From the NCBI GenBank assembly GCA_022844345.1, contig JALHLU010000008.1:1-64000 (forward strand): DNA of 64,000 bases. The letters run 5' to 3'. The notes under the pieces are model-generated. The model searched no databases. It saw nothing but the letters and a program-made list of their open reading frames with translations, and was not told the origin of the DNA. The DNA is from Hyphomonadaceae bacterium. GTDB lineage: Bacteria > Pseudomonadota > Alphaproteobacteria > Caulobacterales > Hyphomonadaceae. Positions 1 through 64,000 of the stretch are shown in pieces (position 1 is the stretch's first letter; every line of letters begins with the position of its first letter). The position numbers and the translations under genes were made by a program.

Positions 1-299
1 AAGCCAGCACTGTCTGGTTGGGGCCCCAACTTCGCGCCAATCCGATGATCGTACCAATGGCAGGGTCGCGCGTGAGTTGCCGGTCGCTTCTGTCCTTCTG
101 ATCAGTCTGGAGCTCGCCCCAGAACAGTCATTGACGCACTGCGCCTAGTCCAAAAATCCTGAGGCGGATCAGCAGGCCGACGTCCGGCACCGCATCACGC
201 GTGAAAGATGGAATACGTTTTCAAGCGTTAGCGTCAGGCGCTAGATTTTTCACCCGCTGATGCATCGTCAGAGGGCGAGGTAAAGAGCTGGCTCGTAAG
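1..299. other. Window edge, no gene recognised
   Basis: I see no convincing coding region before the end of the TIR-WD40 gene. A palindromic GGGGCCCC-containing stretch lies near 18-28 and resembles the first bases of the repeat family found downstream, but the rest does not align well enough to call a copy. Confidence 0.4.
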
Positions 300-2861
300 T
301 CAGGCGGAAGAGTCGAGCGTTGCCAACCGCGATCTCACCGCCTGGTGAGCCGCACTCGGGGGGCCGGAGTACTTGACGACGAGTTCCTTCACCATATCGC
401 GATCGCAGAGCCTTTCGGCCACCTCGAACGACGCCCCACAAAGATCGCCATATACTTCGAACTGAAGGTTGTAGCTTTTCATCCAAGGAAACGGCTGCAT
501 GAAGGGATCTATCAACCCGTCGAAATGGGCGGTTGATGCTTCGATAACTGCACGCTGCGCAGCGGGACCGGCAGCACGCAAGTGGGGAAGGACCGCCTCC
601 AATTCCCGCGTCAGGCCCCCAATGATGGATTCTTCTACGTACCGTCTCTGATCGCCGCGCATGGCTCGCAGCGGAACGACACGGCCGCCGGGCAAGTTCG
701 GATACTTGCCCAGCTTTGCGCACCACGGCGGCTCTTCGCGTTCCAAGTAAATCTTGCTGCGCGCCGCTGAAGGAAGCGCGGCGGGTGCCAGGCGGCGAGC
801 GCGATCAATCCAAGTTTTTGGATGCAGCACCGCAGGAAAAAAGATCGCTCCATCCTTCGACGGAAAACAAACATCGCCGTTTTCATAGAACGTGGGGAAG
901 TACTTGTCCCGCATGGGGAAGTATTTGTCCCGCATATTCCCCGTCCGCAGCTTGATCTCGTGGCCGCTAGCCGTGGCGAACAGATGATATCCATACGGAG
1001 AGCGGGTCATCACAAAACGTTCGTCGGCCGAAAACTCCGCTTGGTTCAGCCAATGCTCTGAAGGGTGCACGAACCGCTGCACCACATCGCCCGTTTCAAT
1101 ATCCCAGATGCGGGCGGTACAGTCTTGCGACGCAGTCAGTACTCGCCGGCCGGATTTGTCGAAACTTACCGACGCCATGCCGATCTCACGCCAGCTGCCG
1201 ATCTCCTCCCCGAACCATCCAGCGTCCAAGTAATCCCCGTTCTCCTGCCGCTCGAACAGCAGGAACCCGTTATAGTGCTCGTAACATTGCACCTCATAGC
1301 GGCGATCGGGAGAAGTCGCCCAATCCACCTCGTTCCGAAGTTCCTGTTTGCGCGGACCAACAATGTAATTGGGGGGGGTGTCGAAGAAAACAGGCGCGGG
1401 CGGCAAGGTCGGGGGCAGATCGGGCATGGGTGCAGTCAACCACTGCTCCGGCCGCACCATCGTTTGCCGGCGCCAGCTTTCGATGACGGAGTTGTACGGA
1501 GAAGGGAGCCCCGCCGCCGCTGGTAGCTCAATCGGATTACCTTCCCCCATTTTCCATAGAGCCCCGCTTCCGTCGCCTCGCACAGCGAGCAGCCATTCAC
1601 CCTTGAGGGTCAACGCAAGTTCGGCGCAGCCATCGACGCGAAGGTCTCCCTTAAGATTTCCTGTTTTCACATCGTGGACGGTCACTATCCCATCGGCGCG
1701 CGCAAGCGCGAGGAATTGCCCATTGGTGCTGAAGGCGAGGGCCACGGTCGGACTTTGCGTGTCGACACGAAGCACGAGCTCTTTCTGAGGCAGCATTCTG
1801 TGAACGTTCACCCGATCGCCATGCACCGAGGCGAACACATCGCCCACGTGGGAGAACGCGCCCCACAGAACGCCTGCCGCCGCTTCGCCGAGGAAGCTGA
1901 ACGCAAGCACCGCATCCGTCGCCTCACACAAAATCGCGAGCGCCTCGGAGCTGATCGGCTTGTTGCGCGTCACTACGTTGGTTGAGCTGTCGTCGGGCAA
2001 GCCTTCCAACGAGATCAGCAGCGCCTGTATTGGGTCGCCTGCATCCAAATGCTGTCTGGCTCGGTCCGCAAGAAAGCGTGACTGGTTCAGCTGGATCTTG
2101 TCGACTGTCCGTTCCCGCTCTTTTGCTTCGTCATCTTCGGCCTTGCGGCTCGTCACGATGAACGCGTGGTGTAACGCGGTTGGGGGTGGCGCGGATTTCG
2201 GCGTTGTCCTGAGCCATGCTTCTGCCTGCGACAGCAAAGCGCCCCGCAGCAAAGCGCTGTCGGCGTTTTTCAGTGAACGCCAACGCTCTGCGGCGAGCCC
2301 CAACCGGGTGTGTTCCCGCACCCAGGTAATGTCTGTCATGATAGCGCCAGCGAGCTTGCCGATCGCTCCCGCCAGATCATCGCTCGGCCTGCAAAAAATA
2401 TAGTTCAACCGGGCCAGTCCTGCTGGAGGCGCAGCACTTCCGGTCTCGCGATGCAACACCGGCACGATGCGCTTGCCGAGGCGCTCCGCTTCCGACACTT
2501 CCCAAGCGCACACTTCTGACGCGGCGGAGTCGGGGCTTAGCACGAACACTACCGAATCGGCAGCGGCGATAAGCCCTGCGAGGCGCGACCGCCAATCCTC
2601 GGCCGGCGCGATATCGGCGCGGTCGATAAAGGCGTCGACTCCTACGCGGCGCAAAGCCTCCACGAGCTTTTCCGCTATCGCTGAATCCTTGCGCGAGTAC
2701 GAGATGAAGGCCGTTGCCTCGACCAGCACATCGACAGCCACCTGGCTTGCAGCCGCGGCCAGCGCGTGTTCCGGTGCTGCAAAAACGGCCGCGTCGGCGG
2801 AACGCGGCGGCGCTCCTTTCGCGGCCGTGTCTGGTCGCCCGCCTTTGGATCGACCGAACAT
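300..2861 (-). CDS. TIR domain protein with C-terminal WD40-like repeats
   Basis: An 853-residue soluble protein. The TIR domain spans about residues 48-175: it opens with FISYSRKDS (52-60), and CAWE (118-121) places a glutamate (E121) where TIR NADases carry their catalytic residue. A linker with EHTRLGLAAERW (about 183-194) is the kind that follows TIR domains in bacterial TIR-repeat proteins. From about 320 the sequence has WD40-type strands, for example TARIWDIETGD. No signal peptide or membrane segment is visible. Bacterial TIR proteins often cleave NAD or make nucleotide signals in phage defence; that role is inference here. The gene stands alone, divergent from a GMC oxidoreductase. 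It contains a 21-bp tandem duplication near 897-938 that duplicates MRDKYFP. Confidence 0.8.
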   Translation of the reverse strand: MFGRSKGGRPDTAAKGAPPRSADAAVFAAPEHALAAAASQVAVDVLVEATAFISYSRKDSAIAEKLVEALRRVGVDAFIDRADIAPAEDWRSRLAGLIAAADSVVFVLSPDSAASEVCAWEVSEAERLGKRIVPVLHRETGSAAPPAGLARLNYIFCRPSDDLAGAIGKLAGAIMTDITWVREHTRLGLAAERWRSLKNADSALLRGALLSQAEAWLRTTPKSAPPPTALHHAFIVTSRKAEDDEAKERERTVDKIQLNQSRFLADRARQHLDAGDPIQALLISLEGLPDDSSTNVVTRNKPISSEALAILCEATDAVLAFSFLGEAAAGVLWGAFSHVGDVFASVHGDRVNVHRMLPQKELVLRVDTQSPTVALAFSTNGQFLALARADGIVTVHDVKTGNLKGDLRVDGCAELALTLKGEWLLAVRGDGSGALWKMGEGNPIELPAAAGLPSPYNSVIESWRRQTMVRPEQWLTAPMPDLPPTLPPAPVFFDTPPNYIVGPRKQELRNEVDWATSPDRRYEVQCYEHYNGFLLFERQENGDYLDAGWFGEEIGSWREIGMASVSFDKSGRRVLTASQDCTARIWDIETGDVVQRFVHPSEHWLNQAEFSADERFVMTRSPYGYHLFATASGHEIKLRTGNMRDKYFPMRDKYFPTFYENGDVCFPSKDGAIFFPAVLHPKTWIDRARRLAPAALPSAARSKIYLEREEPPWCAKLGKYPNLPGGRVVPLRAMRGDQRRYVEESIIGGLTRELEAVLPHLRAAGPAAQRAVIEASTAHFDGLIDPFMQPFPWMKSYNLQFEVYGDLCGASFEVAERLCDRDMVKELVVKYSGPPSAAHQAVRSRLATLDSSA
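897..938 (-). repeat. 21-bp tandem duplication inside the TIR-WD40 gene
   Basis: Two adjacent nearly identical 21-bp units (one base differs) lie in the coding strand and encode MRDKYFP twice in a row. The unit length is a multiple of three, so the frame is kept. It falls in the repeat domain and could be a recent slippage event. Confidence 0.8.
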
Positions 2862-3217
2862 GTAACGTCCCCGCTAGCCGGCCCTCTTCCCACCGGATCA
2901 TGCGGGGACTTAACACGGCTGCCCACGGTTGCCGACGACTTCCGGAACGTCAAGCGGACTGGCGAATACGACCAGCTTTGGTCGTTCGTCGTACCGTGCT
3001 CGAGGACCGTTTGGGCCCCAGGGTCGCCGTAGCCGGGAATATGGCAATCCGGCAGGGTCGATCCAGTTAAGCCATTCACCGACGACGCTGCGTTGCGGCG
3101 GGACCTCGCCCACAAACTGCCATCGCACAACAAGTTGGAGATTTGTTTGCGTCGGCCCCCTGTCTCGGACAGTGTCGTTCGGAAGCGACGAGAGATGCGC
3201 GGCTGGGGAGACAGGAC
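2862..3217. other. Divergent intergenic region between TIR-WD40 and GMC genes
   Basis: This 356-base gap separates two divergent genes and must hold both promoters. Its main recognisable content is one copy of the intergenic repeat family (3010-3114). I cannot identify promoter boxes with confidence, and the ORFs that cross it look like chance frames. Confidence 0.5.
3010..3114 (+). repeat. Intergenic repeat family, copy A
   Basis: About 105 bp. It starts TTTGGGCCCC, continues with a CCGTAGCCGGGAATATGGC block, then TCGATCCA, and ends GCGGCGGGACCTCGCCCA. The same blocks in the same order and orientation recur at 6465-6570 and 5435-5540. It lies upstream of the GMC gene, with no protein-coding potential that I can defend. 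Confidence 0.8.
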
Positions 3218-5059
3218 ATGACTGATGGATTTGATTTTGTTGTGGTGGGCGGCGGCTCGGCGGGCGCGGTCATCGCCGCGCGGCTCAGCGAAGATCCCAA
3301 ATGCCGCGTCGCGTTGATCGAGGCGGGCGAGCGCCCTCCCGAACGCGAGTTGATGCCCGCAGCTTGCGCCAGCCTTCAACTCGATCCCGAGACCGATTGG
3401 ATGTTCTGGGCTGATCCCGGCAAGGCGGGGCTTGGCCTCAAAGGGCGACGGATGCGGACCCCGCGCGGCAAGATGCTCGGTGGATCATCGGGCATCAACT
3501 ACATGGTCTGGGTTCGGGGGCATCCTCAGGATTTCGACCATTGGGCAGAACTCGGCGCGGACGGCTGGCGCTATGACGATGTGCTCCCCGCGTTCAAACG
3601 CATGGAGGATCTTGTTCCCAGCAATGAAGTCGTCGTCGATCAAGATGCGCACGGACGCGGCGGTCCGGTCGGCGTCGCTGTGCGGTCGCCCATGTTCCCC
3701 GCGACCCGTCAGTTTGTTGTCGCCGCTGAGGCGTCCGGCATCCCGCGCGGCGACTACAATGGCCGCGACCGTCTCAACCCGGCAGGCGTTTCCTCAGCGC
3801 ATCAAACCAATACGCGCAAGGGAACCAGGTCGAGCACGTATCACGCCTATCTGGAGGGGGCGGCGGAAGCGCGCCCCAATCTGACGATCATCACCGGTGC
3901 TTTGGTCACGCGCGTGGTGCTGGAAGGCAAAGGCGATACGCTGACAGCCAGCGGTATTGAGTATCGTGACAAGGCCGGGGCAAGCCACACAGTTCACGCG
4001 CGCCGCGAGGTTATCCTGAGCGCCGGCGCCATCGGCTCACCGCATATTCTGATGCTCTCCGGGATTGGGCCGCGCCGCGAACTTGAAGCGGCCGAAATCG
4101 CCGTCCGGCATGAGCTGCCTGATGTCGGCAAGCACCTCAAGGATCACCCATTCGTACCGATGCTGTTCCCCGCCCCTGGCATCGGCGTGCCTCTGATCGA
4201 GATTGGGCCGTCATTCGGCGTGGACGCATTGCGTGCGCCGGCGGGTCCCTTGCCGGCCGATCCTGCGGACGATGCAAAGCTGACAGGCGACCTCGCCGAA
4301 CTCAAAGCCGAAGCCGAACGCCGGATTGACGAATGGCAAGCGACCGGCAGCAGCTATGCCGCCTCGTCCTTCAATGATGCGAGCGCGTTTTTCTCGACGG
4401 GCCTTGGTGCCGACTACAGTCATGATGCCCAGATCAGCTTCATGCCCGGCGGGGTGTCCGCTGATTTGATCCGCAACCAGCTCAACATGGACGGCGCAAA
4501 ACTGTTCGAAGACTTGGACAAAACTTATGCGCTCGATGCCGAGGTAGTCACATTCCTCATTCAACTCGAACTTCCGCGCAGCACAGGCGAGATTGTGATC
4601 GAGAGCGCCGATCCGGCTGCTCCACCCCGCATCGACATGAATTACTACGCTGATCCGGTCGATTTGAAGGTGATGGTGAACGCGATGCGTCGTGGCCTCG
4701 ACATTGCCGCCAAATGGCCGGCGCCTGCCAAGCTGGGGCCATGGACGGCCCCGCCGGAACTTTCCCGCAAACACGGCCACGTCTCAGGCGAACGACCGAG
4801 CGATGCGCTGCTCGAAAACACCGCGCTGCACTTTTCGCACACAACCTATCACCTGTCCTGCACTTGCCGGATCGGCAGCGTCGTCGATTCCCGCCTTCGC
4901 GTTTTTGGCGTCAAGAACCTGCGTGTGGCGGACGCGAGCGTGATGCCCGACATCACGAGCGGCAACATCAACGCGGTCGTGATCATGATCGGCGAAAAAG
5001 CGGCCGAAATCATTGCGACCGACCACGGCGTGAACCTTACGCACTTCGCTGGCGACTGA
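3218..5059 (+). CDS. GMC family FAD-dependent oxidoreductase
   Basis: A 613-residue flavoprotein of the glucose-methanol-choline family, which oxidises alcohols or related substrates with FAD; the substrate cannot be read from the sequence. The dinucleotide-binding motif VVVGGGSAG is at residues 8-16, the FAD signature GRRMRTPRGKMLGGSSGINY at about 76-95, and the C-terminal pair that forms the active site is H545 (in YHLSCTCRIG) and N585 (in SGNINAV). The start was moved from an upstream ATG to 3218 because GGGGAG precedes it at the right distance and the FAD motif then sits at the N-terminus as usual. No signal peptide is visible. The ACP-like gene follows after 116 bases. Confidence 0.92.
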   Translation: MTDGFDFVVVGGGSAGAVIAARLSEDPKCRVALIEAGERPPERELMPAACASLQLDPETDWMFWADPGKAGLGLKGRRMRTPRGKMLGGSSGINYMVWVRGHPQDFDHWAELGADGWRYDDVLPAFKRMEDLVPSNEVVVDQDAHGRGGPVGVAVRSPMFPATRQFVVAAEASGIPRGDYNGRDRLNPAGVSSAHQTNTRKGTRSSTYHAYLEGAAEARPNLTIITGALVTRVVLEGKGDTLTASGIEYRDKAGASHTVHARREVILSAGAIGSPHILMLSGIGPRRELEAAEIAVRHELPDVGKHLKDHPFVPMLFPAPGIGVPLIEIGPSFGVDALRAPAGPLPADPADDAKLTGDLAELKAEAERRIDEWQATGSSYAASSFNDASAFFSTGLGADYSHDAQISFMPGGVSADLIRNQLNMDGAKLFEDLDKTYALDAEVVTFLIQLELPRSTGEIVIESADPAAPPRIDMNYYADPVDLKVMVNAMRRGLDIAAKWPAPAKLGPWTAPPELSRKHGHVSGERPSDALLENTALHFSHTTYHLSCTCRIGSVVDSRLRVFGVKNLRVADASVMPDITSGNINAVVIMIGEKAAEIIATDHGVNLTHFAGD

Positions 5060-5063
5060 CCGG

Positions 5064-5130
5064 ATTGGGCCCCGCTTCTGCCCAAAAGCCGTATTTCTCA
5101 AATGGCGCGCTCGATTCAATCCAGTCAGTC
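5064..5130 (+). repeat. Intergenic repeat family, degenerate copy D
   Basis: Begins at the GMC stop codon region with ATTGGGCCCC and later carries TCGATTCAATCCAGTCAGTC, which matches the middle of copies B and C. The 3' GGCGGGAGGTCGCCC block is missing, so this is a partial or decayed copy. The sequence just before it (GACTGACCG) is shared with copy C, so both repeats abut or include the stop codon of the gene before. Confidence 0.5.
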
Positions 5131-5175
5131 GCTTAGCATCCGCTGCGTCGATGCAGAGCTGGCCGGAGGGCAAAC

Positions 5176-5430
5176 ATGAGTGTCCGTGAAGACCGACTTT
5201 CCGACGTCCGGAGGATCGTGGCGCACGCGATCGGCCTGACATCCGCCGATCTGGCGGACGAAGTCGATTTGCTGACGACCTTTGCCGCTGATTGGCGGGC
5301 AATCGGTGTGGCGATATCTAGGATTGAAGAGAAGTACCGCGTGAACATCCCAATGGACGAGGTGGGCGAGAGTCCCACCATATTGGCGATTTACCGCGCA
5401 GCAGCGCATCACGCTAATTGGCCGGACTGA
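5176..5430 (+). CDS. Acyl-carrier-protein-like small protein lacking the modified serine
   Basis: An 84-residue protein with the length and helix pattern of an acyl carrier protein: an N-terminal helix with DVRRIVAHAIGL, a DLLTTF loop, then a helix resembling the second ACP helix ending in IEEKYRVNIP (50-59), as in the classic EEEF-IEIP stretch. Where carrier proteins have Asp-Ser-Leu and attach phosphopantetheine, this one reads D39-W40-R41, so it cannot be loaded in the usual way. The start has GGAGG at 5164-5168. It follows the GMC oxidoreductase in the same direction, so a shared transcript is likely. The ACP assignment rests on pattern alone; it could be a structural or docking protein. 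Confidence 0.6.
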   Translation: MSVREDRLSDVRRIVAHAIGLTSADLADEVDLLTTFAADWRAIGVAISRIEEKYRVNIPMDEVGESPTILAIYRAAAHHANWPD

Positions 5431-5434
5431 CCGC

Positions 5435-5540
5435 CTCGGGTCCCCGCGCTAGCCGTAACCCGGGATTTTGCAATCGGACTGAGGCGATCCAATCCTACCA
5501 GTCAATCTGCCCTAACCAACCCGGCGGGAGGTCGCCCAAA
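5435..5540 (+). repeat. Intergenic repeat family, copy C
   Basis: About 106 bp directly after the stop of the ACP-like gene. It carries GGGTCCCC, then AGCCGTAACCCGGGATTTTGC, CTGAGGCGATCCA, CAGTCAATC and finally GGCGGGAGGTCGCCCA, in the same order as copies A and B. Confidence 0.75.
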
Positions 5541-5597
5541 GGGCGACATCGGTGATATGGTCGCGGGCCCAGCGGCAATAGGGCTGCGGCCAATGCG

Positions 5598-6311
5598 TCA
5601 GAGCGAGAAGTCGCCGCCTGTCTGATCGGCAAGACACTTCGACAACTGCTCGCGAATGTTCTGGCGCATCGCGACAAATGCGGCTTTGGCGACCACCTCG
5701 TTCAGGTCTTCGCCCGGTTCTTTGACATAGTTGAGATTGGCGCCCGGGTTTGCCCAGACATGGCAGTTCGCCACAATGGTGCGATTCTCAAGCTCGATGA
5801 CAAGCGCTTCGACCTTGAGCAGGCCTCCTTCAAAGCTGTCGCCGTCGGTGAGGCGTGCTTCCTGGTACTCACTCTGGGCGTAGAAGCTCACAAACGGCGT
5901 GGCGATCGCCTCTTCGAACAACCTGATCAAGCCGCTGTCAGCCGGATCGTCGCTTTCGAAGTCGGTACGGGCCACAATTGCGAGCGCCGACGCCAGGGGA
6001 GACATCAGAAAAAGGTCAAGCTCCGGCGGTCCGCCGTTCTCAAAGCTGTCAAGCGGCAGAAACGCCAGATTGGTCGAGCCCGGCTCGCCCGAGTTGTTTG
6101 CGAACGGCTTCTGTGCGCCGCGCACTGGCTGAACCCCTGCATCCGTGTCGATGCTTCCGAAAAGGTTCCTGATCTCCTCCCGCTTTGCTTCGACCAGCGG
6201 ACGAAACCTCGCCATGACCTCCGCATTCGTCTCGGCCTTGTCGCCGCACGCTGCCGTCAGGCAAATGACCAGCGTCGCCAGGCCCAAGCGAGCATACCGA
6301 ACCTTCTTCAT
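5598..6311 (-). CDS. Putative lipoprotein of unknown function
   Basis: A 237-residue protein beginning MKKVRYARLGLATLV, a typical signal sequence that ends in LTAAC, an imperfect lipobox, so a lipid-anchored periplasmic location is likely. I recognise no domain in the mature part. It contains an acidic, helical stretch (VMARFRPLVEAKREEIRNL) and a C-terminal helix with FVAMRQNIREQLSKCLA. A longer reading frame begins 25 codons upstream, but the start at 6311 puts the signal peptide at the N-terminus. It is flanked by repeat copies C and B on either side. Confidence 0.7.
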   Translation of the reverse strand: MKKVRYARLGLATLVICLTAACGDKAETNAEVMARFRPLVEAKREEIRNLFGSIDTDAGVQPVRGAQKPFANNSGEPGSTNLAFLPLDSFENGGPPELDLFLMSPLASALAIVARTDFESDDPADSGLIRLFEEAIATPFVSFYAQSEYQEARLTDGDSFEGGLLKVEALVIELENRTIVANCHVWANPGANLNYVKEPGEDLNEVVAKAAFVAMRQNIREQLSKCLADQTGGDFSL

Positions 6312-6947
6312 GGCATTGTTCCATATTTCGTTCCGACAGACTCGTAGGCGAATCTGGCGGGGAAAGAGGGCCAAAGCCCGCGCCATGCACGGCGGCCGGT
6401 CCCGCTCCTGCTTTGTTGCGGCGCGTCATCGGGAAGCGCGGAGCGGGGTAGGTCGAGGGGCCGATTTGGGCCCCGAGGTTTCCGTAACCGAGAATGTGGC
6501 GATCCGGCTGAGTCGATCCACAGCGGTCAGTCAGAGACGGAGCTGCGTTGCGGCGGGAGGTCGCCCAGAAGCGGTCATAGCGCATCATTGGAGGCAGGCC
6601 ACGACCCAGCCTCAACAGCGGACACGACCTCAGCAACTGTAATTTGTGAACAGGTGCCGAAAGATGACCCCTCCGCCTCCAGCGAAATCAATCTCGTAGC
6701 GCGCTTGTCGGCGCCGGGACCCCGTGCCGGCTCACAATTTTGCCGATCTCCGTAGTCTGCACACGGCTGTGGTCCCCTGTTCTTTCAATACTTCTGCTTG
6801 CCGGCCTCCCGCGTTCCGTAAGGATACCGGGCCGCACGATCTGTAAGTCGCGTACTATCGTCGGACGGCCTACCTCCTATAGGCTGTGACTAGGCGCCCT
6901 TTTCGGGCAGTGGCCTTGCTGCGCAGACCAACTAGCTGGAGCTGCTC
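6312..6947. other. Long intergenic region holding repeat copy B
   Basis: These 636 bases separate two divergent lipoprotein genes. Apart from repeat copy B (6465-6570) I see no gene. The ORFs that cross it lack ribosome binding sites and recognisable protein features. The promoters of both neighbours must lie here. Confidence 0.5.
6465..6570 (+). repeat. Intergenic repeat family, copy B
   Basis: About 106 bp starting TTTGGGCCCC, with CCGTAACCGAGAATGTGGC, GGCTGAGTCGATCCA, GGTCAGTCAGAG and CTGCGTTGCGGCGGGAGGTC. It aligns along its full length with copy A at 3010-3114; the GCTGCGTTGCGGCGGGA block is identical in both. Confidence 0.85.
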
Positions 6948-8762
6948 ATGGAATTTTTTATTCGGCATTGCATCGGCCGAGCCCTGGTCGGGGCAGCGGT
7001 GCTCGCCCTGTCGGCCTGCTTCAGCTTTGACGCCAAGCCGTTTACGCTCGACATACCCGCCGGGCAACTTCGTATGAGCGGGGAGATGACAAGCGGCTTG
7101 GGCTTGGTCGCTCCCGAAACGCCGGCCCCTGCGGACACTGCTGATCACAGCGTTGCGCAGGTGCAGCCGGAGGAGCCGCCAATGCCGGATCAGCTGGTCA
7201 GCGCTGTAAGTGCAGAGGGGCCTCCAGCCGAAGGGAATGCCCACATCGGGGATCATGCTTTCGCGGTTGATCGCGTCGTTGTGACAGGGCGACGAGAAGC
7301 ATCTCGCCGCGTGCCCGATTATTCGCCGGATGAGACGGCGTCCTTGATCTGCCTGATGCAGAAGATTGGTTTTGATGACGGCAATGCGCGCAAGGCACAC
7401 GCGGCGACTCTGGTCGCGCGCGATATGCGGGTCGCTATGACGGCAGGCCGGGCAACACCAGCTGAGATCGAAACGGCTGAACGCAGGCGCGAGGACGCCG
7501 TCCAGAGCGCTCTCAGCCCGCTCCCGATTGTGGACATCTTCTTCAGCCCAATCGTCAGAAAGAGGGACCTGCCCCAGCCATCCTACAAGGGCGTCAATCT
7601 TGAGAACATCACATCTGTTTCCGTCTTCGAGAATGGAAGGGAAGTGACGGTGGTTTCGGGCGCGGCGCGAAACACTGGCAAGAACAGGATGGAGATGCCT
7701 CCACTTACTCTGGAGGCGCTGGATCGCTGGGATTTCGTCCTGTCCGGTCAGTCGTCCTTGCTGCCTTTCCAGTATCTCGAACCTGGTGAAGCAAGATCCT
7801 TTGATATCCGCCTGCTCAACCCGCCCAGGAACACCAGCGACGTCTACGTGCATTTCGCGCCGCCCTTCCGGTACAGATGGCCGCGCGACTGTGCGTTCTT
7901 CGATCTTGCAAGGTCGACGTCCGATGGCCTGCTTGGCGAGCTGCCGGCATCGCAGTCCAAGTCAGTGTGGGAAATCATCGACGACCAGCTCGACGCATAC
8001 ACCCTGGCAAAGGCGCCCGAACTGGCTGAGGGGGCGGTTGCCAATACCTATTCGGCAACGGAACTCAATTCGCTCACGCGATACTTTCGTCGTGAAGCCG
8101 CCTGGGCCTGGGACTGCCGGGAGTCAGCAAAATCCGAATGCGCTGGCGCAGATCAGCGCCTGCAATGGCGAGACATGTTTGCGATCGCCGAGGCGGCCGA
8201 CGAGGCCTGGGATGCGGTCCAGGCGTTCAACACTATCGAGAGGGCGCAATCGGAGAAGGCCCTCTCATCCCAGGCAGTGGCGGATGCGGACAAGGTTCGG
8301 AGACATGCGATCAGAGCTCTCTCAGCGCTTGGGGAGGTTGCTCTGCGACGGGCCGGCAGCAGCGTTCCCGACGTTGTCGTGGAGGTCACGGCATCCAGAA
8401 TGAAGCTCGACTCGGCGGGTTTGTACCTGGAAGTTGCCGGCCGCATAAGCAACGGTGCGTCAGAAGCGCGTCGCGTCGACGCCCTGATGATTGCCCTTGT
8501 CGATCGTTTCGGCCTGCCTCTCAGCAGCGTCATCGTGGACGCGAAGACGTTGCTTCCAGCAGGAGCAGGCCACGAGTTCCTACAAATAATTCCCGTCCTG
8601 CGGGGCGGAAGCCAACCCGCGCTGTCGACAAAGACTGCAGGGGTCATCGGCAGAGCTCCGCCTGAAGATATTCCCTGGCAGATCCGCGTGGGCGCGATGG
8701 GCCGGACGAACGCGGGTAACAGTCAACCTGCAGACGGCAGTCAGTTTCAGAGCGAAGAGTGA
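6948..8762 (+). CDS. Large putative lipoprotein with C-terminal FxLYD-like domain
   Basis: A 604-residue protein. The N-terminus MEFFIRHCIGRALVG ends in the lipobox LSAC (C24), so it should be lipidated and exported. The C-terminal part, about 490-560, reads EVAGRISNGASEARRVD followed by DRFGLPLSS and LPAGAGHEF, the strand pattern of FxLYD/DUF3426-type immunoglobulin-like modules. The middle has a helical, charged stretch (about 390-470) and no motif I recognise. GGAG precedes the ATG. No partner gene is adjacent, so function is open. Confidence 0.7.
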   Translation: MEFFIRHCIGRALVGAAVLALSACFSFDAKPFTLDIPAGQLRMSGEMTSGLGLVAPETPAPADTADHSVAQVQPEEPPMPDQLVSAVSAEGPPAEGNAHIGDHAFAVDRVVVTGRREASRRVPDYSPDETASLICLMQKIGFDDGNARKAHAATLVARDMRVAMTAGRATPAEIETAERRREDAVQSALSPLPIVDIFFSPIVRKRDLPQPSYKGVNLENITSVSVFENGREVTVVSGAARNTGKNRMEMPPLTLEALDRWDFVLSGQSSLLPFQYLEPGEARSFDIRLLNPPRNTSDVYVHFAPPFRYRWPRDCAFFDLARSTSDGLLGELPASQSKSVWEIIDDQLDAYTLAKAPELAEGAVANTYSATELNSLTRYFRREAAWAWDCRESAKSECAGADQRLQWRDMFAIAEAADEAWDAVQAFNTIERAQSEKALSSQAVADADKVRRHAIRALSALGEVALRRAGSSVPDVVVEVTASRMKLDSAGLYLEVAGRISNGASEARRVDALMIALVDRFGLPLSSVIVDAKTLLPAGAGHEFLQIIPVLRGGSQPALSTKTAGVIGRAPPEDIPWQIRVGAMGRTNAGNSQPADGSQFQSEE

Positions 8763-8896
8763 CAGCCAGGTTTTTCGCCTGCTGATGACGAGCCGTCAGC
8801 TATCGTCTTGATCAGCATCACGGCAGGTGGATTGAACCCGGGAAGCAGCCGCGAAATCAAAGTGATCGACATTCCCGCTCATTGCCCAAGGCGCCT

Positions 8897-9415
8897 TTAT
8901 GCCTTTTCGCGCGTCAAGCGCTCTGCAAAGGAGATTCCAACGGCACAAAGTACGAAGGTCAAGTGAATGACAGCAACCATCGCCACTACCTGTATGCTTT
9001 CCAGACTCAGGTCGCCACTCAAGTAAGTCTTCAATGCATGAACCCCTGAAATGGAGATGATGGCGAATGCGAGCTTCAGCTTGAGGTTGTAGGTATTGAC
9101 GTGATCCAGCCAGTCCGGCTTTTTGATATCCTTTTTGTCAAAGTGTCCGGTGGTCACGAAGAGCGATACACCCGCCAGCGCCACAACCCAAACAAGCTGC
9201 GCCACCATCGTCATGTCCACCAGTTCAAGCACCTTGATGATCAGGTCGATCTTTCCGAGGTCACCAAACAGCAAAGTGCTCATCAGCTTGAAGGTTTCCA
9301 GAAGAAACTTTCCCAGAATGCCGAAGATGATCGCTACCAGTCCGATGTAGAAGACCAGCATGGTGATTCTTAAGCCGTAGAGCAGCGTCCCGGCCCCTGA
9401 AAGTAGTTTTTCCAT
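8897..9415 (-). CDS. YqhA/UPF0114 family membrane protein
   Basis: A 172-residue integral membrane protein with about four hydrophobic segments (roughly 15-40, 65-90, 110-130 and 140-160). The sequence matches the YqhA/UPF0114 family in length and layout, including the N-terminal LLYGLRITMLVFYIGL and the central DHVNTYNLKLKLAFAIISISG, which is highly typical. The family has no agreed function. The start is supported by AGGTGAG upstream. It stands alone between accessory genes and the coq7-dsbB pair. Confidence 0.9.
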   Translation of the reverse strand: MEKLLSGAGTLLYGLRITMLVFYIGLVAIIFGILGKFLLETFKLMSTLLFGDLGKIDLIIKVLELVDMTMVAQLVWVVALAGVSLFVTTGHFDKKDIKKPDWLDHVNTYNLKLKLAFAIISISGVHALKTYLSGDLSLESIQVVAMVAVIHLTFVLCAVGISFAERLTREKA

Positions 9416-9622
9416 TCTTGCTCACCTTGAAACAGAGCAGACAGATACCCCAAACTGCGAGCGTGCGCTCTTAGTAACGAGTGCGACGGTTCGCAGCGGA
9501 AAATGCGCTGACCTGCCCCAGAATTTTCGGGCTTCCCCAAGCTTGAATGTCGAACGGCAGCTTTGGGCCCCAATCCAGCCGCTCGGCACGCCAAAAGGAT
9601 CAGCACGCGCAGCGCCCCGAAG

Positions 9623-10156
9623 TTAGATTTTCTCGCTGATGCGGATCGCCAGCCTGCATCCGGCGCGGATTGCGGCCGAGAGCAGGGGATAGGCTGGCGC
9701 CTGCGCGGCGCCTTCGGCCGTGGCCATGTCCTTGTGGGCGATTTCCTCTTCCTGGAACTTCGCCATCTTCGCCGCGAGTTCGTCTTCGCCAGCCTCGCGC
9801 AATTCGGCGACCTGGTCGCCATAGTGCTCCTCGATCACGGTCTCCACCGCTTCGGTGCAGGCGTGCGCCGCCTTCTCGCCGAGCAGCGCCGTGCCGACCC
9901 CCAGCGCGAACCCGGCCGCATGCCAGACAGGTGAAAGCGCCGTTGGCCGAACGTTTCCTGCGGTCAGCATGCGATCAAAAGCGTCAAGATGCTCCTGCTC
10001 CTGTGCAGCCATCTCCTTGAGCTGGCCGACAATGCGGTCCTTTCCGTGCTGTCGCTCGAACACGGCAAGCTGCCCGCCATAGATGGAAACCGCGCCGAAC
10101 TCGCCAGCATGGTCGACGCGCAGCATTTCTTCGCGGCGATTGCGGGAAAGGGTCAT
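9623..10156 (-). CDS. coq7: COQ7-type demethoxyubiquinone hydroxylase
   Basis: A 177-residue di-iron monooxygenase that adds the last ring hydroxyl in ubiquinone synthesis, acting at the inner membrane. The iron ligands are visible in four helices: RVDHAGEFGAV near the N-terminus, AQEQEHLDAF, VEEHYGDQV and QEEEIAHKDM. Length fits bacterial COQ7. Its start codon overlaps the stop of dsbB by four bases (ATGA), so the two are translationally coupled. Confidence 0.95.
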   Translation of the reverse strand: MTLSRNRREEMLRVDHAGEFGAVSIYGGQLAVFERQHGKDRIVGQLKEMAAQEQEHLDAFDRMLTAGNVRPTALSPVWHAAGFALGVGTALLGEKAAHACTEAVETVIEEHYGDQVAELREAGEDELAAKMAKFQEEEIAHKDMATAEGAAQAPAYPLLSAAIRAGCRLAIRISEKI

Positions 10157-10707
10157 GCGTGCGCCGGTTCGTTGGCGGTGTCGGCCTTGCGGCGCGGCCG
10201 TGTCGCCGAAAACAGGCTAAGCGCGGCGAGGAAGAGCGACAGCAACGCATTGAGGCCGGCCATGGAGAGGCCCCAGTCGGTCCCGAACGGAAGGCGCCAC
10301 AGGGCATCCTTGCACGAGGGTATGGCGATGGGCCGGCTCAGCATTTCGGACGGCTTGATGTCGGTGGGGATTGCGCCAGCGCTGGCGACGCATCCCTCAG
10401 GGCCCGGAACAAGGCTCCACTCGAACAGGGCGTGCCAGGTCGCGATAAAAAAGCCCACGAGGAACACAAGGCCAAGCGCCACGCTGAACAGGCTCATCAG
10501 CCAGGGCGCGGCTCCGCGCCAGCGGACGGCGATGGCGGCCATCGCGACCGGTCCGGCGACGAAATAGACGTAACGCTGCCACCAGCACATCTGGCAGGGC
10601 GCCTGATAAAAGAAGATTTCCAGAACGTATGCACACGCCAGCGTGGCGGCCGTTATGACCAGGGCCGCCAGCGGCCACCTTTCGCGATCAAGCGGCATCC
10701 AGCTCAT
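10153..10707 (-). CDS. dsbB: Disulfide bond formation protein B
   Basis: A 184-residue inner-membrane protein with four predicted membrane helices. It reoxidises a DsbA-type thiol oxidase and passes electrons to ubiquinone. The first cysteine pair lies in CQMCWWQRY just after the first helix, and the second pair comprises the GCVAS and IPSCKDA cysteines in the second periplasmic loop. It is the first gene of a two-gene unit with coq7; since DsbB depends on quinone, the pairing with a ubiquinone enzyme makes biochemical sense. Confidence 0.93.
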   Translation of the reverse strand: MSWMPLDRERWPLAALVITAATLACAYVLEIFFYQAPCQMCWWQRYVYFVAGPVAMAAIAVRWRGAAPWLMSLFSVALGLVFLVGFFIATWHALFEWSLVPGPEGCVASAGAIPTDIKPSEMLSRPIAIPSCKDALWRLPFGTDWGLSMAGLNALLSLFLAALSLFSATRPRRKADTANEPAHA

Positions 10708-10929
10708 GATGGCAGGTTATCCCGGTGGACCTTGGCGGCAATGCGACCAAAAGGGCGGACGGGGGGCTCTCCAGAACCCCCCCGGCGCCTTTTACGCAGG
10801 ACGTCCGGCGGAATTGACGTTACGTTGAGCCATCCGTGCCAGAATGGCGCCTTGTTCAGTTGCAGGCCTGAGCCGAGGTGATATTCGCGGTCAGGTGTGG
10901 ACGCAGTTACCCGGGATAGAGCCTTCTCC

Positions 10930-11589
10930 ATGACCGACGCGGCCAGCATCACCCCCGCTGCCTCCGGCGCCGCCGAAACGCCGCCGCACACGCCGAAGGC
11001 GAAAGGCCCTCTCGGCGCAATGTACAACTGGGTCATGCGCCTCGCCGCCGGCAAGCGGGCCGAGCCTGCACTCTATACTGTCTCCTTCACCGAAAGCTCG
11101 TTCTTCCCGATCCCGCCGGACGTGATGCTGGCCCCGATGTGCTTCGCCCGGCCGGAGCGCTGGGCCCGCTACGCCTTCGGCTGCACTATCGCCTCCGTCT
11201 TGGGCGCACTTCTTGGCTATGCGATCGGGATGTTCCTGTTCGACGCTGTCGGCGAGCATATCCTGAACTTCTTCGGTTATGGCGGCAAACAAGCCGAGCT
11301 GGAGGCAGCATACGCCACCGCGGGCGTCTGGATTATCCTCATCAAGGGGCTTACGCCCATCCCGTTCAAGCTGGTGACAATCGTTTCCGGCGCGATGGCG
11401 ATGGATCCCTTTATCTTCATCGCCTCCTGCCTGGTTACGCGGGGCGCGCGGTTCTTCCTGGTCGCCTGGCTGTTCCAGAAGTTCGGCCCCACGCTGGCGC
11501 CCATCATCGAGAAGCGCATCGGTCTCTTCATGCTGGCGTTCGCGATTATCCTCATCGGCGGTATCGCAGCGGCTGCGCTGATTCACTAA
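10930..11589 (+). CDS. DedA/VTT family (YqaA-type) membrane protein
   Basis: A 219-residue membrane protein of the SNARE-associated/VTT family. Typical features are the re-entrant FTESSFFPIPPDVML near the first third and GLTPIPFKLVTIVSGAMAM about 95 residues later, both with the proline-rich loops that characterise the fold. Members are linked to lipid flipping and membrane homeostasis; this member's substrate is unknown. A GTG start at 10897 is possible, but the ATG at 10930 gives the usual N-terminus. It is divergent from dsbB-coq7. Confidence 0.88.
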   Translation: MTDAASITPAASGAAETPPHTPKAKGPLGAMYNWVMRLAAGKRAEPALYTVSFTESSFFPIPPDVMLAPMCFARPERWARYAFGCTIASVLGALLGYAIGMFLFDAVGEHILNFFGYGGKQAELEAAYATAGVWIILIKGLTPIPFKLVTIVSGAMAMDPFIFIASCLVTRGARFFLVAWLFQKFGPTLAPIIEKRIGLFMLAFAIILIGGIAAAALIH

Positions 11590-11927
11590 CCGGCAACACT
11601 GCGGACTTCGAAAAATTGCATCGAACTTTCTGCATTCCGTGAACCGGATGTTTGCGATCAGCGTGAGACAACACGGGTACGCGACGGGTGTGCCGCCGCG
11701 GCTTCAGTATCGGGTCATCCCCCATGCGTACGCTCCGCCATATCCAGGCCGCTTCGCTTCGCGTCGGCCCGCAATGGTTCCTGTGCGTCTTCCTTGGCGC
11801 CTACGTGACCCTGCAAATTGCAGCCTCAGGCTCGCTGGCCATCTAGGGGCAGCCGATCCTCGCCCGTCCCGCTGGCGTTCCGCTGAATGATACGCTAATC
11901 AGGCCGCCCGCGGCTTGCTGCGGACCC
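11590..11927. other. Intergenic region before tRNA-Leu
   Basis: A 338-base stretch that should include the tRNA promoter. The only candidate gene is a 40-codon ORF at 11724-11846, listed separately. A longer frame across it (11639-11890) is rich in Arg and Pro and looks like chance. Confidence 0.4.
11724..11846 (+). CDS. Possible 40-residue membrane peptide
   Basis: An ATG-initiated 40-codon ORF encoding a basic N-terminus (MRTLRHIQAASLR) followed by one hydrophobic segment (WFLCVFLGAYVTLQIAASG). The shape fits a small single-span membrane protein. No good ribosome binding site precedes it, and I cannot name a family, so it may be chance or a remnant. Confidence 0.3.
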   Translation: MRTLRHIQAASLRVGPQWFLCVFLGAYVTLQIAASGSLAI

Positions 11928-12014
11928 GCGGGAGTGGCGGAATTGGCAGACGCAGCGGACTCAAAATCCGCCGTCCTTACGGATTTGTGGGTTCGACCCC
12001 CACCTCCCGCACCA
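11928..12014 (+). tRNA. tRNA-Leu(CAA)
   Basis: An 87-nt class II tRNA. The acceptor halves GCGGGAG and CTCCCGC pair perfectly, followed by discriminator A and an encoded CCA. The anticodon loop is CTCAAAA inside a GCGGA/TCCGC stem, giving anticodon CAA. A long variable arm, typical of tRNA-Leu, precedes the T arm with GGTTCGACC. Confidence 0.97.
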
Positions 12015-12017
12015 TCG

Positions 12018-12038
12018 TGACGTTCGCTGGAAACGTCA
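12018..12038. terminator. Hairpin between tRNA-Leu and the convergent gene
   Basis: A perfect 7-bp stem (TGACGTT/AACGTCA) with a 7-base loop four bases after the tRNA. There is no clear T run, so termination is only likely. It overlaps the stop codon of the convergent gene at 12036. Confidence 0.4.
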
Positions 12039-12398
12039 GAACGCGATCAGGCCGATTGAGATCGCTTCGCCGGTTTCGGGATCGAGCAGAAACGCCGCTT
12101 CGGCCAGGCGTTGATCCGGCGCGGCCGCCATCAAACGGGCCACGTCGGCGTCGTGCTTGGCGTAGAGCTGTTCGAGCTCAGCTGGCGTCATGTGCTTCAT
12201 GTAGTCGCCGGAATCGTCGTCTTCGAGGTCTACGGGGCGCGCAATCCGGGCCGCCGGAGCGCCAGCTTCTGCGGTACCGGCCGCGAACGTCGCCAGCGTA
12301 ACTTCGACGGGCGCGGGGGCCGGCCGCGCGGCCGGCTGGGCGTGCGCGCTCGTGATCAAAAGTCCAAGCCCGATCATGCCGAAAAGTGCGTATTTCAT
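12036..12398 (-). CDS. Small exported protein of unknown function
   Basis: A 120-residue protein with a clear signal peptide: MKYALFGMIGLGLLITSAHAQ, with likely cleavage after AHA. The mature part is Ala/Pro-rich, then acidic (DLEDDDSGDY), then helical (MTPAELEQLYAKHDADVARLM). No family recognised. The start at 12398 was chosen over a frame open 36 codons further upstream because it begins the signal peptide. It lies 70 bases downstream of the amine oxidase and may share its transcript. Confidence 0.65.
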   Translation of the reverse strand: MKYALFGMIGLGLLITSAHAQPAARPAPAPVEVTLATFAAGTAEAGAPAARIARPVDLEDDDSGDYMKHMTPAELEQLYAKHDADVARLMAAAPDQRLAEAAFLLDPETGEAISIGLIAF

Positions 12399-12468
12399 TG
12401 CTCGAACCCTCGCGTCGGGATCAAACGTCCGGCTGCCGCAGGTGTTCCGCCCGGGCCAAACCGGTAAC

Positions 12469-14049
12469 TCAGGCCCGGCCCAGCAGTTCCCGCGCCGCAC
12501 GCTCACCGGCGTCGACCGCGCCGTTCATCGAGCCCGGCCATTCCAGGCTGGCATGTTCGCCTGCAAACAGCAGGGCCTCGCCAAGTTCCGGGCGGGCCGC
12601 AATCTCGCGGAATCCGGTATATTGCCCGGCCAGCGCCCCGGAATAGCTTCCGCGCGTGTGCGGGTGGTTCGGCCAGAAAAAGCTAGCGCGAACGCGCGGG
12701 GTCAGCGCTGCCGCCATGTCGGGTGACAACGCCCGCAATCCGCGCTCCAGCGTTGCGAGTACGGCCGCTTCCTCGCTGCGTGCGGAGGCGCCGGCGAGGA
12801 AGTTCGTCAGCACGCCGCCTTCGCCCGGCTGGCCTATGCTGCTCTCCCACAGTCGCTGGAAGCCGCGATCGGAATAGAGCGAGCCCGTCATCGGTGCGTG
12901 CAGGTCGGGCAAGGTGCTCGTCCACGGCCGAGACGATGTGCCGACGGCCAGCTTGGCGTTTGCGCCATAGCCCTGCTCGTTGATCACCATCATCTTGTCC
13001 GCCGGCAGTCCCAGCCCGCCCAGGCCTTTCACGTCACGCAGCCGCGTGAAGGGCAGCGTCAGCACTACGCGCCTGAACGTTCGCACGATCGGCGGATTGC
13101 TCTCGTTCTCGAACGTCAGGCGAAACCCGTCGCCCTCGCGTGTGATGGAGGACAATACATGCCGCAGGTGCAGGCTCGCCCGTTCGGCAAGCGGCGAGGC
13201 CATCAGCCGGTCAGCCAGCGTGTCAGGCAGGCGCGAGGATCCGCTGGCGATACGCAGCAGACCGCTGCCGCCGCCGAAGGGGGCAAAGCTGGCCGCCGTA
13301 TCCGTTCCGATGGCATCGACAAGGTTCAGCGACGATTGCTTCTCGACCGGTATTCCGAACTCGCAGTGATAGGCCAGCGCCAACAGGTCGATCACCCAGG
13401 CTTCAGTTGAGCCGGAAAGGCTCGCGAGATATTGCGACAGGGGTAGGGCGTCGAGATCGCGCGCGCGTTGTGTCCATCCGCCCTGGCCGTCCAGCAGCGC
13501 CGCCTGGTCCGCTGCGATGCGGACGGCGACGGGCACGAACGCGCCTGTTCCCCGTGCGGGATCGATCAGGTCCTCGCCCAGCCGGACGCCCTGCACGTCG
13601 AAGATGTCGGCTGCCGGCGCGCCCTCCTGGTCCAGCCTCTGCAGGTCGACGCCCAGCTCGCGGCAGAGCGTGATCAGCGCCGCATGACCGGGCGCAATGA
13701 ATTCGCCGCCCAGCTCGGCGAACTGGCCTTCGGGCGTGAAGTTTTGCAGCGTGTGCATGCGCCCGCCCACGCGCCCGCTGGCTTCGAACACCTCGCAGTT
13801 CACGCCGGCATTGGCGATGCGCCAGGCGGTGACCAGCCCCGATACGCCGCCGCCAACCACGGCGACGGCTTCGGGATCGACAGGGCGAGCATCTTGCTGC
13901 CCGGGTGAGCACGCGGCCGCAGCCCCGAGCATCGCAATGGCGGCGCGGCGGCTGATCGCACGCGGGCCTGAGTGCACGGTGGCGGCCTCATTCGCGCGCG
14001 CGCGCGCGAGGGCATAGGCCAGGCTGGCGAACAGTGGTGTACGCGCCAA
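12469..14049 (-). CDS. Flavin-dependent amine oxidase, Tat-exported
   Basis: About 526 residues. The N-terminus has a twin-arginine motif (ISRRAAIAML) followed by a hydrophobic stretch ending AAAAC, so Tat export, perhaps as a lipoprotein, is likely. The FAD-binding motif VAVVGGGVSGLVTAW and the adjacent FEASGRVGGRMHT are those of monoamine oxidases; the C-terminal FAGEHASLEWPGSMNGAV binds the flavin end. The substrate could be a biogenic amine, a polyamine or an amino acid. No ATG begins this frame; TTG at 14049 preceded by AGAGG is my choice, and TTG at 14079 is the alternative. Confidence 0.85.
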   Translation of the reverse strand: MARTPLFASLAYALARARANEAATVHSGPRAISRRAAIAMLGAAAACSPGQQDARPVDPEAVAVVGGGVSGLVTAWRIANAGVNCEVFEASGRVGGRMHTLQNFTPEGQFAELGGEFIAPGHAALITLCRELGVDLQRLDQEGAPAADIFDVQGVRLGEDLIDPARGTGAFVPVAVRIAADQAALLDGQGGWTQRARDLDALPLSQYLASLSGSTEAWVIDLLALAYHCEFGIPVEKQSSLNLVDAIGTDTAASFAPFGGGSGLLRIASGSSRLPDTLADRLMASPLAERASLHLRHVLSSITREGDGFRLTFENESNPPIVRTFRRVVLTLPFTRLRDVKGLGGLGLPADKMMVINEQGYGANAKLAVGTSSRPWTSTLPDLHAPMTGSLYSDRGFQRLWESSIGQPGEGGVLTNFLAGASARSEEAAVLATLERGLRALSPDMAAALTPRVRASFFWPNHPHTRGSYSGALAGQYTGFREIAARPELGEALLFAGEHASLEWPGSMNGAVDAGERAARELLGRA

Positions 14050-14135
14050 GACGTCCTCTCTGGAATCCTGCGGGTACAAGGCCCGGACAGGCTCAAAAAA
14101 ACAAGCTGGGCGGAAAGCAGAAGGCCAGAAAACAG

Positions 14136-14168
14136 AAAGGGCCGCGCGGCGTTGCCGGCGGCCCTTCC
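14136..14168 (-). terminator. Terminator behind the 26-codon ORF
   Basis: A strong GC-rich stem (AAGGGCCGC/GCGGCCCTT), followed on the minus strand by TTTCTGTTTTCTGG. It ends transcription coming from the short ORF or the RcnB-like gene before the amine oxidase begins. Confidence 0.7.
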
Positions 14169-14237
14169 CGTCATATGAGCGGGGCCTGGCCCCTGGCTTC
14201 GGGCGCCATCACGCCATGCGCGACGCGCCCAGCCGGA

Positions 14238-14318
14238 CTACGCGATGCTGCAAACGGAGGCTGCTCCGGCAAACAGACCGCGCATCAGGGTTTTACCCCG
14301 GCCCAGAGTGACTGACAT
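14238..14318 (-). CDS. 26-residue peptide with a perfect Shine-Dalgarno sequence
   Basis: The ORF starts at 14318 and encodes a basic N-terminus (MSVTLGRGKTLMRG) followed by a small hydrophobic end (LFAGAASVCSIA). The sequence before the ATG on the minus strand is AAAGGAGGTGATCC, an uninterrupted complement to the 3' end of 16S rRNA at seven-base spacing, better than any other gene here. A terminator follows about 70 bases later, so ribosome site, ORF and terminator form a compact unit. I do not recognise the peptide. It is too short for usual gene calling. Alternatives are a leader peptide or chance. Confidence 0.5.
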   Translation of the reverse strand: MSVTLGRGKTLMRGLFAGAASVCSIA

Positions 14319-14398
14319 CGGATCACCTCCTTTCGTAAAATTGACGATGGGAAGAGTGTGGGGGGTCTATTTGCTGGACGCAAGAGGCGCTGTGCGGC

Positions 14399-15103
14399 TC
14401 AGCCAGCCCGGATGACTTTGACCGGCATCTCCGTCCGCGCATCGACCAGCACGATCTTGCCATCGACGCGGGCGTAGTACTGTCCCGCCGGCGGTCCAGG
14501 CAGGGCGAGGCTGGCGGGGTTCGTGATCACCAGCACAGATGTCGGCGCCACGCGGCGGAGCGGCAGCCCCATGTCCACCCATGGCAACGGACGCGGCCCT
14601 GCAGGAAAATCAGCCGCCGGGTCCGTTGGCTGCACCGGCAGCACCTGCTCGACCAGTTCGGATGTGGCGTCGACGATGACAAAGCGCCCGTCGACCCGCG
14701 CATAGTATTTTCCCGGCGGTATGGGCGGCAGTATGTAGGCCTCGGGATTGGTCACCACCGCGCTCGAGAAAGCTGGCACGCGGGTGTTGGGCAGGGCGTT
14801 GGCGGCCAAGTCACGCTCGCGCTGCTGGCGCATGCGGTCCAGCTCAAGCTGCAGCATCAGCCTGTCCTGTTCGCGCCGCAGCTCCATGTCGCGCAGGGCG
14901 GCGTCAGCGCCGCTCACGCCCGAGCCCGGAAGCAGCGCGCGGTCACGCTCGCGCTGGCGGTTCTGTTCGATCTGATCGAGCTGGCGCTGTTCCTCGCGCT
15001 CGATCTGCATCTCCAGCCCCTCAAAGCGCGGCAGGGGCTGCACCTGAGCAAATGCGGGCGCTGCGGATGCGACAAGGCATGCAAGGGCCAGGCAGAGTTT
15101 CAT
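14399..15103 (-). CDS. Exported protein with two RcnB-like repeats
   Basis: A 234-residue protein with a signal peptide ending APAFAQ. Residues about 30-105 are a charged coiled coil rich in Arg, Gln and Glu. The C-terminal half contains two copies of a motif of the form PP-G-YYARVDG-VIVDA-TE (about 128-160 and 196-232), reminiscent of the short C-terminal motif in RcnB-type periplasmic proteins. RcnB modulates nickel/cobalt export in enterics; a metal link here is only a guess. The start at 15103 opens the signal peptide directly. Confidence 0.65.
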   Translation of the reverse strand: MKLCLALACLVASAAPAFAQVQPLPRFEGLEMQIEREEQRQLDQIEQNRQRERDRALLPGSGVSGADAALRDMELRREQDRLMLQLELDRMRQQRERDLAANALPNTRVPAFSSAVVTNPEAYILPPIPPGKYYARVDGRFVIVDATSELVEQVLPVQPTDPAADFPAGPRPLPWVDMGLPLRRVAPTSVLVITNPASLALPGPPAGQYYARVDGKIVLVDARTEMPVKVIRAG

Positions 15104-15158
15104 GCGATCAATATAGTCCATCCGCGCCGCGCATCCACGATGCATGTCCGCAAATGCT

Positions 15159-15572
15159 TCACCCCGAGGTGATTGGAACCAGCGACTTGGTCGCGCGTGC
15201 GCTGGCGATCAGCCTGTCGCCGCAGAAAGCCTGCACATCCAGGAAGGCGATCGTCCGCCCCCGCCGCACCACGTCCGCGCACACGTCAACGCGCTCACCC
15301 GGACGTGCGGCGCGCATCAGGGATACATGCAGGTCGTGGGTGACCGCGCCTTCGTCGGCGGCAAGCTGGCCCATCAGCGCAACGTACGCGGCAAAGTCGC
15401 AGACCGTGTAGAGATATCCCGCATGGAGCGATGATCCCGGCGTCAGCATGCTATCGCGCACGAGGAAGGACAGGTGGGCTCTGCCATCGCTGGCGTCGTG
15501 AAATTCCACGCCGATGAAGCGATGCAGCTCAAGGTCGAAGAGCTGTGCAAAATGTGGATGATGGGGCGTCAA
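15159..15572 (-). CDS. Hotdog-fold (PaaI-type) thioesterase
   Basis: A 137-residue hotdog protein: LTPGSSLHAGYLYTVCDFAAYVALMG is the substrate-binding helix with its preceding loop, followed by the strands VTHDLHVSLMRAARPGERVDV and RTIAFLDVQAFCGDRLIASA. It probably hydrolyses acyl-CoA thioesters. No ATG begins the domain; a TTG at 15572 has GGAGG at good spacing. The frame stays open upstream, but that part overlaps the extensin relic in another frame. Confidence 0.75.
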   Translation of the reverse strand: MTPHHPHFAQLFDLELHRFIGVEFHDASDGRAHLSFLVRDSMLTPGSSLHAGYLYTVCDFAAYVALMGQLAADEGAVTHDLHVSLMRAARPGERVDVCADVVRRGRTIAFLDVQAFCGDRLIASARATKSLVPITSG

Positions 15573-15612
15573 GGCAGTCCTCCCGTACGCCAGCCCTAGC
15601 GCGTTCGATCCG

Positions 15613-15813
15613 CTACGAACAGATCGGGTAGAAGCCCATGTCGAGATGGAAGTGGTCGTAGTGCAGGGCGTTGTAGTCTGGGCTCGGTGTTGTCGAGAAC
15701 AGGCCGCACGCCTTGTCCCGCAGGCGGCGCAGAAATCGGCCACGCTTGTCGCTCGACGCAAAATCATCCTTCACCATGACGCGCGATCGGTCCTCCGGCG
15801 TGAAGGCGGCTCC
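15613..15813 (-). pseudogene. Extensin-like C-terminal fragment (gene relic)
   Basis: Directly after the TAG of the glycosylase gene, the same frame continues for 66 codons as GAAFTPEDRSRVMVKDDF and later DKACGLFSTT, DYNALHYDHFHLDMGFYP and a stop at 15613. This is the C-terminal third of the extensin-like C domain, including the histidine cluster HYDHFHLDMG. The N-terminal two thirds of the domain are absent. An ATG at 15778 could start a 54-residue product, but without the rest of the fold it is unlikely to work. It looks like a deletion that fused the 3' end of an extensin-like gene to the end of the glycosylase gene. Confidence 0.75.
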
Positions 15814-16356
15814 CTAGCCAACCTTTGAGTCCACGCTGTCGGCGAGATGTTGCGCAAGTTGGCGCCACGGTTCGATCGACCAGTACGAGGTTGCAAGGCC
15901 CGAAGGCGAGGGCAGCACGAATACGTCGGGATCGCCGCCTGCGCCCTGCTGGCGCCCCGTCGCGATGCGCCCCGTGCTTCGTCCCAGCCACAGGCTTGCG
16001 GCCATCTTGCTAGTGAATGCCAGCGTGCGCGGCTTGAGACGCGACACCTTGCGCCTGACGCCTGCAACGTCGAACGCCTCGCGCGCGATGTTTGCATCGA
16101 CGCCCCAGCCGGTCTTGCAGAAATCGGTGAGCCCGATGCCCAGGTCGAGCAGTTGTGGAAACTCCTGCGGCGCGAGGAGCCTGGGCGTGATGCCCGCCTC
16201 ATGCAGCGCGCGCCAGAAGCGATTTCCCGGATGCGCGTAATAGGCGCCCACTGCCGCCGACACCGGTCCTGCCGCCGTGCCGACGAACCAGACGCGCAGG
16301 TTGGGCGCCAGCCTGTCGGGCAGGATGTGGTCCGACTTCATCACCGGGCGGGCCAT
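15814..16356 (-). CDS. Mismatch-specific uracil/thymine DNA glycosylase
   Basis: A 180-residue protein of the Mug/TDG branch of uracil-DNA glycosylases, which removes uracil or mismatched thymine. The first motif is VWFVGTAAGPVSAAVGAYYAHPGNRFWRAL, the second LGIGLTDFCKTGWG, and the C-terminal VLPSPSGLA corresponds to the DNA-intercalating loop. The first motif has AAG where the classical enzyme has NPG, so catalytic details may differ. Its start shares one base with the stop of the DUF3445 gene (TGATG), implying coupled translation. Confidence 0.82.
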   Translation of the reverse strand: MARPVMKSDHILPDRLAPNLRVWFVGTAAGPVSAAVGAYYAHPGNRFWRALHEAGITPRLLAPQEFPQLLDLGIGLTDFCKTGWGVDANIAREAFDVAGVRRKVSRLKPRTLAFTSKMAASLWLGRSTGRIATGRQQGAGGDPDVFVLPSPSGLATSYWSIEPWRQLAQHLADSVDSKVG

Positions 16357-17174
16357 CAGTTGGTCTCGCCCATGCTGCCCCCACGGCGCACATTTTCCGG
16401 CAAGCTCGCAGCCTGTGCGGGTGTCAGCGTCTCGATGGGCACGAGATAGGTGTGGATCGAGAATACAGTGGCTGTGGGCGTGAGTCGCTTCAGCGCCTGC
16501 CGCTCCACGCGCACATAGACCGGGCCTGCGGGATCAAACGGGCGCCGCTCGTGTTCGAGGCGAGGCTGGTGCAGTTCGGGGTCGTTGTAGCAGAGCACGT
16601 TGGCGCGCCATACGGCTTTGCCCTGCTGCAGCACATCCATCACGCGGTTCACGCGCTTGGCGATATTCTCGTCATAGCGTTCCACCGGCTGGTGGATGCC
16701 CATCATGTTGCGGCCGATCTTCTGGCCCAGCGTCCAGCTCGCCGGAAAGCAAAGCACGGCGGATGTCAGCACATGGCCATCCGGCGTCTGCTCGAGAATG
16801 AGGAAGTCCTCCTGGGCGAGGCGTGCGGCAGTCACTACCGGGTTCTCGTCTGCAGCCAGATCAACCTTCACGCCATCGGGCCGGCATATGCCCCCTCCCA
16901 CACCCGAATAGCCGGGCAGGGCCAGCACAGCAGCAGTCACCTGTTCAAGCAGCGCCGTTTCCGCTGCAACCGGCCCGGCCGCGCGCATGACGACTTCGTC
17001 CCGCCGTTCCTTCAGCAGGTGATCGCGATACGCCATCTGCCCCGCATAGGCGTCGTCCAACCGCAGCCAGTCGCCTTCCGCGACAGGCTGCAGCCCCGGC
17101 AGGCGCGCAGCCAGCGCATCCGTCCACGGCGCGACGGGCAGGGAAGACTGGCAGATTGGTTTGCGCGTACTCAC
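16356..17174 (-). CDS. DUF3445 heme-dependent oxidative N-demethylase family protein
   Basis: About 272 residues. The family signature is visible: AQEDFLILEQ, then CFPASWTLGQKIGRNMMGIHQPV, where the histidine in GIHQPV is the position of the heme ligand, and further VWRANVLCYNDPELHQPR and RVERQALKRLTPT. Characterised relatives oxidatively N-demethylate small molecules with a heme/flavin system. The frame has no ATG at its start; I chose the GTG at 17174, with TTG at 17204 as alternative. It is the first gene of a unit with the glycosylase. Confidence 0.8.
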   Translation of the reverse strand: MSTRKPICQSSLPVAPWTDALAARLPGLQPVAEGDWLRLDDAYAGQMAYRDHLLKERRDEVVMRAAGPVAAETALLEQVTAAVLALPGYSGVGGGICRPDGVKVDLAADENPVVTAARLAQEDFLILEQTPDGHVLTSAVLCFPASWTLGQKIGRNMMGIHQPVERYDENIAKRVNRVMDVLQQGKAVWRANVLCYNDPELHQPRLEHERRPFDPAGPVYVRVERQALKRLTPTATVFSIHTYLVPIETLTPAQAASLPENVRRGGSMGETN

Positions 17175-17228
17175 GCGGTTGAGTGAACGAGGAGACGAGC
17201 CCAAGTCAACGCCAGTGCGTGCCGAGAC

Positions 17229-17349
17229 AGACCCCCACCTGTCCGCCCCCTAAACGGGGCGGAACCTTGCTTCGCCGACTTACCCAATATTGAAGGCAGG
17301 TCGCGCAACAGGGTCCCGCCCCGTTTAGGGGGCGGACAGGTGGGGGTCT
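17229..17349. repeat. 121-bp inverted-repeat element
   Basis: Two 37-bp arms, 17229-17265 and 17313-17349, are inverted copies with a single mismatch and enclose 47 bases. Each arm itself holds a small hairpin (CCGCCCC/GGGGCGG). This is the structure of a MITE- or REP-like element. I see no clear target-site duplication and no ORF in it. It lies between the DUF3445 gene and the thioesterase downstream of sspB. Confidence 0.9.
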
Positions 17350-17379
17350 CTAGCGTCGATGGGATTGAAAGCTTGCGCG

Positions 17380-17841
17380 CTAGAACCGCTTGAACGGCTT
17401 GGGCGCCTGGGTGGCGCTGGCCTTTGCGACCACTTCGCCTGCCGGGTTGTAGATCTCGCCCTCGATGAAGCAGATCGAGCGGCCCCATTTGAGGATGCGG
17501 GCTTCGCCGGTTGCGGGGCCGACAAAGAGCGGGCGCAGGAACGACACCTTCATCTCCAGCGTCGGCGCGTTCATCGTGACGTTGGAGGCGATGATCGCCG
17601 CCGTGCTCATCGCTTCGTCCAGCATGGCGCAGATGAAGCCGCCCTGGATCGCGCCGGTGGGGTTGGCGAACTCCGGCCGCGCCTCGAACGAAAACCGCGT
17701 CAACATCGCGGTTTGATCGACATGCGTGACCTGCATACCGAGCGTCTGCGTGCAGGGCGGCCGCTTGGTCGAGTTCTGGAAGCGCGCCAGCATCTCCGTA
17801 TCGGAAAGGCGTGGCTTTTCCTCTGGCGGTCTGTCGCTCAT
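17380..17841 (-). CDS. PaaI-type hotdog thioesterase
   Basis: A 153-residue hotdog protein. NPTGAIQGGFICAMLDEAMSTAA is the catalytic loop and central helix of PaaI thioesterases, followed by strands TLEMKVSFLRPLFVG and SICFIEGEIYNPAGEVVAKASA. It should hydrolyse CoA thioesters of unknown identity. It lies 16 bases downstream of sspB on the same strand, so the two are probably co-transcribed. Confidence 0.88.
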   Translation of the reverse strand: MSDRPPEEKPRLSDTEMLARFQNSTKRPPCTQTLGMQVTHVDQTAMLTRFSFEARPEFANPTGAIQGGFICAMLDEAMSTAAIIASNVTMNAPTLEMKVSFLRPLFVGPATGEARILKWGRSICFIEGEIYNPAGEVVAKASATQAPKPFKRF

Positions 17842-17857
17842 CTATGGCGGCCTGAGC

Positions 17858-18367
17858 CTACTTGCGCCGGAACGCATCAAGCGAGACGACTGCGCCCTTC
17901 GGCGCATCCTCGGCTGGCTGGTGCGCTGACGCATCCGGATCAGACGTTGCGAGCGGAAGGACGGCGGCGTCTCCGCCCGCAGGACGAGAGTCCGTATCCA
18001 GCTGCAGCCCGAAGCCCACCGACGGATCGACGAACCGCGAGATCGCCGTGAAGGGAATGCGCAGCGGGTGGTTGATGCCGCCGAACTTCAGCGTGACTTC
18101 GAACCGGTCTTCGTGGACCTCGAAGTCCAGATACTGGTGCTGGATGACGATAGTCATCTCGTCGGGGAATTTGTCCTTCAGATCGTCCGACATCTGCACG
18201 CCCTGAAGGCGCGTGCGGAACGTTACGTAATAATGATGATCGCCAGGCAGGTAGCCAAGCTTCGCAGCTTTCGCCAAAGCAGCGCGAACGACAGCGCGCA
18301 ACGCGGCCTGCGTGAGGTCGTGATAGCCAATATGATCCTTAGCGGATCCCGGTCCCCGGTCCAACAT
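17858..18367 (-). CDS. sspB: SspB, ClpXP adaptor for ssrA-tagged proteins
   Basis: A 169-residue protein of the alphaproteobacterial SspB type. The dimeric substrate-binding domain covers about 15-125 (GDHHYYVTFRTRLQGVQMSD, FPDEMTIVIQHQYLDFEV, FGGINHPLRIPFTAISRFVDPSVGFGL). A variable linker leads to the C-terminal peptide GAVVSLDAFRRK, which is the ClpX-docking tail. It binds the tag added by tmRNA and delivers the protein to ClpXP. The tmRNA gene itself lies about 4.5 kb away in this window. GAGGGAGAG precedes the ATG. Confidence 0.92.
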   Translation of the reverse strand: MLDRGPGSAKDHIGYHDLTQAALRAVVRAALAKAAKLGYLPGDHHYYVTFRTRLQGVQMSDDLKDKFPDEMTIVIQHQYLDFEVHEDRFEVTLKFGGINHPLRIPFTAISRFVDPSVGFGLQLDTDSRPAGGDAAVLPLATSDPDASAHQPAEDAPKGAVVSLDAFRRK

Positions 18368-18555
18368 GCTCTCCCTCGCCTTGGGATGAGAGCTAAGCCC
18401 TCATCGCTGTTGGGTAAAATGGGTTCAAGCTTAAGGCGAGCCGCTCTTCGTCGTCTCGTTCAGCTGATCTGATAAGGACCATCGCGGCCTCCCCGGCAAG
18501 AGAGAAGACCAACATTTCATTTCCCCACCGCCCGAAGCGCCCTATCCTCAAGCAC

Positions 18556-19854
18556 ATGAGACGCCCCACAAAGCCCTATCGGTCGCGCAAGATCGGCGAT
18601 CGCGCCCTGTCTCCCGAGACCTTGATGATGGGGTATGGCTTTTCGCCTCACCTCTCCGAAGGCGCGCTCAAACCCCCTCTCTTCCAGACATCCACCTTCG
18701 TCTTCGAGACGGCGGAGGATGGAAAGGCCTCGTTCGAACTCGCCTACGGGCTGCGCGAGAAGCGGCGCGACGAGGAGATGCATCTCATCTACTCGCGCAT
18801 CAACAACCCCAACCTCGAAGTGCTGGAAGACCGCCTTTCCGTATGGGACGCCGCGGAAAAAGCACTCGCTTTTGCCTCTGGTATGGCCGCCATCTCGACC
18901 ACGCTGATGACTTTCCTGCGGCCGGGAGACACCTTCGTCTTCTCCGAGCCGGTCTATGGCGGCACGGAATACCTGGTTCACAACATACTGCCGCAGTTTG
19001 GCGCAAGAGGCGTAGGCTTCATGGCTGAAGGCGGGGCTGATGCGTTCCGGGCAGCCGCGGCCGAGGCTGCCGTACTGGCCGCGAAAACCGGCGGCAAGGT
19101 TGGCGCGGTTTACGTAGAGACGCCGGCCAATCCCACGAATGGTCTTGTCGACATCGCGCTCGCGCGTGAGTTGTCTGAATCGCTCAAGGGTCCTGCAGGC
19201 CGCCCGCCCGTTATCGTCGATAATACCTTCCTCGGCCCGCTCTGGCAGCAGCCTCTCGCGCTCGGCGCGGACATCTGCGTCACCTCGCTCACCAAGTATG
19301 TCGGCGGGCATTCGGATCTGATCGCAGGCGCTGCCTCTGGCGACGCGAGCTGGATCGGACAGGTCGCTGTCTTCCGCACCATCCTTGGCACGATGACCGA
19401 CCCGCACACCGCCTGGCTGTTGTTGCGCTCGCTTGAGACGCTGAAGCTGCGGATGGATGCAGCCGAACTCGGCGCCCGCAAGGTCGCTGCTTATCTTCAA
19501 ACACATCCGCGCGTGAAGTCTGTCTGGTACCTGCCTTTCCTGCCGAAAGACCATCCCGATCGCGCCCTGTTCGAGAAGCAGTGCAAGACGGCGGGCTCAA
19601 CGTTCTCCTTCGAGATCGAGGGCGGGGAGGCGGAAGCGTTTGCCTTCCTCAACAAGCTGCAGGTCATCAAGCTGGCCGTCAGCCTCGGCGGCACCGAAAC
19701 GCTCGCTTCCCACCCTGCGGCGATGACGCATTCGGACGTGCCGCCTGATCAGCGCTTGCGGCTCGGCATCACGGAGTCGCTGGTTCGCCTTTCTATCGGC
19801 GTCGAGAACCCCGACGACCTGATCGCCGACATCGAACAGGCGCTGGGGCAGTAG
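18556..19854 (+). CDS. PLP-dependent Cys/Met metabolism enzyme (cystathionine gamma-synthase family)
   Basis: A 432-residue fold-type I PLP enzyme. K247 in TSLTKYVGGHSDLI forms the Schiff base; YSRINNPN (79-86) and the SGMAAIS loop (108-114) bind the cofactor phosphate, and VDNTF (221-225) supplies the aspartate for the pyridine ring. Members add or cleave at the gamma carbon of Cys/Met precursors (metB, metC, megL, metZ); which reaction applies cannot be read. The insertion GLREKRRDEEMH before YSR marks a subgroup common in alphaproteobacteria. A P450 follows 52 bases later on the same strand. Confidence 0.88.
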   Translation: MRRPTKPYRSRKIGDRALSPETLMMGYGFSPHLSEGALKPPLFQTSTFVFETAEDGKASFELAYGLREKRRDEEMHLIYSRINNPNLEVLEDRLSVWDAAEKALAFASGMAAISTTLMTFLRPGDTFVFSEPVYGGTEYLVHNILPQFGARGVGFMAEGGADAFRAAAAEAAVLAAKTGGKVGAVYVETPANPTNGLVDIALARELSESLKGPAGRPPVIVDNTFLGPLWQQPLALGADICVTSLTKYVGGHSDLIAGAASGDASWIGQVAVFRTILGTMTDPHTAWLLLRSLETLKLRMDAAELGARKVAAYLQTHPRVKSVWYLPFLPKDHPDRALFEKQCKTAGSTFSFEIEGGEAEAFAFLNKLQVIKLAVSLGGTETLASHPAAMTHSDVPPDQRLRLGITESLVRLSIGVENPDDLIADIEQALGQ

Positions 19855-19906
19855 GACACTCTATCAATCCTCGACGCCGCTCGCGCCCGGTGCTACTCCC
19901 CCCGCC

Positions 19907-21286
19907 ATGGCTGACACTCTGACCTCGTCGGATTTCGTGCCGCAGACGGTGATCCCGCCTGAGAAGCCGCTGCCTCTCATGCGCGGCCTCATGCAGATGA
20001 TCGCCAATCCGCTCTATGTATGGCCACAGGCCATGTACGAGAATCCGTATCACGGCGTGAAATGGATCGGCCGCACCTTCCACTACATCCGCAAGCCCGA
20101 ACACATGAAGGCGGTCTTCCTCGACCATGCGGACATCTTCGCCAAGTCGCAGTTCCAGAAGAAGCTGGTTGGCCCCGCGCTGGGCGACGGGTTGCTGACG
20201 GCCGAAGGCGAGCACTGGAAGTTCCAGCGCCGCGCCGCATCCCCCGCCTTCCGCATCGACGCCCTGCGCGCGCTCGTTCCCGCCTTCTCGCATTCAGCGC
20301 AGGAAACCATCGAGCGCATCAAGGCGATGCCCGCCGGCCAGACCGTGGACGTCATGCAGGAAATGCAGCACGCCACGCTCGATGTGATCGTGGAAACCAT
20401 CCTTGGCGGCGCTGATCCCGAATTTGGCTATGACCGCATGGCGCGGATTGTCTCCGACTATATCGAGACGATGGGCAAGCCCGACATGCTGGACATGTTC
20501 GGCGCGCCCAACTGGGTGCCGCGTCCGTGGGGCGGCAAGGGCCGCCGGCGCGCCGCTGAGCTTCAGCAATCAGCCGCGAACGCCATCAACCGCCGCCGGG
20601 CGTCAGGCGGACAGCAGAAGGACCTGCTTGGCCTGCTGCTCGCCGCGCGCGATCCGGAAACGGGCAGGGGGCTTTCCGACGTCGAACTGCGCGACAATGT
20701 CGTCACCTTCATCGGTGCCGGCCACGAGACGACAGCGCTCGCGCTCACCTTCTCGCTCTATCTCGTCGCCAACGCGCCCGACGTGCAGGAACGCCTGCTG
20801 CGCGAAGTTCTGGACGTCTGCGGCGACAGGCCGATCGATGCCGCGATGGTGGACAACCTCGTCTACCACGAGCAGGTCATCAAGGAGGCGATGCGGCTCT
20901 ATCCGCCCGTCGCCATCATTGATCGCATGGCGACGCAGGACATCGATATCGGCGACGCCATGGTGAAGAAGGGCGATTTCGCCTTCGCGCTTATCTACGT
21001 CATGCATCGCCACAAGCTGTTGTGGGACCACCCCGAGCGCTTCGATCCCGAACGCTTCTCGCCGGAGAACGCGAAGAAGCTGCATCGCTTCCAGTTCATG
21101 CCCTTCGGCGCCGGCCCGCGCATCTGCATCGGCATGAAATTCGCCTACATGGAGGCGGTCGCCATGCTGGCGACGCTGGTGCGCGGCCTGCGCTTCCTGC
21201 CCAACGCCGCGCACACGGTCGAACCCAACATCCGCATCACGCTCCGCCCCGAAGGCGGCATGCCGCTCTATGCGGAGAAGCGTTAG
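19907..21286 (+). CDS. Cytochrome P450
   Basis: A 459-residue P450. The heme-binding loop FMPFGAGPRICIGMKFA has the thiolate ligand at C407; the I-helix oxygen-activation motif is GAGHETTA (about 265-272) and the K-helix EAMR motif lies near 330. No membrane anchor is visible, so it is a soluble bacterial type needing separate ferredoxin partners, which are not in this window. It begins 52 bases after the PLP enzyme. Its stop overlaps the stop of the convergent OsmC gene. Confidence 0.95.
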   Translation: MADTLTSSDFVPQTVIPPEKPLPLMRGLMQMIANPLYVWPQAMYENPYHGVKWIGRTFHYIRKPEHMKAVFLDHADIFAKSQFQKKLVGPALGDGLLTAEGEHWKFQRRAASPAFRIDALRALVPAFSHSAQETIERIKAMPAGQTVDVMQEMQHATLDVIVETILGGADPEFGYDRMARIVSDYIETMGKPDMLDMFGAPNWVPRPWGGKGRRRAAELQQSAANAINRRRASGGQQKDLLGLLLAARDPETGRGLSDVELRDNVVTFIGAGHETTALALTFSLYLVANAPDVQERLLREVLDVCGDRPIDAAMVDNLVYHEQVIKEAMRLYPPVAIIDRMATQDIDIGDAMVKKGDFAFALIYVMHRHKLLWDHPERFDPERFSPENAKKLHRFQFMPFGAGPRICIGMKFAYMEAVAMLATLVRGLRFLPNAAHTVEPNIRITLRPEGGMPLYAEKR

Positions 21287-21711
21287 CCCTCCAGCTTCGC
21301 ATCCAGCGCAATCTCGATGGAGCTCAGCGCCTTCGACACCGGGCAGCCAGCCTTTGCCTTGTCCGCAGCCGCCGAGAAGTCAGCCGCGCTCATGCCAGGG
21401 ACATTGCCGGTGAGGGTGAGCGCGCTCTTCGTGATGCCGACGCCGGGCTTCACTTCAACTTCTGCAACCGTGGTCAGCTTCGTTGCGGGATGGCCGGCTT
21501 CGGCGAGGAAATGCGACAGCTGCATGGTGAAGCACGACGCATGCGCGGCCGCGATCAGCTCTTCGGGGTTGGTCGCGGACTTGCCGCTCTCGTCCTCGAA
21601 GCGCGCCTTGAAGGTGTAGGGGCTATCCTGGATCACGCCGCTCTGCATCGAGATCGCGCCATTGCCGGTCTTGAGATCGCCAGACCAGACGGCGGTTGCG
21701 GTGCGTTTCAT
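21283..21711 (-). CDS. OsmC family peroxide resistance protein
   Basis: A 142-residue OsmC/Ohr-like protein that reduces organic hydroperoxides with a cysteine pair. The first active-site cysteine is in LIAAAHASCFTMQLSHFLAEAG and the second in KAKAGCPVSKALSSIEI. The N-terminus MKRTATAVWSGDLKTGNGAI is typical of the OsmC branch. The start at 21711, with GGAG upstream, replaces a longer frame without family similarity. The gene converges on the P450 with a 4-base overlap at the stops. Confidence 0.93.
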   Translation of the reverse strand: MKRTATAVWSGDLKTGNGAISMQSGVIQDSPYTFKARFEDESGKSATNPEELIAAAHASCFTMQLSHFLAEAGHPATKLTTVAEVEVKPGVGITKSALTLTGNVPGMSAADFSAAADKAKAGCPVSKALSSIEIALDAKLEG

Positions 21712-21851
21712 GGGGGGCTCCTTGTGGTGTCCAAGGGGAACATAGGGCGACGGCGAGGAAGATAAATCATACGAACGCATGGTTCGCGCGTCCGCACGCC
21801 GAATACGCCATTCTTGTATACCTATTTTGGCCGTGGAATGATGGCTTGGGG

Positions 21852-22643
21852 ATGTCGATGACAAGCACGCAGCACTCACCAGCAACACCTGTCGAGGCTG
21901 ATGCCAATCCAGGCGATGGCGGAGGCGCGCCGGCGACGCCGCTTCGCCGGATCGCAGGACATCTGCGCAACCAGCACTGGATCGCCATCGGCATCGAGTT
22001 CCTGGTGGTGGTTTTCGGCGTGTTCCTGGGCTTCCAGCTGACAAGCTGGAACGAAAGCCGTCAGCAGGCCGAGTTCGAACGCGCCATGCTCACGCGGCTT
22101 GGAGAAGAGTTCAGGGCGGTCGAGGTTGATCTTGCAGAGGTAGTGGAGCGCTTCGATGCGACGGCGCACAGCACGCAGCGCATCATCGAGACCCTGAGAG
22201 CAGGCGTCCCGCCCGAGGACGAGGCAGCGTTCCGCATCGCCCTTCGCGATACGCAGTACATCTGGGATGCGCCGGCATTGTCGACCACCTATCAGGAGTT
22301 TCTTGCGATTGGGGGATTGTCGCGTCTGCACGATTCCGAACTGCGGAAGTCGTTGGCGCGCTATGGCGATTACTCGGAACGGTATGCGCGGAAGATGCCC
22401 AATGCGGTCGCAGCGATCCTTGCGCCTGACTCAAACTTCCTCAAGGCGGTTGCATGGAGCGCCGATGTCGACGACTGGGCAGGCCCCGATGCGGTTGTCA
22501 GCTACGACTGGAATGCGCTTCAGCATGTAAAAGCTGAACTGCAATCATGGCTGTCCTATCAGTCCGAGCTTGGCGGCTACTCGCGCGAGCAGCTCAAGGA
22601 AGTCCGGCTTGCGCTGTCGCTGCTGGACAAGGGCGAGCGCTGA
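21852..22643 (+). CDS. Membrane-anchored protein of unknown function
   Basis: A 263-residue protein. After a 40-residue polar N-terminus comes RIAGHLRNQHWIAIGIEFLVVVFGVFLGFQLTSWNE, one membrane helix ending in the QLTSWNE motif typical of a family of short anchored proteins (similar to DUF6090 types). The rest, from EFERAMLTRLGEEF on, is helical and likely outside or under the membrane. Function unknown. ATG 21852 or 21858 could be the start; the Shine-Dalgarno is weak for both. Confidence 0.7.
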   Translation: MSMTSTQHSPATPVEADANPGDGGGAPATPLRRIAGHLRNQHWIAIGIEFLVVVFGVFLGFQLTSWNESRQQAEFERAMLTRLGEEFRAVEVDLAEVVERFDATAHSTQRIIETLRAGVPPEDEAAFRIALRDTQYIWDAPALSTTYQEFLAIGGLSRLHDSELRKSLARYGDYSERYARKMPNAVAAILAPDSNFLKAVAWSADVDDWAGPDAVVSYDWNALQHVKAELQSWLSYQSELGGYSREQLKEVRLALSLLDKGER

Positions 22644-22699
22644 TCCTGCGGCGTCGCGCGACCCGGCATCTGTCCCGATTGCATGCGCTGAAAACAAGT

Positions 22700-22729
22700 G
22701 GGGCGGCTTCTGTTGCCAGGCGCCGCCCC
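22700..22729 (-). terminator. Terminator of the tmRNA gene
   Basis: A perfect 8-bp GGGGCGGC/GCCGCCCC stem followed on the minus strand by ACTTGTTTTC. A second hairpin (CCTTAGCT/AGCTAAGG, 22738-22759) lies just upstream, near the 3' end of the coding piece. Confidence 0.75.
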
Positions 22730-22735
22730 GAGCCC

Positions 22736-22910
22736 CGCCTTAGCTTGCTAGAGCTAAGGACTTAGGTTTGGAAATCACCAGCTGCTTACGCAGCGAGGCG
22801 AGCTTCCTGAGCAAAGTTGTCGTTGGCAACTATTGCGTAAAAGGCTTCTATCGGGGCCAAAGCGGGCAAAGTCTTCGCCTTTACACATCCGTCGATCCTG
22901 TGTCGGCCCC
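22736..22910 (-). ncRNA. ssrA: tmRNA, coding piece of permuted gene
   Basis: The 5' end GGGGCCGACACAGGATCGAC (from 22910) is the conserved tmRNA start. Its first seven bases pair with CGGCTCC of the acceptor piece with one G-U. The tag reading frame (22827-22786) encodes ANDNFAQEARLAA and a stop, close to the Caulobacter tag and ending in LAA for protease recognition. The 3' boundary near 22736 is an estimate at the distal hairpin. In this permuted layout the piece lies 3' of the acceptor piece in the precursor. Confidence 0.93.
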
Positions 22911-22940
22911 AGACAGCCCGGCCACGACCGGGGTGAAATC

Positions 22941-23031
22941 TGGTGGAGCCGCCGGGCACTGCCCCCGGGTCCGGTCTGCTTATTACGCGAGGGTTTATCG
23001 CCATAGTTCCCAATCCTTGCGAACGGGGAAC
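22941..23031 (-). ncRNA. ssrA: tmRNA, acceptor piece of permuted gene
   Basis: The piece ends with CGGCTCC, discriminator A and an encoded CCA at 22941. A 5-bp T stem (CCGGG/CCCGG) encloses a 7-base loop GGCAGTG rather than the usual TTCRANY. The 5' part has a GTTCCC/GGGAAC hairpin. About 30 bases separate it from the coding piece and are expected to be removed. The 5' end is an estimate from the promoter position. Confidence 0.88.
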
Positions 23032-23037
23032 ACGATC

Positions 23038-23065
23038 AATATAGGCGCGAAAGCCTTAACCGCAA
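23038..23065 (-). promoter_or_regulatory. Promoter of the tmRNA gene
   Basis: On the minus strand TTGCGG (23065-23060) and TATATT (23043-23038) are separated by 16 bases. Transcription would begin near 23031, at the 5' edge of the acceptor piece. Confidence 0.6.
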
Positions 23066-23098
23066 ACAACTGATCTCTGTTCCCGAATACGGCTCCCG

Positions 23099-23212
23099 TC
23101 AGCGCCTTATCAGCCCGATATCGACGCCAAGCATCGCCAGAAGCATCGCGCCGGCGAAGACCAGCAACGCGATCGCTCCGACTATCCGGAAAAACCAGAA
23201 CACCTTCTCCAT
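23099..23212 (-). CDS. 37-residue single-span membrane protein
   Basis: An ATG-initiated ORF with GGGAG upstream. The product starts MEKVFWFFRIV, continues with GAIALLVFAGAMLLAMLG as one membrane helix, and ends with DIGLIRR. The shape, the ribosome site and the position just upstream of ssrA support a real gene. I recognise no family. Confidence 0.55.
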   Translation of the reverse strand: MEKVFWFFRIVGAIALLVFAGAMLLAMLGVDIGLIRR

Positions 23213-23293
23213 GCGCGCTCCCGTGCACGCCGAGCTTTCATGCTCGGCGTATCAAGGCAACAACGCGCCGCGACCGATTTCAGATCGCAGTAT

Positions 23294-23698
23294 TCAGTGC
23301 GCCGTCATGCAGAAAGCATTGAGCCGGTTACCGTCCGGATCGCGGAAATAGGCTGCATAGAGCCCGCCGCCATGCTCCTGCGGCTCGGCTTCGGCGACGC
23401 CGCCATGGCGAAGCGCCACCTCGTAGATCCGCTGCACCTGTTCGGGATCGTCCGCCTGCAGCGGCGCGATGCCCTGCGCCAGCATCGGCGCCGATTCGCT
23501 GACAGCCAGCCCGAAGCCCGGAAGCCCCCAGGCCACCATGTCGCCAGCCTCGATCGACCGTCGCACGCCGATCTCGTGGGCGATGAGATCGTAGAAGCGC
23601 TGGGCACGCGCCAGATTCCGGGTGCCCAGGGTCACATAACCCTCAGCCAGGTCAGCTGCTGGCCTCAGGTCTCTGGCAAAGCCGGCGTCATATGCCAT
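23294..23698 (-). CDS. VOC (glyoxalase/bleomycin resistance) family protein
   Basis: A 134-residue VOC-fold protein: YVTLGTRNLARAQRFYDLI begins the first beta-alpha-beta module, and YAAYFRDPDGNRLNAFC is the typical end of the second. Enzymatic role unknown; such proteins are lyases, dioxygenases or binding proteins. A longer frame opens at 23767, but ATG 23698 has GAGG at suitable spacing and starts just before the domain. Confidence 0.82.
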   Translation of the reverse strand: MAYDAGFARDLRPAADLAEGYVTLGTRNLARAQRFYDLIAHEIGVRRSIEAGDMVAWGLPGFGLAVSESAPMLAQGIAPLQADDPEQVQRIYEVALRHGGVAEAEPQEHGGGLYAAYFRDPDGNRLNAFCMTAH

Positions 23699-23890
23699 GA
23701 TGCGTGCCTCGATCGGGTGGGAATCATCGTCGAGAACAAACATAGAACATTGAAGACTGCGCGGCAAGAGTCCCGCAACATTTCGTGCCCCCGGGCCGGG
23801 ATTTCCCTACAATCCATCTGGCGTTGGAACCCGAAGATCGGCAGCATCCGCAGGGAACTTCCACTCACGCAATGCCCTGGGGAGGGACGG

Positions 23891-24583
23891 ATGAAGAAGC
23901 TGGTCGCCGAAGCGGTCGGAACCGCGACGCTTGTGTTGTTCGGCTGCGGAGCAGCGGTCCTGGCGCCAGACGTAGGCCAGCTGGGGATTTCGTTCGCCTT
24001 CGGCCTCGCCATCGTCGCCATGGCCTACGGCATCGGCCCAGTGTCGGGCTGCCACATCAATCCCGCTGTGTCGCTGGGCGCCTTCATGGCCGGGCGGATG
24101 ACCGCGAACGAGATGCTGATGTACTGGGCCGCACAGTTCGTCGGCGCGCTTGTCGGCGCGGGAATCCTCTATGTCATCGCGGGTGGACAGGCGGCAGAGG
24201 CTGGCCAAGCCTATCAGATCGGCGCCTATGGTCTTGGGTCCAACGGATGGGGCGCGGATTATCTCGGCAAGTACTCGATGACGGCCGCCCTCGTGTTCGA
24301 GATCGTGGCGACCTTCCTGTTCGTTGTCGTCATCCTCGGCGTCACGCAGGAGAAGGGCAGCCCCGCCTTCGCCGGCATTGCGATCGGCCTGACGCTGGTT
24401 GTGATCCACATCGTGGGTATCCAGGTGACGGGCGTGTCGGTGAACCCGGCGCGGTCGTTTGGTCCGGCCGTGTTCGCGCAGGGCGAGGCGCTCAACCAGC
24501 TCTGGCTCTTCATCGTTGCGCCGCTTGCAGGGGCGGCGCTTGCGGGCCTCGCCTTCCGCGGCAAGCTGCTGAGCGCCGACTGA
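23891..24583 (+). CDS. aqpZ: Aquaporin Z
   Basis: A 230-residue water channel with six membrane helices. The two NPA boxes are in SGCHINPAVS (57-59) and VSVNPARSFGP. The selectivity-filter histidine, threonine and arginine are all present in VVIHIVGIQVTGVSVNPARS, the arrangement of E. coli AqpZ and not of a glycerol channel. GGAGGGACGG precedes the start at 23891. Confidence 0.96.
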   Translation: MKKLVAEAVGTATLVLFGCGAAVLAPDVGQLGISFAFGLAIVAMAYGIGPVSGCHINPAVSLGAFMAGRMTANEMLMYWAAQFVGALVGAGILYVIAGGQAAEAGQAYQIGAYGLGSNGWGADYLGKYSMTAALVFEIVATFLFVVVILGVTQEKGSPAFAGIAIGLTLVVIHIVGIQVTGVSVNPARSFGPAVFAQGEALNQLWLFIVAPLAGAALAGLAFRGKLLSAD

Positions 24584-24608
24584 GCTGTTCGGGCTTTCAT
24601 CAACGCGG

Positions 24609-25118
24609 ATGAACGTCCCCGGTGGGGGCTCGGTGCTGATGCCCGAGCCCTACAACCGCAAGCCGAGTTATCCTGCCTATAGCGCGCGCGTCGCCGACAA
24701 GGTCCTGATCGGATATCGCAACTGGCGCTCGACCATGTCCGGTCATCCCGAATGTGACGGAATGATATCGGTAGGCTTGGCAGCCGAGTTCGAAAGCCTC
24801 CGCGCCTTCATGACGACCAGTTGCGCCGCCCTGTCGATCCAGTGGGGCGCCGCCGATACGGTCGTGGGAACCGCATGGACTGGGAACGAACAACGCTATC
24901 CTGTGGAAGAACGCGACGGCGACGAAGGGCCCGAACTGATCCAGCTCCTGGCGGTTCATCGCGTCGGATGGCTCGATGTCTATGACGACATGGCGTTGAT
25001 GTATGTTGCGGGCAATCGCAACGGTTTGCATGTCGGGGTGTGGATCACCAACAAGCACGGCGGCGCGCGGCGGGCGACTTCGCTGGTGCAGCGCATCGCA
25101 CACTCGTTCCAGCGCTGA
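24609..25118 (+). CDS. Hypothetical protein
   Basis: A 169-residue soluble protein with no recognised domain. It is rich in aromatic residues (WRSTMSGHPECDG, IQWGAADTVVGTAWTG, VHRVGWLDVYDDMALMYVAG) and ends in a basic helix. Coding likelihood rests on length and absence of a competing frame. It follows aqpZ by 25 bases. An ATG at 24639, behind a run of G, is an alternative start. Confidence 0.55.
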   Translation: MNVPGGGSVLMPEPYNRKPSYPAYSARVADKVLIGYRNWRSTMSGHPECDGMISVGLAAEFESLRAFMTTSCAALSIQWGAADTVVGTAWTGNEQRYPVEERDGDEGPELIQLLAVHRVGWLDVYDDMALMYVAGNRNGLHVGVWITNKHGGARRATSLVQRIAHSFQR

Positions 25119-25293
25119 ATCATCGCATCAGCGCACCTGTCTGAAACCGCAACGACAAATCACGCGCGCGCCATTGCGCCGCCCGATCATCGCCCCATAT
25201 CGGCATGCATGGAAAAGGGGCGGGGGCGTCCAGTGCCTGGCCCGATTGTCATGTTGGCATCGTGTCTGGACCAGAAAGACTACGGAGTTTGCC

Positions 25294-25470
25294 ATGGTCG
25301 AAACGCGCAACCTCGAAGCCGTCCAGCGTGACGAGCGCATGCTTATGTCCCGTCTGGTTGAGCGTCAGGGTCTATCGCGCGAGGAGGCCAGAAAGACCGT
25401 GCATGATTTTCGCGAAGGCAAACGTGTCGAGATCGATCCGATCCTGATGGAAGGCCTTGAGGCGATCTGA
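25294..25470 (+). CDS. Small hypothetical protein, 58 residues
   Basis: A 58-residue charged helical protein (MVETRNLEAVQRDERML, RLVERQGLSREEARKTVHDFREGKRVE). The ATG has GGAG at correct spacing. A longer frame open upstream lacks these features. The pattern EEARKTVHDFREGKR resembles a small DNA- or protein-binding helix pair, but no family is recognised. Confidence 0.6.
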   Translation: MVETRNLEAVQRDERMLMSRLVERQGLSREEARKTVHDFREGKRVEIDPILMEGLEAI

Positions 25471-25483
25471 TCGCGAGGCTTCG

Positions 25484-26101
25484 TCACGCGTTCGTCGCAG
25501 AGCGCGGCTCCCGCCACATCGCTTCCAGCGGCGGCCCGCCGGGGCCCGCTGCGAACACCTTCATCCGTTCGAAGCCGCGCGAGCGGTAGAAGCCCGTGTT
25601 CGCGGGGTTCGAATTTTCCAGATAGCAGGGCAAACCGGCGCGATCGGCCGCCTTCAGCACGGGCGCCATCAGCGCCTTGCCGAGACCCTTGCCGCGCGCC
25701 GCCTTCCGCGTGCCGATGGTGAAGAGGTAGAAATGCGGCGCCTTCGGGTGTTCCTTCGCCATCGTTTCAGCGGCGGTGAGGCCGCGCTTTGCAGCCCCCC
25801 TGGTTCCTTTGGTGGTGATCGCCGCCACCAGCGCCATCATGGAAAGAAACGGAAGCTCTCGGTTCCCAGAGGAATGACACCACATGGTCGCGCCATTGTC
25901 CCCGCTTACATGGCAGACGCCGCGCGGAAGATAGACGCTGCGCGCAAGCGTGCCGAACACGGGCGCCATCGGCGCGGTGTTTCCGAAAATCCAGAGATTC
26001 ACCGGGTCTTCGGCGAACGCCTCGGCCGTGATTGCGCCGATCTGCCGCCAGTCCTGTCGGCCAGCCTCGCGCATTCCCTCGGGCAGTTTGATGTCCAGCA
26101 T
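25484..26101 (-). CDS. GNAT family N-acetyltransferase
   Basis: A 205-residue GNAT protein. The acetyl-CoA-binding motif A is LFTIGTRKAARGKGLGKALMAPVL (RGKGLG), followed by motif B with CYLENSNPANTGFYRSRGF. Acceptor substrate unknown. It converges on the 58-residue gene with 13 bases between stops. Confidence 0.9.
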   Translation of the reverse strand: MLDIKLPEGMREAGRQDWRQIGAITAEAFAEDPVNLWIFGNTAPMAPVFGTLARSVYLPRGVCHVSGDNGATMWCHSSGNRELPFLSMMALVAAITTKGTRGAAKRGLTAAETMAKEHPKAPHFYLFTIGTRKAARGKGLGKALMAPVLKAADRAGLPCYLENSNPANTGFYRSRGFERMKVFAAGPGGPPLEAMWREPRSATNA

Positions 26102-26233
26102 ACAGCGCGCCTTGTTGGTAGTCTCAAGCGCCGGGTATCACGCGGCAATCGCCGCCGTCACCGCCATTCTTGCCCGGCCCATTGTTACGTGGGCGTTCGC
26201 GCCCTACGTTTCTGGCAACGCCAGGACACGCCT

Positions 26234-27217
26234 ATGCTCGAGCCGTTTCCCGATCTGACTGATGCGGAGGTAGATCAGGTACGCCGCATGAACAGCCGGC
26301 TGCGCTGGGCGCCGCGTTTCCGTGCGCCCACGCCGCTTGGCCGCATGGCGATCCAGGCGATACTCGGCGCCCAGGCGTCCTTTCCCGTTGGCCTGCGGGG
26401 CGTCCGTGTTGCCACACGCAGCGTCACGCACAAGGGCCACACCGTTTCATTGCGCATCCTGCGCCCGGAGCAGGGCGCGGTTCGCGGTGTCCACATCGAC
26501 TATCACGGCGGCGGCTGGGCCATCGGCACGGCCGCGATGGACGATCTCGTGAACGCCGCCATCGTGCGCGAGACGGGCATTGCTGTGGTCAGCGTCGACT
26601 ACACCACGCTCCCCGACATCACCTTCGAGAATCAGATCGCCCAGAGCCACGCCGCCGCCGACTGGGTGTTCGACAATGCCGAAACGGAGTTCGGCGTGCG
26701 CGATCTCTTCATCGGCGGCGAATCCGCCGGCGCACATCTTGCCGCCTGTTCGCTGCTGCGCCTGCGCGACAGCCGCGCCGACTTCGCGCGTCTCAAGGGC
26801 GCAGTGCTTTTCTATGGCCCATACGATCTCACCGCGACGCCCAGCGTCCGCAACGCCACACGCGACACGCTCGTGCTGGATGGCCCCGCAATGGCGCCGG
26901 GTATCGCCAGGCTCCTGCCGGATCGCGACGAGGCCGGCCGCCGCGCGCCTGATGTGTCGCCCCTCTACGCAGACCTGTCGCGCCTGCCGCCCGCGCTGTT
27001 TCTGGTTGGAACGATCGACCCGCTGATCGACGATAGCCGGCTGATGGCCGAACGCTGGAAGGCGATCAACGGCAACGCCCGGCTGATCGTGGTCCCGGAA
27101 AGTCCCCACGCCTTCAACCGCCTGCCAACGCGCCTGGCCGCCCGCACAAACGCCTTCGTGCGCGGTTGGCTGCAGCGCCGCCTCGCCGCTGGAACTGCCG
27201 CGATGGCGGCCGAGTAG
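26234..27217 (+). CDS. HSL-family alpha/beta hydrolase (esterase)
   Basis: A 327-residue carboxylesterase of the hormone-sensitive-lipase group. The oxyanion loop is HGGGW (91-95), the nucleophile is S164 in GGESAGAH, and the remaining triad residues lie in TIDPLIDDS and ESPHAF near the end. No signal peptide, so a cytoplasmic enzyme on short acyl esters is likely. The open frame extends far upstream in the GNAT region, but only the ATG at 26234 fits the family. Confidence 0.92.
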
Positions 27218-27321
27218 GGGAACCAAAGGTTCTCCACAGGCCCGCTAACTTGCCATCGCCTCGGGGGGTGCGCATGACTTCGGCAGACAACACTCGAATC
27301 GGCCACAAGAACCGGACAGCG

Positions 27322-28116
27322 ATGCGCCAATACCTCGATCTCCTGCAGGACATCCTCGACAACGGCGTCGACCGTGGCGACCGCACGGGAACCGGCACGC
27401 GCGGCGTGTTCGGCCGCCAGATGCGTTTCGACCTGAGCGAGGGCTTCCCCGTGCTCACCACCAAGAAGCTGCACCTGCGCTCGATCATCGTGGAACTGCT
27501 GTGGTTCCTGCGCGGCGAGACCAATGTGAAATGGCTGCAGGAACGCGGCGTCTCCATCTGGGATGAATGGGCTGACGAAAACGGCGAGCTTGGGCCCGTC
27601 TATGGCAAGCAGTGGCGCTCATGGGCGGCGCCTGACGGCCGCACCATCGACCAGATTGCATGGGTGAAGAACGAGATCATCCAGAACCCGAATTCACGCC
27701 GGCTCGTGGTCTCCGCCTGGAACCCGGCGGATGTCGACCGGATGGCTCTGCCGCCGTGCCACTGCCTGTTCCAGTTCTTTGTCGCGAATGGAAAACTGTC
27801 CTGCCAGCTATACCAGCGCTCGGCCGACGTTTTCCTTGGCGTGCCGTTCAACATCGCGTCTTACGCGCTACTCGCCATCCTTATGGCGAAGGCGACAAAA
27901 CTGGAGCCCGGCGAGTTCGTGCATTCCTTTGGCGACGTGCACCTTTATGCGAATCACTTCGACCAGGCGCGCCTGCAATTGCAGCGTCAGCCAAAGCCAC
28001 TGCCGCGTCTGGAACTCAATCCCGCGAAATCCGACCTGTTCGGGTGGGATTACGAAGATTTCACGTTGCTCGATTACGCGCCGGACGCCCACATAAAGGC
28101 GCCTGTGGCGGTCTAG
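27322..28116 (+). CDS. thyA: Thymidylate synthase
   Basis: A 264-residue enzyme that methylates dUMP to dTMP with methylene-tetrahydrofolate. The catalytic cysteine is C146 in [22 protein letters not shown] binds the phosphate, and [20 protein letters not shown] and [12 protein letters not shown] are classic motifs. Length and N-terminus (MRQYLDLL) equal E. coli ThyA. An in-frame ATG at 27274 behind GGGGGG would add 16 residues. The DHFR gene that recycles its product lies 1.5 kb downstream on the same strand. Confidence 0.97.
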
Positions 28117-28400
28117 TTGGCAACCACGCGCTCTTCGCAGTTGCGGCATCACGGCCTGGTGTATCGTGAATGGATTCAAGCATTTCCATGCGGAAGTATG
28201 GGGGATCGCCTAGCGCCCGCGCAAGTCGCCGGGCGCACGGCCCGAGATGGGCGGAGTGGTCGGACAACGCTTCCGCCAGCAAAACTGACTGAATCGCAAC
28301 AATTCAACGCCTTGTGCTTTGCGCGCCTTCGTCAGATTAACGGGCGCCGCTAGGAAAATGATCTTCTTGGCGGAAGTGATCCGTCGGAGGGATCTATCCA

Positions 28401-28661
28401 ATGTCGTTCAAAATGATCGTTGCCGCTGCGGTTTCGACCGCTGCTCTCGTTGCCTGCAGCCCGGCTGCTGAAGCCCCGGCCGCTGAAACCACCACCACCA
28501 CCACGGTCGTCGAAACGCCCGCCCCGGAAGCTGTTGCTCCGGCCGCTGACGCCACCGTTCCGGCCGCTGACGCGACCGTTCCGGCTGCTGACGCGACTGC
28601 CCCGGCTGCCGACACGACCACGACCACGACCACCACCACGACGCCGGCTCCGGCCAACTAA
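28401..28661 (+). CDS. Low-complexity lipoprotein with Ala/Pro/Thr repeats
   Basis: An 86-residue lipoprotein: MSFKMIVAAAVSTAALVAC ends in a lipobox. The mature part consists of T and V runs flanking tandem PAADATV units encoded by near-identical 21-bp repeats. It resembles a flexible envelope spacer. GGAGGGATC sits upstream and a strong terminator lies downstream, so it forms its own unit. Repeat number is likely to vary between strains. Confidence 0.75.
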   Translation: MSFKMIVAAAVSTAALVACSPAAEAPAAETTTTTTVVETPAPEAVAPAADATVPAADATVPAADATAPAADTTTTTTTTTTPAPAN

Positions 28662-28707
28662 CGGCTTTTTCGGCTTAGCTGGAAACGAAACTCGCAAGAG
28701 TTGCGGA

Positions 28708-28740
28708 AAGGGCGGCCCTAACGGGCCGCCCTTACTGTAT
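28708..28740 (+). terminator. Rho-independent terminator after the low-complexity lipoprotein
   Basis: An 11-bp perfect stem (AAGGGCGGCCC/GGGCCGCCCTT) with a 4-base loop, followed by ACTGTAT and a T-rich stretch. Because of its symmetry it may also act on the convergent transporter gene. Confidence 0.8.
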
Positions 28741-28772
28741 GTGGTTTTGTAGACGGCGCCGGTGAAGAAGGG

Positions 28773-29480
28773 TCAGGCCGCCGCCGGATCGACCTCGCCG
28801 CGCTTCTCACGCGCGCGGATCAATGCCGAGACGACAACCGCGCCAATCATCTTCCCAACGATAAAGAAGATCCAGTTCGGCATCGTGAACAGCGGCACAT
28901 AGGCTGCGACAGCCTCCGGGCCAGCCGCAGCCGCCTCGATGCGTCCACTCATGTCTGCGCCCCACAGGAACACAGTCGTGTCGATAGGCGACGCTGCCGC
29001 GCTCGAAAGCAGGATGCGCGTCGAAAGGCGGTACCTGGTGAAGGTGAACAGCAGCCAGTCAACCGACTCGGAGATTGCAAAGGCCGCCGCCGAGGCCAGG
29101 GCGATGCCCGGCAGCGAGTAGTAGAACGACCATCCGATCGCCAGGGCCATCAGGATCAGGACCCTGTGGCCCATCTCCCGCTGCACGAAGTCGCGCACCA
29201 CGAACACCATGCCTGTCGCCATGGTCAGCGGATTGAACAGGATCGGACTTGCCGCGCCGAACACGCCGCCGAGCAGTGCTGTAAGATCAGCCTGCGGGAC
29301 GTTCTTGCCGAAACTCCAGTTCAGGAACGGGATCAGCGCCACATAGATGTAGGCCCAGGTGCGCCCTTTCAGCCGCCAGATCAGCAGGCCGGTCCCGACA
29401 TAGCCGAGCAGCAAGAAGGGCAGGTGCGAGGGATCGCGGAATGCGAGCGCCCCGACAATCTCGTTCCAGACGGCTTCCAT
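28773..29480 (-). CDS. VUT family (YhhQ-type) queuosine precursor transporter
   Basis: A 235-residue membrane protein with about six helices. MATGMVFVVRDFVQREMGHRV is the family signature, and AFAISESVDWLLFTFTRYRLSTRILLSS with SPIDTTVFLWG completes it. Members import queuosine precursors such as preQ0/preQ1. A longer open frame starts at 29603, but ATG 29480 with GGAG begins the transporter. QueF, which reduces preQ0 to preQ1, is encoded at 54775 in the same window. Confidence 0.85.
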   Translation of the reverse strand: MEAVWNEIVGALAFRDPSHLPFLLLGYVGTGLLIWRLKGRTWAYIYVALIPFLNWSFGKNVPQADLTALLGGVFGAASPILFNPLTMATGMVFVVRDFVQREMGHRVLILMALAIGWSFYYSLPGIALASAAAFAISESVDWLLFTFTRYRLSTRILLSSAAASPIDTTVFLWGADMSGRIEAAAAGPEAVAAYVPLFTMPNWIFFIVGKMIGAVVVSALIRAREKRGEVDPAAA

Positions 29481-29619
29481 CCGCGTCCGCTCCGACACGC
29501 TTGCGTCGGCCGCCGAACGAGGTTCGACTGCCCAAGCCACTTCAATACGTCCCAAGCCAGCCTTTAGCGAGATAATCGTGCAACCGTCCACCTTTCCCGG
29601 CAAACACGATCAGATCGGC

Positions 29620-30120
29620 GTGCGCATCGTTGCGGCGATAGGCAGGCGCGGGGAGTTGGGCCTCAACAACAAGCTACTCTTTCGCCTCAAGGCCGACATG
29701 GCGAACTTCCGCCGCATCACGGCGTCGACCCCGCTGCTGATGGGCCGCAAGACGTGGGACAGCTTCCCCAAGCGCCCCCTGCCAGGCCGGCCCAACATCG
29801 TCGCGACACGCAACCTCGAATTCATGGCCCCCGGCGCCCACATCTATTCCAGCGTGCCGCCCGCGCTTGCTGCCGGCCGCGCGATGGCTGCACAGTCAGG
29901 CGTCGCCGAAGTCTCCATCGTCGGCGGGGCCGACATTTACGCTGCCGCCCTACCGTCCGCCACGCACATGACGCTCACCGAGGTCGAGGCGGAGGCTGAG
30001 GCCGACATCTTCTTCCCCGTCTTCGACCGGGGCGAATGGCGCGAGGTCGCCTCGGTTCGCCTCGAAGCGGATGCCGACAACGAATTTGCCTTCGTGATCC
30101 GTGAGTTCGAGCGCCGCTGA
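29620..30120 (+). CDS. folA: Dihydrofolate reductase
   Basis: A 166-residue enzyme that reduces dihydrofolate with NADPH. VAAIGRRGELGLNNKLLFRLKADMANFRRIT covers the N-terminal strand and substrate helix; MGRKTWDSFPKRPLPGRPNIV, VSIVGGADIYAAALP and a C-terminal FVIREFERR are the other family motifs. LFRLKADM has the acidic residue of the active site at the usual place. No ATG fits; GTG at 29620 gives the usual N-terminus, GTG at 29578 is the alternative. Confidence 0.93.
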   Translation: MRIVAAIGRRGELGLNNKLLFRLKADMANFRRITASTPLLMGRKTWDSFPKRPLPGRPNIVATRNLEFMAPGAHIYSSVPPALAAGRAMAAQSGVAEVSIVGGADIYAAALPSATHMTLTEVEAEAEADIFFPVFDRGEWREVASVRLEADADNEFAFVIREFERR

Positions 30121-30194
30121 CGCTGAGCAGGCGAGGGAGAGCGCTTTCCCCTTTGCGCAGCGCAGTCTAGCGTGGACGCATCACGGAGACCCTG

Positions 30195-31928
30195 ATGCGC
30201 GAACGCCTTGCCCCCCTTGCCATGCTGGCCGCCGCCGCCTGCGCCACCGGAGCTGCCGTTGTCACGCCGGTCACCAGCCTTGCGCCGCCGGCGGCGGTAT
30301 CGGTCGAAACGCTGCTGGCCACTGCGGCGCTGTGTTCGGCGGAGGACTCCGGTCTCGCCGCCCCCACGCCGGACCTGAAGCTTGCTGATGGCATGGGCAC
30401 GGGCGGCTTCAAGGTCGACACAACGAACCCCGAAGCGCAGGCTTGGTTCAACTACGGCCTCGCGCTGAGCCACGCCTTCTACCACCAGGATGTGAAGGCC
30501 GCGATGAAGCGGGCGGTTGAACTCGATCCGTCTTGCTCGCTGTGTTCATGGGGCGAAGCCTGGGCGCTGGGGCCTACACTCAACTATGGCATTGATGAAG
30601 ACGACCGGAAGCTGGCGCTCGCCGCTGCTGTCCGCGCACAGTCGCTGGCGAAGCCGGGCGATGCGCTTGCCCGCCGCCTCGCCGATGCGATGGTCGCCCG
30701 CTACGCCGAAGCGCCGGGCCCTCCTGCCGACGAGGCTGCGCTCCGCAAGGCCGGTGAAGCTGGCGTCGTCGCGGAAGAGGGCAATACCGAACCGGTCTTC
30801 GCTGACACGCTTGCGCAGATTGCTGCGGATTACCCCGGCATGGCCGAACTTTCGGTGCTTGCAGGGCATAGCCTGATGATGGCCTCCAGCGAGGAAGAGC
30901 CCGAACGCCTCAAGGCCGCACTGGTGCTGCTCGAGAAGGTGCTGAAGGATCACCCGGACGATACTGGCGCAATCCACTATTACATCCACGCGACCGAGTT
31001 CGATGAGCGCGCCGAGGATGCGCTGCCCTATGCCAAACGCCTGGGCGATCTTGCGCCCGCGGCGAGCCACCTGGTTCACATGCCGGCGCACACTTTCTTC
31101 CGCGCGGGCCTTTATCAGGACGCTGCTGTGGTGAACGCCAAGGCGATCGAAACCGATGCTGCCTGGATGGCCGGTGGCGGGGATCCGCGCCCGCCCATGA
31201 TCGATGATTTTCCGATGCCCATGTACTATTCGCACAACCTCGCTTTCGGCCTTGCCGGCGCGATGATGTCTGGCGATGGCGCCTTGGCGCTGCGCTATGC
31301 CGAACACGCGGAAAAGGCATATCCCGATGCCGGCGAGAAGAAGCGCTTCGACCCGACCCCCCGCACCTATGTCGCCCTCGCGCGCTATGCGCCGGACAAG
31401 ATGCTCGCCCTGGCGCCCAGTTCGCGCGACGAGGACTATTTCCGCGCCTATCACGCTTACGGGCGAGGCGAAGCGCTGTTGCAGAAGGGCGACGCGGCCG
31501 GCGCCAGGATCGAGCTGGGCAAGCTGCGCAAGGCTGTCGGCGAAGATCCCGAATACAGGGTCGCGCTTCATGTGCTCGAAGGCCGCCTCGCCATGGCGGA
31601 AGGCAACCTGCGCGCCGCCATCGACCGCTTCAGCGCCGGGGCCGTCCTGCAGGAGGAAGAGTTCGGCGGCTGGATGGACCCGCCAACCTGGTGGTACCCG
31701 GTGCGCCGCTCGCTGGCGGCAGCCTACCTCAAGGCCGGCGATTTCGCGAAGGCCGAAACGGAGGCCGCAGCCTCGCTCAAGGAATGGAAGCACGATCCGC
31801 TGGCGCTCTGGGTTTTGGGTCGCGCCCAGTACGGGCTTGGCCGGGCCGGGGAGGGGGCGGCAAGCCTCTCACGGGCGCGTGAGCTGTGGCGTGGCGACTT
31901 CGATTCGATCACCGCCGAAGCGGTCTGA
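30195..31928 (+). CDS. TPR-repeat protein
   Basis: A 577-residue protein with an N-terminal hydrophobic segment (LAPLAMLAAAACATGAAVV) that may be a lipoprotein signal. The domain begins WFNYGLALSHAFYHQDVKAAMKRAVELDPSCSLCSWGEAWALGPTLN, typical of a TPR family found widely in proteobacteria. HYYIHATEFDERAEDALPYAKRL and HMPAHTFFRAGLYQDA show further helix pairs. TPR proteins mediate protein contacts; the partner is unknown. CGGAGA precedes the ATG. Confidence 0.82.
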   Translation: MRERLAPLAMLAAAACATGAAVVTPVTSLAPPAAVSVETLLATAALCSAEDSGLAAPTPDLKLADGMGTGGFKVDTTNPEAQAWFNYGLALSHAFYHQDVKAAMKRAVELDPSCSLCSWGEAWALGPTLNYGIDEDDRKLALAAAVRAQSLAKPGDALARRLADAMVARYAEAPGPPADEAALRKAGEAGVVAEEGNTEPVFADTLAQIAADYPGMAELSVLAGHSLMMASSEEEPERLKAALVLLEKVLKDHPDDTGAIHYYIHATEFDERAEDALPYAKRLGDLAPAASHLVHMPAHTFFRAGLYQDAAVVNAKAIETDAAWMAGGGDPRPPMIDDFPMPMYYSHNLAFGLAGAMMSGDGALALRYAEHAEKAYPDAGEKKRFDPTPRTYVALARYAPDKMLALAPSSRDEDYFRAYHAYGRGEALLQKGDAAGARIELGKLRKAVGEDPEYRVALHVLEGRLAMAEGNLRAAIDRFSAGAVLQEEEFGGWMDPPTWWYPVRRSLAAAYLKAGDFAKAETEAAASLKEWKHDPLALWVLGRAQYGLGRAGEGAASLSRARELWRGDFDSITAEAV

Positions 31929-32371
31929 TCCGCCATACCACGTTTCGGAAACTGCACAGTGCGGGGTCTTGGGCCTCCACTTTACGTTCGCGGAAGCGAA
32001 AATATTTTCTCGAGTGCCTTTGAGCACACCCACGCTGCGGCGCCAAAAAGCTGCATACCCCGCTCGTGCGCTAACTGCTTGTGGTTATTGCCCTTACGAA
32101 CCCCTTCCGCAGCGGCCAATGTACAAATCACAGATAAGTGAGAACGTCCCGTAACGGCATTCCGTTTACGTAAGCTCATGTTGCGCCGCACATTCAGCCG
32201 GCCATACTTGGGTTCTGACCGCGACCCGCTCTCCCCTGCGGCGCCGTTGACGCCGTGTCGCTGCGTCTCCCAGGATCAATGTTGCGCGAGCCGTAGAAGC
32301 CGGCAGTGCGCGGGCGTCACACACAGAGACAGGACGCCTCGGGAGGATCGCAGTCAGGGAGGACGCGTCGC
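31929..32371. other. Upstream region of the TonB-dependent receptor
   Basis: These 443 bases hold no gene that I can support. The region is less GC-rich in the first half (near 31980-32160) and should hold the receptor promoter, but I find no named operator or riboswitch. Confidence 0.4.
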
Positions 32372-35300
32372 ATGGCGCAGCTAAATCGTTTTTCAATCGT
32401 GAGTCTGCTTGCCTTGAGCCTGGCCATGCCAGCCATGGCGCAGGGTGTGGAATCTGGACCACAGCCGCCAGCCGACGAAGACCAGGACAGGACCGGCCGC
32501 GATGTCGTAGTGATCACGTCTCAGAAACGTGAAGAGACTGTCCAGGACATCGCACTGGCGGTTACCGCCATCACCAGCGAACTGCGCGACGAGATCGGTA
32601 TTACCACGGTGCAGGACTACACGAACTTCGCACCTGGTCTGACTTATTCGACCTCGAACGACCGTCTCGGCATGCGCGGCGTCACGCGTACGTCGAACAA
32701 TTTCGGGATTCGCTCGGGCATCTCGAACTATGTCGACGGCGTCTACTTCTCGTCCGCCATTCCGGCCGGCCGCGAGCCGATCTTCGTGGATCGCGTCGAA
32801 GTCGTGCGCGGCCCGCAGGGCACGCTCTACGGCCGCGACTCGATCGGCGGCGCGCTCAACCTGATCACCAAGCGCCCCACGGAAGAGTTCGAAGGCCAGG
32901 TCAACTTCCAGTACGGCGACTACGACACGCGCGCCGTGCAGGGCACCTTTGCCGGCCCGATCACCGACTGGATGCGCTATCGCGTAGGTTACTCGCGCTC
33001 GGTGCAGAACGAGGGCTTCCTCACCAACTATTCGGGTCTTGAGACCGAGGGCAGCCGTCGCGATGACACCTATGTCGAAGGCCAGCTCGAATTCGATCTC
33101 GGCGAAGACTTCGACCTGTGGATTCGCGCCGGCCGGCTTGGCTGGGATGTCCGCTACGGCGCGCCTGGCGCACGTACGGGCGTCGATGACCCCTACCCCT
33201 ACAACACACGCTTCTTCAACTCGACGGCTGACCTCGGCCCGAACGGCTGGGCGGGTCTCAACGATCCGACTCGCGACCAGACTGGCACGCAGAACACCAA
33301 CCCATCGATCAACGACCGCAACGGTTTCAACACCAGCTTCTCCAACTTCGCGCACCTTTCGCCGACCAGCGAGTTCGCGCTTGAGGCCGTCTGGCACGCG
33401 GACAATTTTGACATCAAATACCTCGGCGGGTACGTGTACTATAACTACAACCTGCAGCAGGATCAGGATGGCACGGCGATCAACGCCTACACCTGCACCG
33501 CCGCGCTGTGCGGTTCACCCACCTTTGAAGGACGGCGGGTTTCGTCCGAGCGTCACTCGGACTACACGGAAAACCGCGGTTGGTTCTCGAACGAGATCAA
33601 CTTCCTCTCGACTTGGGAAGGCCCGCTTCAGCTGATCTCCGGCCTCTATGCTTACCAGGAGAACTACAACCAGACTGTCTTCGTCAGCGACCTGAACCAC
33701 CCAGGCGGCGTGATCCGCGATCTCGTAGCAACGCAGGCCTGGGCTACTGCTGGTGGCCCGCTCGTGGGCGCTCCCCCTCCGGCTGCGTTGCCGGAGCTGC
33801 CGACTGGAACGGGTCGCAATTCATTCTCGGGATCGCCGATCCCGGGCGCGTCGCTGATGTACTTCACCAACAACCAGGCCGTGAACAACGCGTATGGCGC
33901 TTTCGTTCAGGCGGACTATCAGTTCAACGACGACCTCAAGTTCACGGCTGGCATTCGATACTCGCAGGATATCCTCGACGGACGTGAATACGCCCGCGTG
34001 ATCAACCACTACGTCATCGAAAGCGCACTCGAAGCCGCCTTCTCGGCAGGTTATGTGCCGGCGCTCACGGCCCCGCCGCCGTTTGGTCCAGGCCTGCCGC
34101 CTGCAATTGCAGCACAGCAAGCGCAGCTTATTGCCGCCAACGCCATCCCGACCCGTCTGGATGTCACCCGCACGCTCGGTGGCCCCGACCCGTCCACCAT
34201 TAACGCTACTAGCAACCCCTGCGGCACTGCTGGGCTGGGCGTTGTCAACACCAACGTTACGGCGGCCAACTCGCTGGCCGCTCAATGCCCAGGCGGGAAC
34301 TCGGTCGATAAGAGCCGGTACGGCATCTACTATGACGCCACCTCGGGCAACGCTTATCGCGACCTTTACGCTACCTTCGAGGAAGTGACCGGCGTGCTTG
34401 GCGTCGACTGGACGCCGGACAGCGACACGCTGGTCTACGGCAAATACAACCGCGGCTACAAGCCGGGCGGCCTCGGCTGCGCGGCGGTCAACTGCACGCT
34501 GGTTGTCACGCCGTTCACAGACAAGGAGCTGGTTGACGCGTTCGAGCTTGGCTTCAAGCGGACCTGGTCGGATTGGGACCTCATCACCAACGCAACCCTG
34601 TTCTTCTACGACTACCAGGGCTACCAGGTGTCCAACACCATCGTGCCGGACGATCCCGATGGCGCGGGTCCGCTCCCGCGGCCTGCCGCCTACGCGTCCT
34701 ACGTCAACCTGCCTGAGGTCAACACGCTTGGCTTCGAGCTTGAGACGATTTGGTACCCGACCGACAATCTCCGCTTTATCTTCAACTACGGCTACACGAA
34801 CCCGGAGATCGGCGACTCGCCCTCACTGGTACACAACCTCGATCCGTATGCCCTTGATCCGGAAGCTCAGCCACTCGGGGCACCGGCCGCGGGAGCCAAT
34901 CCGCTGCAGGGCCAGAGCCTGAATGGCAACATTCTGCCCTTCAGCCCGAAGAACAAGATTGCGCTCAACGGCACGTACACCTGGGACTTCGAAGACGGAT
35001 CGACGATCGACGCCTCGCTGAGCTATTTCTGGCAGGACGTCGCCTACAGCTCGATCTTCAACAGGCACTACACGGAAATCCCGTCCTGGGATCAGGCGGA
35101 TGCCCGTCTCAGCTGGACCAGCGGCGATGGCAACATCACCCTGATCGGCTTCGTGCGGAATTTGTTCGACGAGATCGTCTACGACAGCCGCGGCTCGGGA
35201 CTGCGTGAAGCTGCCGCCGTTGGTGCAACGGTTGGCACTGGCCGCCGCGTCGCCCCAACCGAGTGCTTCTCGACACCGGCCACCACGCCTGGCTTCGGGG

Positions 35301-35386
35301 CGCCGCCGACCAACTCCTGCTACACGACAGGCGAAACGCTTCGTCCGCCGCGTACAATCGGCGCCGAACTGCAGATCCGGTTCTAG
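32372..35386 (+). CDS. TonB-dependent outer membrane receptor
   Basis: A 1004-residue protein with a signal peptide (about 1-24, ending AMAQG). The plug domain spans about 45-165, starting DVVVITSQKREETVQDIALAV and including NYVDGVYFSSAIPAGREPIFVDRVEVVRGPQGTLYG, the canonical plug end. The rest is beta barrel, ending with the outer-membrane C-terminus ELQIRF. It lacks an obvious TonB box and STN domain. Substrate unknown: subclasses of this type import siderophores, sugars or other small molecules. AGGGAGGACG precedes the start at 32372, and a perfect terminator follows at 35430. Confidence 0.94.
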   Translation: MAQLNRFSIVSLLALSLAMPAMAQGVESGPQPPADEDQDRTGRDVVVITSQKREETVQDIALAVTAITSELRDEIGITTVQDYTNFAPGLTYSTSNDRLGMRGVTRTSNNFGIRSGISNYVDGVYFSSAIPAGREPIFVDRVEVVRGPQGTLYGRDSIGGALNLITKRPTEEFEGQVNFQYGDYDTRAVQGTFAGPITDWMRYRVGYSRSVQNEGFLTNYSGLETEGSRRDDTYVEGQLEFDLGEDFDLWIRAGRLGWDVRYGAPGARTGVDDPYPYNTRFFNSTADLGPNGWAGLNDPTRDQTGTQNTNPSINDRNGFNTSFSNFAHLSPTSEFALEAVWHADNFDIKYLGGYVYYNYNLQQDQDGTAINAYTCTAALCGSPTFEGRRVSSERHSDYTENRGWFSNEINFLSTWEGPLQLISGLYAYQENYNQTVFVSDLNHPGGVIRDLVATQAWATAGGPLVGAPPPAALPELPTGTGRNSFSGSPIPGASLMYFTNNQAVNNAYGAFVQADYQFNDDLKFTAGIRYSQDILDGREYARVINHYVIESALEAAFSAGYVPALTAPPPFGPGLPPAIAAQQAQLIAANAIPTRLDVTRTLGGPDPSTINATSNPCGTAGLGVVNTNVTAANSLAAQCPGGNSVDKSRYGIYYDATSGNAYRDLYATFEEVTGVLGVDWTPDSDTLVYGKYNRGYKPGGLGCAAVNCTLVVTPFTDKELVDAFELGFKRTWSDWDLITNATLFFYDYQGYQVSNTIVPDDPDGAGPLPRPAAYASYVNLPEVNTLGFELETIWYPTDNLRFIFNYGYTNPEIGDSPSLVHNLDPYALDPEAQPLGAPAAGANPLQGQSLNGNILPFSPKNKIALNGTYTWDFEDGSTIDASLSYFWQDVAYSSIFNRHYTEIPSWDQADARLSWTSGDGNITLIGFVRNLFDEIVYDSRGSGLREAAAVGATVGTGRRVAPTECFSTPATTPGFGAPPTNSCYTTGETLRPPRTIGAELQIRF

Positions 35387-35429
35387 GCCTTACACTTTCT
35401 CCAATGGCGGTGCTCCCGCGATTGGCACT

Positions 35430-35465
35430 GCGCCGACCCCTACCCGGGGTCGGCGCTTTTCTTTT
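35430..35465 (+). terminator. Terminator of the TonB-dependent receptor gene
   Basis: An 11-bp perfect stem (GCGCCGACCCC/GGGGTCGGCGC) followed by TTTTCTTTT. One of the clearest intrinsic terminators in the window. Confidence 0.92.
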
Positions 35466-35488
35466 CTGGGGGCGCCGGTTTGTGGGCA

Positions 35489-35639
35489 CGCCCTCGTGGT
35501 TCGACGGACGTCCACCTGACTTTCGTCAGGCGGACTGCCCACCGTGAGGGCTGACCGACACCGGTGGTTTGCAAGCCCTCATGGTGAGCAGCGATGCTGC
35601 GCGAAAGCGCGGCGTTGCGTCAGTCGAACCACGAGGGCG
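35489..35639. repeat. Intergenic palindromic repeat
   Basis: Arms of 17 bp (35489-35505 and 35623-35639) are perfect inverted copies (CGCCCTCGTGGTTCGAC). Between them lie a smaller hairpin (GTCC-CCTGAC/GTCAGG-GGAC) and GC-rich dyads. The layout resembles REP/RUP-like elements common between convergent alphaproteobacterial genes. No protein is supported within it. Confidence 0.75.
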
Positions 35640-35651
35640 TCCTTCCAATTC

Positions 35652-36392
35652 TCAGCTGCAGCCAGCCCCCGCCGCCTTTTCCTTGTCCCACTCCGCCTTG
35701 CGGCGTTTCCAGTCGGCCTCCATCGCCTTGCGCCATTTCACACGCAGGGAGGAGGGGCGCTCGGGGAAGCGTTCGTCGAGCACTGTCGCTGACACGACGC
35801 GGTCAGACCGGAATGAACGGAAGTCGCGCCGCGTCTCGCACCAGGCGCAGATGATCCGCGTGGTCTCGTAATAGCCGAGTATGATCGGCCAGATCACGCG
35901 CTTGGTCGCGCGCCCCTCCACGTCGCGATAATCCAGCAGCATCTTGCGCGAGCCGTTGATCGCCCCGCGCACCAGCCCGAGATCGATCGCATCCTTCGCG
36001 CGATCCCACGCCGGCACGACGCGATGCGCCGGATCGTCGATATAGGGCCGCAGGCGTTCGGGAATGCTGACTTCGATCTTGGCCAGCAGATCCTGTGCGG
36101 CTTTCGACAATTGCGGATCGCCGCGATTGATCACCCATTGCGCGCCGAGCACGGCCGCCTCGATCTCATCCGTGGTCAGCATCAGCGGCGGCATGTCGAG
36201 GCCCTTGTCGAGCACATAGCCGATGCCCGCCTCGCCACGGATGGGCACGCGCTGCGCCAGCAACGCCGCGATATCGCGATAGACAGACCGCTTGGACGTC
36301 TCCAGCTCCGCCGCCATCGCGTCCGCTGTCACCGGCTTCTTCGAGCGCCGCAGGATCTGGATGATCTCGAAAAGACGGTCCGCCTTGCGCAT
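35652..36392 (-). CDS. WYL-domain transcriptional regulator (YafY type)
   Basis: A 246-residue regulator. An N-terminal HTH (RKADRLFEIIQILRRSKKPVTADAMAAELETSKRSVYRDIAAL) precedes a WYL domain at about 135-230; the motif appears as ITRIICAWCETRRDFRSFRSDRV. WYL regulators sense ligands or nucleic acid through this domain and often control an adjacent gene. The neighbouring divergent ORF is a possible 24-residue peptide. Confidence 0.9.
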   Translation of the reverse strand: MRKADRLFEIIQILRRSKKPVTADAMAAELETSKRSVYRDIAALLAQRVPIRGEAGIGYVLDKGLDMPPLMLTTDEIEAAVLGAQWVINRGDPQLSKAAQDLLAKIEVSIPERLRPYIDDPAHRVVPAWDRAKDAIDLGLVRGAINGSRKMLLDYRDVEGRATKRVIWPIILGYYETTRIICAWCETRRDFRSFRSDRVVSATVLDERFPERPSSLRVKWRKAMEADWKRRKAEWDKEKAAGAGCS

Positions 36393-36511
36393 GTTTTCGG
36401 CCCCCGATCCATGCTGCCACTATGCTGTCAGCAGCGATCTGGCAGGTATGTGTCATCAGGCTCGAACAGGTCAAGCCGCAGAACTGGCCGGACAGGATGG
36501 GGGAGGCAGAC

Positions 36512-36586
36512 ATGATCGCCGCAATCACAGGCGCCCTGATCGTCGCGATCAAGCTGGTCGTGATCGCCCAGTTCCGCCGCGCCTGA
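36512..36586 (+). CDS. 24-residue hydrophobic peptide with strong ribosome site
   Basis: An ORF divergent from the WYL regulator. GGGGGAGG stands 5 bases before the ATG. The product is one membrane helix with a basic end (MIAAITGALIVAIKLVVIAQ plus FRRA). Its size and shape suggest a regulatory membrane peptide or type I toxin-like peptide, but no antitoxin RNA is evident. It could also be chance. Confidence 0.4.
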   Translation: MIAAITGALIVAIKLVVIAQFRRA

Positions 36587-36691
36587 GACCAGTCCCCGAA
36601 AGCCGGCGCCAGACCGGACCGCATGCTCCTCGGCGGCCACATGTCCCGGCAGACGGACAGGGCCGCCGGTTTGTGGTGCGGGCCGCGCCTG

Positions 36692-38674
36692 CTACCGCGT
36701 CACGATCGGGAACGCCGTGTTCGGCGGGTCCATCCACTGGCTCAGCTTCAGCAGCGCCTGCGGATTGCCTTCCAGCTTCACCGCGCCTGACTGGATTTTC
36801 GGGGGCAGGGCCTGGCCGCCGAATATCCCGCCGAGAAAGTCCGCGCGCGACAGCGTCAACGTTGCATCCACCGGCCCGGGCGCTGCGATCTCCTCGTGCA
36901 CCAGCACGCCATTCGCGATGGTGACATAGGTCCGCTCGTTCGAGTCGGTCAGCACGAAGGCGAGCTTCACGCTCTGTCCGGCAGACTTCGCCGGATCAAG
37001 CCGTACGGCAAGCAGGTCGATCAGCGATCCAAGCGGCAGGTTCGCCAGCGCGGCCATCTGCGAGGCCGGGTTGGCGCGCGGCGCGCCCACACCCTCGCGC
37101 AGCTCCTTCGCGCCGGTGAGATAGATGTTGCGCCAGGTCGATGGCTCCGCCTGCCAGCCCAGCTGGTCATAGCAGCGCGCCAGCAGGTCCTTCGCTTCGG
37201 CATCCGCGCCATCCGCCATCACGACATGATTGAGCAGCTCGGCCGCCCAGGCGTATTCGCCCGCGTCGTAGGCTGTGCGCGCCTCGGCTTTCACCTTGGC
37301 CGCTCCGCCCATCGCGGCGACATAGCGCTTGCCCGTTTCCACCGGCGGCATCGGCGCAAGGTTCACGGGGTTGGCGTCATACCAGCCCATGTAGAACTGA
37401 TAGACGGCGCGGCTGTTGAAGCTCAGCGAGCCATAATACGGCCGGTCATACCATTCGTTCTCCAGCTCCGGCGGAAGCTGCAGCGCGGCTGCGATCTCGT
37501 CGCCATTCAGTCCCTTGTTCATCAGGCGCACGGTCTGGTCGTGCAGGAAGGCATAGGCGTCGCGATGCTTGCCCAGATACTCGCGGATCTCGCCATTGCC
37601 GAAGCGCGGCCAGCCATGGCTGGCGATCAGGATATCCGCCTCGCCGAACATGCGAAGCGCATCGGTCAGCCCCTCGGCCCACACCTTGGCGTCGCGCACC
37701 ACTGCGCCGCGCGGCGTCAGGATGTTGTGCTGTGTCGCGTTGGCGTTCTCCGCCATGTCCACGATCTTCCAGTCGGGGAACCAGATGTTCATTTCGGCCG
37801 GCGCTTCCGTGCCCGGCGTGAACTGGAACACCATTTTCACGCCATCGATCGTCAGCTCTTCGCCCGTCGCGCCAATCTCCCGCGTGGGCGGGATCAGCGA
37901 TGTCGAGCCCGTCGACAGCCCCGGCCCGATGCCGGCGTTCACGAGCCCGTCTTCGCTCTTGGGCAGCGGAATGCCGAACTGGTACATCGCGCGCCGCTGC
38001 ATCGCAGGCCCCGCAATCACATTCTCGCCCACCGCCGCATCGAGGAAACCCTTCGGCGCGATGACCTGCACCTTGCCCGAACGCACATCCTCCAGCGCCA
38101 CCAGCCCGGCCGTCCCCGCGAAATGGTCGGTGTGCGAATGCGTGTAGATCACCGCCACCACAGGCCGCGCGCCCAGCTGCTCGTTCGCCAGCTCCAGCGC
38201 CGCCTTGGCCGTCTCGTTCGAGCCCAGCGTGTCGATGATGATCCAGCCCGTAGCGCCCTTCACGAAGGTGATGTTGGCCAGGTCAAACCCGCGCACCTGC
38301 CAGATCGTGTCGCTCACCTGGTAGAGGCCGTGCCGGCTCATCAGCTGGCCCTGCCGCCACAGGCTTGGGTTCACCGTCGCAGACGATTGCGCCTTCAGGA
38401 AGTCAAACGCGGCGAGGTTCCACACCGGCTGTCCTCCCGTCGTGGCGATCAGCGGATCCTTCCGCGTCGCGACGAAGCCACGGTCGGCGAAGCCGAAATC
38501 CTGCGTGTCGGCAAAGTTTCGCGCGGCCAGCACCTTCGCGTGCTCGGCCTGCGTGAAGGCCGACGGCGCTTCCGGCCCGGCAAGCGGCATGACGGGGGCG
38601 GCGGGCGGCGCGCCGGGCGCGGCAGACACGCACCCCGCCAGCACCAACAGGCCGACGCCCAGCAACTGTTTCAT
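36692..38674 (-). CDS. Alkylsulfatase-like metallo-beta-lactamase fold protein (BDS1/SdsA family)
   Basis: A 660-residue lipoprotein (LVLAGC lipobox) with three parts: an N-terminal metallo-hydrolase domain with THSHTDHFAG (H179, H181, D183, H184), a dimerisation helical domain (about 390-520, with YYGSLSFNSRAVYQFYMGWYD), and a C-terminal SCP2-like domain. This layout is that of SDS hydrolases that cleave primary alkyl sulfates; the substrate is not proven. GGGAGCGGG precedes the start at 38674. Confidence 0.9.
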   Translation of the reverse strand: MKQLLGVGLLVLAGCVSAAPGAPPAAPVMPLAGPEAPSAFTQAEHAKVLAARNFADTQDFGFADRGFVATRKDPLIATTGGQPVWNLAAFDFLKAQSSATVNPSLWRQGQLMSRHGLYQVSDTIWQVRGFDLANITFVKGATGWIIIDTLGSNETAKAALELANEQLGARPVVAVIYTHSHTDHFAGTAGLVALEDVRSGKVQVIAPKGFLDAAVGENVIAGPAMQRRAMYQFGIPLPKSEDGLVNAGIGPGLSTGSTSLIPPTREIGATGEELTIDGVKMVFQFTPGTEAPAEMNIWFPDWKIVDMAENANATQHNILTPRGAVVRDAKVWAEGLTDALRMFGEADILIASHGWPRFGNGEIREYLGKHRDAYAFLHDQTVRLMNKGLNGDEIAAALQLPPELENEWYDRPYYGSLSFNSRAVYQFYMGWYDANPVNLAPMPPVETGKRYVAAMGGAAKVKAEARTAYDAGEYAWAAELLNHVVMADGADAEAKDLLARCYDQLGWQAEPSTWRNIYLTGAKELREGVGAPRANPASQMAALANLPLGSLIDLLAVRLDPAKSAGQSVKLAFVLTDSNERTYVTIANGVLVHEEIAAPGPVDATLTLSRADFLGGIFGGQALPPKIQSGAVKLEGNPQALLKLSQWMDPPNTAFPIVTR

Positions 38675-38822
38675 CCGTCCCGCTCCCTCAAGCATTTCCT
38701 GCAGCCCTGATTAAGCGGCTGTGCGCCCCGGGTCCATCGCCTGCTGGCGCGGCATTTACTGGACCCGGCGGCCGCCGGGGGTCATGCTGGGGGCCGGATT
38801 CGCAACCCCAAGGGAGAGGCTC

Positions 38823-39044
38823 ATGGAAGGCGCACTCACCGGGATGATCATCGGCGCCGCGTTGACGGTGCTGGCCGTCGTCTGGATCATGCTCTCACGC
38901 AAGCCCGTGAAGTGCGCCGCGTGCGGCCGCGAACAACCTGCGGTGCGAACCCCGCGCAATGCGCAGCAGGCGATGTGGGGCGGCTACACCTGCGCCGGCT
39001 GCGGCGCGGAACTGGATGCCAAGGGGCAGGTGAAGGCGAAGTAG
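38823..39044 (+). CDS. Membrane-anchored zinc-ribbon protein
   Basis: A 73-residue protein: one membrane helix (GALTGMIIGAALTVLAVVWIM) followed by CAACGREQ and CAGCGAEL, two CxxC pairs that form a zinc ribbon. AGGGAGAGG precedes the ATG. Function unknown. The longer frame upstream begins without such features. Confidence 0.75.
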   Translation: MEGALTGMIIGAALTVLAVVWIMLSRKPVKCAACGREQPAVRTPRNAQQAMWGGYTCAGCGAELDAKGQVKAK

Positions 39045-39097
39045 CGCGTGCCCTGGTTTGTACGGGATATGCGGCAGTCTCTGGAAGGAATGCGCGC

Positions 39098-39511
39098 GTG
39101 AGCAAGGTCAGCGCTTCGTGCCATTGTGGCGCCGTCCGCTTCGTGGTGGAGGAGCCCGCGTGGGTGCTTGACTGCAACTGCTCGCATTGCCGTCTCTATG
39201 GCGGCCTGTGGGCCTATTATGCGCAGCGCGAGATCGCCTTCGCCAGTCCGCCCGACACCTTCATCTACATGTGGGGCGATCACATGCTGGAGTTTCATCA
39301 CTGTCGTACCTGCGGAGGCGCCACCCACATGACGGAAGTGGGGACCAACGACGCCGAACGCATCGCCGTCAACGCACGCCTCATGCGCGGCCTTGATCCG
39401 GCGCGAACGCGGCTCGTCCAGAAGAACAATGGCAATGACGGTGTGTTCTGGACGAAGACCGATGCCCCGGTGCTGCCCAGCCACGATGCGCCGGCGAGCG
39501 ACACCCCGTGA
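39098..39511 (+). CDS. GFA family (CENP-V/formaldehyde-activating type) protein
   Basis: A 137-residue zinc protein with the GFA cysteine pattern: CHCGAVRF near the N-terminus, CNCSHC in the next loop, and CRTCGG later. These bind zinc in the glutathione-dependent formaldehyde-activating enzyme fold; many members have no such activity. GTG at 39098 with GGAAGG upstream is the probable start. Confidence 0.85.
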   Translation: MSKVSASCHCGAVRFVVEEPAWVLDCNCSHCRLYGGLWAYYAQREIAFASPPDTFIYMWGDHMLEFHHCRTCGGATHMTEVGTNDAERIAVNARLMRGLDPARTRLVQKNNGNDGVFWTKTDAPVLPSHDAPASDTP

Positions 39512-39523
39512 GGTCGGCAGGCC

Positions 39524-40375
39524 CTACGCCTTCATCCGTTCGGCGCGCTGCGGATTGTGGGCGTTCAGCCACGCATCGCTCATCGGCGCAAGCCACCGGC
39601 AGGTGCGCTCGATGAAGGCGAGCGCTTTCATGGCGTCGGCCGAGGGCCGGCTCGCCATCTGATAGGCTTCGGCCATGTCGCTGGCCCGCTGCGGATGGTT
39701 CAGCGTGAACAGGTCGCGGCGAAGGTCGAGGTCCTCGGTGTAGATCTGCTCGCGCTCCATCACGAGCGCGAACGCCGCTGACAGTGCAGCATGCCCGGCG
39801 TCCATTGCGGCCGCTCGCACCCGATCCGGCGCCTTGGCTGCTGCAAGCCGTCCCGATGCATTCAGCATGCGCTGGCGGAAGCCGAGAATGTCGCCATTCA
39901 TCGCCGCGGCGTCGATCCGTTGCGGCGCCAGCATGCGCGTCATGTTGCGGCCCGCCACGCACACCGAGTTCACGGCGAGGCGGAAGCGAGCCGGCGAGAA
40001 GGCGCCATCTGTGGTGAAAACGTCCTGCCAGTTGAACACGGCCACCGCGATGCGGCCGACGCGCGGATGGCGCCGGCGCAACTGTGCAGAAAGAGCGTGC
40101 TCCCAGTTTTCCTTGTTGCGGTTGGGGCCTGTCATCGCGCCCAGCCGCAGCAGGATGAACACAGCAGCCCCGCCCGTCCGCCCGCGCGCAGCGGGGCCGG
40201 AGAGATAAACCGAGTGCAGCCCGTCGCCATAACGCTCCAGCGCCATGTCCACGGCCTCGTCGGCGGCTTCGAGTGCGGGTTGTGAAACCTGTTCGCGGGG
40301 GATGGCCGCGTTTGTCACGCGACCCCAGTGATCCTGTGGCCAGAACTCGCCGCGCAACCGAACCGTGTGGCCCAT
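39524..40375 (-). CDS. Nucleotidyltransferase-like protein without catalytic acids
   Basis: A 283-residue protein. Residues about 42-75 look like a nucleotidyltransferase fold start (VYLSGPAARGRTGGAAVFILLRL), but the acidic pair expected two strands apart (DxD) is replaced by AVF, so catalysis is doubtful. The C-terminal half (about 170-270) is all-helical, HEPN-like. This assignment is tentative. The start at 40375 follows GGAG; a frame further upstream has no family support. Confidence 0.5.
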   Translation of the reverse strand: MGHTVRLRGEFWPQDHWGRVTNAAIPREQVSQPALEAADEAVDMALERYGDGLHSVYLSGPAARGRTGGAAVFILLRLGAMTGPNRNKENWEHALSAQLRRRHPRVGRIAVAVFNWQDVFTTDGAFSPARFRLAVNSVCVAGRNMTRMLAPQRIDAAAMNGDILGFRQRMLNASGRLAAAKAPDRVRAAAMDAGHAALSAAFALVMEREQIYTEDLDLRRDLFTLNHPQRASDMAEAYQMASRPSADAMKALAFIERTCRWLAPMSDAWLNAHNPQRAERMKA

Positions 40376-40593
40376 ACCTACGCTACTCCGTCCGCCCCTT
40401 ACGCCCGACCTCTCGTCGTGACTGCATCCCGGCGCCCAGCCGCGATGTCGTAAACAAAACGTTAAGTCAGGCGCGAGCGAGCGCAAGGAGATTCATCCGT
40501 TCAGATGCGATTTTACTGTGCTGAGCAGGTTCGCGCCGTTTACCTTGGTTAACGGCGCAGCCTTGCAATGATCGCCAACAGGAGCAGCCTCGC

Positions 40594-40842
40594 ATGCCTT
40601 CGGACCTTGTCGCCCGCATCGAAAATCTCCTCACTGACGCCAAGGTCGATCATTCGGCCAAGATCGCGAAGTTGCGTCAGTGGGAAGCCGATGCGCTTGC
40701 CCGCCAGCGCGCCGGCACAGAGGGCATGACGACGGCCAGCTCGCGCGCCAGTTCGCTTGAGGGCGAAGACCTCAAGCAGATCGAGATCGCCTTACGCTCC
40801 CTGGGCGAAGACGCCATCGACCAAGGCCCCGCTTCGATCTGA
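40594..40842 (+). CDS. Small conserved-looking hypothetical protein
   Basis: An 82-residue charged, helical protein (MPSDLVARIENLLTDAKVDH, IAKLRQWEADALARQRAGTEG, LKQIEIALRSLGED). CAGGAG stands before the ATG. Its shape fits a small regulatory or scaffold protein. It is followed 58 bases later by the TIR-WD40 gene. Confidence 0.65.
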   Translation: MPSDLVARIENLLTDAKVDHSAKIAKLRQWEADALARQRAGTEGMTTASSRASSLEGEDLKQIEIALRSLGEDAIDQGPASI

Positions 40843-40900
40843 AGGGGCGTTGCACCTCGATCCTGGGCATTGGTACACTTCCCAGCCAACCGGGGACACG

Positions 40901-43900
40901 ATGGCTGACGGCGCACCAGGCAGCCAGGCGACAACGCGCAACAAGGCGCAGGGCAAGCGCTATGCGGCGTTCGTCAGCTACAGCCACGCCGACGAGACCA
41001 TCGCGAACTGGCTGCACAGGCGTCTTGAGGACTATCGCATTCCCGCCCCGCTCCGGCGCGACGGCCGCCGCCGGATCGGCAAGTTGTTCCGCGACCGCGT
41101 GGAGTTGTCCGCCGCACACGATCTTGGCGGCGAGATCCGCAAGGCGCTTGAGCGGTCGGACGCGCTCATCCTTCTCTGCTCCCCGCGCGCCGCGAAGAGC
41201 CGCTATGTCGAAGAGGAAATCCGGCAGTTCAAGGAACGTGGCGGGGCGGAGCGCATTTTCGCGGTAATCGTCGATGGCGAGCCGCATGCGGCCGGTAAGC
41301 CGGGCCGCACTGCGGACGAGGAGTGTTTTCCGCGCGCGCTGCTCTACAGGGTGGACGAAACCGGGGCGTTGACATCCATCCCCGAACTCAACGAGCCCAT
41401 CGCCGCCGATGTACGGACGGGCAGGGATGGACGCGAGAACGGCGCCCTCAAACTGATCGCCGGCCTCCTGGGCGTCGGCCTCGACGAACTGGTCCAGCGC
41501 GAGAAGCAAGCCGAGCGCGCCCGCCGCCTCCGCACCCAGCTTGTCGCCGCCGGGTTCGCCGTTCTCGCAGCTGGCGCCGCCATCGCCGGCGGCATGGCCT
41601 GGCTGCAAGGCAACCTCGCGGAAGAGCGCCGCATTCTGGCGGAAGCCAAGACGCGTGAGGCCGAAGCAAACGAGCAGCGCGCCATCAAGGGGGAAAAGGA
41701 CGCGGAAGCCAACGCCGCTGAAGCCAATCGCCAGCGCCTCGAAGCCGAACGTGCCGCAACAGAACGCGAAATCCAGCGCGCCCTTGCAGATGCGAACGCC
41801 GCCGAAGCAACCGCCAATGCGCGTCAGGCCCGCAACACGCTGCATCGCTTTTTCACCACGCGCGCATGGGAATGGCTTGATGATGGCGATCTGGAAACAG
41901 CCGCGAGATATGCGCTCGCCGGCGCCCGCTTATCGCCTGCCAACCTGTCTGAGTATGAAGCCGTGCTTGCCAGGGTCATGCACGATACGCCCGAGCCCCA
42001 GTTCACGCTTCGCCATGACGCCGAGATACAGGATGTGGACTTTCCGGGCTCCAGGGTCATTGCGACCGGCAAGGACGGTATTGTCCGCATCTGGAACGCG
42101 GACAATGGGAGTGAGGTCCGCGCGTTCGGGATTGGCGAACGCATCAGGCGAACCGTTGTTTCGAGCCGTGGCTCGCACATCCTGACAGTGGGCCTCCTTG
42201 CTGCCCGCGTGAACGATGGCTTCACCGGCGATCAGCTTCACGTGCTCTCCCGGCCCGGTCACATGATCATGGACGCTGGCCTGTCGCCCGAGGGCTTGCG
42301 CGCCGTCACACTTGGCGCGAGCGGCGATGTCGTCGTCTGGTCCGAAGGCAAGGTTGTTCACGTCCTGCAGGACATCGCCGGCAAGCCTGAAATGGTCGCC
42401 TTCACGCCCGATGGAACACGGATTGTCACTGCCGGGGGAAAGTCGACGCCGCAGATATGGGACGCGGCGACCGGCGCTCGCCTCTTCACATTGGATGCCC
42501 AGAAAGCAAAGGTGCTCTCGGTTGCATTCACACCTGACAATACGAGAATCGTTACGGCCAGCGACGACAATGTCGTGCGTCTCTGGGATGTAGAAACAGG
42601 CGCACTTCTCCTGTCCCGCCCCGACCAGCGAGGGCTTCGGGCCGCCGCCCCATCGCCCGACAGGAACAGCATCGCGACGGTGAACTCCCAGGGAGTGGCC
42701 CGGCTCTGGCGGATGGATGATCCGGAGTATGTCTGGCAGGTTTCGGGCTGTTATGCGGATGAACTGGAATTCTCGCGAGACGGACGCTGGCTGACGTGCC
42801 TCAAACGCAATGCCGATTCCCTCGCGCTGGCCGATTCGCGCGTGCTGGAGGCCGCAAGCGGCCGTGGCGCGAACCTAGAGGGAGTCAGTCCGGCCTTCTC
42901 CGTGCTATCCGATCGCGTTGCAATCGGAAGCGGCGATGGCGCCGTCCGGATCTTCCCGCTCGCGGGGCGGCGTCAGGCGTCGGTGGACGACACGGAAAGA
43001 CAGTTCGGCAAGGGTGTCTTCTCGCCTGACGGCCAAGGCGTCCTGATCGCTCAGTCAAACGCCAAGGTCGTCGTGTGGGATGCAAATTTTCGAAACGGCC
43101 GGACGCTTGGAGATCATGGAGCACCCGTGACGTCGGCCGGTTTCTCACCGGACGGAAAATACGCCGTCTCAACGGGCGGCCGCGAGGCTCGCATCTGGGA
43201 TGCTGATCGGCCCCGGCTTGTTGCGTCGCTGGCCCACGACAAGAACGTGACCTATGCCGCCTTTTCCCCGGACAGCAGCCTGGTCGTCACCACCTCTGTG
43301 GACGGCTCCGCGCGCGTGTGGAGGGTATCGGACGGCGCGCTTCAGCAGACGGTCAGTCACGCGGTCTACGGCGTCTACGGCGTTGCTTTTTCTCCGGCGG
43401 CCAGGCAGTTCGCGACCGCAGGCGCCGATGGGCATGTCCGCCTGTGGGATTTTTCCGGCAGGCAGATTCGCAGTTTCGAGACGCCGAACGCCTTCGCGTC
43501 GTCTGTGGCCTTCTCACCTGATGGCGAGCGGATACTGGCGGGCGTGGACGGCGATATCCGTGTCTGGAACGTTGCAACGGGTGTGCTTGAGCTCTCGATC
43601 GCGGCTGGACATGACGTTGTGAACTCTGTCGCCATATCCCGGACTGGCGAGCGCATTCTCAGCGCGCATCTCGATGGTTCGGTCCACGTTTGGGAAAGCA
43701 GGAACGGCCGCCTGATCGCGTCACTCGACAACCGGGGCGCGAGCAATGCGAATGCGGTCTTTTCTTCAGACGACAGCCGCATACTGGCTTCCAGCAGGCC
43801 CGGAAAAGTCCAGCTCTGGGACGCAAGACGACTGACGCAGACCTTCTCCGGCGGCCTGGCGCAGAACGCGTGCAACTACCTCGGCGAACACCGCAGGTTC

Positions 43901-44005
43901 CACCAACAGTCGATCGACGCCGATCCCTTGCTGCGTAGCGAATGGCCGGTGGAGCGGGACGTCTGCGAAGGCGTGCCTGGCGTCGCGCCGCTGAAGCCGA
44001 CCTGA
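40901..44005 (+). CDS. TIR domain protein with membrane segment and WD40 propeller
   Basis: A 1034-residue protein. The N-terminal TIR-type domain (about 21-195) has AAFVSYSHADE at 22-32 and SRYVEEEI (100-107), with E106 in the position of the catalytic glutamate. A membrane helix follows at about 213-235 (TQLVAAGFAVLAAGAAIAGGMAWL), then a long Ala/Glu/Arg-rich coiled coil (about 240-320). From about 380 to 1000 there are WD40 units (GKDGIVRIWNADNG, SDDNVVRLWDVETG, TSVDGSARVWRVSDG). A membrane TIR sensor with a propeller for recognition is the natural inference. GGGGACACG precedes the start at 40901. The gene converges on mrp with 3 bases between stops. Confidence 0.85.
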   Translation: MADGAPGSQATTRNKAQGKRYAAFVSYSHADETIANWLHRRLEDYRIPAPLRRDGRRRIGKLFRDRVELSAAHDLGGEIRKALERSDALILLCSPRAAKSRYVEEEIRQFKERGGAERIFAVIVDGEPHAAGKPGRTADEECFPRALLYRVDETGALTSIPELNEPIAADVRTGRDGRENGALKLIAGLLGVGLDELVQREKQAERARRLRTQLVAAGFAVLAAGAAIAGGMAWLQGNLAEERRILAEAKTREAEANEQRAIKGEKDAEANAAEANRQRLEAERAATEREIQRALADANAAEATANARQARNTLHRFFTTRAWEWLDDGDLETAARYALAGARLSPANLSEYEAVLARVMHDTPEPQFTLRHDAEIQDVDFPGSRVIATGKDGIVRIWNADNGSEVRAFGIGERIRRTVVSSRGSHILTVGLLAARVNDGFTGDQLHVLSRPGHMIMDAGLSPEGLRAVTLGASGDVVVWSEGKVVHVLQDIAGKPEMVAFTPDGTRIVTAGGKSTPQIWDAATGARLFTLDAQKAKVLSVAFTPDNTRIVTASDDNVVRLWDVETGALLLSRPDQRGLRAAAPSPDRNSIATVNSQGVARLWRMDDPEYVWQVSGCYADELEFSRDGRWLTCLKRNADSLALADSRVLEAASGRGANLEGVSPAFSVLSDRVAIGSGDGAVRIFPLAGRRQASVDDTERQFGKGVFSPDGQGVLIAQSNAKVVVWDANFRNGRTLGDHGAPVTSAGFSPDGKYAVSTGGREARIWDADRPRLVASLAHDKNVTYAAFSPDSSLVVTTSVDGSARVWRVSDGALQQTVSHAVYGVYGVAFSPAARQFATAGADGHVRLWDFSGRQIRSFETPNAFASSVAFSPDGERILAGVDGDIRVWNVATGVLELSIAAGHDVVNSVAISRTGERILSAHLDGSVHVWESRNGRLIASLDNRGASNANAVFSSDDSRILASSRPGKVQLWDARRLTQTFSGGLAQNACNYLGEHRRFHQQSIDADPLLRSEWPVERDVCEGVPGVAPLKPT

Positions 44006-44008
44006 TGC

Positions 44009-45118
44009 CTACTCGAACACGATCCGCGGCGCGGGGTTGCTCGGCGCTGCTGCGATCGCTTCGCTCACCGCGTCGGCCAGAAGTCTGAACGCTTCCGCTG
44101 CCGTGCCGCTGCCCGTCGCAGCGGGCACGCCGTTGTCGCCACCCTCGCGCAGGGCAGGCAGGATGGGCAGCGCGCCGAGGAAGGGCACGCCGAGTTCGCC
44201 CGCCGTGCGCTCGGCGCCGCCCTGTCCGAAGATGTAGGCGCGCGAGCCGTCAGGCTGTTCGAACCACGCCATGTTCTCGATCACTCCCAGCACCGGCACG
44301 TGCGTCTTGCGGAACATGCCCACGCCCCGCCGCACATCCGCCAGCGCCACCTCCTGCGGCGTCGAGACGATCACCGCGCCATCCAGCGGCAGCTTCTGCA
44401 CCAGCGTCAGCTGCACTTCGCCCGTGCCCGGCGGCGTGTCGATGAAAAGGAGATCGAGATCGCCCCAGTCCGTGTCGTTGATCAGTTGCGTGACCGCCGA
44501 CATCACCATCGGCCCGCGCCATACCACGGCCTGGTCCGGATCGACGAGATAGCCGATCGACATGGTCGCCAGCCCATGCGCCATCACCGGCTGCATGCGC
44601 TTGCCCTTCACGTCCGGACGCACGCCCACCGTGCCCAGCATGGTGGGCAGGGAAGGACCGAACACATCCGCATCAAGCAGACCAACGCGCAGCCCGCTCT
44701 TCGCCGCCGCGACCGCAAGGTTGACCGCCACGGTCGACTTGCCAACGCCGCCCTTGGCGGAGGCCACCGCGATGATCCCGCGCGCCGGCCGCGTCACGCC
44801 GCTTGGCGCAGGCGCTGGCGGCTGGGGAATCGACACGGGCTTTGCCGCCGGAACGCTGCGCGCGCTTGTTGTCGCTTCGGCTGTCAGAACCGCCGTCACG
44901 GCGCTCACCCCGGCCACGCCGGCGGCAGCTTCTTCCGCCAACCGGCGCAACGGCTCGTCGGCCGCGCCGATGGCTGTCTCAATCACGAAGCCGACCTTGC
45001 CGTCGGCGCGCACCACCAGCCCCGCCACGCGGCCCGATGCGACAAGGCCCTTGCCCGTCGCGGGGTCGTTCACCGCGTCGAGAGCTGCGCGAACCTGGGT
45101 TTCGAGAGGCGAGGGCAT
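44009..45118 (-). CDS. Mrp/ApbC-type P-loop ATPase without cysteines
   Basis: A 369-residue protein with an N-terminal MIP18/DUF59-like domain (1-80), a Pro/Ala linker and a P-loop ATPase with ASAKGGVGKST (119-129), LLDADVFGPSLPTM and DTPPGTG. Mrp/ApbC proteins carry Fe-S clusters to targets, and many have a CxxC near ENM. Here ENMAWFEQPDGSRAYIFGQGGA has none, and no cysteine occurs anywhere in the protein, so it cannot hold a cluster through its own cysteines. Confidence 0.9.
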   Translation of the reverse strand: MPSPLETQVRAALDAVNDPATGKGLVASGRVAGLVVRADGKVGFVIETAIGAADEPLRRLAEEAAAGVAGVSAVTAVLTAEATTSARSVPAAKPVSIPQPPAPAPSGVTRPARGIIAVASAKGGVGKSTVAVNLAVAAAKSGLRVGLLDADVFGPSLPTMLGTVGVRPDVKGKRMQPVMAHGLATMSIGYLVDPDQAVVWRGPMVMSAVTQLINDTDWGDLDLLFIDTPPGTGEVQLTLVQKLPLDGAVIVSTPQEVALADVRRGVGMFRKTHVPVLGVIENMAWFEQPDGSRAYIFGQGGAERTAGELGVPFLGALPILPALREGGDNGVPAATGSGTAAEAFRLLADAVSEAIAAAPSNPAPRIVFE

Positions 45119-45151
45119 GCTGGCTCGTATGGCTGACGAGAGCCCTCGCTA

Positions 45152-46168
45152 TCAGACTTTCTTGCCGCCGCCAAAGCGGCGTGTCACGATCCGTCCCAGC
45201 CCGCCCAACACATAGGGCGCTTGCCGCACATCCTTCAGGATCACGCCCGCCGCGCCTGCCAGGTTCTTCCGCTTCAGCCGCGCCATGAAGTCGATCCACA
45301 CGATGCGCGAGCGCGTCGTGAACCGGTGTTTTTTCACCAGCCGCACGTCCGCCGCGCTCAGCCGGCCTGACGCCAGCAGGCGATCATCGCTCGCTTCGAG
45401 CGCCGCCAGATCGGTCCGGCCGTGGTTCAGCGACAGCGAATTGCCGCGCATCACGCTCACATATCCGGTCCAGGGGATCAGCCGCATCCGCGCCCCAAGG
45501 CTCAGCGCGCGCGCATAGAGATCATAGTCCTCGCCCAGCCGCATGCCCTCGTCATAGGCAAGGCCGTGCCGCTCCAGCATGGCCCGGCGCACAAGCGGCT
45601 TGAGGAAGCCCAGTTCGCGGCGCATGCGCGAGGCGCGGGTGATGTTGCTGTCGATAAAGAAGCGGAAATCCACGTCCACCGGCACGTTGTTATCCCGGAA
45701 CCACAGCGGCTTGCCCTCGGCTACCGGCTTTCCATCGGGCACCTGCATCAGGTCGTCGGCAAGCAGGTCGTAATCCTGGTCCGCCAACGCCAGCAGTTTG
45801 CCGAGCCGTCCCGGCTCCATGAAGTCGTCGCTGTCGAGAATGGCGATCCACGCCGCCGTGCTCTCCCGGATCGCAAGGTTGCGCGCCGCCGATGGTCCCG
45901 CATTGCGCTGCAGGCCTAGAATCTTCAGCCGACCCGAACGGTCATCCGCCACCATCGCCGCCCGGATCGTGGCGTCCCCGTCGCCAGAAGCATCGTCCAC
46001 CACCACCACTTCGGTCGCTTCCGGTTGGGCCAGGGCGGAGGCGACGGCGCGGCCGATCGTCCCTGCGGCGCGCCAGGCGGCGATCACGACCGTGACATCG
46101 CGCAGGCCCGGATTGGCTCCGGCGGCCGGCGCTGGCTGGTCAGGCGAAGGAGAGGGCGTTGCTGACAT
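45152..46168 (-). CDS. Family 2 glycosyltransferase
   Basis: A 338-residue GT-A enzyme. VTVVIAAWRAAGTIGRAVASAL begins the nucleotide-sugar domain, with VVVDDASGDGDAT and AWIAILDSDDFMEPGRL giving the two acidic motifs (the second is the metal-binding DxD). GEDYDLYARALSLGARM is the acceptor-side motif. Such enzymes add sugars to envelope polymers. Start at 46168 lacks a clear ribosome site; the extended frame begins with an unlikely sequence. Confidence 0.87.
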   Translation of the reverse strand: MSATPSPSPDQPAPAAGANPGLRDVTVVIAAWRAAGTIGRAVASALAQPEATEVVVVDDASGDGDATIRAAMVADDRSGRLKILGLQRNAGPSAARNLAIRESTAAWIAILDSDDFMEPGRLGKLLALADQDYDLLADDLMQVPDGKPVAEGKPLWFRDNNVPVDVDFRFFIDSNITRASRMRRELGFLKPLVRRAMLERHGLAYDEGMRLGEDYDLYARALSLGARMRLIPWTGYVSVMRGNSLSLNHGRTDLAALEASDDRLLASGRLSAADVRLVKKHRFTTRSRIVWIDFMARLKRKNLAGAAGVILKDVRQAPYVLGGLGRIVTRRFGGGKKV

Positions 46169-46409
46169 AGGCCGCAGGCGTGCAAGAAAGCCGCCAAAAC
46201 CAGAAGTTCTGGCTCTCTTGAAGTAATGAATGTTACTGGGCTTAAGCCTTGCAAAGAAACGTCGCTGCAGAATCACATCGACGTCAGGCTGATCTATAGT
46301 CGCGTTCCGCGCGAAACTGCCTTATCTGCCGCTCTTGAAGTGTCTTTAATGCGGGCTCAACTACTGGAGTTCACAAATCTCCAGATCTTGCGCGTAAGAG
46401 GAGGGGCTT

Positions 46410-47594
46410 ATGCCCTGGAATGACAACAAGGGCGGCGGTGGCGGCCCTTGGGGCGGCGGCGGCGGCAACAACGGCAACAACGGCGGCGAAAGCCCCTGGG
46501 GTAAGCCCCCCAGTGGTGGCTCCGGGGGCCCCGGCAAGCCTGGCGGCGGCGGTGGCGGCGGCAAGGACCGTCCCGATCTGGAAGAAACCCTGCGCCGCAT
46601 GCAGGAACGTTTCCGCCGCAAGGGCGGCTCCGGCGGCGGCAATGGCTCCGGCGGCGGCGGTTCTGGCCGCGGCGCGCGCGGCCTTGGCGTAACGGGCATC
46701 GTAATCATTCTGGCGCTGGCCGTCGTTGGCTGGGCGCTCACCGGCGTCTACCAGGTCGACGAACGCCAGCGCGCGGTCGTCCTGCGCTTCGGCACGTTCG
46801 CCCGCTTCGAGGAGCCCGGCTTCCGGCTCCGCCTGCCGAGCCCGATCGAGCAGCACTACATCGTCGAGGTGAACACCGAGAAACGTACGCCCATCGGCGG
46901 CGAGAACGAGCCCAACCTGATGCTTACCGGAGACGAGAACATCGTCGACATCGGTTTCGTCATCAACTGGCGCATCTATGATCCGAACAAATACCTCTTC
47001 AACATCGTCGACGAGACCGGCGGCCGCAACGAGCTGATCGAACAGATCGGCGAGAGCGCCATGCGCGAAGTCGTCGGCACCTCTGCCTTCGAGCCGATCA
47101 CCACCGGCGACCGTACGGGCGTCGAGGCGCGTGTCCGGGCGCTGATGCAGCAGACGCTGAACAACTATGACTCGGGTGTCGAGATCATTTCGATCGCCAT
47201 CGGCAACGCCACCGCCCCAGAGGAAGTCGCGGCCGTTCAGCGCGACGTCTCCAGCGCCGAGCAGAACAAGGCCAAGCGTGAAGCCGACGCCATCGCCCAC
47301 CGCAACCGCGTTGTGCCCGAAGCCGAAGGACGCGCGCGCGCCATCCTTCAGGAAGCGGAAGGCTACAAGGCGGCCGTGGTCGCCGAGGCGAAGGGCGCCG
47401 CCGACGCGTTCAACCTCATCTATGAAGAGTATCGGGCCGCTCCGCGCGTCACGCGCGAGCGCATGTTCCTCGAGATGATGGAAAAGGTGCTCGGCCGCAC
47501 CGACAACACGATCATCGACAGCAAGTCCGGCGCAGTGCCGATCCTTCCGCTCGACCAGTTGCGCGGCCGCCAGCCGACGCCTCAGGGGCAATAG
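46410..47594 (+). CDS. hflK: FtsH modulator subunit HflK
   Basis: A 394-residue protein. The N-terminus is extremely Gly-rich (about 8-90), then a single membrane helix (VTGIVIILALAVVGWALTGV), followed by the SPFH/prohibitin domain: VDERQRAVVLRFGTFARFEEPGF. With HflC it forms a periplasmic cage around the FtsH protease and limits its activity. GAGGGGC precedes the ATG. Its stop is two bases before hflC. Confidence 0.95.
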   Translation: MPWNDNKGGGGGPWGGGGGNNGNNGGESPWGKPPSGGSGGPGKPGGGGGGGKDRPDLEETLRRMQERFRRKGGSGGGNGSGGGGSGRGARGLGVTGIVIILALAVVGWALTGVYQVDERQRAVVLRFGTFARFEEPGFRLRLPSPIEQHYIVEVNTEKRTPIGGENEPNLMLTGDENIVDIGFVINWRIYDPNKYLFNIVDETGGRNELIEQIGESAMREVVGTSAFEPITTGDRTGVEARVRALMQQTLNNYDSGVEIISIAIGNATAPEEVAAVQRDVSSAEQNKAKREADAIAHRNRVVPEAEGRARAILQEAEGYKAAVVAEAKGAADAFNLIYEEYRAAPRVTRERMFLEMMEKVLGRTDNTIIDSKSGAVPILPLDQLRGRQPTPQGQ

Positions 47595-47596
47595 TC

Positions 47597-48490
47597 ATGC
47601 AACGCACCCTCATCATCATTGGCGCCGTCGCCGCAGTCCTGCTGCTGGTCCTCGCCAACGCGCTTTACATCGTGCCGATCGACAAGCAGGCGATCGTCAT
47701 CCGCTTCGGCTCGGCCCAGTACACCGTGAATGCGACCGAGAAGAGCGAGCTGCCGAACTACGGCGCGGGTCTGCACCTCAAGATGCCGCTGTTCGACGAC
47801 ATCCGCTTCTATGAAAAACGCAACCAGGGCTATGACCTGGATGCGGCGGAAGTCATTGCCAGCGACCAGCAGCGCCTCAACGTCGACGCCATCGCGCGCT
47901 GGCGTATCAAGAATCCGCTGCAGTTCTTCCGCGCCGCCGGTTCGGAATCCAACGGCGTCCAGCAGCTGGGTCTTCGCTTTACGGCGGCCCTGCGCGGCGA
48001 ACTCGGCAAGGTCAGCCAGCCCGACATCATTTCGGGTCAGCGCGCCACGCTGATGCAACGCGTGCGCACGGCGCTGCAGGCCCAGATGAACACGCTTGGC
48101 GTCGAGATCATCGACGTCCGCATCCGCCAGGCCGACCTGCCGGAAGCCAACTCCCAGCGTGTCTATGAGCGCATGAAGTCGCAGCTCCAGCAGAAGATCA
48201 GCCAGTACAACGCCGAAGGCGAAGGTCTCTTCGCCTCGATCACGGCGGAAGCTGACGCCCAGGCGCGGGTTATCGTCGCCGAAGCGAACCAGCAGGGCCA
48301 GCGGATCAAGGGTGAAGGCGACGCCGAACGAAGCAAGATCTTTGCGTCCGCCTACAGCAAGGACGCGGAGTTCTATGGCTTCTATCGTTCACTGGAAGCC
48401 TACGACAAGTCGATCAAGACAGGCACGCCCTTCGTGCTCTCGCCCGACAGCGACTTCTTCAAATACTTCGGCAACAAGGACGGCCGCTAA
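47597..48490 (+). CDS. hflC: FtsH modulator subunit HflC
   Basis: A 297-residue SPFH-domain protein with an N-terminal membrane helix (LIIIGAVAAVLLLVLANALY), then VPIDKQAIVIRFGSAQY and the typical SDQQRLNVDAIARWRIKNPLQFFRA. Partner of HflK; the genes are separated by two bases and certainly co-transcribed. A terminator follows. Confidence 0.95.
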   Translation: MQRTLIIIGAVAAVLLLVLANALYIVPIDKQAIVIRFGSAQYTVNATEKSELPNYGAGLHLKMPLFDDIRFYEKRNQGYDLDAAEVIASDQQRLNVDAIARWRIKNPLQFFRAAGSESNGVQQLGLRFTAALRGELGKVSQPDIISGQRATLMQRVRTALQAQMNTLGVEIIDVRIRQADLPEANSQRVYERMKSQLQQKISQYNAEGEGLFASITAEADAQARVIVAEANQQGQRIKGEGDAERSKIFASAYSKDAEFYGFYRSLEAYDKSIKTGTPFVLSPDSDFFKYFGNKDGR

Positions 48491-48516
48491 GGCCTCCACG
48501 CCAGGCGACACTCGAA

Positions 48517-48550
48517 CAGGCCCGCGCAACCCGCGGGCCTGTTTGCGTTT
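48517..48550 (+). terminator. Terminator of hflKC
   Basis: A perfect 10-bp CAGGCCCGCG/CGCGGGCCTG stem with a 5-base loop, followed by TTTGCGTTT. Confidence 0.85.
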
Positions 48551-48554
48551 GGCT

Positions 48555-49022
48555 TCAAGGCTGGCGTGAATCCTTCGCCTCTTCCGGCAGCGCGTCGAAC
48601 TGCGCGCGGCCCATCATCGAATGCGCGACGATGACCCATTCATCGTCCTCATTCTCCGCCAGCACGATCGTGTAGACGTCGCCGCGCTCCGTCGCCGCCA
48701 CTTTCACGATGGCGTCGCCCCCGTCATAGCGCGGCCCCTCGATCCGGCCGGCCTCCGCCGCCAGCAGCGCGACCATGTCCGGGGCAAAGATCGCCTCATA
48801 CTCAGGACTGCCGGGCCCGCCTGTCAGCGCCGCCGCGATCGCTTCGATGTTCACCGCATCGTTGAGCGGGAGCATGCGTTGCAGGTCCCTGGCGTTGAAC
48901 GCCTCGACGAAGGCGCGCGCGACAGACGCCGGATCCTTGCGGTCCGGCTCCATCGCCCCGCCGCCGCACGCCGCCAGCAGCAGCGCGCAGGCGAATGCCG
49001 CGAGGGTTCTCAGCTGAGCCAT
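48555..49022 (-). CDS. Lipoprotein of unknown function
   Basis: A 155-residue lipoprotein: MAQLRTLAAFACALLLAACGGG, lipobox LAAC. The mature part is an alpha/beta domain of NTF2-like length (VARAFVEAFNARDLQRML and ERGDVYTIVLAENEDDEWVIVAHSMMG), perhaps a DUF4878-type domain. Its start lies 13 bases inside the end of ald, so it is probably translated from the ald transcript. Confidence 0.75.
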   Translation of the reverse strand: MAQLRTLAAFACALLLAACGGGAMEPDRKDPASVARAFVEAFNARDLQRMLPLNDAVNIEAIAAALTGGPGSPEYEAIFAPDMVALLAAEAGRIEGPRYDGGDAIVKVAATERGDVYTIVLAENEDDEWVIVAHSMMGRAQFDALPEEAKDSRQP

Positions 49023-50122
49023 GCCGGCTTGCCAAACGGCAGGTCGAGATCGTGCGCCACTGCTTCGTGTGTGATCATGCCCTCGGCGACGTTGAGGCCC
49101 ATGGCGAGATGCTTGTCCGCCTTCAACGCCGCTTTCGTGCCCTTGTTCGCAATGTCGAGCGCGAAGGGCAGGGTGACGTTGTTGAGCGCGTAGGTGGACG
49201 TGCGCGGCACAGCGCCCGGCATGTTGGCGACGCAATAATGCAGGATGCCGTCGACCTCGTAGATCGGATCGTTGTGCGTCGTTGGCCGCGATGTCTCGAA
49301 GCAACCGCCCTGGTCGATGGAGATGTCCACCAGCACCGCGCCCGGCCGCATCTGTTTCAGGTGCGCGCGCGTGACCAGCTTGGGCGCTGCAGCGCCCGGG
49401 ATGAGAACCGCGCCGATCACCAGATCAGCCTCGATCACCGCGCGATCAATTGCCGCCTGCGTGGCATAGACCGTGTCCACCGCGCCGGCGAACTGCACAT
49501 CAAGCTCCTCAAGGCGCGGCATCGAGCGGTCGAACACCGTGACGTTCGCCCGCGCGCCATTGGCCATCTCGGCCGCATGTACGCCGGCAACGCCGCCGCC
49601 GAGGATCACCACATTCGCCGGCGGCACGCCGGGCACGCCGCCCAGCAGAAGTCCGCGCCCGCGCTGCGTCTTCATCAGCGCATAGGCGCCGACATTGATC
49701 GACATCCGCCCCGCCACCTGGCTCATCGGCTGCAGCAGCGGAAGGCGGCCTGCATTGTTGGTCACCGTCTCGTAGGCGATGCACGTCGCGCCCGATTTCA
49801 TCAGCGCTTCGGCCTGCGGCTTGTCGGCGGCAAGGTGGAGATAGGTGAACAGCGTGTGGTGTGGTCCCAGCATCGCGCACTCGACCGGCTGCGGCTCCTT
49901 CACCTTCACGATCATCTCGGCTTCGCCGAACACGGCCGCCGCCGTCGGCAGGATTTTCGCGCCAACCTTGGCGTAGGCGTCGTCCGGCGCGGCAAGGCCC
50001 GACCCGGCATTGGTCTCGACGACGACTTCATGCCCCGCGCGAACCAGCTCCCCGACGCTCTCCGGCGTCAGGCCAACGCGGTATTCCTGCGTCTTGATTT
50101 CCTTAGGAACGCCGATTCTCAT
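49010..50122 (-). CDS. ald: Alanine dehydrogenase
   Basis: A 370-residue NAD-dependent enzyme interconverting alanine and pyruvate plus ammonia. MRIGVPKEIKTQEYRVGLTP is the family N-terminus, MIVKVKEPQ holds the substrate lysine, YLHLAADK the catalytic histidine, and VVILGGGVAGVHAAEMA the dinucleotide site. Hexameric, cytoplasmic. GAGGAGATC precedes the ATG. Confidence 0.96.
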   Translation of the reverse strand: MRIGVPKEIKTQEYRVGLTPESVGELVRAGHEVVVETNAGSGLAAPDDAYAKVGAKILPTAAAVFGEAEMIVKVKEPQPVECAMLGPHHTLFTYLHLAADKPQAEALMKSGATCIAYETVTNNAGRLPLLQPMSQVAGRMSINVGAYALMKTQRGRGLLLGGVPGVPPANVVILGGGVAGVHAAEMANGARANVTVFDRSMPRLEELDVQFAGAVDTVYATQAAIDRAVIEADLVIGAVLIPGAAAPKLVTRAHLKQMRPGAVLVDISIDQGGCFETSRPTTHNDPIYEVDGILHYCVANMPGAVPRTSTYALNNVTLPFALDIANKGTKAALKADKHLAMGLNVAEGMITHEAVAHDLDLPFGKPAWLS

Positions 50123-50188
50123 GCCGATCTCCTCAATCTTCTGGGTGGCTTATGCCAGAAGCGGGGCGATCTGCGCCAGAGCTTTGCG

Positions 50189-51157
50189 TCAGGGGGTCTG
50201 TGCTGGCGCCAGCTTGCTGAGGTAGGCTCGCAAATCCCTCACAGTCTCGTCCGGCAACTGTTCCATCGGCAGGTGCCCGCCTTCGGGATAGGTCACCAGC
50301 TGCGCCCCCGGTATCGCGGCCGCAATCGCACGTGCGTCTTCCACGGGGATCAGCTTGTCCTGCTCGCCTGACATCACCAGCACCGGCACGCTGATCTTCG
50401 CGAAGTCCGCCGGCGTCCACGGCGTGTCGGGGCCGGAGCGCTGTGTCAGCAGGATGTCGCGATGCCCTTCGCCCATGGCGAGGTTGGCGTAGCGCGCGAC
50501 GACGTCGTCCGTCACCAGCGTCTCGTCGAGATAGGCGTCCTTCAGTCCGCCGCCCACGAACATGTTCACGTCGAACATCTTCAGGATGAAACGCCCGAAG
50601 CCGTTGTTGAGCAGTGCGAACGCACCCGGCGGTCCTCCTCGCTCGTCGCCTTCCTCGCCCGGCCATCCGGCGGCGTCGACCAGCACAAGCGCCTCGAGCC
50701 GCGCGGGGTTCTTCATCGCGTACGACAGCGACACAGCCCCGCCCATCGAATTGCCCGCCAGCACAAACCGATCGAGGCCCGCATGATCCGCCAGCTTGCC
50801 GACCAGCGCCGCATTGCGATCGAGCGATGACTGATAGTCCTTCGGCGCCAGCGTCAGTCCATGTCCGGGCAGGTCGATCGCGATGATGCGATACTCCTCG
50901 TCCAGCCGCTCCACCCACGGCCGCCACGCATGCACCGAGGCGGCAAAGCCATGCACGAGGATCAGGGTGCGCCCGTCCGCCTTGCCCTCCTCGGTGTAGT
51001 GGACGACCAGCCCGGGTTCCGGCTCGAACGTGTGCGAGGAGGGCAGGCCGTAGGTGAGCCGCAGCTCAGTCATCGGAATTTCGCGCCCGGCGCACCCGGC
51101 CAGGATCAGGCAGGCGCCCAGCATTCCGCTAACGGCAGGTTTGAGAGCCACGTTCAT
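50189..51157 (-). CDS. Lipid-anchored alpha/beta hydrolase
   Basis: A 322-residue protein. The signal peptide ends in ILAGC. The hydrolase has LVHGFAASVHAW (oxyanion loop), the nucleophile elbow AGNSMGGAVSL, GEQDKLIP with the acid and GGHLPMEQLP with the histidine. Substrate unknown. Start ATG at 51157 (AGGA upstream) or 51166. Confidence 0.87.
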   Translation of the reverse strand: MNVALKPAVSGMLGACLILAGCAGREIPMTELRLTYGLPSSHTFEPEPGLVVHYTEEGKADGRTLILVHGFAASVHAWRPWVERLDEEYRIIAIDLPGHGLTLAPKDYQSSLDRNAALVGKLADHAGLDRFVLAGNSMGGAVSLSYAMKNPARLEALVLVDAAGWPGEEGDERGGPPGAFALLNNGFGRFILKMFDVNMFVGGGLKDAYLDETLVTDDVVARYANLAMGEGHRDILLTQRSGPDTPWTPADFAKISVPVLVMSGEQDKLIPVEDARAIAAAIPGAQLVTYPEGGHLPMEQLPDETVRDLRAYLSKLAPAQTP

Positions 51158-51302
51158 GTCGCACATCCTGCTACCGCTTGGTCCACGGCGCCAGTACGCA
51201 AAACCCCGCCGTCTGGATCGCGTGCGGCAACGCGGCGCGGAGGCGCCCCGGCTGAATGCGCTAGGCTCATGAATGGCTGGATTGATAAGGGGGAGCAGCC
51301 TG

Positions 51303-51875
51303 ATGTCGCCAGGCCATGTCGCGCCCTTGCAGGCCGTGCTCGCTGATCGCCCACTTATCTGGCGTATCCTGCTTGTCGTGGCGGGAAGCTGGATGATGGC
51401 GCTGTCGTCGTGGATTTCCGCGCCGATGTATCCCGTGCCGATGACCATGCAGAGCTTCTTCGTCATGACGTTTGCCGGCGTCGCAGGCGCGCGCTTTGCC
51501 GCCGCCATCGTGCTGACCTGGCTGGCGCAGGCCGCGCTCGGGGCGCCCTTCCTCGCCGACGGCGCGGGAGGCCTCGCCGTGTTCGAGGGACCAACGTCGG
51601 GCTATCTCGCGGGTTTCCTGATCGCAGCGTTCGCCTGCGGCTGGCTCATCGAGCGCCCCGCCATGCGCGGCTGGCTGCCGATGTTCGTGATCTTCATGCT
51701 CGGCCACGCGCTGATCCTTGCGCTTGGATGGGCGCGCCTCTCGATCATCACCGGCCCGCTTGCGGCATGGGAAACCGGCGTCGCCCCCTTCCTGATCGGC
51801 AGCGTCCTCAAGACCTTGATGGCTGTCGTTGCGGTAAAGCTCCTCGAACCGATGATACGTTCGCTGGAGCGCTGA
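51303..51875 (+). CDS. bioY: Biotin transporter BioY
   Basis: A 190-residue membrane protein, the substrate-binding S unit of an ECF biotin transporter. Six helices; the family signature is PVPMTMQSFFVMTFAGVAGARF with PTSGYLAGFLIAAFACGWL. No ECF ATPase genes are next to it, so BioY may act alone or share a module. GGGGGAGC precedes the start at 51303. Confidence 0.93.
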   Translation: MSPGHVAPLQAVLADRPLIWRILLVVAGSWMMALSSWISAPMYPVPMTMQSFFVMTFAGVAGARFAAAIVLTWLAQAALGAPFLADGAGGLAVFEGPTSGYLAGFLIAAFACGWLIERPAMRGWLPMFVIFMLGHALILALGWARLSIITGPLAAWETGVAPFLIGSVLKTLMAVVAVKLLEPMIRSLER

Positions 51876-51878
51876 ACC

Positions 51879-53582
51879 TCAAGCCGCTTCGGGTTCCGGC
51901 GCGGGCGCCTTGTCGAGCAGGCCGCGGCGTTCGGACTGGTCGCGCACCCAGGTGGCGATCTTATCCTGCTCGATGCCAAGCTGCTGGAGCAGGTCAGTCG
52001 CCAGCTCAAGGCCTTTAGGTTCGGCATGCGCCATGTGAGCGCGGAAGCCTTGCGTTGACAGCTGCATGCGCTCGGCAAGGCTGGTAACCGCAACGAAGCA
52101 GGGCGATCGCGCGGCGCCAGGTCCCCGCGCGAGGAAGGCGCTGGCTGCGCCAAGCCCGCGCGTGCCCAGCACAATCGCCTTGGTGTCGGAGATGCCCACA
52201 CTCTTCATCAGATGATCGTCGCGCGCATCGCCAAAGACGACGTCATAGCCGTTGGAGACGGCGGCGACGAAACGCTCTGGATCGGAGTCGATGCCGAGAT
52301 AGGCGATGTCGTGATCGCGAAGCGCATCGGCGGCGAGACAGCCTTCTTCCGTCATGCCGAAGATCAGCACGGGATGTTCCTCCGCGACCTCTTCTGCATC
52401 GGGTTGAGCGCCCTTCGCGCGTTCAGCGAGCAGCTTGGCGAGGTGCAGGCCCAGCGACGTCCAGATTGGGGCGACGATCAGCGTCACGGCCACCGCGGCC
52501 GTGATGACGCCGGCCCAGTTGCCCGGCATCGCCAGCGCAATGGACACGATGCCAACGACGACCAGTGCGAACTCCGATCCCTGGCTCAGCAGGAAGGCCA
52601 GCTGCGTGGCGCCGGGCACCGACCATCCGTTCAGGCGCGCCGCGGCAAACACCACCGCCGCCTTCACAATCAGGATGACCAGCGCGGTCGCCAGCACGGC
52701 AGGCCAGATCGCAGCCATCGCCGGCAGGTTGACCCCCATCCCCACGCCCATGAAGAAGAGACCCAGCAGCAGGCCTGCAAAGGGTTTGATCTCGTTCTGC
52801 ACCACATGGCGATAAGGCGTGTCCGACACCGCCATGCCGGCGAGAAAGGCGCCGAGTGTCAGCGACAGGTCCGCGCGCGCCGTCGCCGCACTGGCGGCCA
52901 GCACAATGAACAGCGCCACGACCGTGAATGTCTCGCGGTTATTGGTCGCCGCCAGCGACTGGAAGAGCGGGCGTACGACGAAGCGGCCGGCTATGATCGC
53001 GATCACCAGCGCCAGCGCGCCCTTGCCCACGATGATCAGCGCCTCACCCGCCATGGCGTTGGGATCGCCGCCAAAAGAGGCTGCGAAGGTCAGGAGGAAG
53101 ATTGCGACGACGTCCTGGGCAACCAGGACGGCCGTGGCTGACCGGCCTATCGGGCAGGCCGGCTGGTTCCGGTCGGCGAGAATGCGCCCCACCACAGCGG
53201 TCGAGGACAGGGCCAGCGCCACGCCGACAAGGGTTGCAATGGGCCAGGGAAACCCGAAGGCGAGGCCGAGCAGGGCGAAGGCCCCGCCGCACAGAACGAT
53301 CTGCAACGGGGCAAGGCCGATCATGTCGTCGCGCCTTGTGCTCAGCTCCCGAAGCGAGAAGTGCAGCCCGATGTCGAACAGCAGGAACACGACGCCCAGT
53401 TCAGCAAGGAACCGGGCCGTCTCGCTGTTCTGCACCAAGCCAAAGCCGGATGGGCCGATCACCAGACCCGCAACCAGATAGCCGACGATCGGGCTGAGGC
53501 GTACGGCGCGCGAGGCAAGGGCGGCGGCCAGCCCCGCGCCGAGATAGATGATTGCGGGCTGCAGGGTTTCGGCGGCCGTCAC
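51879..53582 (-). CDS. CPA2 family cation/proton antiporter (KefB/KefC-like)
   Basis: A 567-residue protein. About twelve membrane segments cover residues 5-385, including GPSGFGLVQNSETARFLAELGVVFLLFDIGLHF. A TrkA-N/RCK domain follows (about 405-510: VLIFGMTEEGCLAADALRDHDIAYLGIDSD). The nucleotide motif reads GMTEEG where GxGxxG is usual, so ligand preference may differ. It likely exchanges K+ or Na+ for protons. Start is GTG with AAAGGGGAC upstream. Convergent with bioY, 3 bases between stops. Confidence 0.9.
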   Translation of the reverse strand: MTAAETLQPAIIYLGAGLAAALASRAVRLSPIVGYLVAGLVIGPSGFGLVQNSETARFLAELGVVFLLFDIGLHFSLRELSTRRDDMIGLAPLQIVLCGGAFALLGLAFGFPWPIATLVGVALALSSTAVVGRILADRNQPACPIGRSATAVLVAQDVVAIFLLTFAASFGGDPNAMAGEALIIVGKGALALVIAIIAGRFVVRPLFQSLAATNNRETFTVVALFIVLAASAATARADLSLTLGAFLAGMAVSDTPYRHVVQNEIKPFAGLLLGLFFMGVGMGVNLPAMAAIWPAVLATALVILIVKAAVVFAAARLNGWSVPGATQLAFLLSQGSEFALVVVGIVSIALAMPGNWAGVITAAVAVTLIVAPIWTSLGLHLAKLLAERAKGAQPDAEEVAEEHPVLIFGMTEEGCLAADALRDHDIAYLGIDSDPERFVAAVSNGYDVVFGDARDDHLMKSVGISDTKAIVLGTRGLGAASAFLARGPGAARSPCFVAVTSLAERMQLSTQGFRAHMAHAEPKGLELATDLLQQLGIEQDKIATWVRDQSERRGLLDKAPAPEPEAA

Positions 53583-53614
53583 GTAAGCGTGTCCCCTTTC
53601 CGTCCAAAAACGAA

Positions 53615-53644
53615 GGAAGCCGCCGCGTCGCCGCGACGGCTTCC
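53615..53644 (-). terminator. Terminator of the porin gene
   Basis: GGAAGCCG...CGGCTTCC stem with one mismatch, followed on the minus strand by TTCGTTTTTGG. It lies 44 bases beyond the porin stop codon. Confidence 0.75.
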
Positions 53645-53687
53645 ATGTTTTCCGACGGCAGGGCCGTCAGGCAACCGTTATTTCAGC

Positions 53688-54332
53688 CTAGAACAGCTTG
53701 CCGACCGAAAAGACCATGCTGCTGTCCACTCCCGAGATGTCGGCGTCGTGGTAACGAATACCCAGGTCGACGCCGCCCACTGTCCAGGTGCCGCCAGCGT
53801 TCCAGCCAGCATACTCGCCGTAGCCCTCAAGGTAGGTGCCATAGCCGCCGCTGACAACGAAGCCCGGGGCGACGGTGTAGCCAACGCTGGCGTCGGTGTA
53901 GAACGTGTCGTTGTCCGGATCCCAGTTCAGCGAACCCGCCAGCGTGATCGCGTCGAACGACTTCGAGAACTTCGCGAACACCTCAAAGAAGTCGATGTCC
54001 GTGGTCGAGTCCGGATAGCCGTAATAGATCACGCCGACATCTGTCGCGATGCCGCTGAGGTCGAAGCGGTAGCCCGCCGTCAGATCGACTTCGAGGTTGG
54101 TGTCCGTGGGGTTGTTGAAGTCGACGCCCGACGCCCAGACGTTGGCATAAAGACCCTGGGAGCTGACCTCGAGGCCGCCCTGGATGGTGGCGTCGTTGTT
54201 CGACTGCGTGACGTTGCGCCACTGATAGTCACTAACCAGTGTGACGCTGCCAGTGACTGCGACTTCCTGGGCGAAGGCCGGGGCCGAGGAGGCCGCGGCG
54301 ACCATCGCGCCGAATACCAAGAGCTTGCGCAT
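53688..54332 (-). CDS. TorF family putative porin
   Basis: A 214-residue outer-membrane barrel. The signal peptide ends SSAPAFAQ; strands such as LVSDYQWRNVTQSNNDATIQGGLEV and FDLSGIATDVGVIYYGYPDS match the TIGR02001 family, and the C-terminus ends in phenylalanine (FSVGKLF). The family is often found in gammaproteobacteria and alphaproteobacteria; permeation specificity is unknown. A start at 54332 puts the signal peptide first. Confidence 0.88.
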   Translation of the reverse strand: MRKLLVFGAMVAAASSAPAFAQEVAVTGSVTLVSDYQWRNVTQSNNDATIQGGLEVSSQGLYANVWASGVDFNNPTDTNLEVDLTAGYRFDLSGIATDVGVIYYGYPDSTTDIDFFEVFAKFSKSFDAITLAGSLNWDPDNDTFYTDASVGYTVAPGFVVSGGYGTYLEGYGEYAGWNAGGTWTVGGVDLGIRYHDADISGVDSSMVFSVGKLF

Positions 54333-54774
54333 TTTCTTACCCTTTTTCCCCGCTGTTGAACCGACCCGCAGACGCGGCATTGCAAGTACAGGCGCGCTGG
54401 GGAACGCATCTGCCTCATGTCACGAACTTGGCGATCTATGCTGCAACACCAGAAGCGGTTTCCCGTCTCCGTTGTGCGCCGCAGCGCATCCGCACAATTT
54501 CATGACACTTCTTGCCGCAAGGGCGCCTGATAATTAGGCAATCCGGGCCGAAATGCCGCTGGTGGCAGAGCTGGAATCACCTGTCGCGCGCCCCATGATC
54601 GGGCCAGCGCCCAAGCCGGGCGGCGCGCGTTAAGTTTACGTAGCAAAAGGGAATTTCTTCGGCCGTGGGGTCTGACGCCGGATCATTTTTCCGCCGGTCG
54701 CGCGGCCCGGCTTGCGGAATTCCTGCTGCAGCGCGATTAAGCAGAATGAATCCTCCCAAGCCCCTCCCGAACCC
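54333..54774. other. Intergenic region between porin and queF
   Basis: A 442-base divergent region. It should carry the promoters of the porin and queF. I see no gene and no named RNA; preQ1 riboswitch motifs were looked for and not found. The ORFs crossing it lack support. Confidence 0.4.
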
Positions 54775-55224
54775 ATGACAGGCCTGACACAGCTGGGCGC
54801 CAGCGCCGCGATTCCCGCCTCGCCCGACCAGGCGGTTCTGGAACGCGTGCCCAATCCGCATCCGGGAACGCTCTATCTGGCTCGCTTCACAGCACCAGAA
54901 TTCACCTCACTCTGCCCGGTCACCGGCCAGCCTGACTTTGCTCACCTCGTCATCGACTACGCCCCGGCGGAGTGGATCGTGGAAAGCAAGAGTCTCAAGC
55001 TCTACCTCACCTCCTTCCGCAACCATGGCGCCTTCCACGAGGACTGCACGGTCGCGATCGGGAAGCGGCTGGTCGATATGCTCGCGCCAACCTGGCTGCG
55101 CATCGCCGGCTATTGGTATCCGCGCGGCGGCATCCCCATCGATGTCTTCTGGCAGACCGGCCTTGCGCCCGAGGGCCTCTGGGTTCCCGACACAGGCGTA
55201 GCGCCCTACCGGGGCCGGGGCTGA
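54775..55224 (+). CDS. queF: NADPH-dependent 7-cyano-7-deazaguanine reductase
   Basis: A 149-residue unimodular QueF that reduces preQ0 to preQ1 in queuosine synthesis. The catalytic cysteine is C47 in [11 protein letters not shown] with D54; the QueF motif is ESKSLKLYL (70-78), followed by [11 protein letters not shown]. Length fits the Bacillus-type enzyme. The MOSC gene follows after 10 bases and may be co-transcribed. Confidence 0.96.
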
Positions 55225-55234
55225 GGCGTAGGGC

Positions 55235-55996
55235 ATGCGCGGAACCGTCGACAGCATCTATCGGCACCCTGTGAAAGGCCTGACGCCCGAGCCGATGGTG
55301 ACGGCCCGGCTCGATGCTGGCGCGTACTTTCCGGGCGACCGCGCCTTCGCCATCGAGGTGGGGCCATCCGGCTTTGATCCCGCAAACCCCAGGCACATCT
55401 CGAAGCAGCGCTTCACCGTGCTGGCCCGCTTCCCCGCACTCGCCCGGGTGAAGACGCGGCTCGATGACGCCACCGGCATTTTCCACGTTGGCGACGCGCA
55501 TGGCTTCGGCGTCGAGACGCGGCTGGATACAGACGAAGGGCGCGCGTCGCTGGAGAGGTTCCTGCAGGCCTTCCTCGGCGAGGATGCACCCGGCACGCTG
55601 CGCGTGTTGGAAAGCCCGCCCGGCTATCGCTTCATGGATCACCCGCAGGGCTATATCTCGGTGATGAACCTCGCCAGCGTCCGCGCTGTCGCGCATGCCA
55701 TTGGCCGGGACGTTGATCCGCTCCGCTTCCGCGCCAACGTCTATGTAGATGGGCTAAGGCCGTGGGCCGAGGATGAATGGGTGGCTGGCTCGCCCGTGAA
55801 GCTCGGCGGCGCGGAACTCTCGGTGTTCAAGCCAATCGTCCGCTGTGTGGCCACGCATGTGAATCTCGAGACCGGTGAACGCGATATCGATATGGTGGAT
55901 ATGCTGCGCCAGAATTTCGGCCGCGACACGCTGGGCACGTATCTGTCGGTCACGGCCGGCGGCGACATCAGGATCGGCGACACGCTGGAGGGTTGA
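55235..55996 (+). CDS. MOSC domain protein (YcbX-like)
   Basis: A 253-residue protein. A MOSC_N beta barrel (VDSIYRHPVKGLTPEPMVTARLDAGAYFPGDRAFAI) precedes the MOSC domain with RFRANVYVDGLRPWAEDEWVAG and CVATHVNLETGERDIDMV; the cysteine is the molybdenum-sulfur position of the family. Members act on molybdopterin or N-hydroxylated compounds. Ten bases after queF, convergent with slyX. Confidence 0.88.
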   Translation: MRGTVDSIYRHPVKGLTPEPMVTARLDAGAYFPGDRAFAIEVGPSGFDPANPRHISKQRFTVLARFPALARVKTRLDDATGIFHVGDAHGFGVETRLDTDEGRASLERFLQAFLGEDAPGTLRVLESPPGYRFMDHPQGYISVMNLASVRAVAHAIGRDVDPLRFRANVYVDGLRPWAEDEWVAGSPVKLGGAELSVFKPIVRCVATHVNLETGERDIDMVDMLRQNFGRDTLGTYLSVTAGGDIRIGDTLEG

Positions 55997-55999
55997 GCC

Positions 56000-56209
56000 C
56001 TACCAGTGCGGTGGCGGCGGTTCATCGCCGCCTTCCGGCCCGATAGCCGCCTCGGTGCTTGAGACGCGGTCGGACAGGCGCTCGATCTCCCGCTTCAGCC
56101 GGTCGATATCCTTCCACTGCGCCGTGATCGTCTCGTTCAGTTCCTCGATCATGCGGTCCTGATGCGCGATGCGGGATTCGAGAGCGTCGAGGCGTGCGGT
56201 ATCGGTCAT
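56000..56209 (-). CDS. slyX: SlyX family coiled-coil protein
   Basis: A 69-residue coiled-coil protein (LDALESRIAHQDRMIEELNETITAQWKDIDRLKREIERLSDRV) ending in PPPPHW, the SlyX family signature. Function unknown. It is divergent from prmC and convergent with the MOSC gene. Confidence 0.92.
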   Translation of the reverse strand: MTDTARLDALESRIAHQDRMIEELNETITAQWKDIDRLKREIERLSDRVSSTEAAIGPEGGDEPPPPHW

Positions 56210-56253
56210 ATCGCCCTTATGCCCGCTTTGCCGGCCGTGCTAAAGCCCGCGCC

Positions 56254-57108
56254 ATGAACCTTCACTGCACATGGCGCGACATCATGCGCGAGGCGTCGCT
56301 GCGGCTCGCCGCCGCGGGGATTGAGGGCGCGGCGCGCGATGTGCGGCTGCTGCTGGCGCATGCCCTTGGCGTCGAGCCTGTCGAGATGATCATGCGCGAG
56401 ACCGACGCCGTTGATGCCGCCGGGCTTGCGGCCTTCGAGGCGCTTATCAAGCGGCGGGAGTCCGGCGAGCCTGTTTCCCGCATCCGGGGCTGGCGCGAAT
56501 TCCATGGCCTTCGCTTCGCCATCACGCCCGATGTGCTGGACCCGCGCCCCGAGACTGAACTGCTGGTCGATGAGGGCATCAAACGCTTGCCCGAAGGCGG
56601 CCGCATCATCGACCTGGGCGCCGGATCGGGCTGCATTCTTCTCTCCGTATTGGCCGAGCGTGGTGACGCCAGCGGCGTGGGCGTCGACCTCTCACCACAA
56701 GCGGTCGAGGTCGCGCGCGCCAATTCCGATGCGCTGGGACTCGTGGCGCGCGCCCAGATCATCGTGCGCAGCTTCGGGGGCGAGCAGGGCGAATGGTTCG
56801 ACCTTGCCCTCTCCAACCCCCCCTACATCACGCGCACCGAAGTGGAGACGCTGGCGCCCGACGTGCGCAACCACGACCCGGCCATGGCCCTCAGCCCTGG
56901 TGATGATGCGCTGGCCGCCTATCGGGTGATCCTCGCTGCCATGCCCACGTGGCTCAAGCCCGGCGGATGGATCGGCTTCGAGGTCGGCGCCGGGCAGGCA
57001 GGCGATGTGCGCCGTCTGATGTCAGAGGCTGGCCTCGACGGGATCGAAGTCTTCGATGATCTCGCGGGTATCCCGCGCGCGGTGTTCGGTCGCAGGCGGG
57101 GCAACTGA
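56254..57108 (+). CDS. prmC: Peptide chain release factor glutamine methyltransferase
   Basis: A 284-residue SAM-dependent enzyme that methylates the GGQ glutamine of release factors. An N-terminal helical domain (to about 80) precedes the Rossmann fold with IIDLGAGSGCILLSVLAERG; the active-site motif NPPY lies in LALSNPPYITRTEVETL. Start at 56254 chosen over an earlier frame. It fits PrmC length. Confidence 0.93.
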   Translation: MNLHCTWRDIMREASLRLAAAGIEGAARDVRLLLAHALGVEPVEMIMRETDAVDAAGLAAFEALIKRRESGEPVSRIRGWREFHGLRFAITPDVLDPRPETELLVDEGIKRLPEGGRIIDLGAGSGCILLSVLAERGDASGVGVDLSPQAVEVARANSDALGLVARAQIIVRSFGGEQGEWFDLALSNPPYITRTEVETLAPDVRNHDPAMALSPGDDALAAYRVILAAMPTWLKPGGWIGFEVGAGQAGDVRRLMSEAGLDGIEVFDDLAGIPRAVFGRRRGN

Positions 57109-57311
57109 CCGAAACGGGAAAGACCACAGGATTTCCTCATGAATTCACTTGGCGCGGCGCCGCAAACCGGCTAGCTTCGAAATCGACGGGCTGCAGGCGA
57201 TTCCTGGCTTAAGTGCCGGTAACCAAGCCAAGCGTCCGGTTGGGTCTGTGAGTGACAGACCGAAACTCCGTCCAATTGGGGCGATACACTCTGAAGATCA
57301 GGGATGGTTTC

Positions 57312-57995
57312 ATGAAGCGTCAGCGGGGGCGCGGGCGCAAGCCCGGCGGCGGCGGCGGCGGTGGTGGTGGCAACCATAACCACAACCACGGCAACCGATC
57401 GCTCGAGAGCAATGGTCCGGATGTGAAGATCCGGGGCACAGCCGCGCAGATCTACGAGAAGTACGCACAGTTCGCCCGCGACGCTCAGTCGGGCGGCGAC
57501 CGTGTGAAGTACGAAAATTACCTCCAGCACGCCGAACACTATTTTCGGGTGATGGCCGCGACGATGCCGCGCGAGCGCCTCCTGCAGCAGCAGAATGGCG
57601 AAGGCGGGTTCACATCAGGCCAGTCGATGCATGAGGGCTCAGGCGGCCAGTCTGGCGATCAGGGCGGCGCGCCGCAGGGCGATCACCACGAACAACCGGT
57701 CAAGGCTTCGGATGACGGCGCTGACGAAGGCGACGACGAGTCCGATGGCGATGAAGGTGAAGGCAGCAGCGGTGGCGGCAGCGAAGAGGCCGAAGCTGGC
57801 GCACGCGAGGAAGATCGTGGCGAAGGCGAACAGGGCGACCGGCAGGGCCGGAACCGTCGTGGCCGCCGCCGCCGCCGTCCGCAAGATGGTCCGGCAGGCG
57901 AACGCCAGGCCGAACGTCCCGCCGGTGGCGATCCCGAAGCGCGCTCGGCGCTCGACAGCCTTGCGCGCAAGCAGGGCGCCCTGACGGGCGGTTGA
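57312..57995 (+). CDS. DUF4167 domain protein
   Basis: A 227-residue protein. The DUF4167 part lies at about 32-85: ESNGPDVKIRGTAAQIYEKYAQFARDAQSGGDRVKYENYLQHAEHYFRV. The N-terminus is a basic Gly-rich tract (KRQRGRGRKPGG), and the C-terminal half is acidic, then Arg-rich (NRRGRRRRRPQD), like an RNA-binding tail. Found almost only in alphaproteobacteria; function unknown. A strong terminator follows. Confidence 0.9.
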   Translation: MKRQRGRGRKPGGGGGGGGGNHNHNHGNRSLESNGPDVKIRGTAAQIYEKYAQFARDAQSGGDRVKYENYLQHAEHYFRVMAATMPRERLLQQQNGEGGFTSGQSMHEGSGGQSGDQGGAPQGDHHEQPVKASDDGADEGDDESDGDEGEGSSGGGSEEAEAGAREEDRGEGEQGDRQGRNRRGRRRRRPQDGPAGERQAERPAGGDPEARSALDSLARKQGALTGG

Positions 57996-58031
57996 TCTGC
58001 CAGGTTGCCGGGAGCTGAAATGAAAATGATG

Positions 58032-58066
58032 CGGGCCGGACAGCAATGTCCGGCCCGTTTCCTTTT
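58032..58066 (+). terminator. Terminator of the DUF4167 gene
   Basis: An 11-bp perfect CGGGCCGGACA/TGTCCGGCCCG stem with a 4-base loop followed by TTTCCTTTTC. Confidence 0.9.
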
Positions 58067-58079
58067 CGGGTGTCGCCGT

Positions 58080-58352
58080 TCATGCATCCGGCGTGTTGTT
58101 GGCGCGCAGGCGGTCGATCTCCTCGCGCAGCTGCTCGATATGCAACTCGCGCTCGACGCTCTGTTCGACCGAAAGATAGCGCCTGAATTTCAGCAGGACC
58201 CAGCAAGTGTAGGACGCCGCCGCGCCAAGCATCAGCAGGAAGATGGCGAGCCCCATGTCGCCATTCGCAAACCCCGTCTGCGCCGCGAGCAGGAAAAGCA
58301 GCGCGAAAAGGCCGTTACCGCCGATGCAGGCGATCTGAGCGTGAAGCGGCAT
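58080..58352 (-). CDS. Small two-helix membrane protein
   Basis: A 90-residue protein with two membrane segments (CIGGNGLFALLFLLAAQTGF and AIFLLMLGAAASYTCWVLL) and a C-terminal coiled coil (RYLSVEQSVERELHIEQLREEIDRLRA). AGGGAGGGC precedes the ATG. No family recognised. Confidence 0.7.
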   Translation of the reverse strand: MPLHAQIACIGGNGLFALLFLLAAQTGFANGDMGLAIFLLMLGAAASYTCWVLLKFRRYLSVEQSVERELHIEQLREEIDRLRANNTPDA

Positions 58353-58411
58353 GGAGCCCTCCCTTTATTGGGAGAGGCTAGGTTCATGATGCCGCCGACG
58401 CCAGACTTGGC

Positions 58412-58777
58412 TCAACCCATCGTGAAGATGCAGAGCTTGTTGCCGTCGAGATCGCGGAAATAGGCGCCGTAGATGCCGCCGCTGCGCTCGCCTGGCGCGC
58501 CTTCGTCAACGCCGCCTAGCGAGAGCGCCCTGGCGTGAACCTCGTCAACCTTCTCTTTCGAGGCGCAGCGCAACGCGATCATGTTGCCGTTGCCACAGTG
58601 CTGGTCATCGCCGTTGAAGGGCTTCGTGACGCCGAACAGCGGCCCCTGGGCAAAGCCATAGAGCTGCCCGTTCTTCATTTCCATCACACGCTTGCCGCCC
58701 AGCTCGCCGAGCAGGATGTCGTAGAACCCCAGCGCCTTGCCGAGGTCCTTCGCTCCGATAGTCGTGTAGCCGATCAT
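58412..58777 (-). CDS. VOC family protein, tandem copy 1
   Basis: A 121-residue VOC protein: MIGYTTIGAKDLGKALGFYDILL and GIYGAYFRDLDGNKLCIFT are the ends of the two modules. It is a close paralogue of the next gene upstream (58863-59234), with the same GNGNMIALRCASKEKVDEV pattern. Function unknown. Confidence 0.88.
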   Translation of the reverse strand: MIGYTTIGAKDLGKALGFYDILLGELGGKRVMEMKNGQLYGFAQGPLFGVTKPFNGDDQHCGNGNMIALRCASKEKVDEVHARALSLGGVDEGAPGERSGGIYGAYFRDLDGNKLCIFTMG

Positions 58778-58862
58778 GCAGCGTCCTTCCCTGCGTTTGC
58801 AGGGAAGGAATCATGGCTGCGGCGCCAGGGCAAGATCACCTGCCGGGCCTGCCTGGCTCGAC

Positions 58863-59234
58863 CTACATGCCCGTGGCGTGGAAGGCGCAGAGCTTGTTGC
58901 CGTCGAGGTCGCGGAAATAGCCGGCGTAGAAGGTGTCGCCGCGCGGCCCAGCCGGGCCTTCGTCCGTTGCGCCGAGCTTGATGGCGAGATCGTAGATTTC
59001 GTCGACCTTCTCTTTAGAGGGCATCTGCAGCGCGATCATCGTGCCGTTGCCAAACGTCGCCGGCTCCTTGTTGTAAGGCTGGCCAATGCCCAGCATCGGG
59101 CCCTGTCCGTTGCCGTAGACCACCGACACGCCGAAATCCATCGCGCGCTTGGCCCCCAGCGGCGCCAGCAGATTGTCGTAGAATTCGAGCGCCTTCTCGT
59201 ACTGGTTCGTGCCCAGCATTGCGTAACCGATCAT
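58863..59234 (-). CDS. VOC family protein, tandem copy 2
   Basis: A 123-residue VOC protein (MIGYAMLGTNQYEKALEFYDNLL, GNGTMIALQMPSKEKVDEIYD, YAGYFRDLDGNKLCAFH). GGAGGGACATCCC precedes the start at 59234; the longer frame lacks family sequence upstream. Tandem duplicate of 58412-58777. Confidence 0.88.
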   Translation of the reverse strand: MIGYAMLGTNQYEKALEFYDNLLAPLGAKRAMDFGVSVVYGNGQGPMLGIGQPYNKEPATFGNGTMIALQMPSKEKVDEIYDLAIKLGATDEGPAGPRGDTFYAGYFRDLDGNKLCAFHATGM

Positions 59235-59402
59235 GGGATGTCCCTCCGTTTGTATGCGTGCAGGATCGCTTGGCCTTGTGACGATCACAAGACGCCACGG
59301 CGCTGCTGCTGACAGAACGCTGGGTGCAGCCAGCGAAGTCACGCCGCGTTATTCTCCGCCCTCATCCGAGAAAAGATCAGGCGCTGCCGTGTCTTGTTGT
59401 GC

Positions 59403-61037
59403 TCAGGGCGCGGCAAATGCGCGGGTGACCTTGAGGAACAGGATCGGCGCGCGCAGCGGCGCAGTGCACGATGCGCTGGCCGCGACCACGCCGTTGCGCG
59501 TGAAATCAACCTTGCCGCCCGCAGCGCAGATCTCGCGGATACGATCATACATGGTGCTCGCGTCCTTCAGGACGTCGTGCCCGGCGACGGCGTCGAAAGC
59601 CTTGTCGCCGCTGAGGGGGCCGCAACGGTTGCCCGTGTCGAGCTCCATGTGCGCCGGCTTCGCCGAGAAGCCGCGCTGCCCGGTGCAATGGAGTGCAAGA
59701 ACATGCATCAACGCCGCCGCCCGGTCCTCGTCCATGCTGCGGCCGGCGACTAGTTCCGCGCCATAGCCGCGCGCGGCGTCTGCAAACTGGGTCCAGCGCT
59801 CAACGCCTGACCTGTTGAGCAGCACGTCTCCGGCCTTGGCGGCTTCCTGCGGCACACGGCGAACCGTGCTCGCCACCGAGTATTCGCGCTTGTTGCGCAG
59901 GGCGTCGGCGATCACGTCCTTCCACAGCGACAGCATATCGCGCTGGTTTTTCGATGACGCCCGCAGCCCCGCATCCCACGCCCATTGCAGCACGACGCCA
60001 CACGCATAGGGCGCCTCGCCGCCGCGCAGGTCGGCCGTCATCAGGTTGTCGCCCTCCTTCAGCGCCGACTGGCACTTGGCGAGGTTCTGGTTCACGCCCG
60101 CAAGCAGCGGCGCGGAATTGGGGGCAGGGGCCGGATCAAGCGCCAACAGCGCTGCATAGCTCGCCGCGCCTTCATGCAGCCATGGCCGCTCGCCGTTCTC
60201 GGCGGAATCAACCATGTCGCCATTCCAGAAGTGGAAGGTCTCGTGCGCCAGGAATTCCCGCACAAGCTCGGCGCCGTCCGGCGATGTCTTGCCCCACCCC
60301 TCGCCAAAGAAGCGGACCGACACCATGGCGCCGGCGGTGACGTCGCCGCGCATGCCATCGCCGCGCATTTTTGGAAAATGACCGATGACAATGCCGGGTT
60401 TGGAAGTCAGCTCGACGCCCAACCGGCTGGCGTACAACGCCGCCGAATCGTTCGCCGCCGAAAGGATTTTCTCGCGCAGCCAGGCCGGCGTATCCGGCGC
60501 CGTCACCACATTCGTCCTGCCGCGCTCGACATACGCCTCGGGCCCAATGAACACCCAGCCATCCAGCGCCAGCGCGTCGCCCTTGCCGCGATGGCCCACC
60601 ACTGTCCAGCCTTCGGGCAGGCGGAAATCGACGTCATGGCCAAGCCCGCTGACATCCGCCGGCAAAAGGTGCGGCGCATAGATCAGCCAGCCTTCGCCGA
60701 TGGGCGTGAGCGCGGGATAGATGCGGTCCCGCTGCCGGGTGTCCGGCTTTACAGCGACCTCGAAGCCGGTCAGCGGCGCCGCGAAGGTAATCACCGCTTC
60801 CTGGATGGTCGCGCCAGGCGCCGGCGTCGTCCATGTTTCGCTACGGATATCCCCCGCGCCGTCGCGGAAAGGGAACCGCGTCGCGGGACCAGGCAAGCTG
60901 TAGGCCGCAGTCAGGCCAGTTTCCGCCGGGCTCACCGTGATGCGCACGATCACCTCGGGCGCCGCTCGTGTTGTGTTGCATGAGGCCAGGAGCGGGACAG
61001 CCAGGAGCGCGCAAAGGCCGGCCAGAAGCGTGCGCAT
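59403..61037 (-). CDS. Lipoprotein zinc peptidase (M1/M61-like)
   Basis: A 544-residue lipoprotein (LLASC lipobox). The zinc site is LAHETFHFWNGD, with HETFH as an HExxH motif, and GERPWLHEGAASYAAL supplies the third ligand glutamate, as in gluzincins. N-terminal strands (about 30-150) resemble the beta domain of M61 enzymes. Likely an envelope aminopeptidase; substrate unknown. GGGGAG precedes the ATG. Confidence 0.8.
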   Translation of the reverse strand: MRTLLAGLCALLAVPLLASCNTTRAAPEVIVRITVSPAETGLTAAYSLPGPATRFPFRDGAGDIRSETWTTPAPGATIQEAVITFAAPLTGFEVAVKPDTRQRDRIYPALTPIGEGWLIYAPHLLPADVSGLGHDVDFRLPEGWTVVGHRGKGDALALDGWVFIGPEAYVERGRTNVVTAPDTPAWLREKILSAANDSAALYASRLGVELTSKPGIVIGHFPKMRGDGMRGDVTAGAMVSVRFFGEGWGKTSPDGAELVREFLAHETFHFWNGDMVDSAENGERPWLHEGAASYAALLALDPAPAPNSAPLLAGVNQNLAKCQSALKEGDNLMTADLRGGEAPYACGVVLQWAWDAGLRASSKNQRDMLSLWKDVIADALRNKREYSVASTVRRVPQEAAKAGDVLLNRSGVERWTQFADAARGYGAELVAGRSMDEDRAAALMHVLALHCTGQRGFSAKPAHMELDTGNRCGPLSGDKAFDAVAGHDVLKDASTMYDRIREICAAGGKVDFTRNGVVAASASCTAPLRAPILFLKVTRAFAAP

Positions 61038-61062
61038 GGTCGTAACTCCCCACCAGAAAGCA

Positions 61063-61090
61063 GAAGGCCCGCTTCGGGGAGCGGGCCTTC
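61063..61090 (-). terminator. Terminator of the DHS-like gene
   Basis: GAAGGCCCGCT/AGCGGGCCTTC stem followed on the minus strand by TGCTTTCTGG, 19 bases after the stop codon. Confidence 0.75.
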
Positions 61091-61108
61091 GCCAATATCA
61101 CGAGTTTC

Positions 61109-62212
61109 CTATTCGAACAGCTTGGCCCAGCGCGGCTTCTTGCGGTTCTTCCAGGCCCCGCGGTGGTAGGCGTCCGAACCGATCAGCGGCACGACCGTGG
61201 TGGCTTCGGCGAAGACCATCTGTTCGTGCGTGGTCGACACCTTGCCCCACGAGGCGGCTTCTTTCAGCGTGGAGGACGAGCAGGCGCCGTCGCGCACGTC
61301 AGCGACCGTGATCTGCACGGCGTATTTGTGAACCTCGGCTTCAACGCCAAGGATCTCGGCGCAGACAACCGTGTCCTGCGCGAAATTCTTCGGCACGCCG
61401 CCGCCAACCATGAACAGGCCCGTGGTGCCCGCCGCGATCTTGATGTCGGTGAGTTCACGGAAATCCGCGACCGCATCAATCATCATGTACGGCTTCTTCG
61501 CCTTGGCGCGGTCCTTCTGGTGCTTGACCAGACCGAAGCCAGCGGATGAATCCACGAAAGCCGGGCAGAAGATCGGCACGCCTTCCTCATAGCAGGTCTG
61601 GATCAGCGAGCCTTTTTTCTTCGCGTTGCCGGCGGCCAGCCACTTGCCCATCTCGTGGATGAACTCGCGCGAGGAATAGCCGCGCGGCTCAAGCGAGTCC
61701 GCGATCTCGTAGATCGTGTGGTCACACGCCTGCAGCTCTTCTTCGTCGATGTAGGTGTCGTAGATCCGGTCGATATAATTGTCGCGCAGCACATTGTCGT
61801 CCACCTGGCCGGCGGCCTGGTAGTGCTTGAAGCCGAGCGCTTCGAAGAAGTCCATGTCGACGATGGAGGCGCCGGTGGCGACGATCGCGTCGATCATCCC
61901 GAACTTCACCATGTCGCGATAGACGTGCATGCAGCCGCCCGCCGACGTGGAGCCGGCGAGGATCAGCCAGGTCGAGCAGCCCTTCTCGCGCAGCGCCATG
62001 TCGAAGATGTCGGCCGCGCGCGCGGTGTCGCGCGAGGAGAACGACATCTTGCGCATCGAGTCGATGATCGGGCGCGCGTCGAAAGATGTCATGTCGACAT
62101 GCTCGACGGTTTTGCCGAGCAGCTGCGCCTTCGTGTTGTTGCGCTTCTTCGCGACGGCTTTTACGGGCGCGGCTTTTGCGGAGGAGGCCTTGGCGGGGGC
62201 TTTGGATGCCAT
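61109..62212 (-). CDS. Deoxyhypusine synthase family enzyme (homospermidine synthase-like)
   Basis: A 367-residue enzyme of the DHS family. After a Lys/Ala-rich N-terminus (1-30), the Rossmann core shows MSFSSRDTARAADIFDMAL, ILAGSTSAGGCMHVYRDM, VPIFCPAFVDSSAGFG and FMVGGGVPKNF. K324 in KEAASWGKVS is the active-site lysine that carries the aminobutyl group. Bacteria lack eIF5A, so these enzymes are thought to transfer aminobutyl groups to small polyamines such as putrescine, giving homospermidine; that is an inference here. The ornithine decarboxylase gene lies upstream. Confidence 0.88.
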   Translation of the reverse strand: MASKAPAKASSAKAAPVKAVAKKRNNTKAQLLGKTVEHVDMTSFDARPIIDSMRKMSFSSRDTARAADIFDMALREKGCSTWLILAGSTSAGGCMHVYRDMVKFGMIDAIVATGASIVDMDFFEALGFKHYQAAGQVDDNVLRDNYIDRIYDTYIDEEELQACDHTIYEIADSLEPRGYSSREFIHEMGKWLAAGNAKKKGSLIQTCYEEGVPIFCPAFVDSSAGFGLVKHQKDRAKAKKPYMMIDAVADFRELTDIKIAAGTTGLFMVGGGVPKNFAQDTVVCAEILGVEAEVHKYAVQITVADVRDGACSSSTLKEAASWGKVSTTHEQMVFAEATTVVPLIGSDAYHRGAWKNRKKPRWAKLFE

Positions 62213-62321
62213 GGGAGGATGTCTCCAGGGATGAGGACGTCATCAGGCGACGGCCAGCCTTGGTTTCCCGGATCCGGGTTGGGCGGGGATATAGCAGTGT
62301 GCGGACGAGTTTGAATAGGAA

Positions 62322-62354
62322 AAGCGCGGGCCGGGGTTCATTCGGCCCGCGCTT
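62322..62354 (-). terminator. Terminator of the decarboxylase gene
   Basis: A perfect 12-bp AAGCGCGGGCCG/CGGCCCGCGCTT stem followed on the minus strand by TTCCTATTC, separating the decarboxylase from the DHS-like gene into two transcripts. Confidence 0.85.
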
Positions 62355-62372
62355 CCATTTGTTACAGTTATG

Positions 62373-63602
62373 CTACCGGACGACCTTGAGGCGGCGGGGC
62401 GACTTGCGGGCCGTGCGGCGCGCAACAACGGCAGCAGGCTTTTCGACAACAAGCGGGCCGTACATCGAAGTCCACGGCAGGTCGCGGACACCGATGGTTT
62501 CGGTCTCGCCAAAGCCGTTGAACCGCGTCTGCATCGCGACGCCATAGGCGCCGAGCATGCCGAGCTCGATATAGTCGCCTTCGCGGATGTCCGCCGGCAG
62601 GGTGAACGGCCCTTCCATGGCATCCAGCGAATCGCAGGTCGGGCCATACAGCTTGAACGGCTGCTCGCCGCCTTCGAACGCGCCATCCGGGCGGTGGGCC
62701 TTCACGGGGAAGGGCCACTTGCAGTGGGCGGCGTCGAACAGGTTGCCGTACGATCCGTCGTTGATGTGCAGCGCGCCGTCCTTCACCAGCTCGACGCGGG
62801 CGAGGATGGAGCTCGACTCGGCGACAAGCGCGCGGCCGGGTTCGCACCATAGCTGGGCGTTCATCGCGACCGGCATTTCCTCGAACACCTCCTTGATGAC
62901 CCTGACGTAGAGCTCAAGGTCCGGAGGCGTCATGCCCGGGTAAGCAGACGGGAAGCCGCCGCCCACATCGACGACATCGAGAATGACGCCAGCGCCGCGG
63001 ATGATCCGCGAGGCCAGCTCCATCGCGTCGCGATAGGCCGAGGGGTTCATGCACTGCGAGCCGACGTGGAAGGACACGCCGAGATTGTCGGCGAAGCCGC
63101 GCGCCTTGCGCAGCAGCGCAGGAGCGTTTTCTTCCGAGACGCCGAACTTGTTCGACAGCGCGTACATCGCATCAGCGTTGTTCACCGCGAGCCGCACGAC
63201 AAGCGTGAGGTCATCGGCGCGCTGGGTTGCGGCGACGATCTTCTCGAGCTCAGCCTCGCAATCGAGCGAGAACACGCGGACGCCATGCTCGAAGTAGGCG
63301 CGCTCGATAGCCTTGCGCGACTTCACCGGATGCATGAACGCCATCTTCGCGTCTGGATAACGCGATGCGATGAGCTTGATCTCTTCTTCCGAAGCGACGT
63401 CGAACCAGCGGAGACCCGTCGCATACATTGCGTCGAGCGCCCACGGCGAAGGGTTCGCCTTTACTGCGTAAAGAACTTCACCCGGAAAGTTATCCCTGAA
63501 CCATGAAGCCGCTATAGACACCCGTTCCGGTCGCACGCATGCAACCGGCTTTTCAGGGAGTCGTTCCCGGACCAGGTCCAGGGGCGTATGAAACGTGAGC
63601 AA
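62373..63602 (-). CDS. Ornithine/lysine decarboxylase (fold III, PLP)
   Basis: A 409-residue alanine-racemase-fold decarboxylase. K48 in LYAVKANP binds PLP; VSFHVGSQCMN, VDVGGGFPSAYPG and WCEPGRALVAES bind the cofactor, and GPTCDSLD carries the cysteine of the second subunit's active site. It makes putrescine (or cadaverine). The frame has no ATG at its start; TTG at 63602 has AGGGG 10 bases before it. It follows a structured leader with an upstream ORF. Confidence 0.9.
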   Translation of the reverse strand: MLTFHTPLDLVRERLPEKPVACVRPERVSIAASWFRDNFPGEVLYAVKANPSPWALDAMYATGLRWFDVASEEEIKLIASRYPDAKMAFMHPVKSRKAIERAYFEHGVRVFSLDCEAELEKIVAATQRADDLTLVVRLAVNNADAMYALSNKFGVSEENAPALLRKARGFADNLGVSFHVGSQCMNPSAYRDAMELASRIIRGAGVILDVVDVGGGFPSAYPGMTPPDLELYVRVIKEVFEEMPVAMNAQLWCEPGRALVAESSSILARVELVKDGALHINDGSYGNLFDAAHCKWPFPVKAHRPDGAFEGGEQPFKLYGPTCDSLDAMEGPFTLPADIREGDYIELGMLGAYGVAMQTRFNGFGETETIGVRDLPWTSMYGPLVVEKPAAVVARRTARKSPRRLKVVR

Positions 63603-63851
63603 TTCACGTACACCCCTGATAGATTGTTGAACCCAATCCGGCGTTAGTACGGGCTTTCAACTCGTTAAGTCTGCCTCTCAACCCGCACACGTCATCCAAA
63701 CCCCACCTCTTACGAGGAGCTCCCCTTCTGGGAGAGCGGGTCTCTTTCAGTGGAGACCCTTGGGAAGTTCAGACGCCACGTGGAATCAAGGCGCAGAGCC
63801 TCGAGCCGATGTCCGCCGGCGCGATGTATATAGGTCCATACCTTCCCCCTG
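63603..63851 (-). promoter_or_regulatory. Structured 5' leader of the decarboxylase gene (speF-type)
   Basis: Between the promoter and the TTG start lie about 250 bases. On the minus strand it holds an upstream ORF (63839-63786), then two abutting hairpins: GGGTCTC/GAGACCC (63759-63738) and GCTCTCCC/GGGGAGC (63737-63719), and a further 115 bases to the start. Alphaproteobacterial speF-type ornithine decarboxylases are known to have conserved leaders (the speF RNA motif), and this one fits by position; I could not verify the full consensus. Confidence 0.7.
63786..63839 (-). CDS. Upstream leader ORF of the decarboxylase gene
   Basis: ATG at 63839, preceded by GGGGGAAGG, opens a 17-residue ORF, MDLYTSRRRTSARGSAP, ending at 63786. 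It carries three consecutive arginines and a fourth. In E. coli an Arg-containing leader peptide (SpeFL) stalls ribosomes in response to ornithine to control speF; a similar role here is inference only. The ORF ends 27 bases before the first hairpin. Confidence 0.45.
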   Translation of the reverse strand: MDLYTSRRRTSARGSAP

Positions 63852-63858
63852 TAAAGAA

Positions 63859-63887
63859 AATCTTGCGGCCGTTCAGTGGGTTGCCAA
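63859..63887 (-). promoter_or_regulatory. Promoter of the decarboxylase leader
   Basis: On the minus strand TTGGCA (63887-63882) and AAGATT (63864-63859) are 17 bases apart, with transcription expected near 63851. Confidence 0.5.
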
Positions 63888-64000
63888 CAACCGTTCATAT
63901 TGGGGCACAATTAGTAGGTGGCGCCGCCGGGGGTGATCGGGCGACGGTATTTGTGACACTGGGCCGATCCACTTGCGCAACAGTTGATTCGCAGCTCCTG
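63888..64000. other. Window end, nothing recognised
   Basis: These last 113 bases contain no gene I can support. A divergent gene may begin beyond the edge. Confidence 0.4.

Follow-up and report, generated by a model that had tools for sequence, protein, structure and literature searches.

An array of directly oriented repeats as putative sites of an integron-like cassette system with a short tyrosine recombinase

The window (the whole 64-kb stretch of DNA analysed) holds five repeat copies and, at the edge of the island that they occupy, one half site. Sequence comparison suggests that a short tyrosine recombinase probably acts on these repeats as the sites of a cassette system resembling an integron. 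Each copy (about 130 bp) would carry two recombinase-type sites, one inverted and 5' (GAnTGnCnG...GGGCCCC), the other direct and 3' (TCGCCCAAAAnCnGnCATT); some copies would have a further site in the middle. A cassette would begin near the CATT of a given repeat and end near that of the following one, often with a single gene, in either direction. An enzyme consisting of a catalytic domain only would recombine these sites at the core, and thereby excise, insert, and shuffle cassettes. We infer recombination at the repeats from comparison, and with it the enzyme's catalysis of the exchange, the pairing of sites, and the exact cleavage point. The genome from which the window comes, which has no gene for the enzyme, may have lost it or be served in trans.

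The repeat array and its genes

A first-pass annotation had described three full copies and one partial copy, all pointing the same way. These are present on the forward strand, and an iterated profile raises the count to five (E 1e-8 to 3e-24). The array comprises the following features; site scores refer to a motif built from the recombinase loci of other bacteria.

7-28: inverted left-end site of copy 1, motif score 9.6
9-136, + strand: repeat copy 1, of a second subfamily (R1 model E 1.5e-20)
113-134: right-end site of copy 1, motif score 15.2
300-2861, - strand: gene for an 853-residue protein, between copies 1 and 2 (Pfam TIR_2 5e-23; WD40-type repeats)
3005-3125, + strand: repeat copy 2 (R1 model E 7e-25)
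3105-3126: right-end site of copy 2, motif score 10.4
3218-5059, + strand: gene for a GMC oxidoreductase, between copies 2 and 3 (GMC_oxred_N 3e-48, GMC_oxred_C 2.5e-31)
5053-5074: inverted left-end site of copy 3, motif score 11.6
5054-5170, + strand: repeat copy 3, overlapping the stop codon of the preceding gene (R1 model E 1.4e-12); its right end is degenerate, motif score -4.6
5176-5430, + strand: open reading frame for an 84-residue protein without a Pfam match, between copies 3 and 4
5425-5555, + strand: repeat copy 4, overlapping the stop codon of the preceding gene (R1 model E 8e-21)
5531-5552: right-end site of copy 4, weak, motif score 5.2
5598-6311, - strand: called gene for a lipoprotein-like protein (from a reading of its start) without a Pfam match, between copies 4 and 5
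6454-6475: inverted left-end site of copy 5, motif score 10.0
6456-6582, + strand: repeat copy 5 (R1 model E 3e-26)
6512-6533: middle site of copy 5, motif score 14.2
6560-6581: right-end site of copy 5, motif score 16.4
6948-8762, + strand: open reading frame for a 604-residue protein without a Pfam match, after copy 5
8897-9415, - strand: gene for a UPF0114 membrane protein (Pfam UPF0114 1.6e-23), the final gene before the edge
9551-9572, - strand: inverted left-end half site at the array edge, motif score 17.3, rank 1 of window positions

The supposedly partial copy does have a degenerate 3' end, and its span is 5054-5170 rather than 5064-5130. Two further GGGCCCC cores had been pointed out, and both are there: that near 18 lies in an additional full copy (9-136), and that near 9562 is part of the inverted left-end half site, which adjoins the COQ7 gene (9623-10156). 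GGGCCCC by itself is uninformative, with 17.5 matches expected in the window versus 9 found. The copies at 3010 and 6465 share 76% identity, ungapped, over 123 bases. The iterated profile finds no copy past 6.6 kb, and a genome-wide search finds none at 10-64 kb of the window.

The first-pass annotation had named confinement to this locus as an outcome that would count against it; the family is not so confined. Matches number 27 in the source genome and at least 33 in the relative G010, and the family is carried by 12 of the 15 genomes of the genus, the source genome included. (Neither the single copies nor their alignment yielded a fold, so these genome searches used a sequence-only model of the repeats.) The arrays run one way, mostly with zero to two called genes between neighbouring copies. 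All 74 pairs of neighbouring repeats at most 6 kb apart share the same orientation, and opposed pairs are absent from these genomes at any distance.

Several copies in the source genome lie about 85 bp before paralogous TIR genes of about 556 residues, as would be expected of a regulatory or terminator sequence duplicated along with those genes. Other copies stand next to unrelated genes of either orientation; the window copies match no Rfam family, and the search for a conserved fold was negative; and a motif common to the recombinase loci of other lineages would be unexpected. Such an origin is very unlikely.

A motif shared with recombinase loci

In some relatives, a gene for a tyrosine recombinase of about 214 residues, comprising the catalytic domain only, is located among the repeats. 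The Pfam match covers residues 35-200 of 214, preceded by about 25 disordered residues; the N-terminal core-binding domain is absent, and the structure model contains only the catalytic fold. The catalytic residues R65, K93, H162, R165, H188, and Y197 are invariant in all 19 aligned sequences. The gene occurs in just four of the 15 genus genomes, in 62 of the 398 proteobacterial genomes sampled (49 of 213 genera), and in 405 of 72,556 plasmids.

Inspection of self-repeats in 80 recombinase loci gave a mixed picture, some of the repeats looking like coding sequence (L158, L199), and led to a motif search on the DNA behind the gene. That search settled on CGGCCAAAAGCGGACATT, which about 58 of the 79 loci contain. 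The motif thus stands behind the recombinase gene in many Proteobacteria, and it matches the 3' end of the repeat. A forward-strand site lies within 260 bp downstream in 53 of the 80 loci; on the upstream side, nine have one less than 300 bp from the match. Inverted partners 20-139 bp from strong sites (149 sites) show a moderate bias: 28 upstream versus 14 downstream.

The correspondence was examined in both directions. A motif from 74 recombinase loci, with five near relatives omitted from training but with the iteration seeded by a matrix that included them, places sites of the array at ranks 1, 2, and 3 in the window. Conversely, with a matrix made only from the repeats, 49% of 78 other loci rise above the 95% null level. 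In the source genome, 21 of 22 copies score above the 95% null of the recombinase-locus motif. Among nine loci of the family itself, only two (L131 and L132) have the gene followed by a 3' end that is clearly of repeat type.

The repeats might instead bound mobile cassettes on which the short recombinase is a passenger, another enzyme (a Xer protein, for example) doing the work. Most array-bearing relatives have no gene for the short recombinase, among them array-rich G010 as well as the source genome (G000), and XerC/XerD-like genes are present in the source genome and in relatives. In G001, G006, G011, and G041 the gene and the nearest detected repeat are 0.9-3 kb apart and share an orientation; in G003 no repeats are detected on the gene's stretch of contig. 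Over 101 genomes there is no clear association (19 carry repeats, 20 the gene, and 6 both, versus 3.8 expected). However, a passenger of one lineage does not predict that the recombinase-locus motif of distant bacteria should match the repeat ends whichever way the test is run, and this alternative is unlikely.

Breakpoints of homology in the repeats

The clustering of the repeats with accessory genes had been taken to suggest a mobile or regulatory element. A link to mobile accessory genes is upheld: when genomes are compared, 14 of the 20 internal points where homology ends fall inside repeats versus 2.2 expected, well above chance. Base-level breaks at the core are seen in four comparisons (L091/L100, L033/L091, L094/L098, and L099/L126). 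In L031/L091 and L091/L100 the two loci have a gene in common and the repeat body not, so exchange would not be restricted to the 3' core.

Sinorhizobium plasmids agree in part, with recurrent alignment ends on such sites. Five of 13 chosen ends are on sites (in L238, three at two strong sites and one at a weak site; in L237, one); the remaining ends lie elsewhere. (Phosphite genes next to the recombinase form a plasmid block that was considered as a boundary case and rejected: its left edge is near a site without being clean, and its right edge is off-site.)

That the repeat is itself the mobile element fares less well. Related copies dispersed between genes, together with the half site at 9551, could reflect non-autonomous transposed repeats, of MITE or REP type, piled up in an accessory region. 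Yet the flanking duplications for which the first-pass annotation suggested looking accompany two of 79 copies versus 1.76 expected, and the single orientation of all 74 neighbouring pairs also argues against transposition. This origin is very unlikely, and a cassette boundary is the better reading.

Comparison with integrons and other recombinases

The arrays resemble integrons and CALIN (attC clusters without an integrase), as described in PMC8618304, PMC9024848, and PMC3053210, in several respects: one-orientation arrays of single-gene cassettes; sites of about 100 bp, each composed of two simple sites that oppose one another; a tyrosine recombinase; and, as in CALIN, arrays without it. The repeats could therefore be an ordinary integron remnant, an integrase-less attC cluster with unusual sites: genes lie between sites, and about 130 bp is inside the 57-141 bp given for attC (PMC3053210).

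Three features argue otherwise. First, IntI (TIGR02249) is over the cut-off in none of 13 genomes (the source genome and 12 relatives); the short recombinase reaches 19 bits, the cut-off being 265, and has neither the integron-specific insertion nor a core-binding domain. (A tyrosine recombinase on contig C17 gave a two-part match to the integron integrase profile, below the cut-off, and was dropped. It adjoins a gene that reads as a candidate IS91-type transposase.) Second, the core is GGACATT-like, rather than the GTTRRRY / RYYYAAC of attC (PMC3053210); GTTRRRY occurs in the last 22 bases of two of 77 copies, and in one of 51 sites behind the recombinase gene. Third, a folded-strand structure is unsupported. 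The conserved secondary structure that had been proposed as a check was not found: four copies fold singly, on both strands, with z-scores of -1.6 to 0.9; the alignment of copies yields no consensus fold; and the complementarity of a copy's own ends (5.40) is not higher than that with the ends of other copies (5.59). Because IntI over the cut-off is absent, GTTRRRY nearly so, and a hairpin unsupported, the cassette system is, by the features tested, not an integron, and a remnant of one is very unlikely.

The simple tyrosine recombinases XerA/C/D, XerH, and Cre, the best solved relatives, have the catalytic domain and its residues in common with the short protein, which differs in lacking their N-terminal core-binding domain. 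FimB/FimE-type DNA invertases are also about 200 residues long, and the short recombinase gives a weak match to NF007371, a tyrosine-type DNA invertase. Invertases flip a segment between inverted repeats, whereas the repeats here are direct and many.

The chances seem about even that these loci represent a second class of gene cassettes apart from integrons, widespread in Proteobacteria, with catalytic-domain-only recombinases, a GGACATT-type core, and large enzyme-less arrays left behind, that of the window among them. Searches of the open-access literature found no description of such a system. Among bacterial platforms that store and shuffle individual genes, integrons are the best known. 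If the proposal is true, a parallel system would escape programs that seek IntI and attC models; chromosomes and plasmids would hold an extra pool of mobile genes; and a tyrosine recombinase would be seen to work without the usual DNA-clamping domain.

Repeat arrays in the genome and its relatives

The repeats are best explained as recombination sites of an integron-like gene cassette system run by a short tyrosine recombinase. The copies listed in the first-pass annotation are all present in the window, but its total fell short: an iterated nucleotide profile finds five. As that annotation held, they are clustered, with no window copy beyond 6.6 kb. R1, a sequence-only repeat model built from 21 copies, has 27 matches in the genome at E of 6e-5 or better.

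R1 matches in the genome, by contig
C16: ten, 1.7-21.9 kb
C12: nine, 99-134.7 kb, one internally duplicated copy being matched as two halves
C8 (window): five
C15, C11 and C4: one each

Copies lie near the contig ends of C8, C12, C11 and C4, as would be expected if the repeats break the assembly. The family forms two subfamilies that have both ends in common and differ in their middles. Within one C12 copy (L033 15679-15902; L numbers denote analysed stretches), some 94 bp are duplicated.

The profile search of related genomes proposed earlier bore fruit: among 101 genomes scanned (our own and 100 relatives), 19 have R1 matches, including 12 of 15 within the genus, and two of them (G006 and G010) have at least 33 each. 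The relatives that supplied stretches comprise ten further members of the genus and two genomes from elsewhere in the family. Across the analysed stretches, which have 122 profile hits at E of 0.05 or lower, all 74 neighbouring pairs up to 6 kb apart share one orientation, a few of them possibly being split copies, and neighbours facing opposite ways are absent at every distance. Gaps between neighbours have a median of 1.6 kb. According to a simple custom gene finder, 28 gaps contain no gene, 29 a single gene, 12 a pair and 5 a larger number; 44 genes run with the repeats versus 26 against. The products of these genes include TIR proteins and, by sequence reading, AMP-ligase-like, GFA-type and antitoxin-like proteins (a family library was consulted for part of the genes; the rest were read from sequence).

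The genome has seven TIR-type paralogues, encoding about 540-564 residues each: L031 3859, 16458 and 18367; L032 58 and 1979; L033 15980; and L034 17582. Their family was assigned by reading, the Pfam check being limited to the window TIR gene. Several begin about 85 bp past a repeat, and the seven represent a single type of cassette that has been amplified here. The window TIR/WD40 gene contains a 21-bp tandem duplication (893-934; 95% identical, a multiple of three). Elsewhere in the window lies a permuted (two-piece) tmRNA of alphaproteobacterial type (22697-23070).

Probable cassette boundaries between genomes

Thirteen segments are homologous between different genomes over 300 bp or more at 80% identity or higher, TIR paralogues being excluded; they provide 20 endpoints not imposed by contig ends. 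Fourteen of these lie in a repeat, with a 25-bp tolerance, in one or both genomes of the pair, against 2.2 expected (nominal p 9e-10, the endpoints not being fully independent). At base level, agreement begins at GACATCCGTA in L091/L100 and at GCGAC(A/G)TTGC in L033/L091; L094/L098 agree until GTCAT and diverge after it. Agreement in L099/L126 starts at the core, the CATT-type stretch at the repeat 3' end, and the alignment stops at the next core in L126. L096/L125 and L105/L108 diverge within the repeat, ahead of the core. In L031/L091 and L091/L100 the genes match and the repeat bodies behind them differ, so left-end exchange or repeat replacement must occur too.

The short recombinase and its probable site

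A conserved protein of about 214 residues is encoded among repeats in G001, G006, G011 and, from another genus, G041. In all four its gene follows the repeat orientation, and the closest repeat detected is 0.9-3 kb away; G003 also has the gene, on a stretch in which no repeat was detected. Pfam Phage_integrase matches residues 35-200. The predicted model (mean pLDDT 83) comprises a catalytic domain with about 25 low-confidence residues ahead. Among solved structures it matches XerA, XerH and Cre best, and the Vibrio integron integrase 2a3v at rank 17. All 19 aligned sequences share the same catalytic residues. The available text of a tyrosine recombinase classification (PMC8138268) gives all members core-binding and catalytic regions, and no catalytic-only group was found there.

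The gene is absent from the other 11 of the genus's 15 genomes, our own included, and none of the seven Phage_integrase matches in our genome lies inside its arrays. That the gene is missing from most array-bearing genomes is the main weakness of the recombinase reading; a parallel is offered by integron clusters without an integrase, described in the available part of PMC8618304.

The gene occurs on 405 of 72,556 plasmids (E of 1e-30 or better) and, at E 1e-40, in 62 of the 398 phylum genomes sampled. A Roseomonas mucosa plasmid (L233 9153-15054) has the gene twice, and four other genes separate the copies; a RelE/ParE-type toxin gene and a small gene precede either copy. On a Pseudomonas plasmid (L232 7218-12640) the gene directly follows a phosphite-use operon, which is common to many Klebsiella plasmids (about 98% identity) and whose left edge adjoins a strong inverted site.

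A genome-collection scan found at least 536 recombinase relatives, of which the best 80 were retained, mostly from alpha-, beta- and gammaproteobacteria (single records are labelled otherwise). A Hyphomonadaceae bacterium is among the closest named sources of these loci, so the window probably comes from a related alphaproteobacterium. In many of these 80 loci CGGCCAAAAGCGGACATT or a variant stands downstream of the gene, often preceded by a terminator-like hairpin, with divergence beyond. Expectation maximisation was started from 60 words taken from these sequences, and each of the eight top runs listed has this motif, in about 58 of 79 loci. At threshold 12, a plus site lies within 260 bp downstream of the gene in 53 of 80 loci (minus site, 13) and within 300 bp upstream of the recombinase match in 9; 1.19 Mb holds 392 sites, versus 45 for column-shuffled matrices.

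The window repeats end, at 3', in TCGCCCAAAAnCnGnCATT. When the motif was retrained from the first matrix on 74 loci, with the five closest relatives excluded, its top-ranking position in the window was the array edge at 9551 (minus strand), an inverted left-end half site, followed by 6560 in second and 113 in third place. Nine of 13 window hits at 9.6 or more, a threshold set afterwards, lie inside repeats or the half site (1.2% of the window). Right ends of our own copies exceed the 95% null level in 21 of 22 cases and the 99% level in 19. Conversely, a repeat-only matrix places 49% of 78 other loci over the 95% null and 22% over the 99% null; among nine family loci the signal is clear for two, L131 and L132, and in the others it is weak or misplaced.

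Sinorhizobium meliloti plasmids have recurrent database-alignment end points across the recombinase region. Six were picked by eye in L238: two strong sites, 45 bp from each other, coincide with three of them, a weak site (8.4; 95% null 8.3) with a fourth, and no site with the remaining two. In L237 one of seven picked likewise falls on a site.

Proposed site architecture and relation to integrons

Each repeat would carry one recombinase site at either end, the two facing opposite ways, and some repeats a third between them; recombination would take place mainly at the right-end core. Read so, the repeat resembles attC, which the available text of PMC3053210 describes as two opposed simple sites. 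Folding of the repeat into a hairpin is not supported. The conserved secondary structure that the first-pass annotation proposed testing for did not emerge (z-scores -1.6 to 0.9, no consensus fold), and the ends within a copy lack excess complementarity (5.40 own versus 5.59 mixed). Some sites in other lineages resemble paired hairpins.

One tyrosine recombinase in the genome, on contig C17, resembles integron integrases in two parts, below the cut-off, and was set aside; it has 286-296 residues and directly precedes a gene whose sequence suggests an IS91-type transposase (L051 10591-12657). No published description of the repeat and short recombinase system was found in the open-access literature. 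What sets the system apart from integrons is that no IntI exceeds the cut-off in any of 13 genomes, that GTTRRRY occurs in 2 of 77 repeat copies, and that no fold is supported. By the features tested it is not an integron, yet it would work like one.
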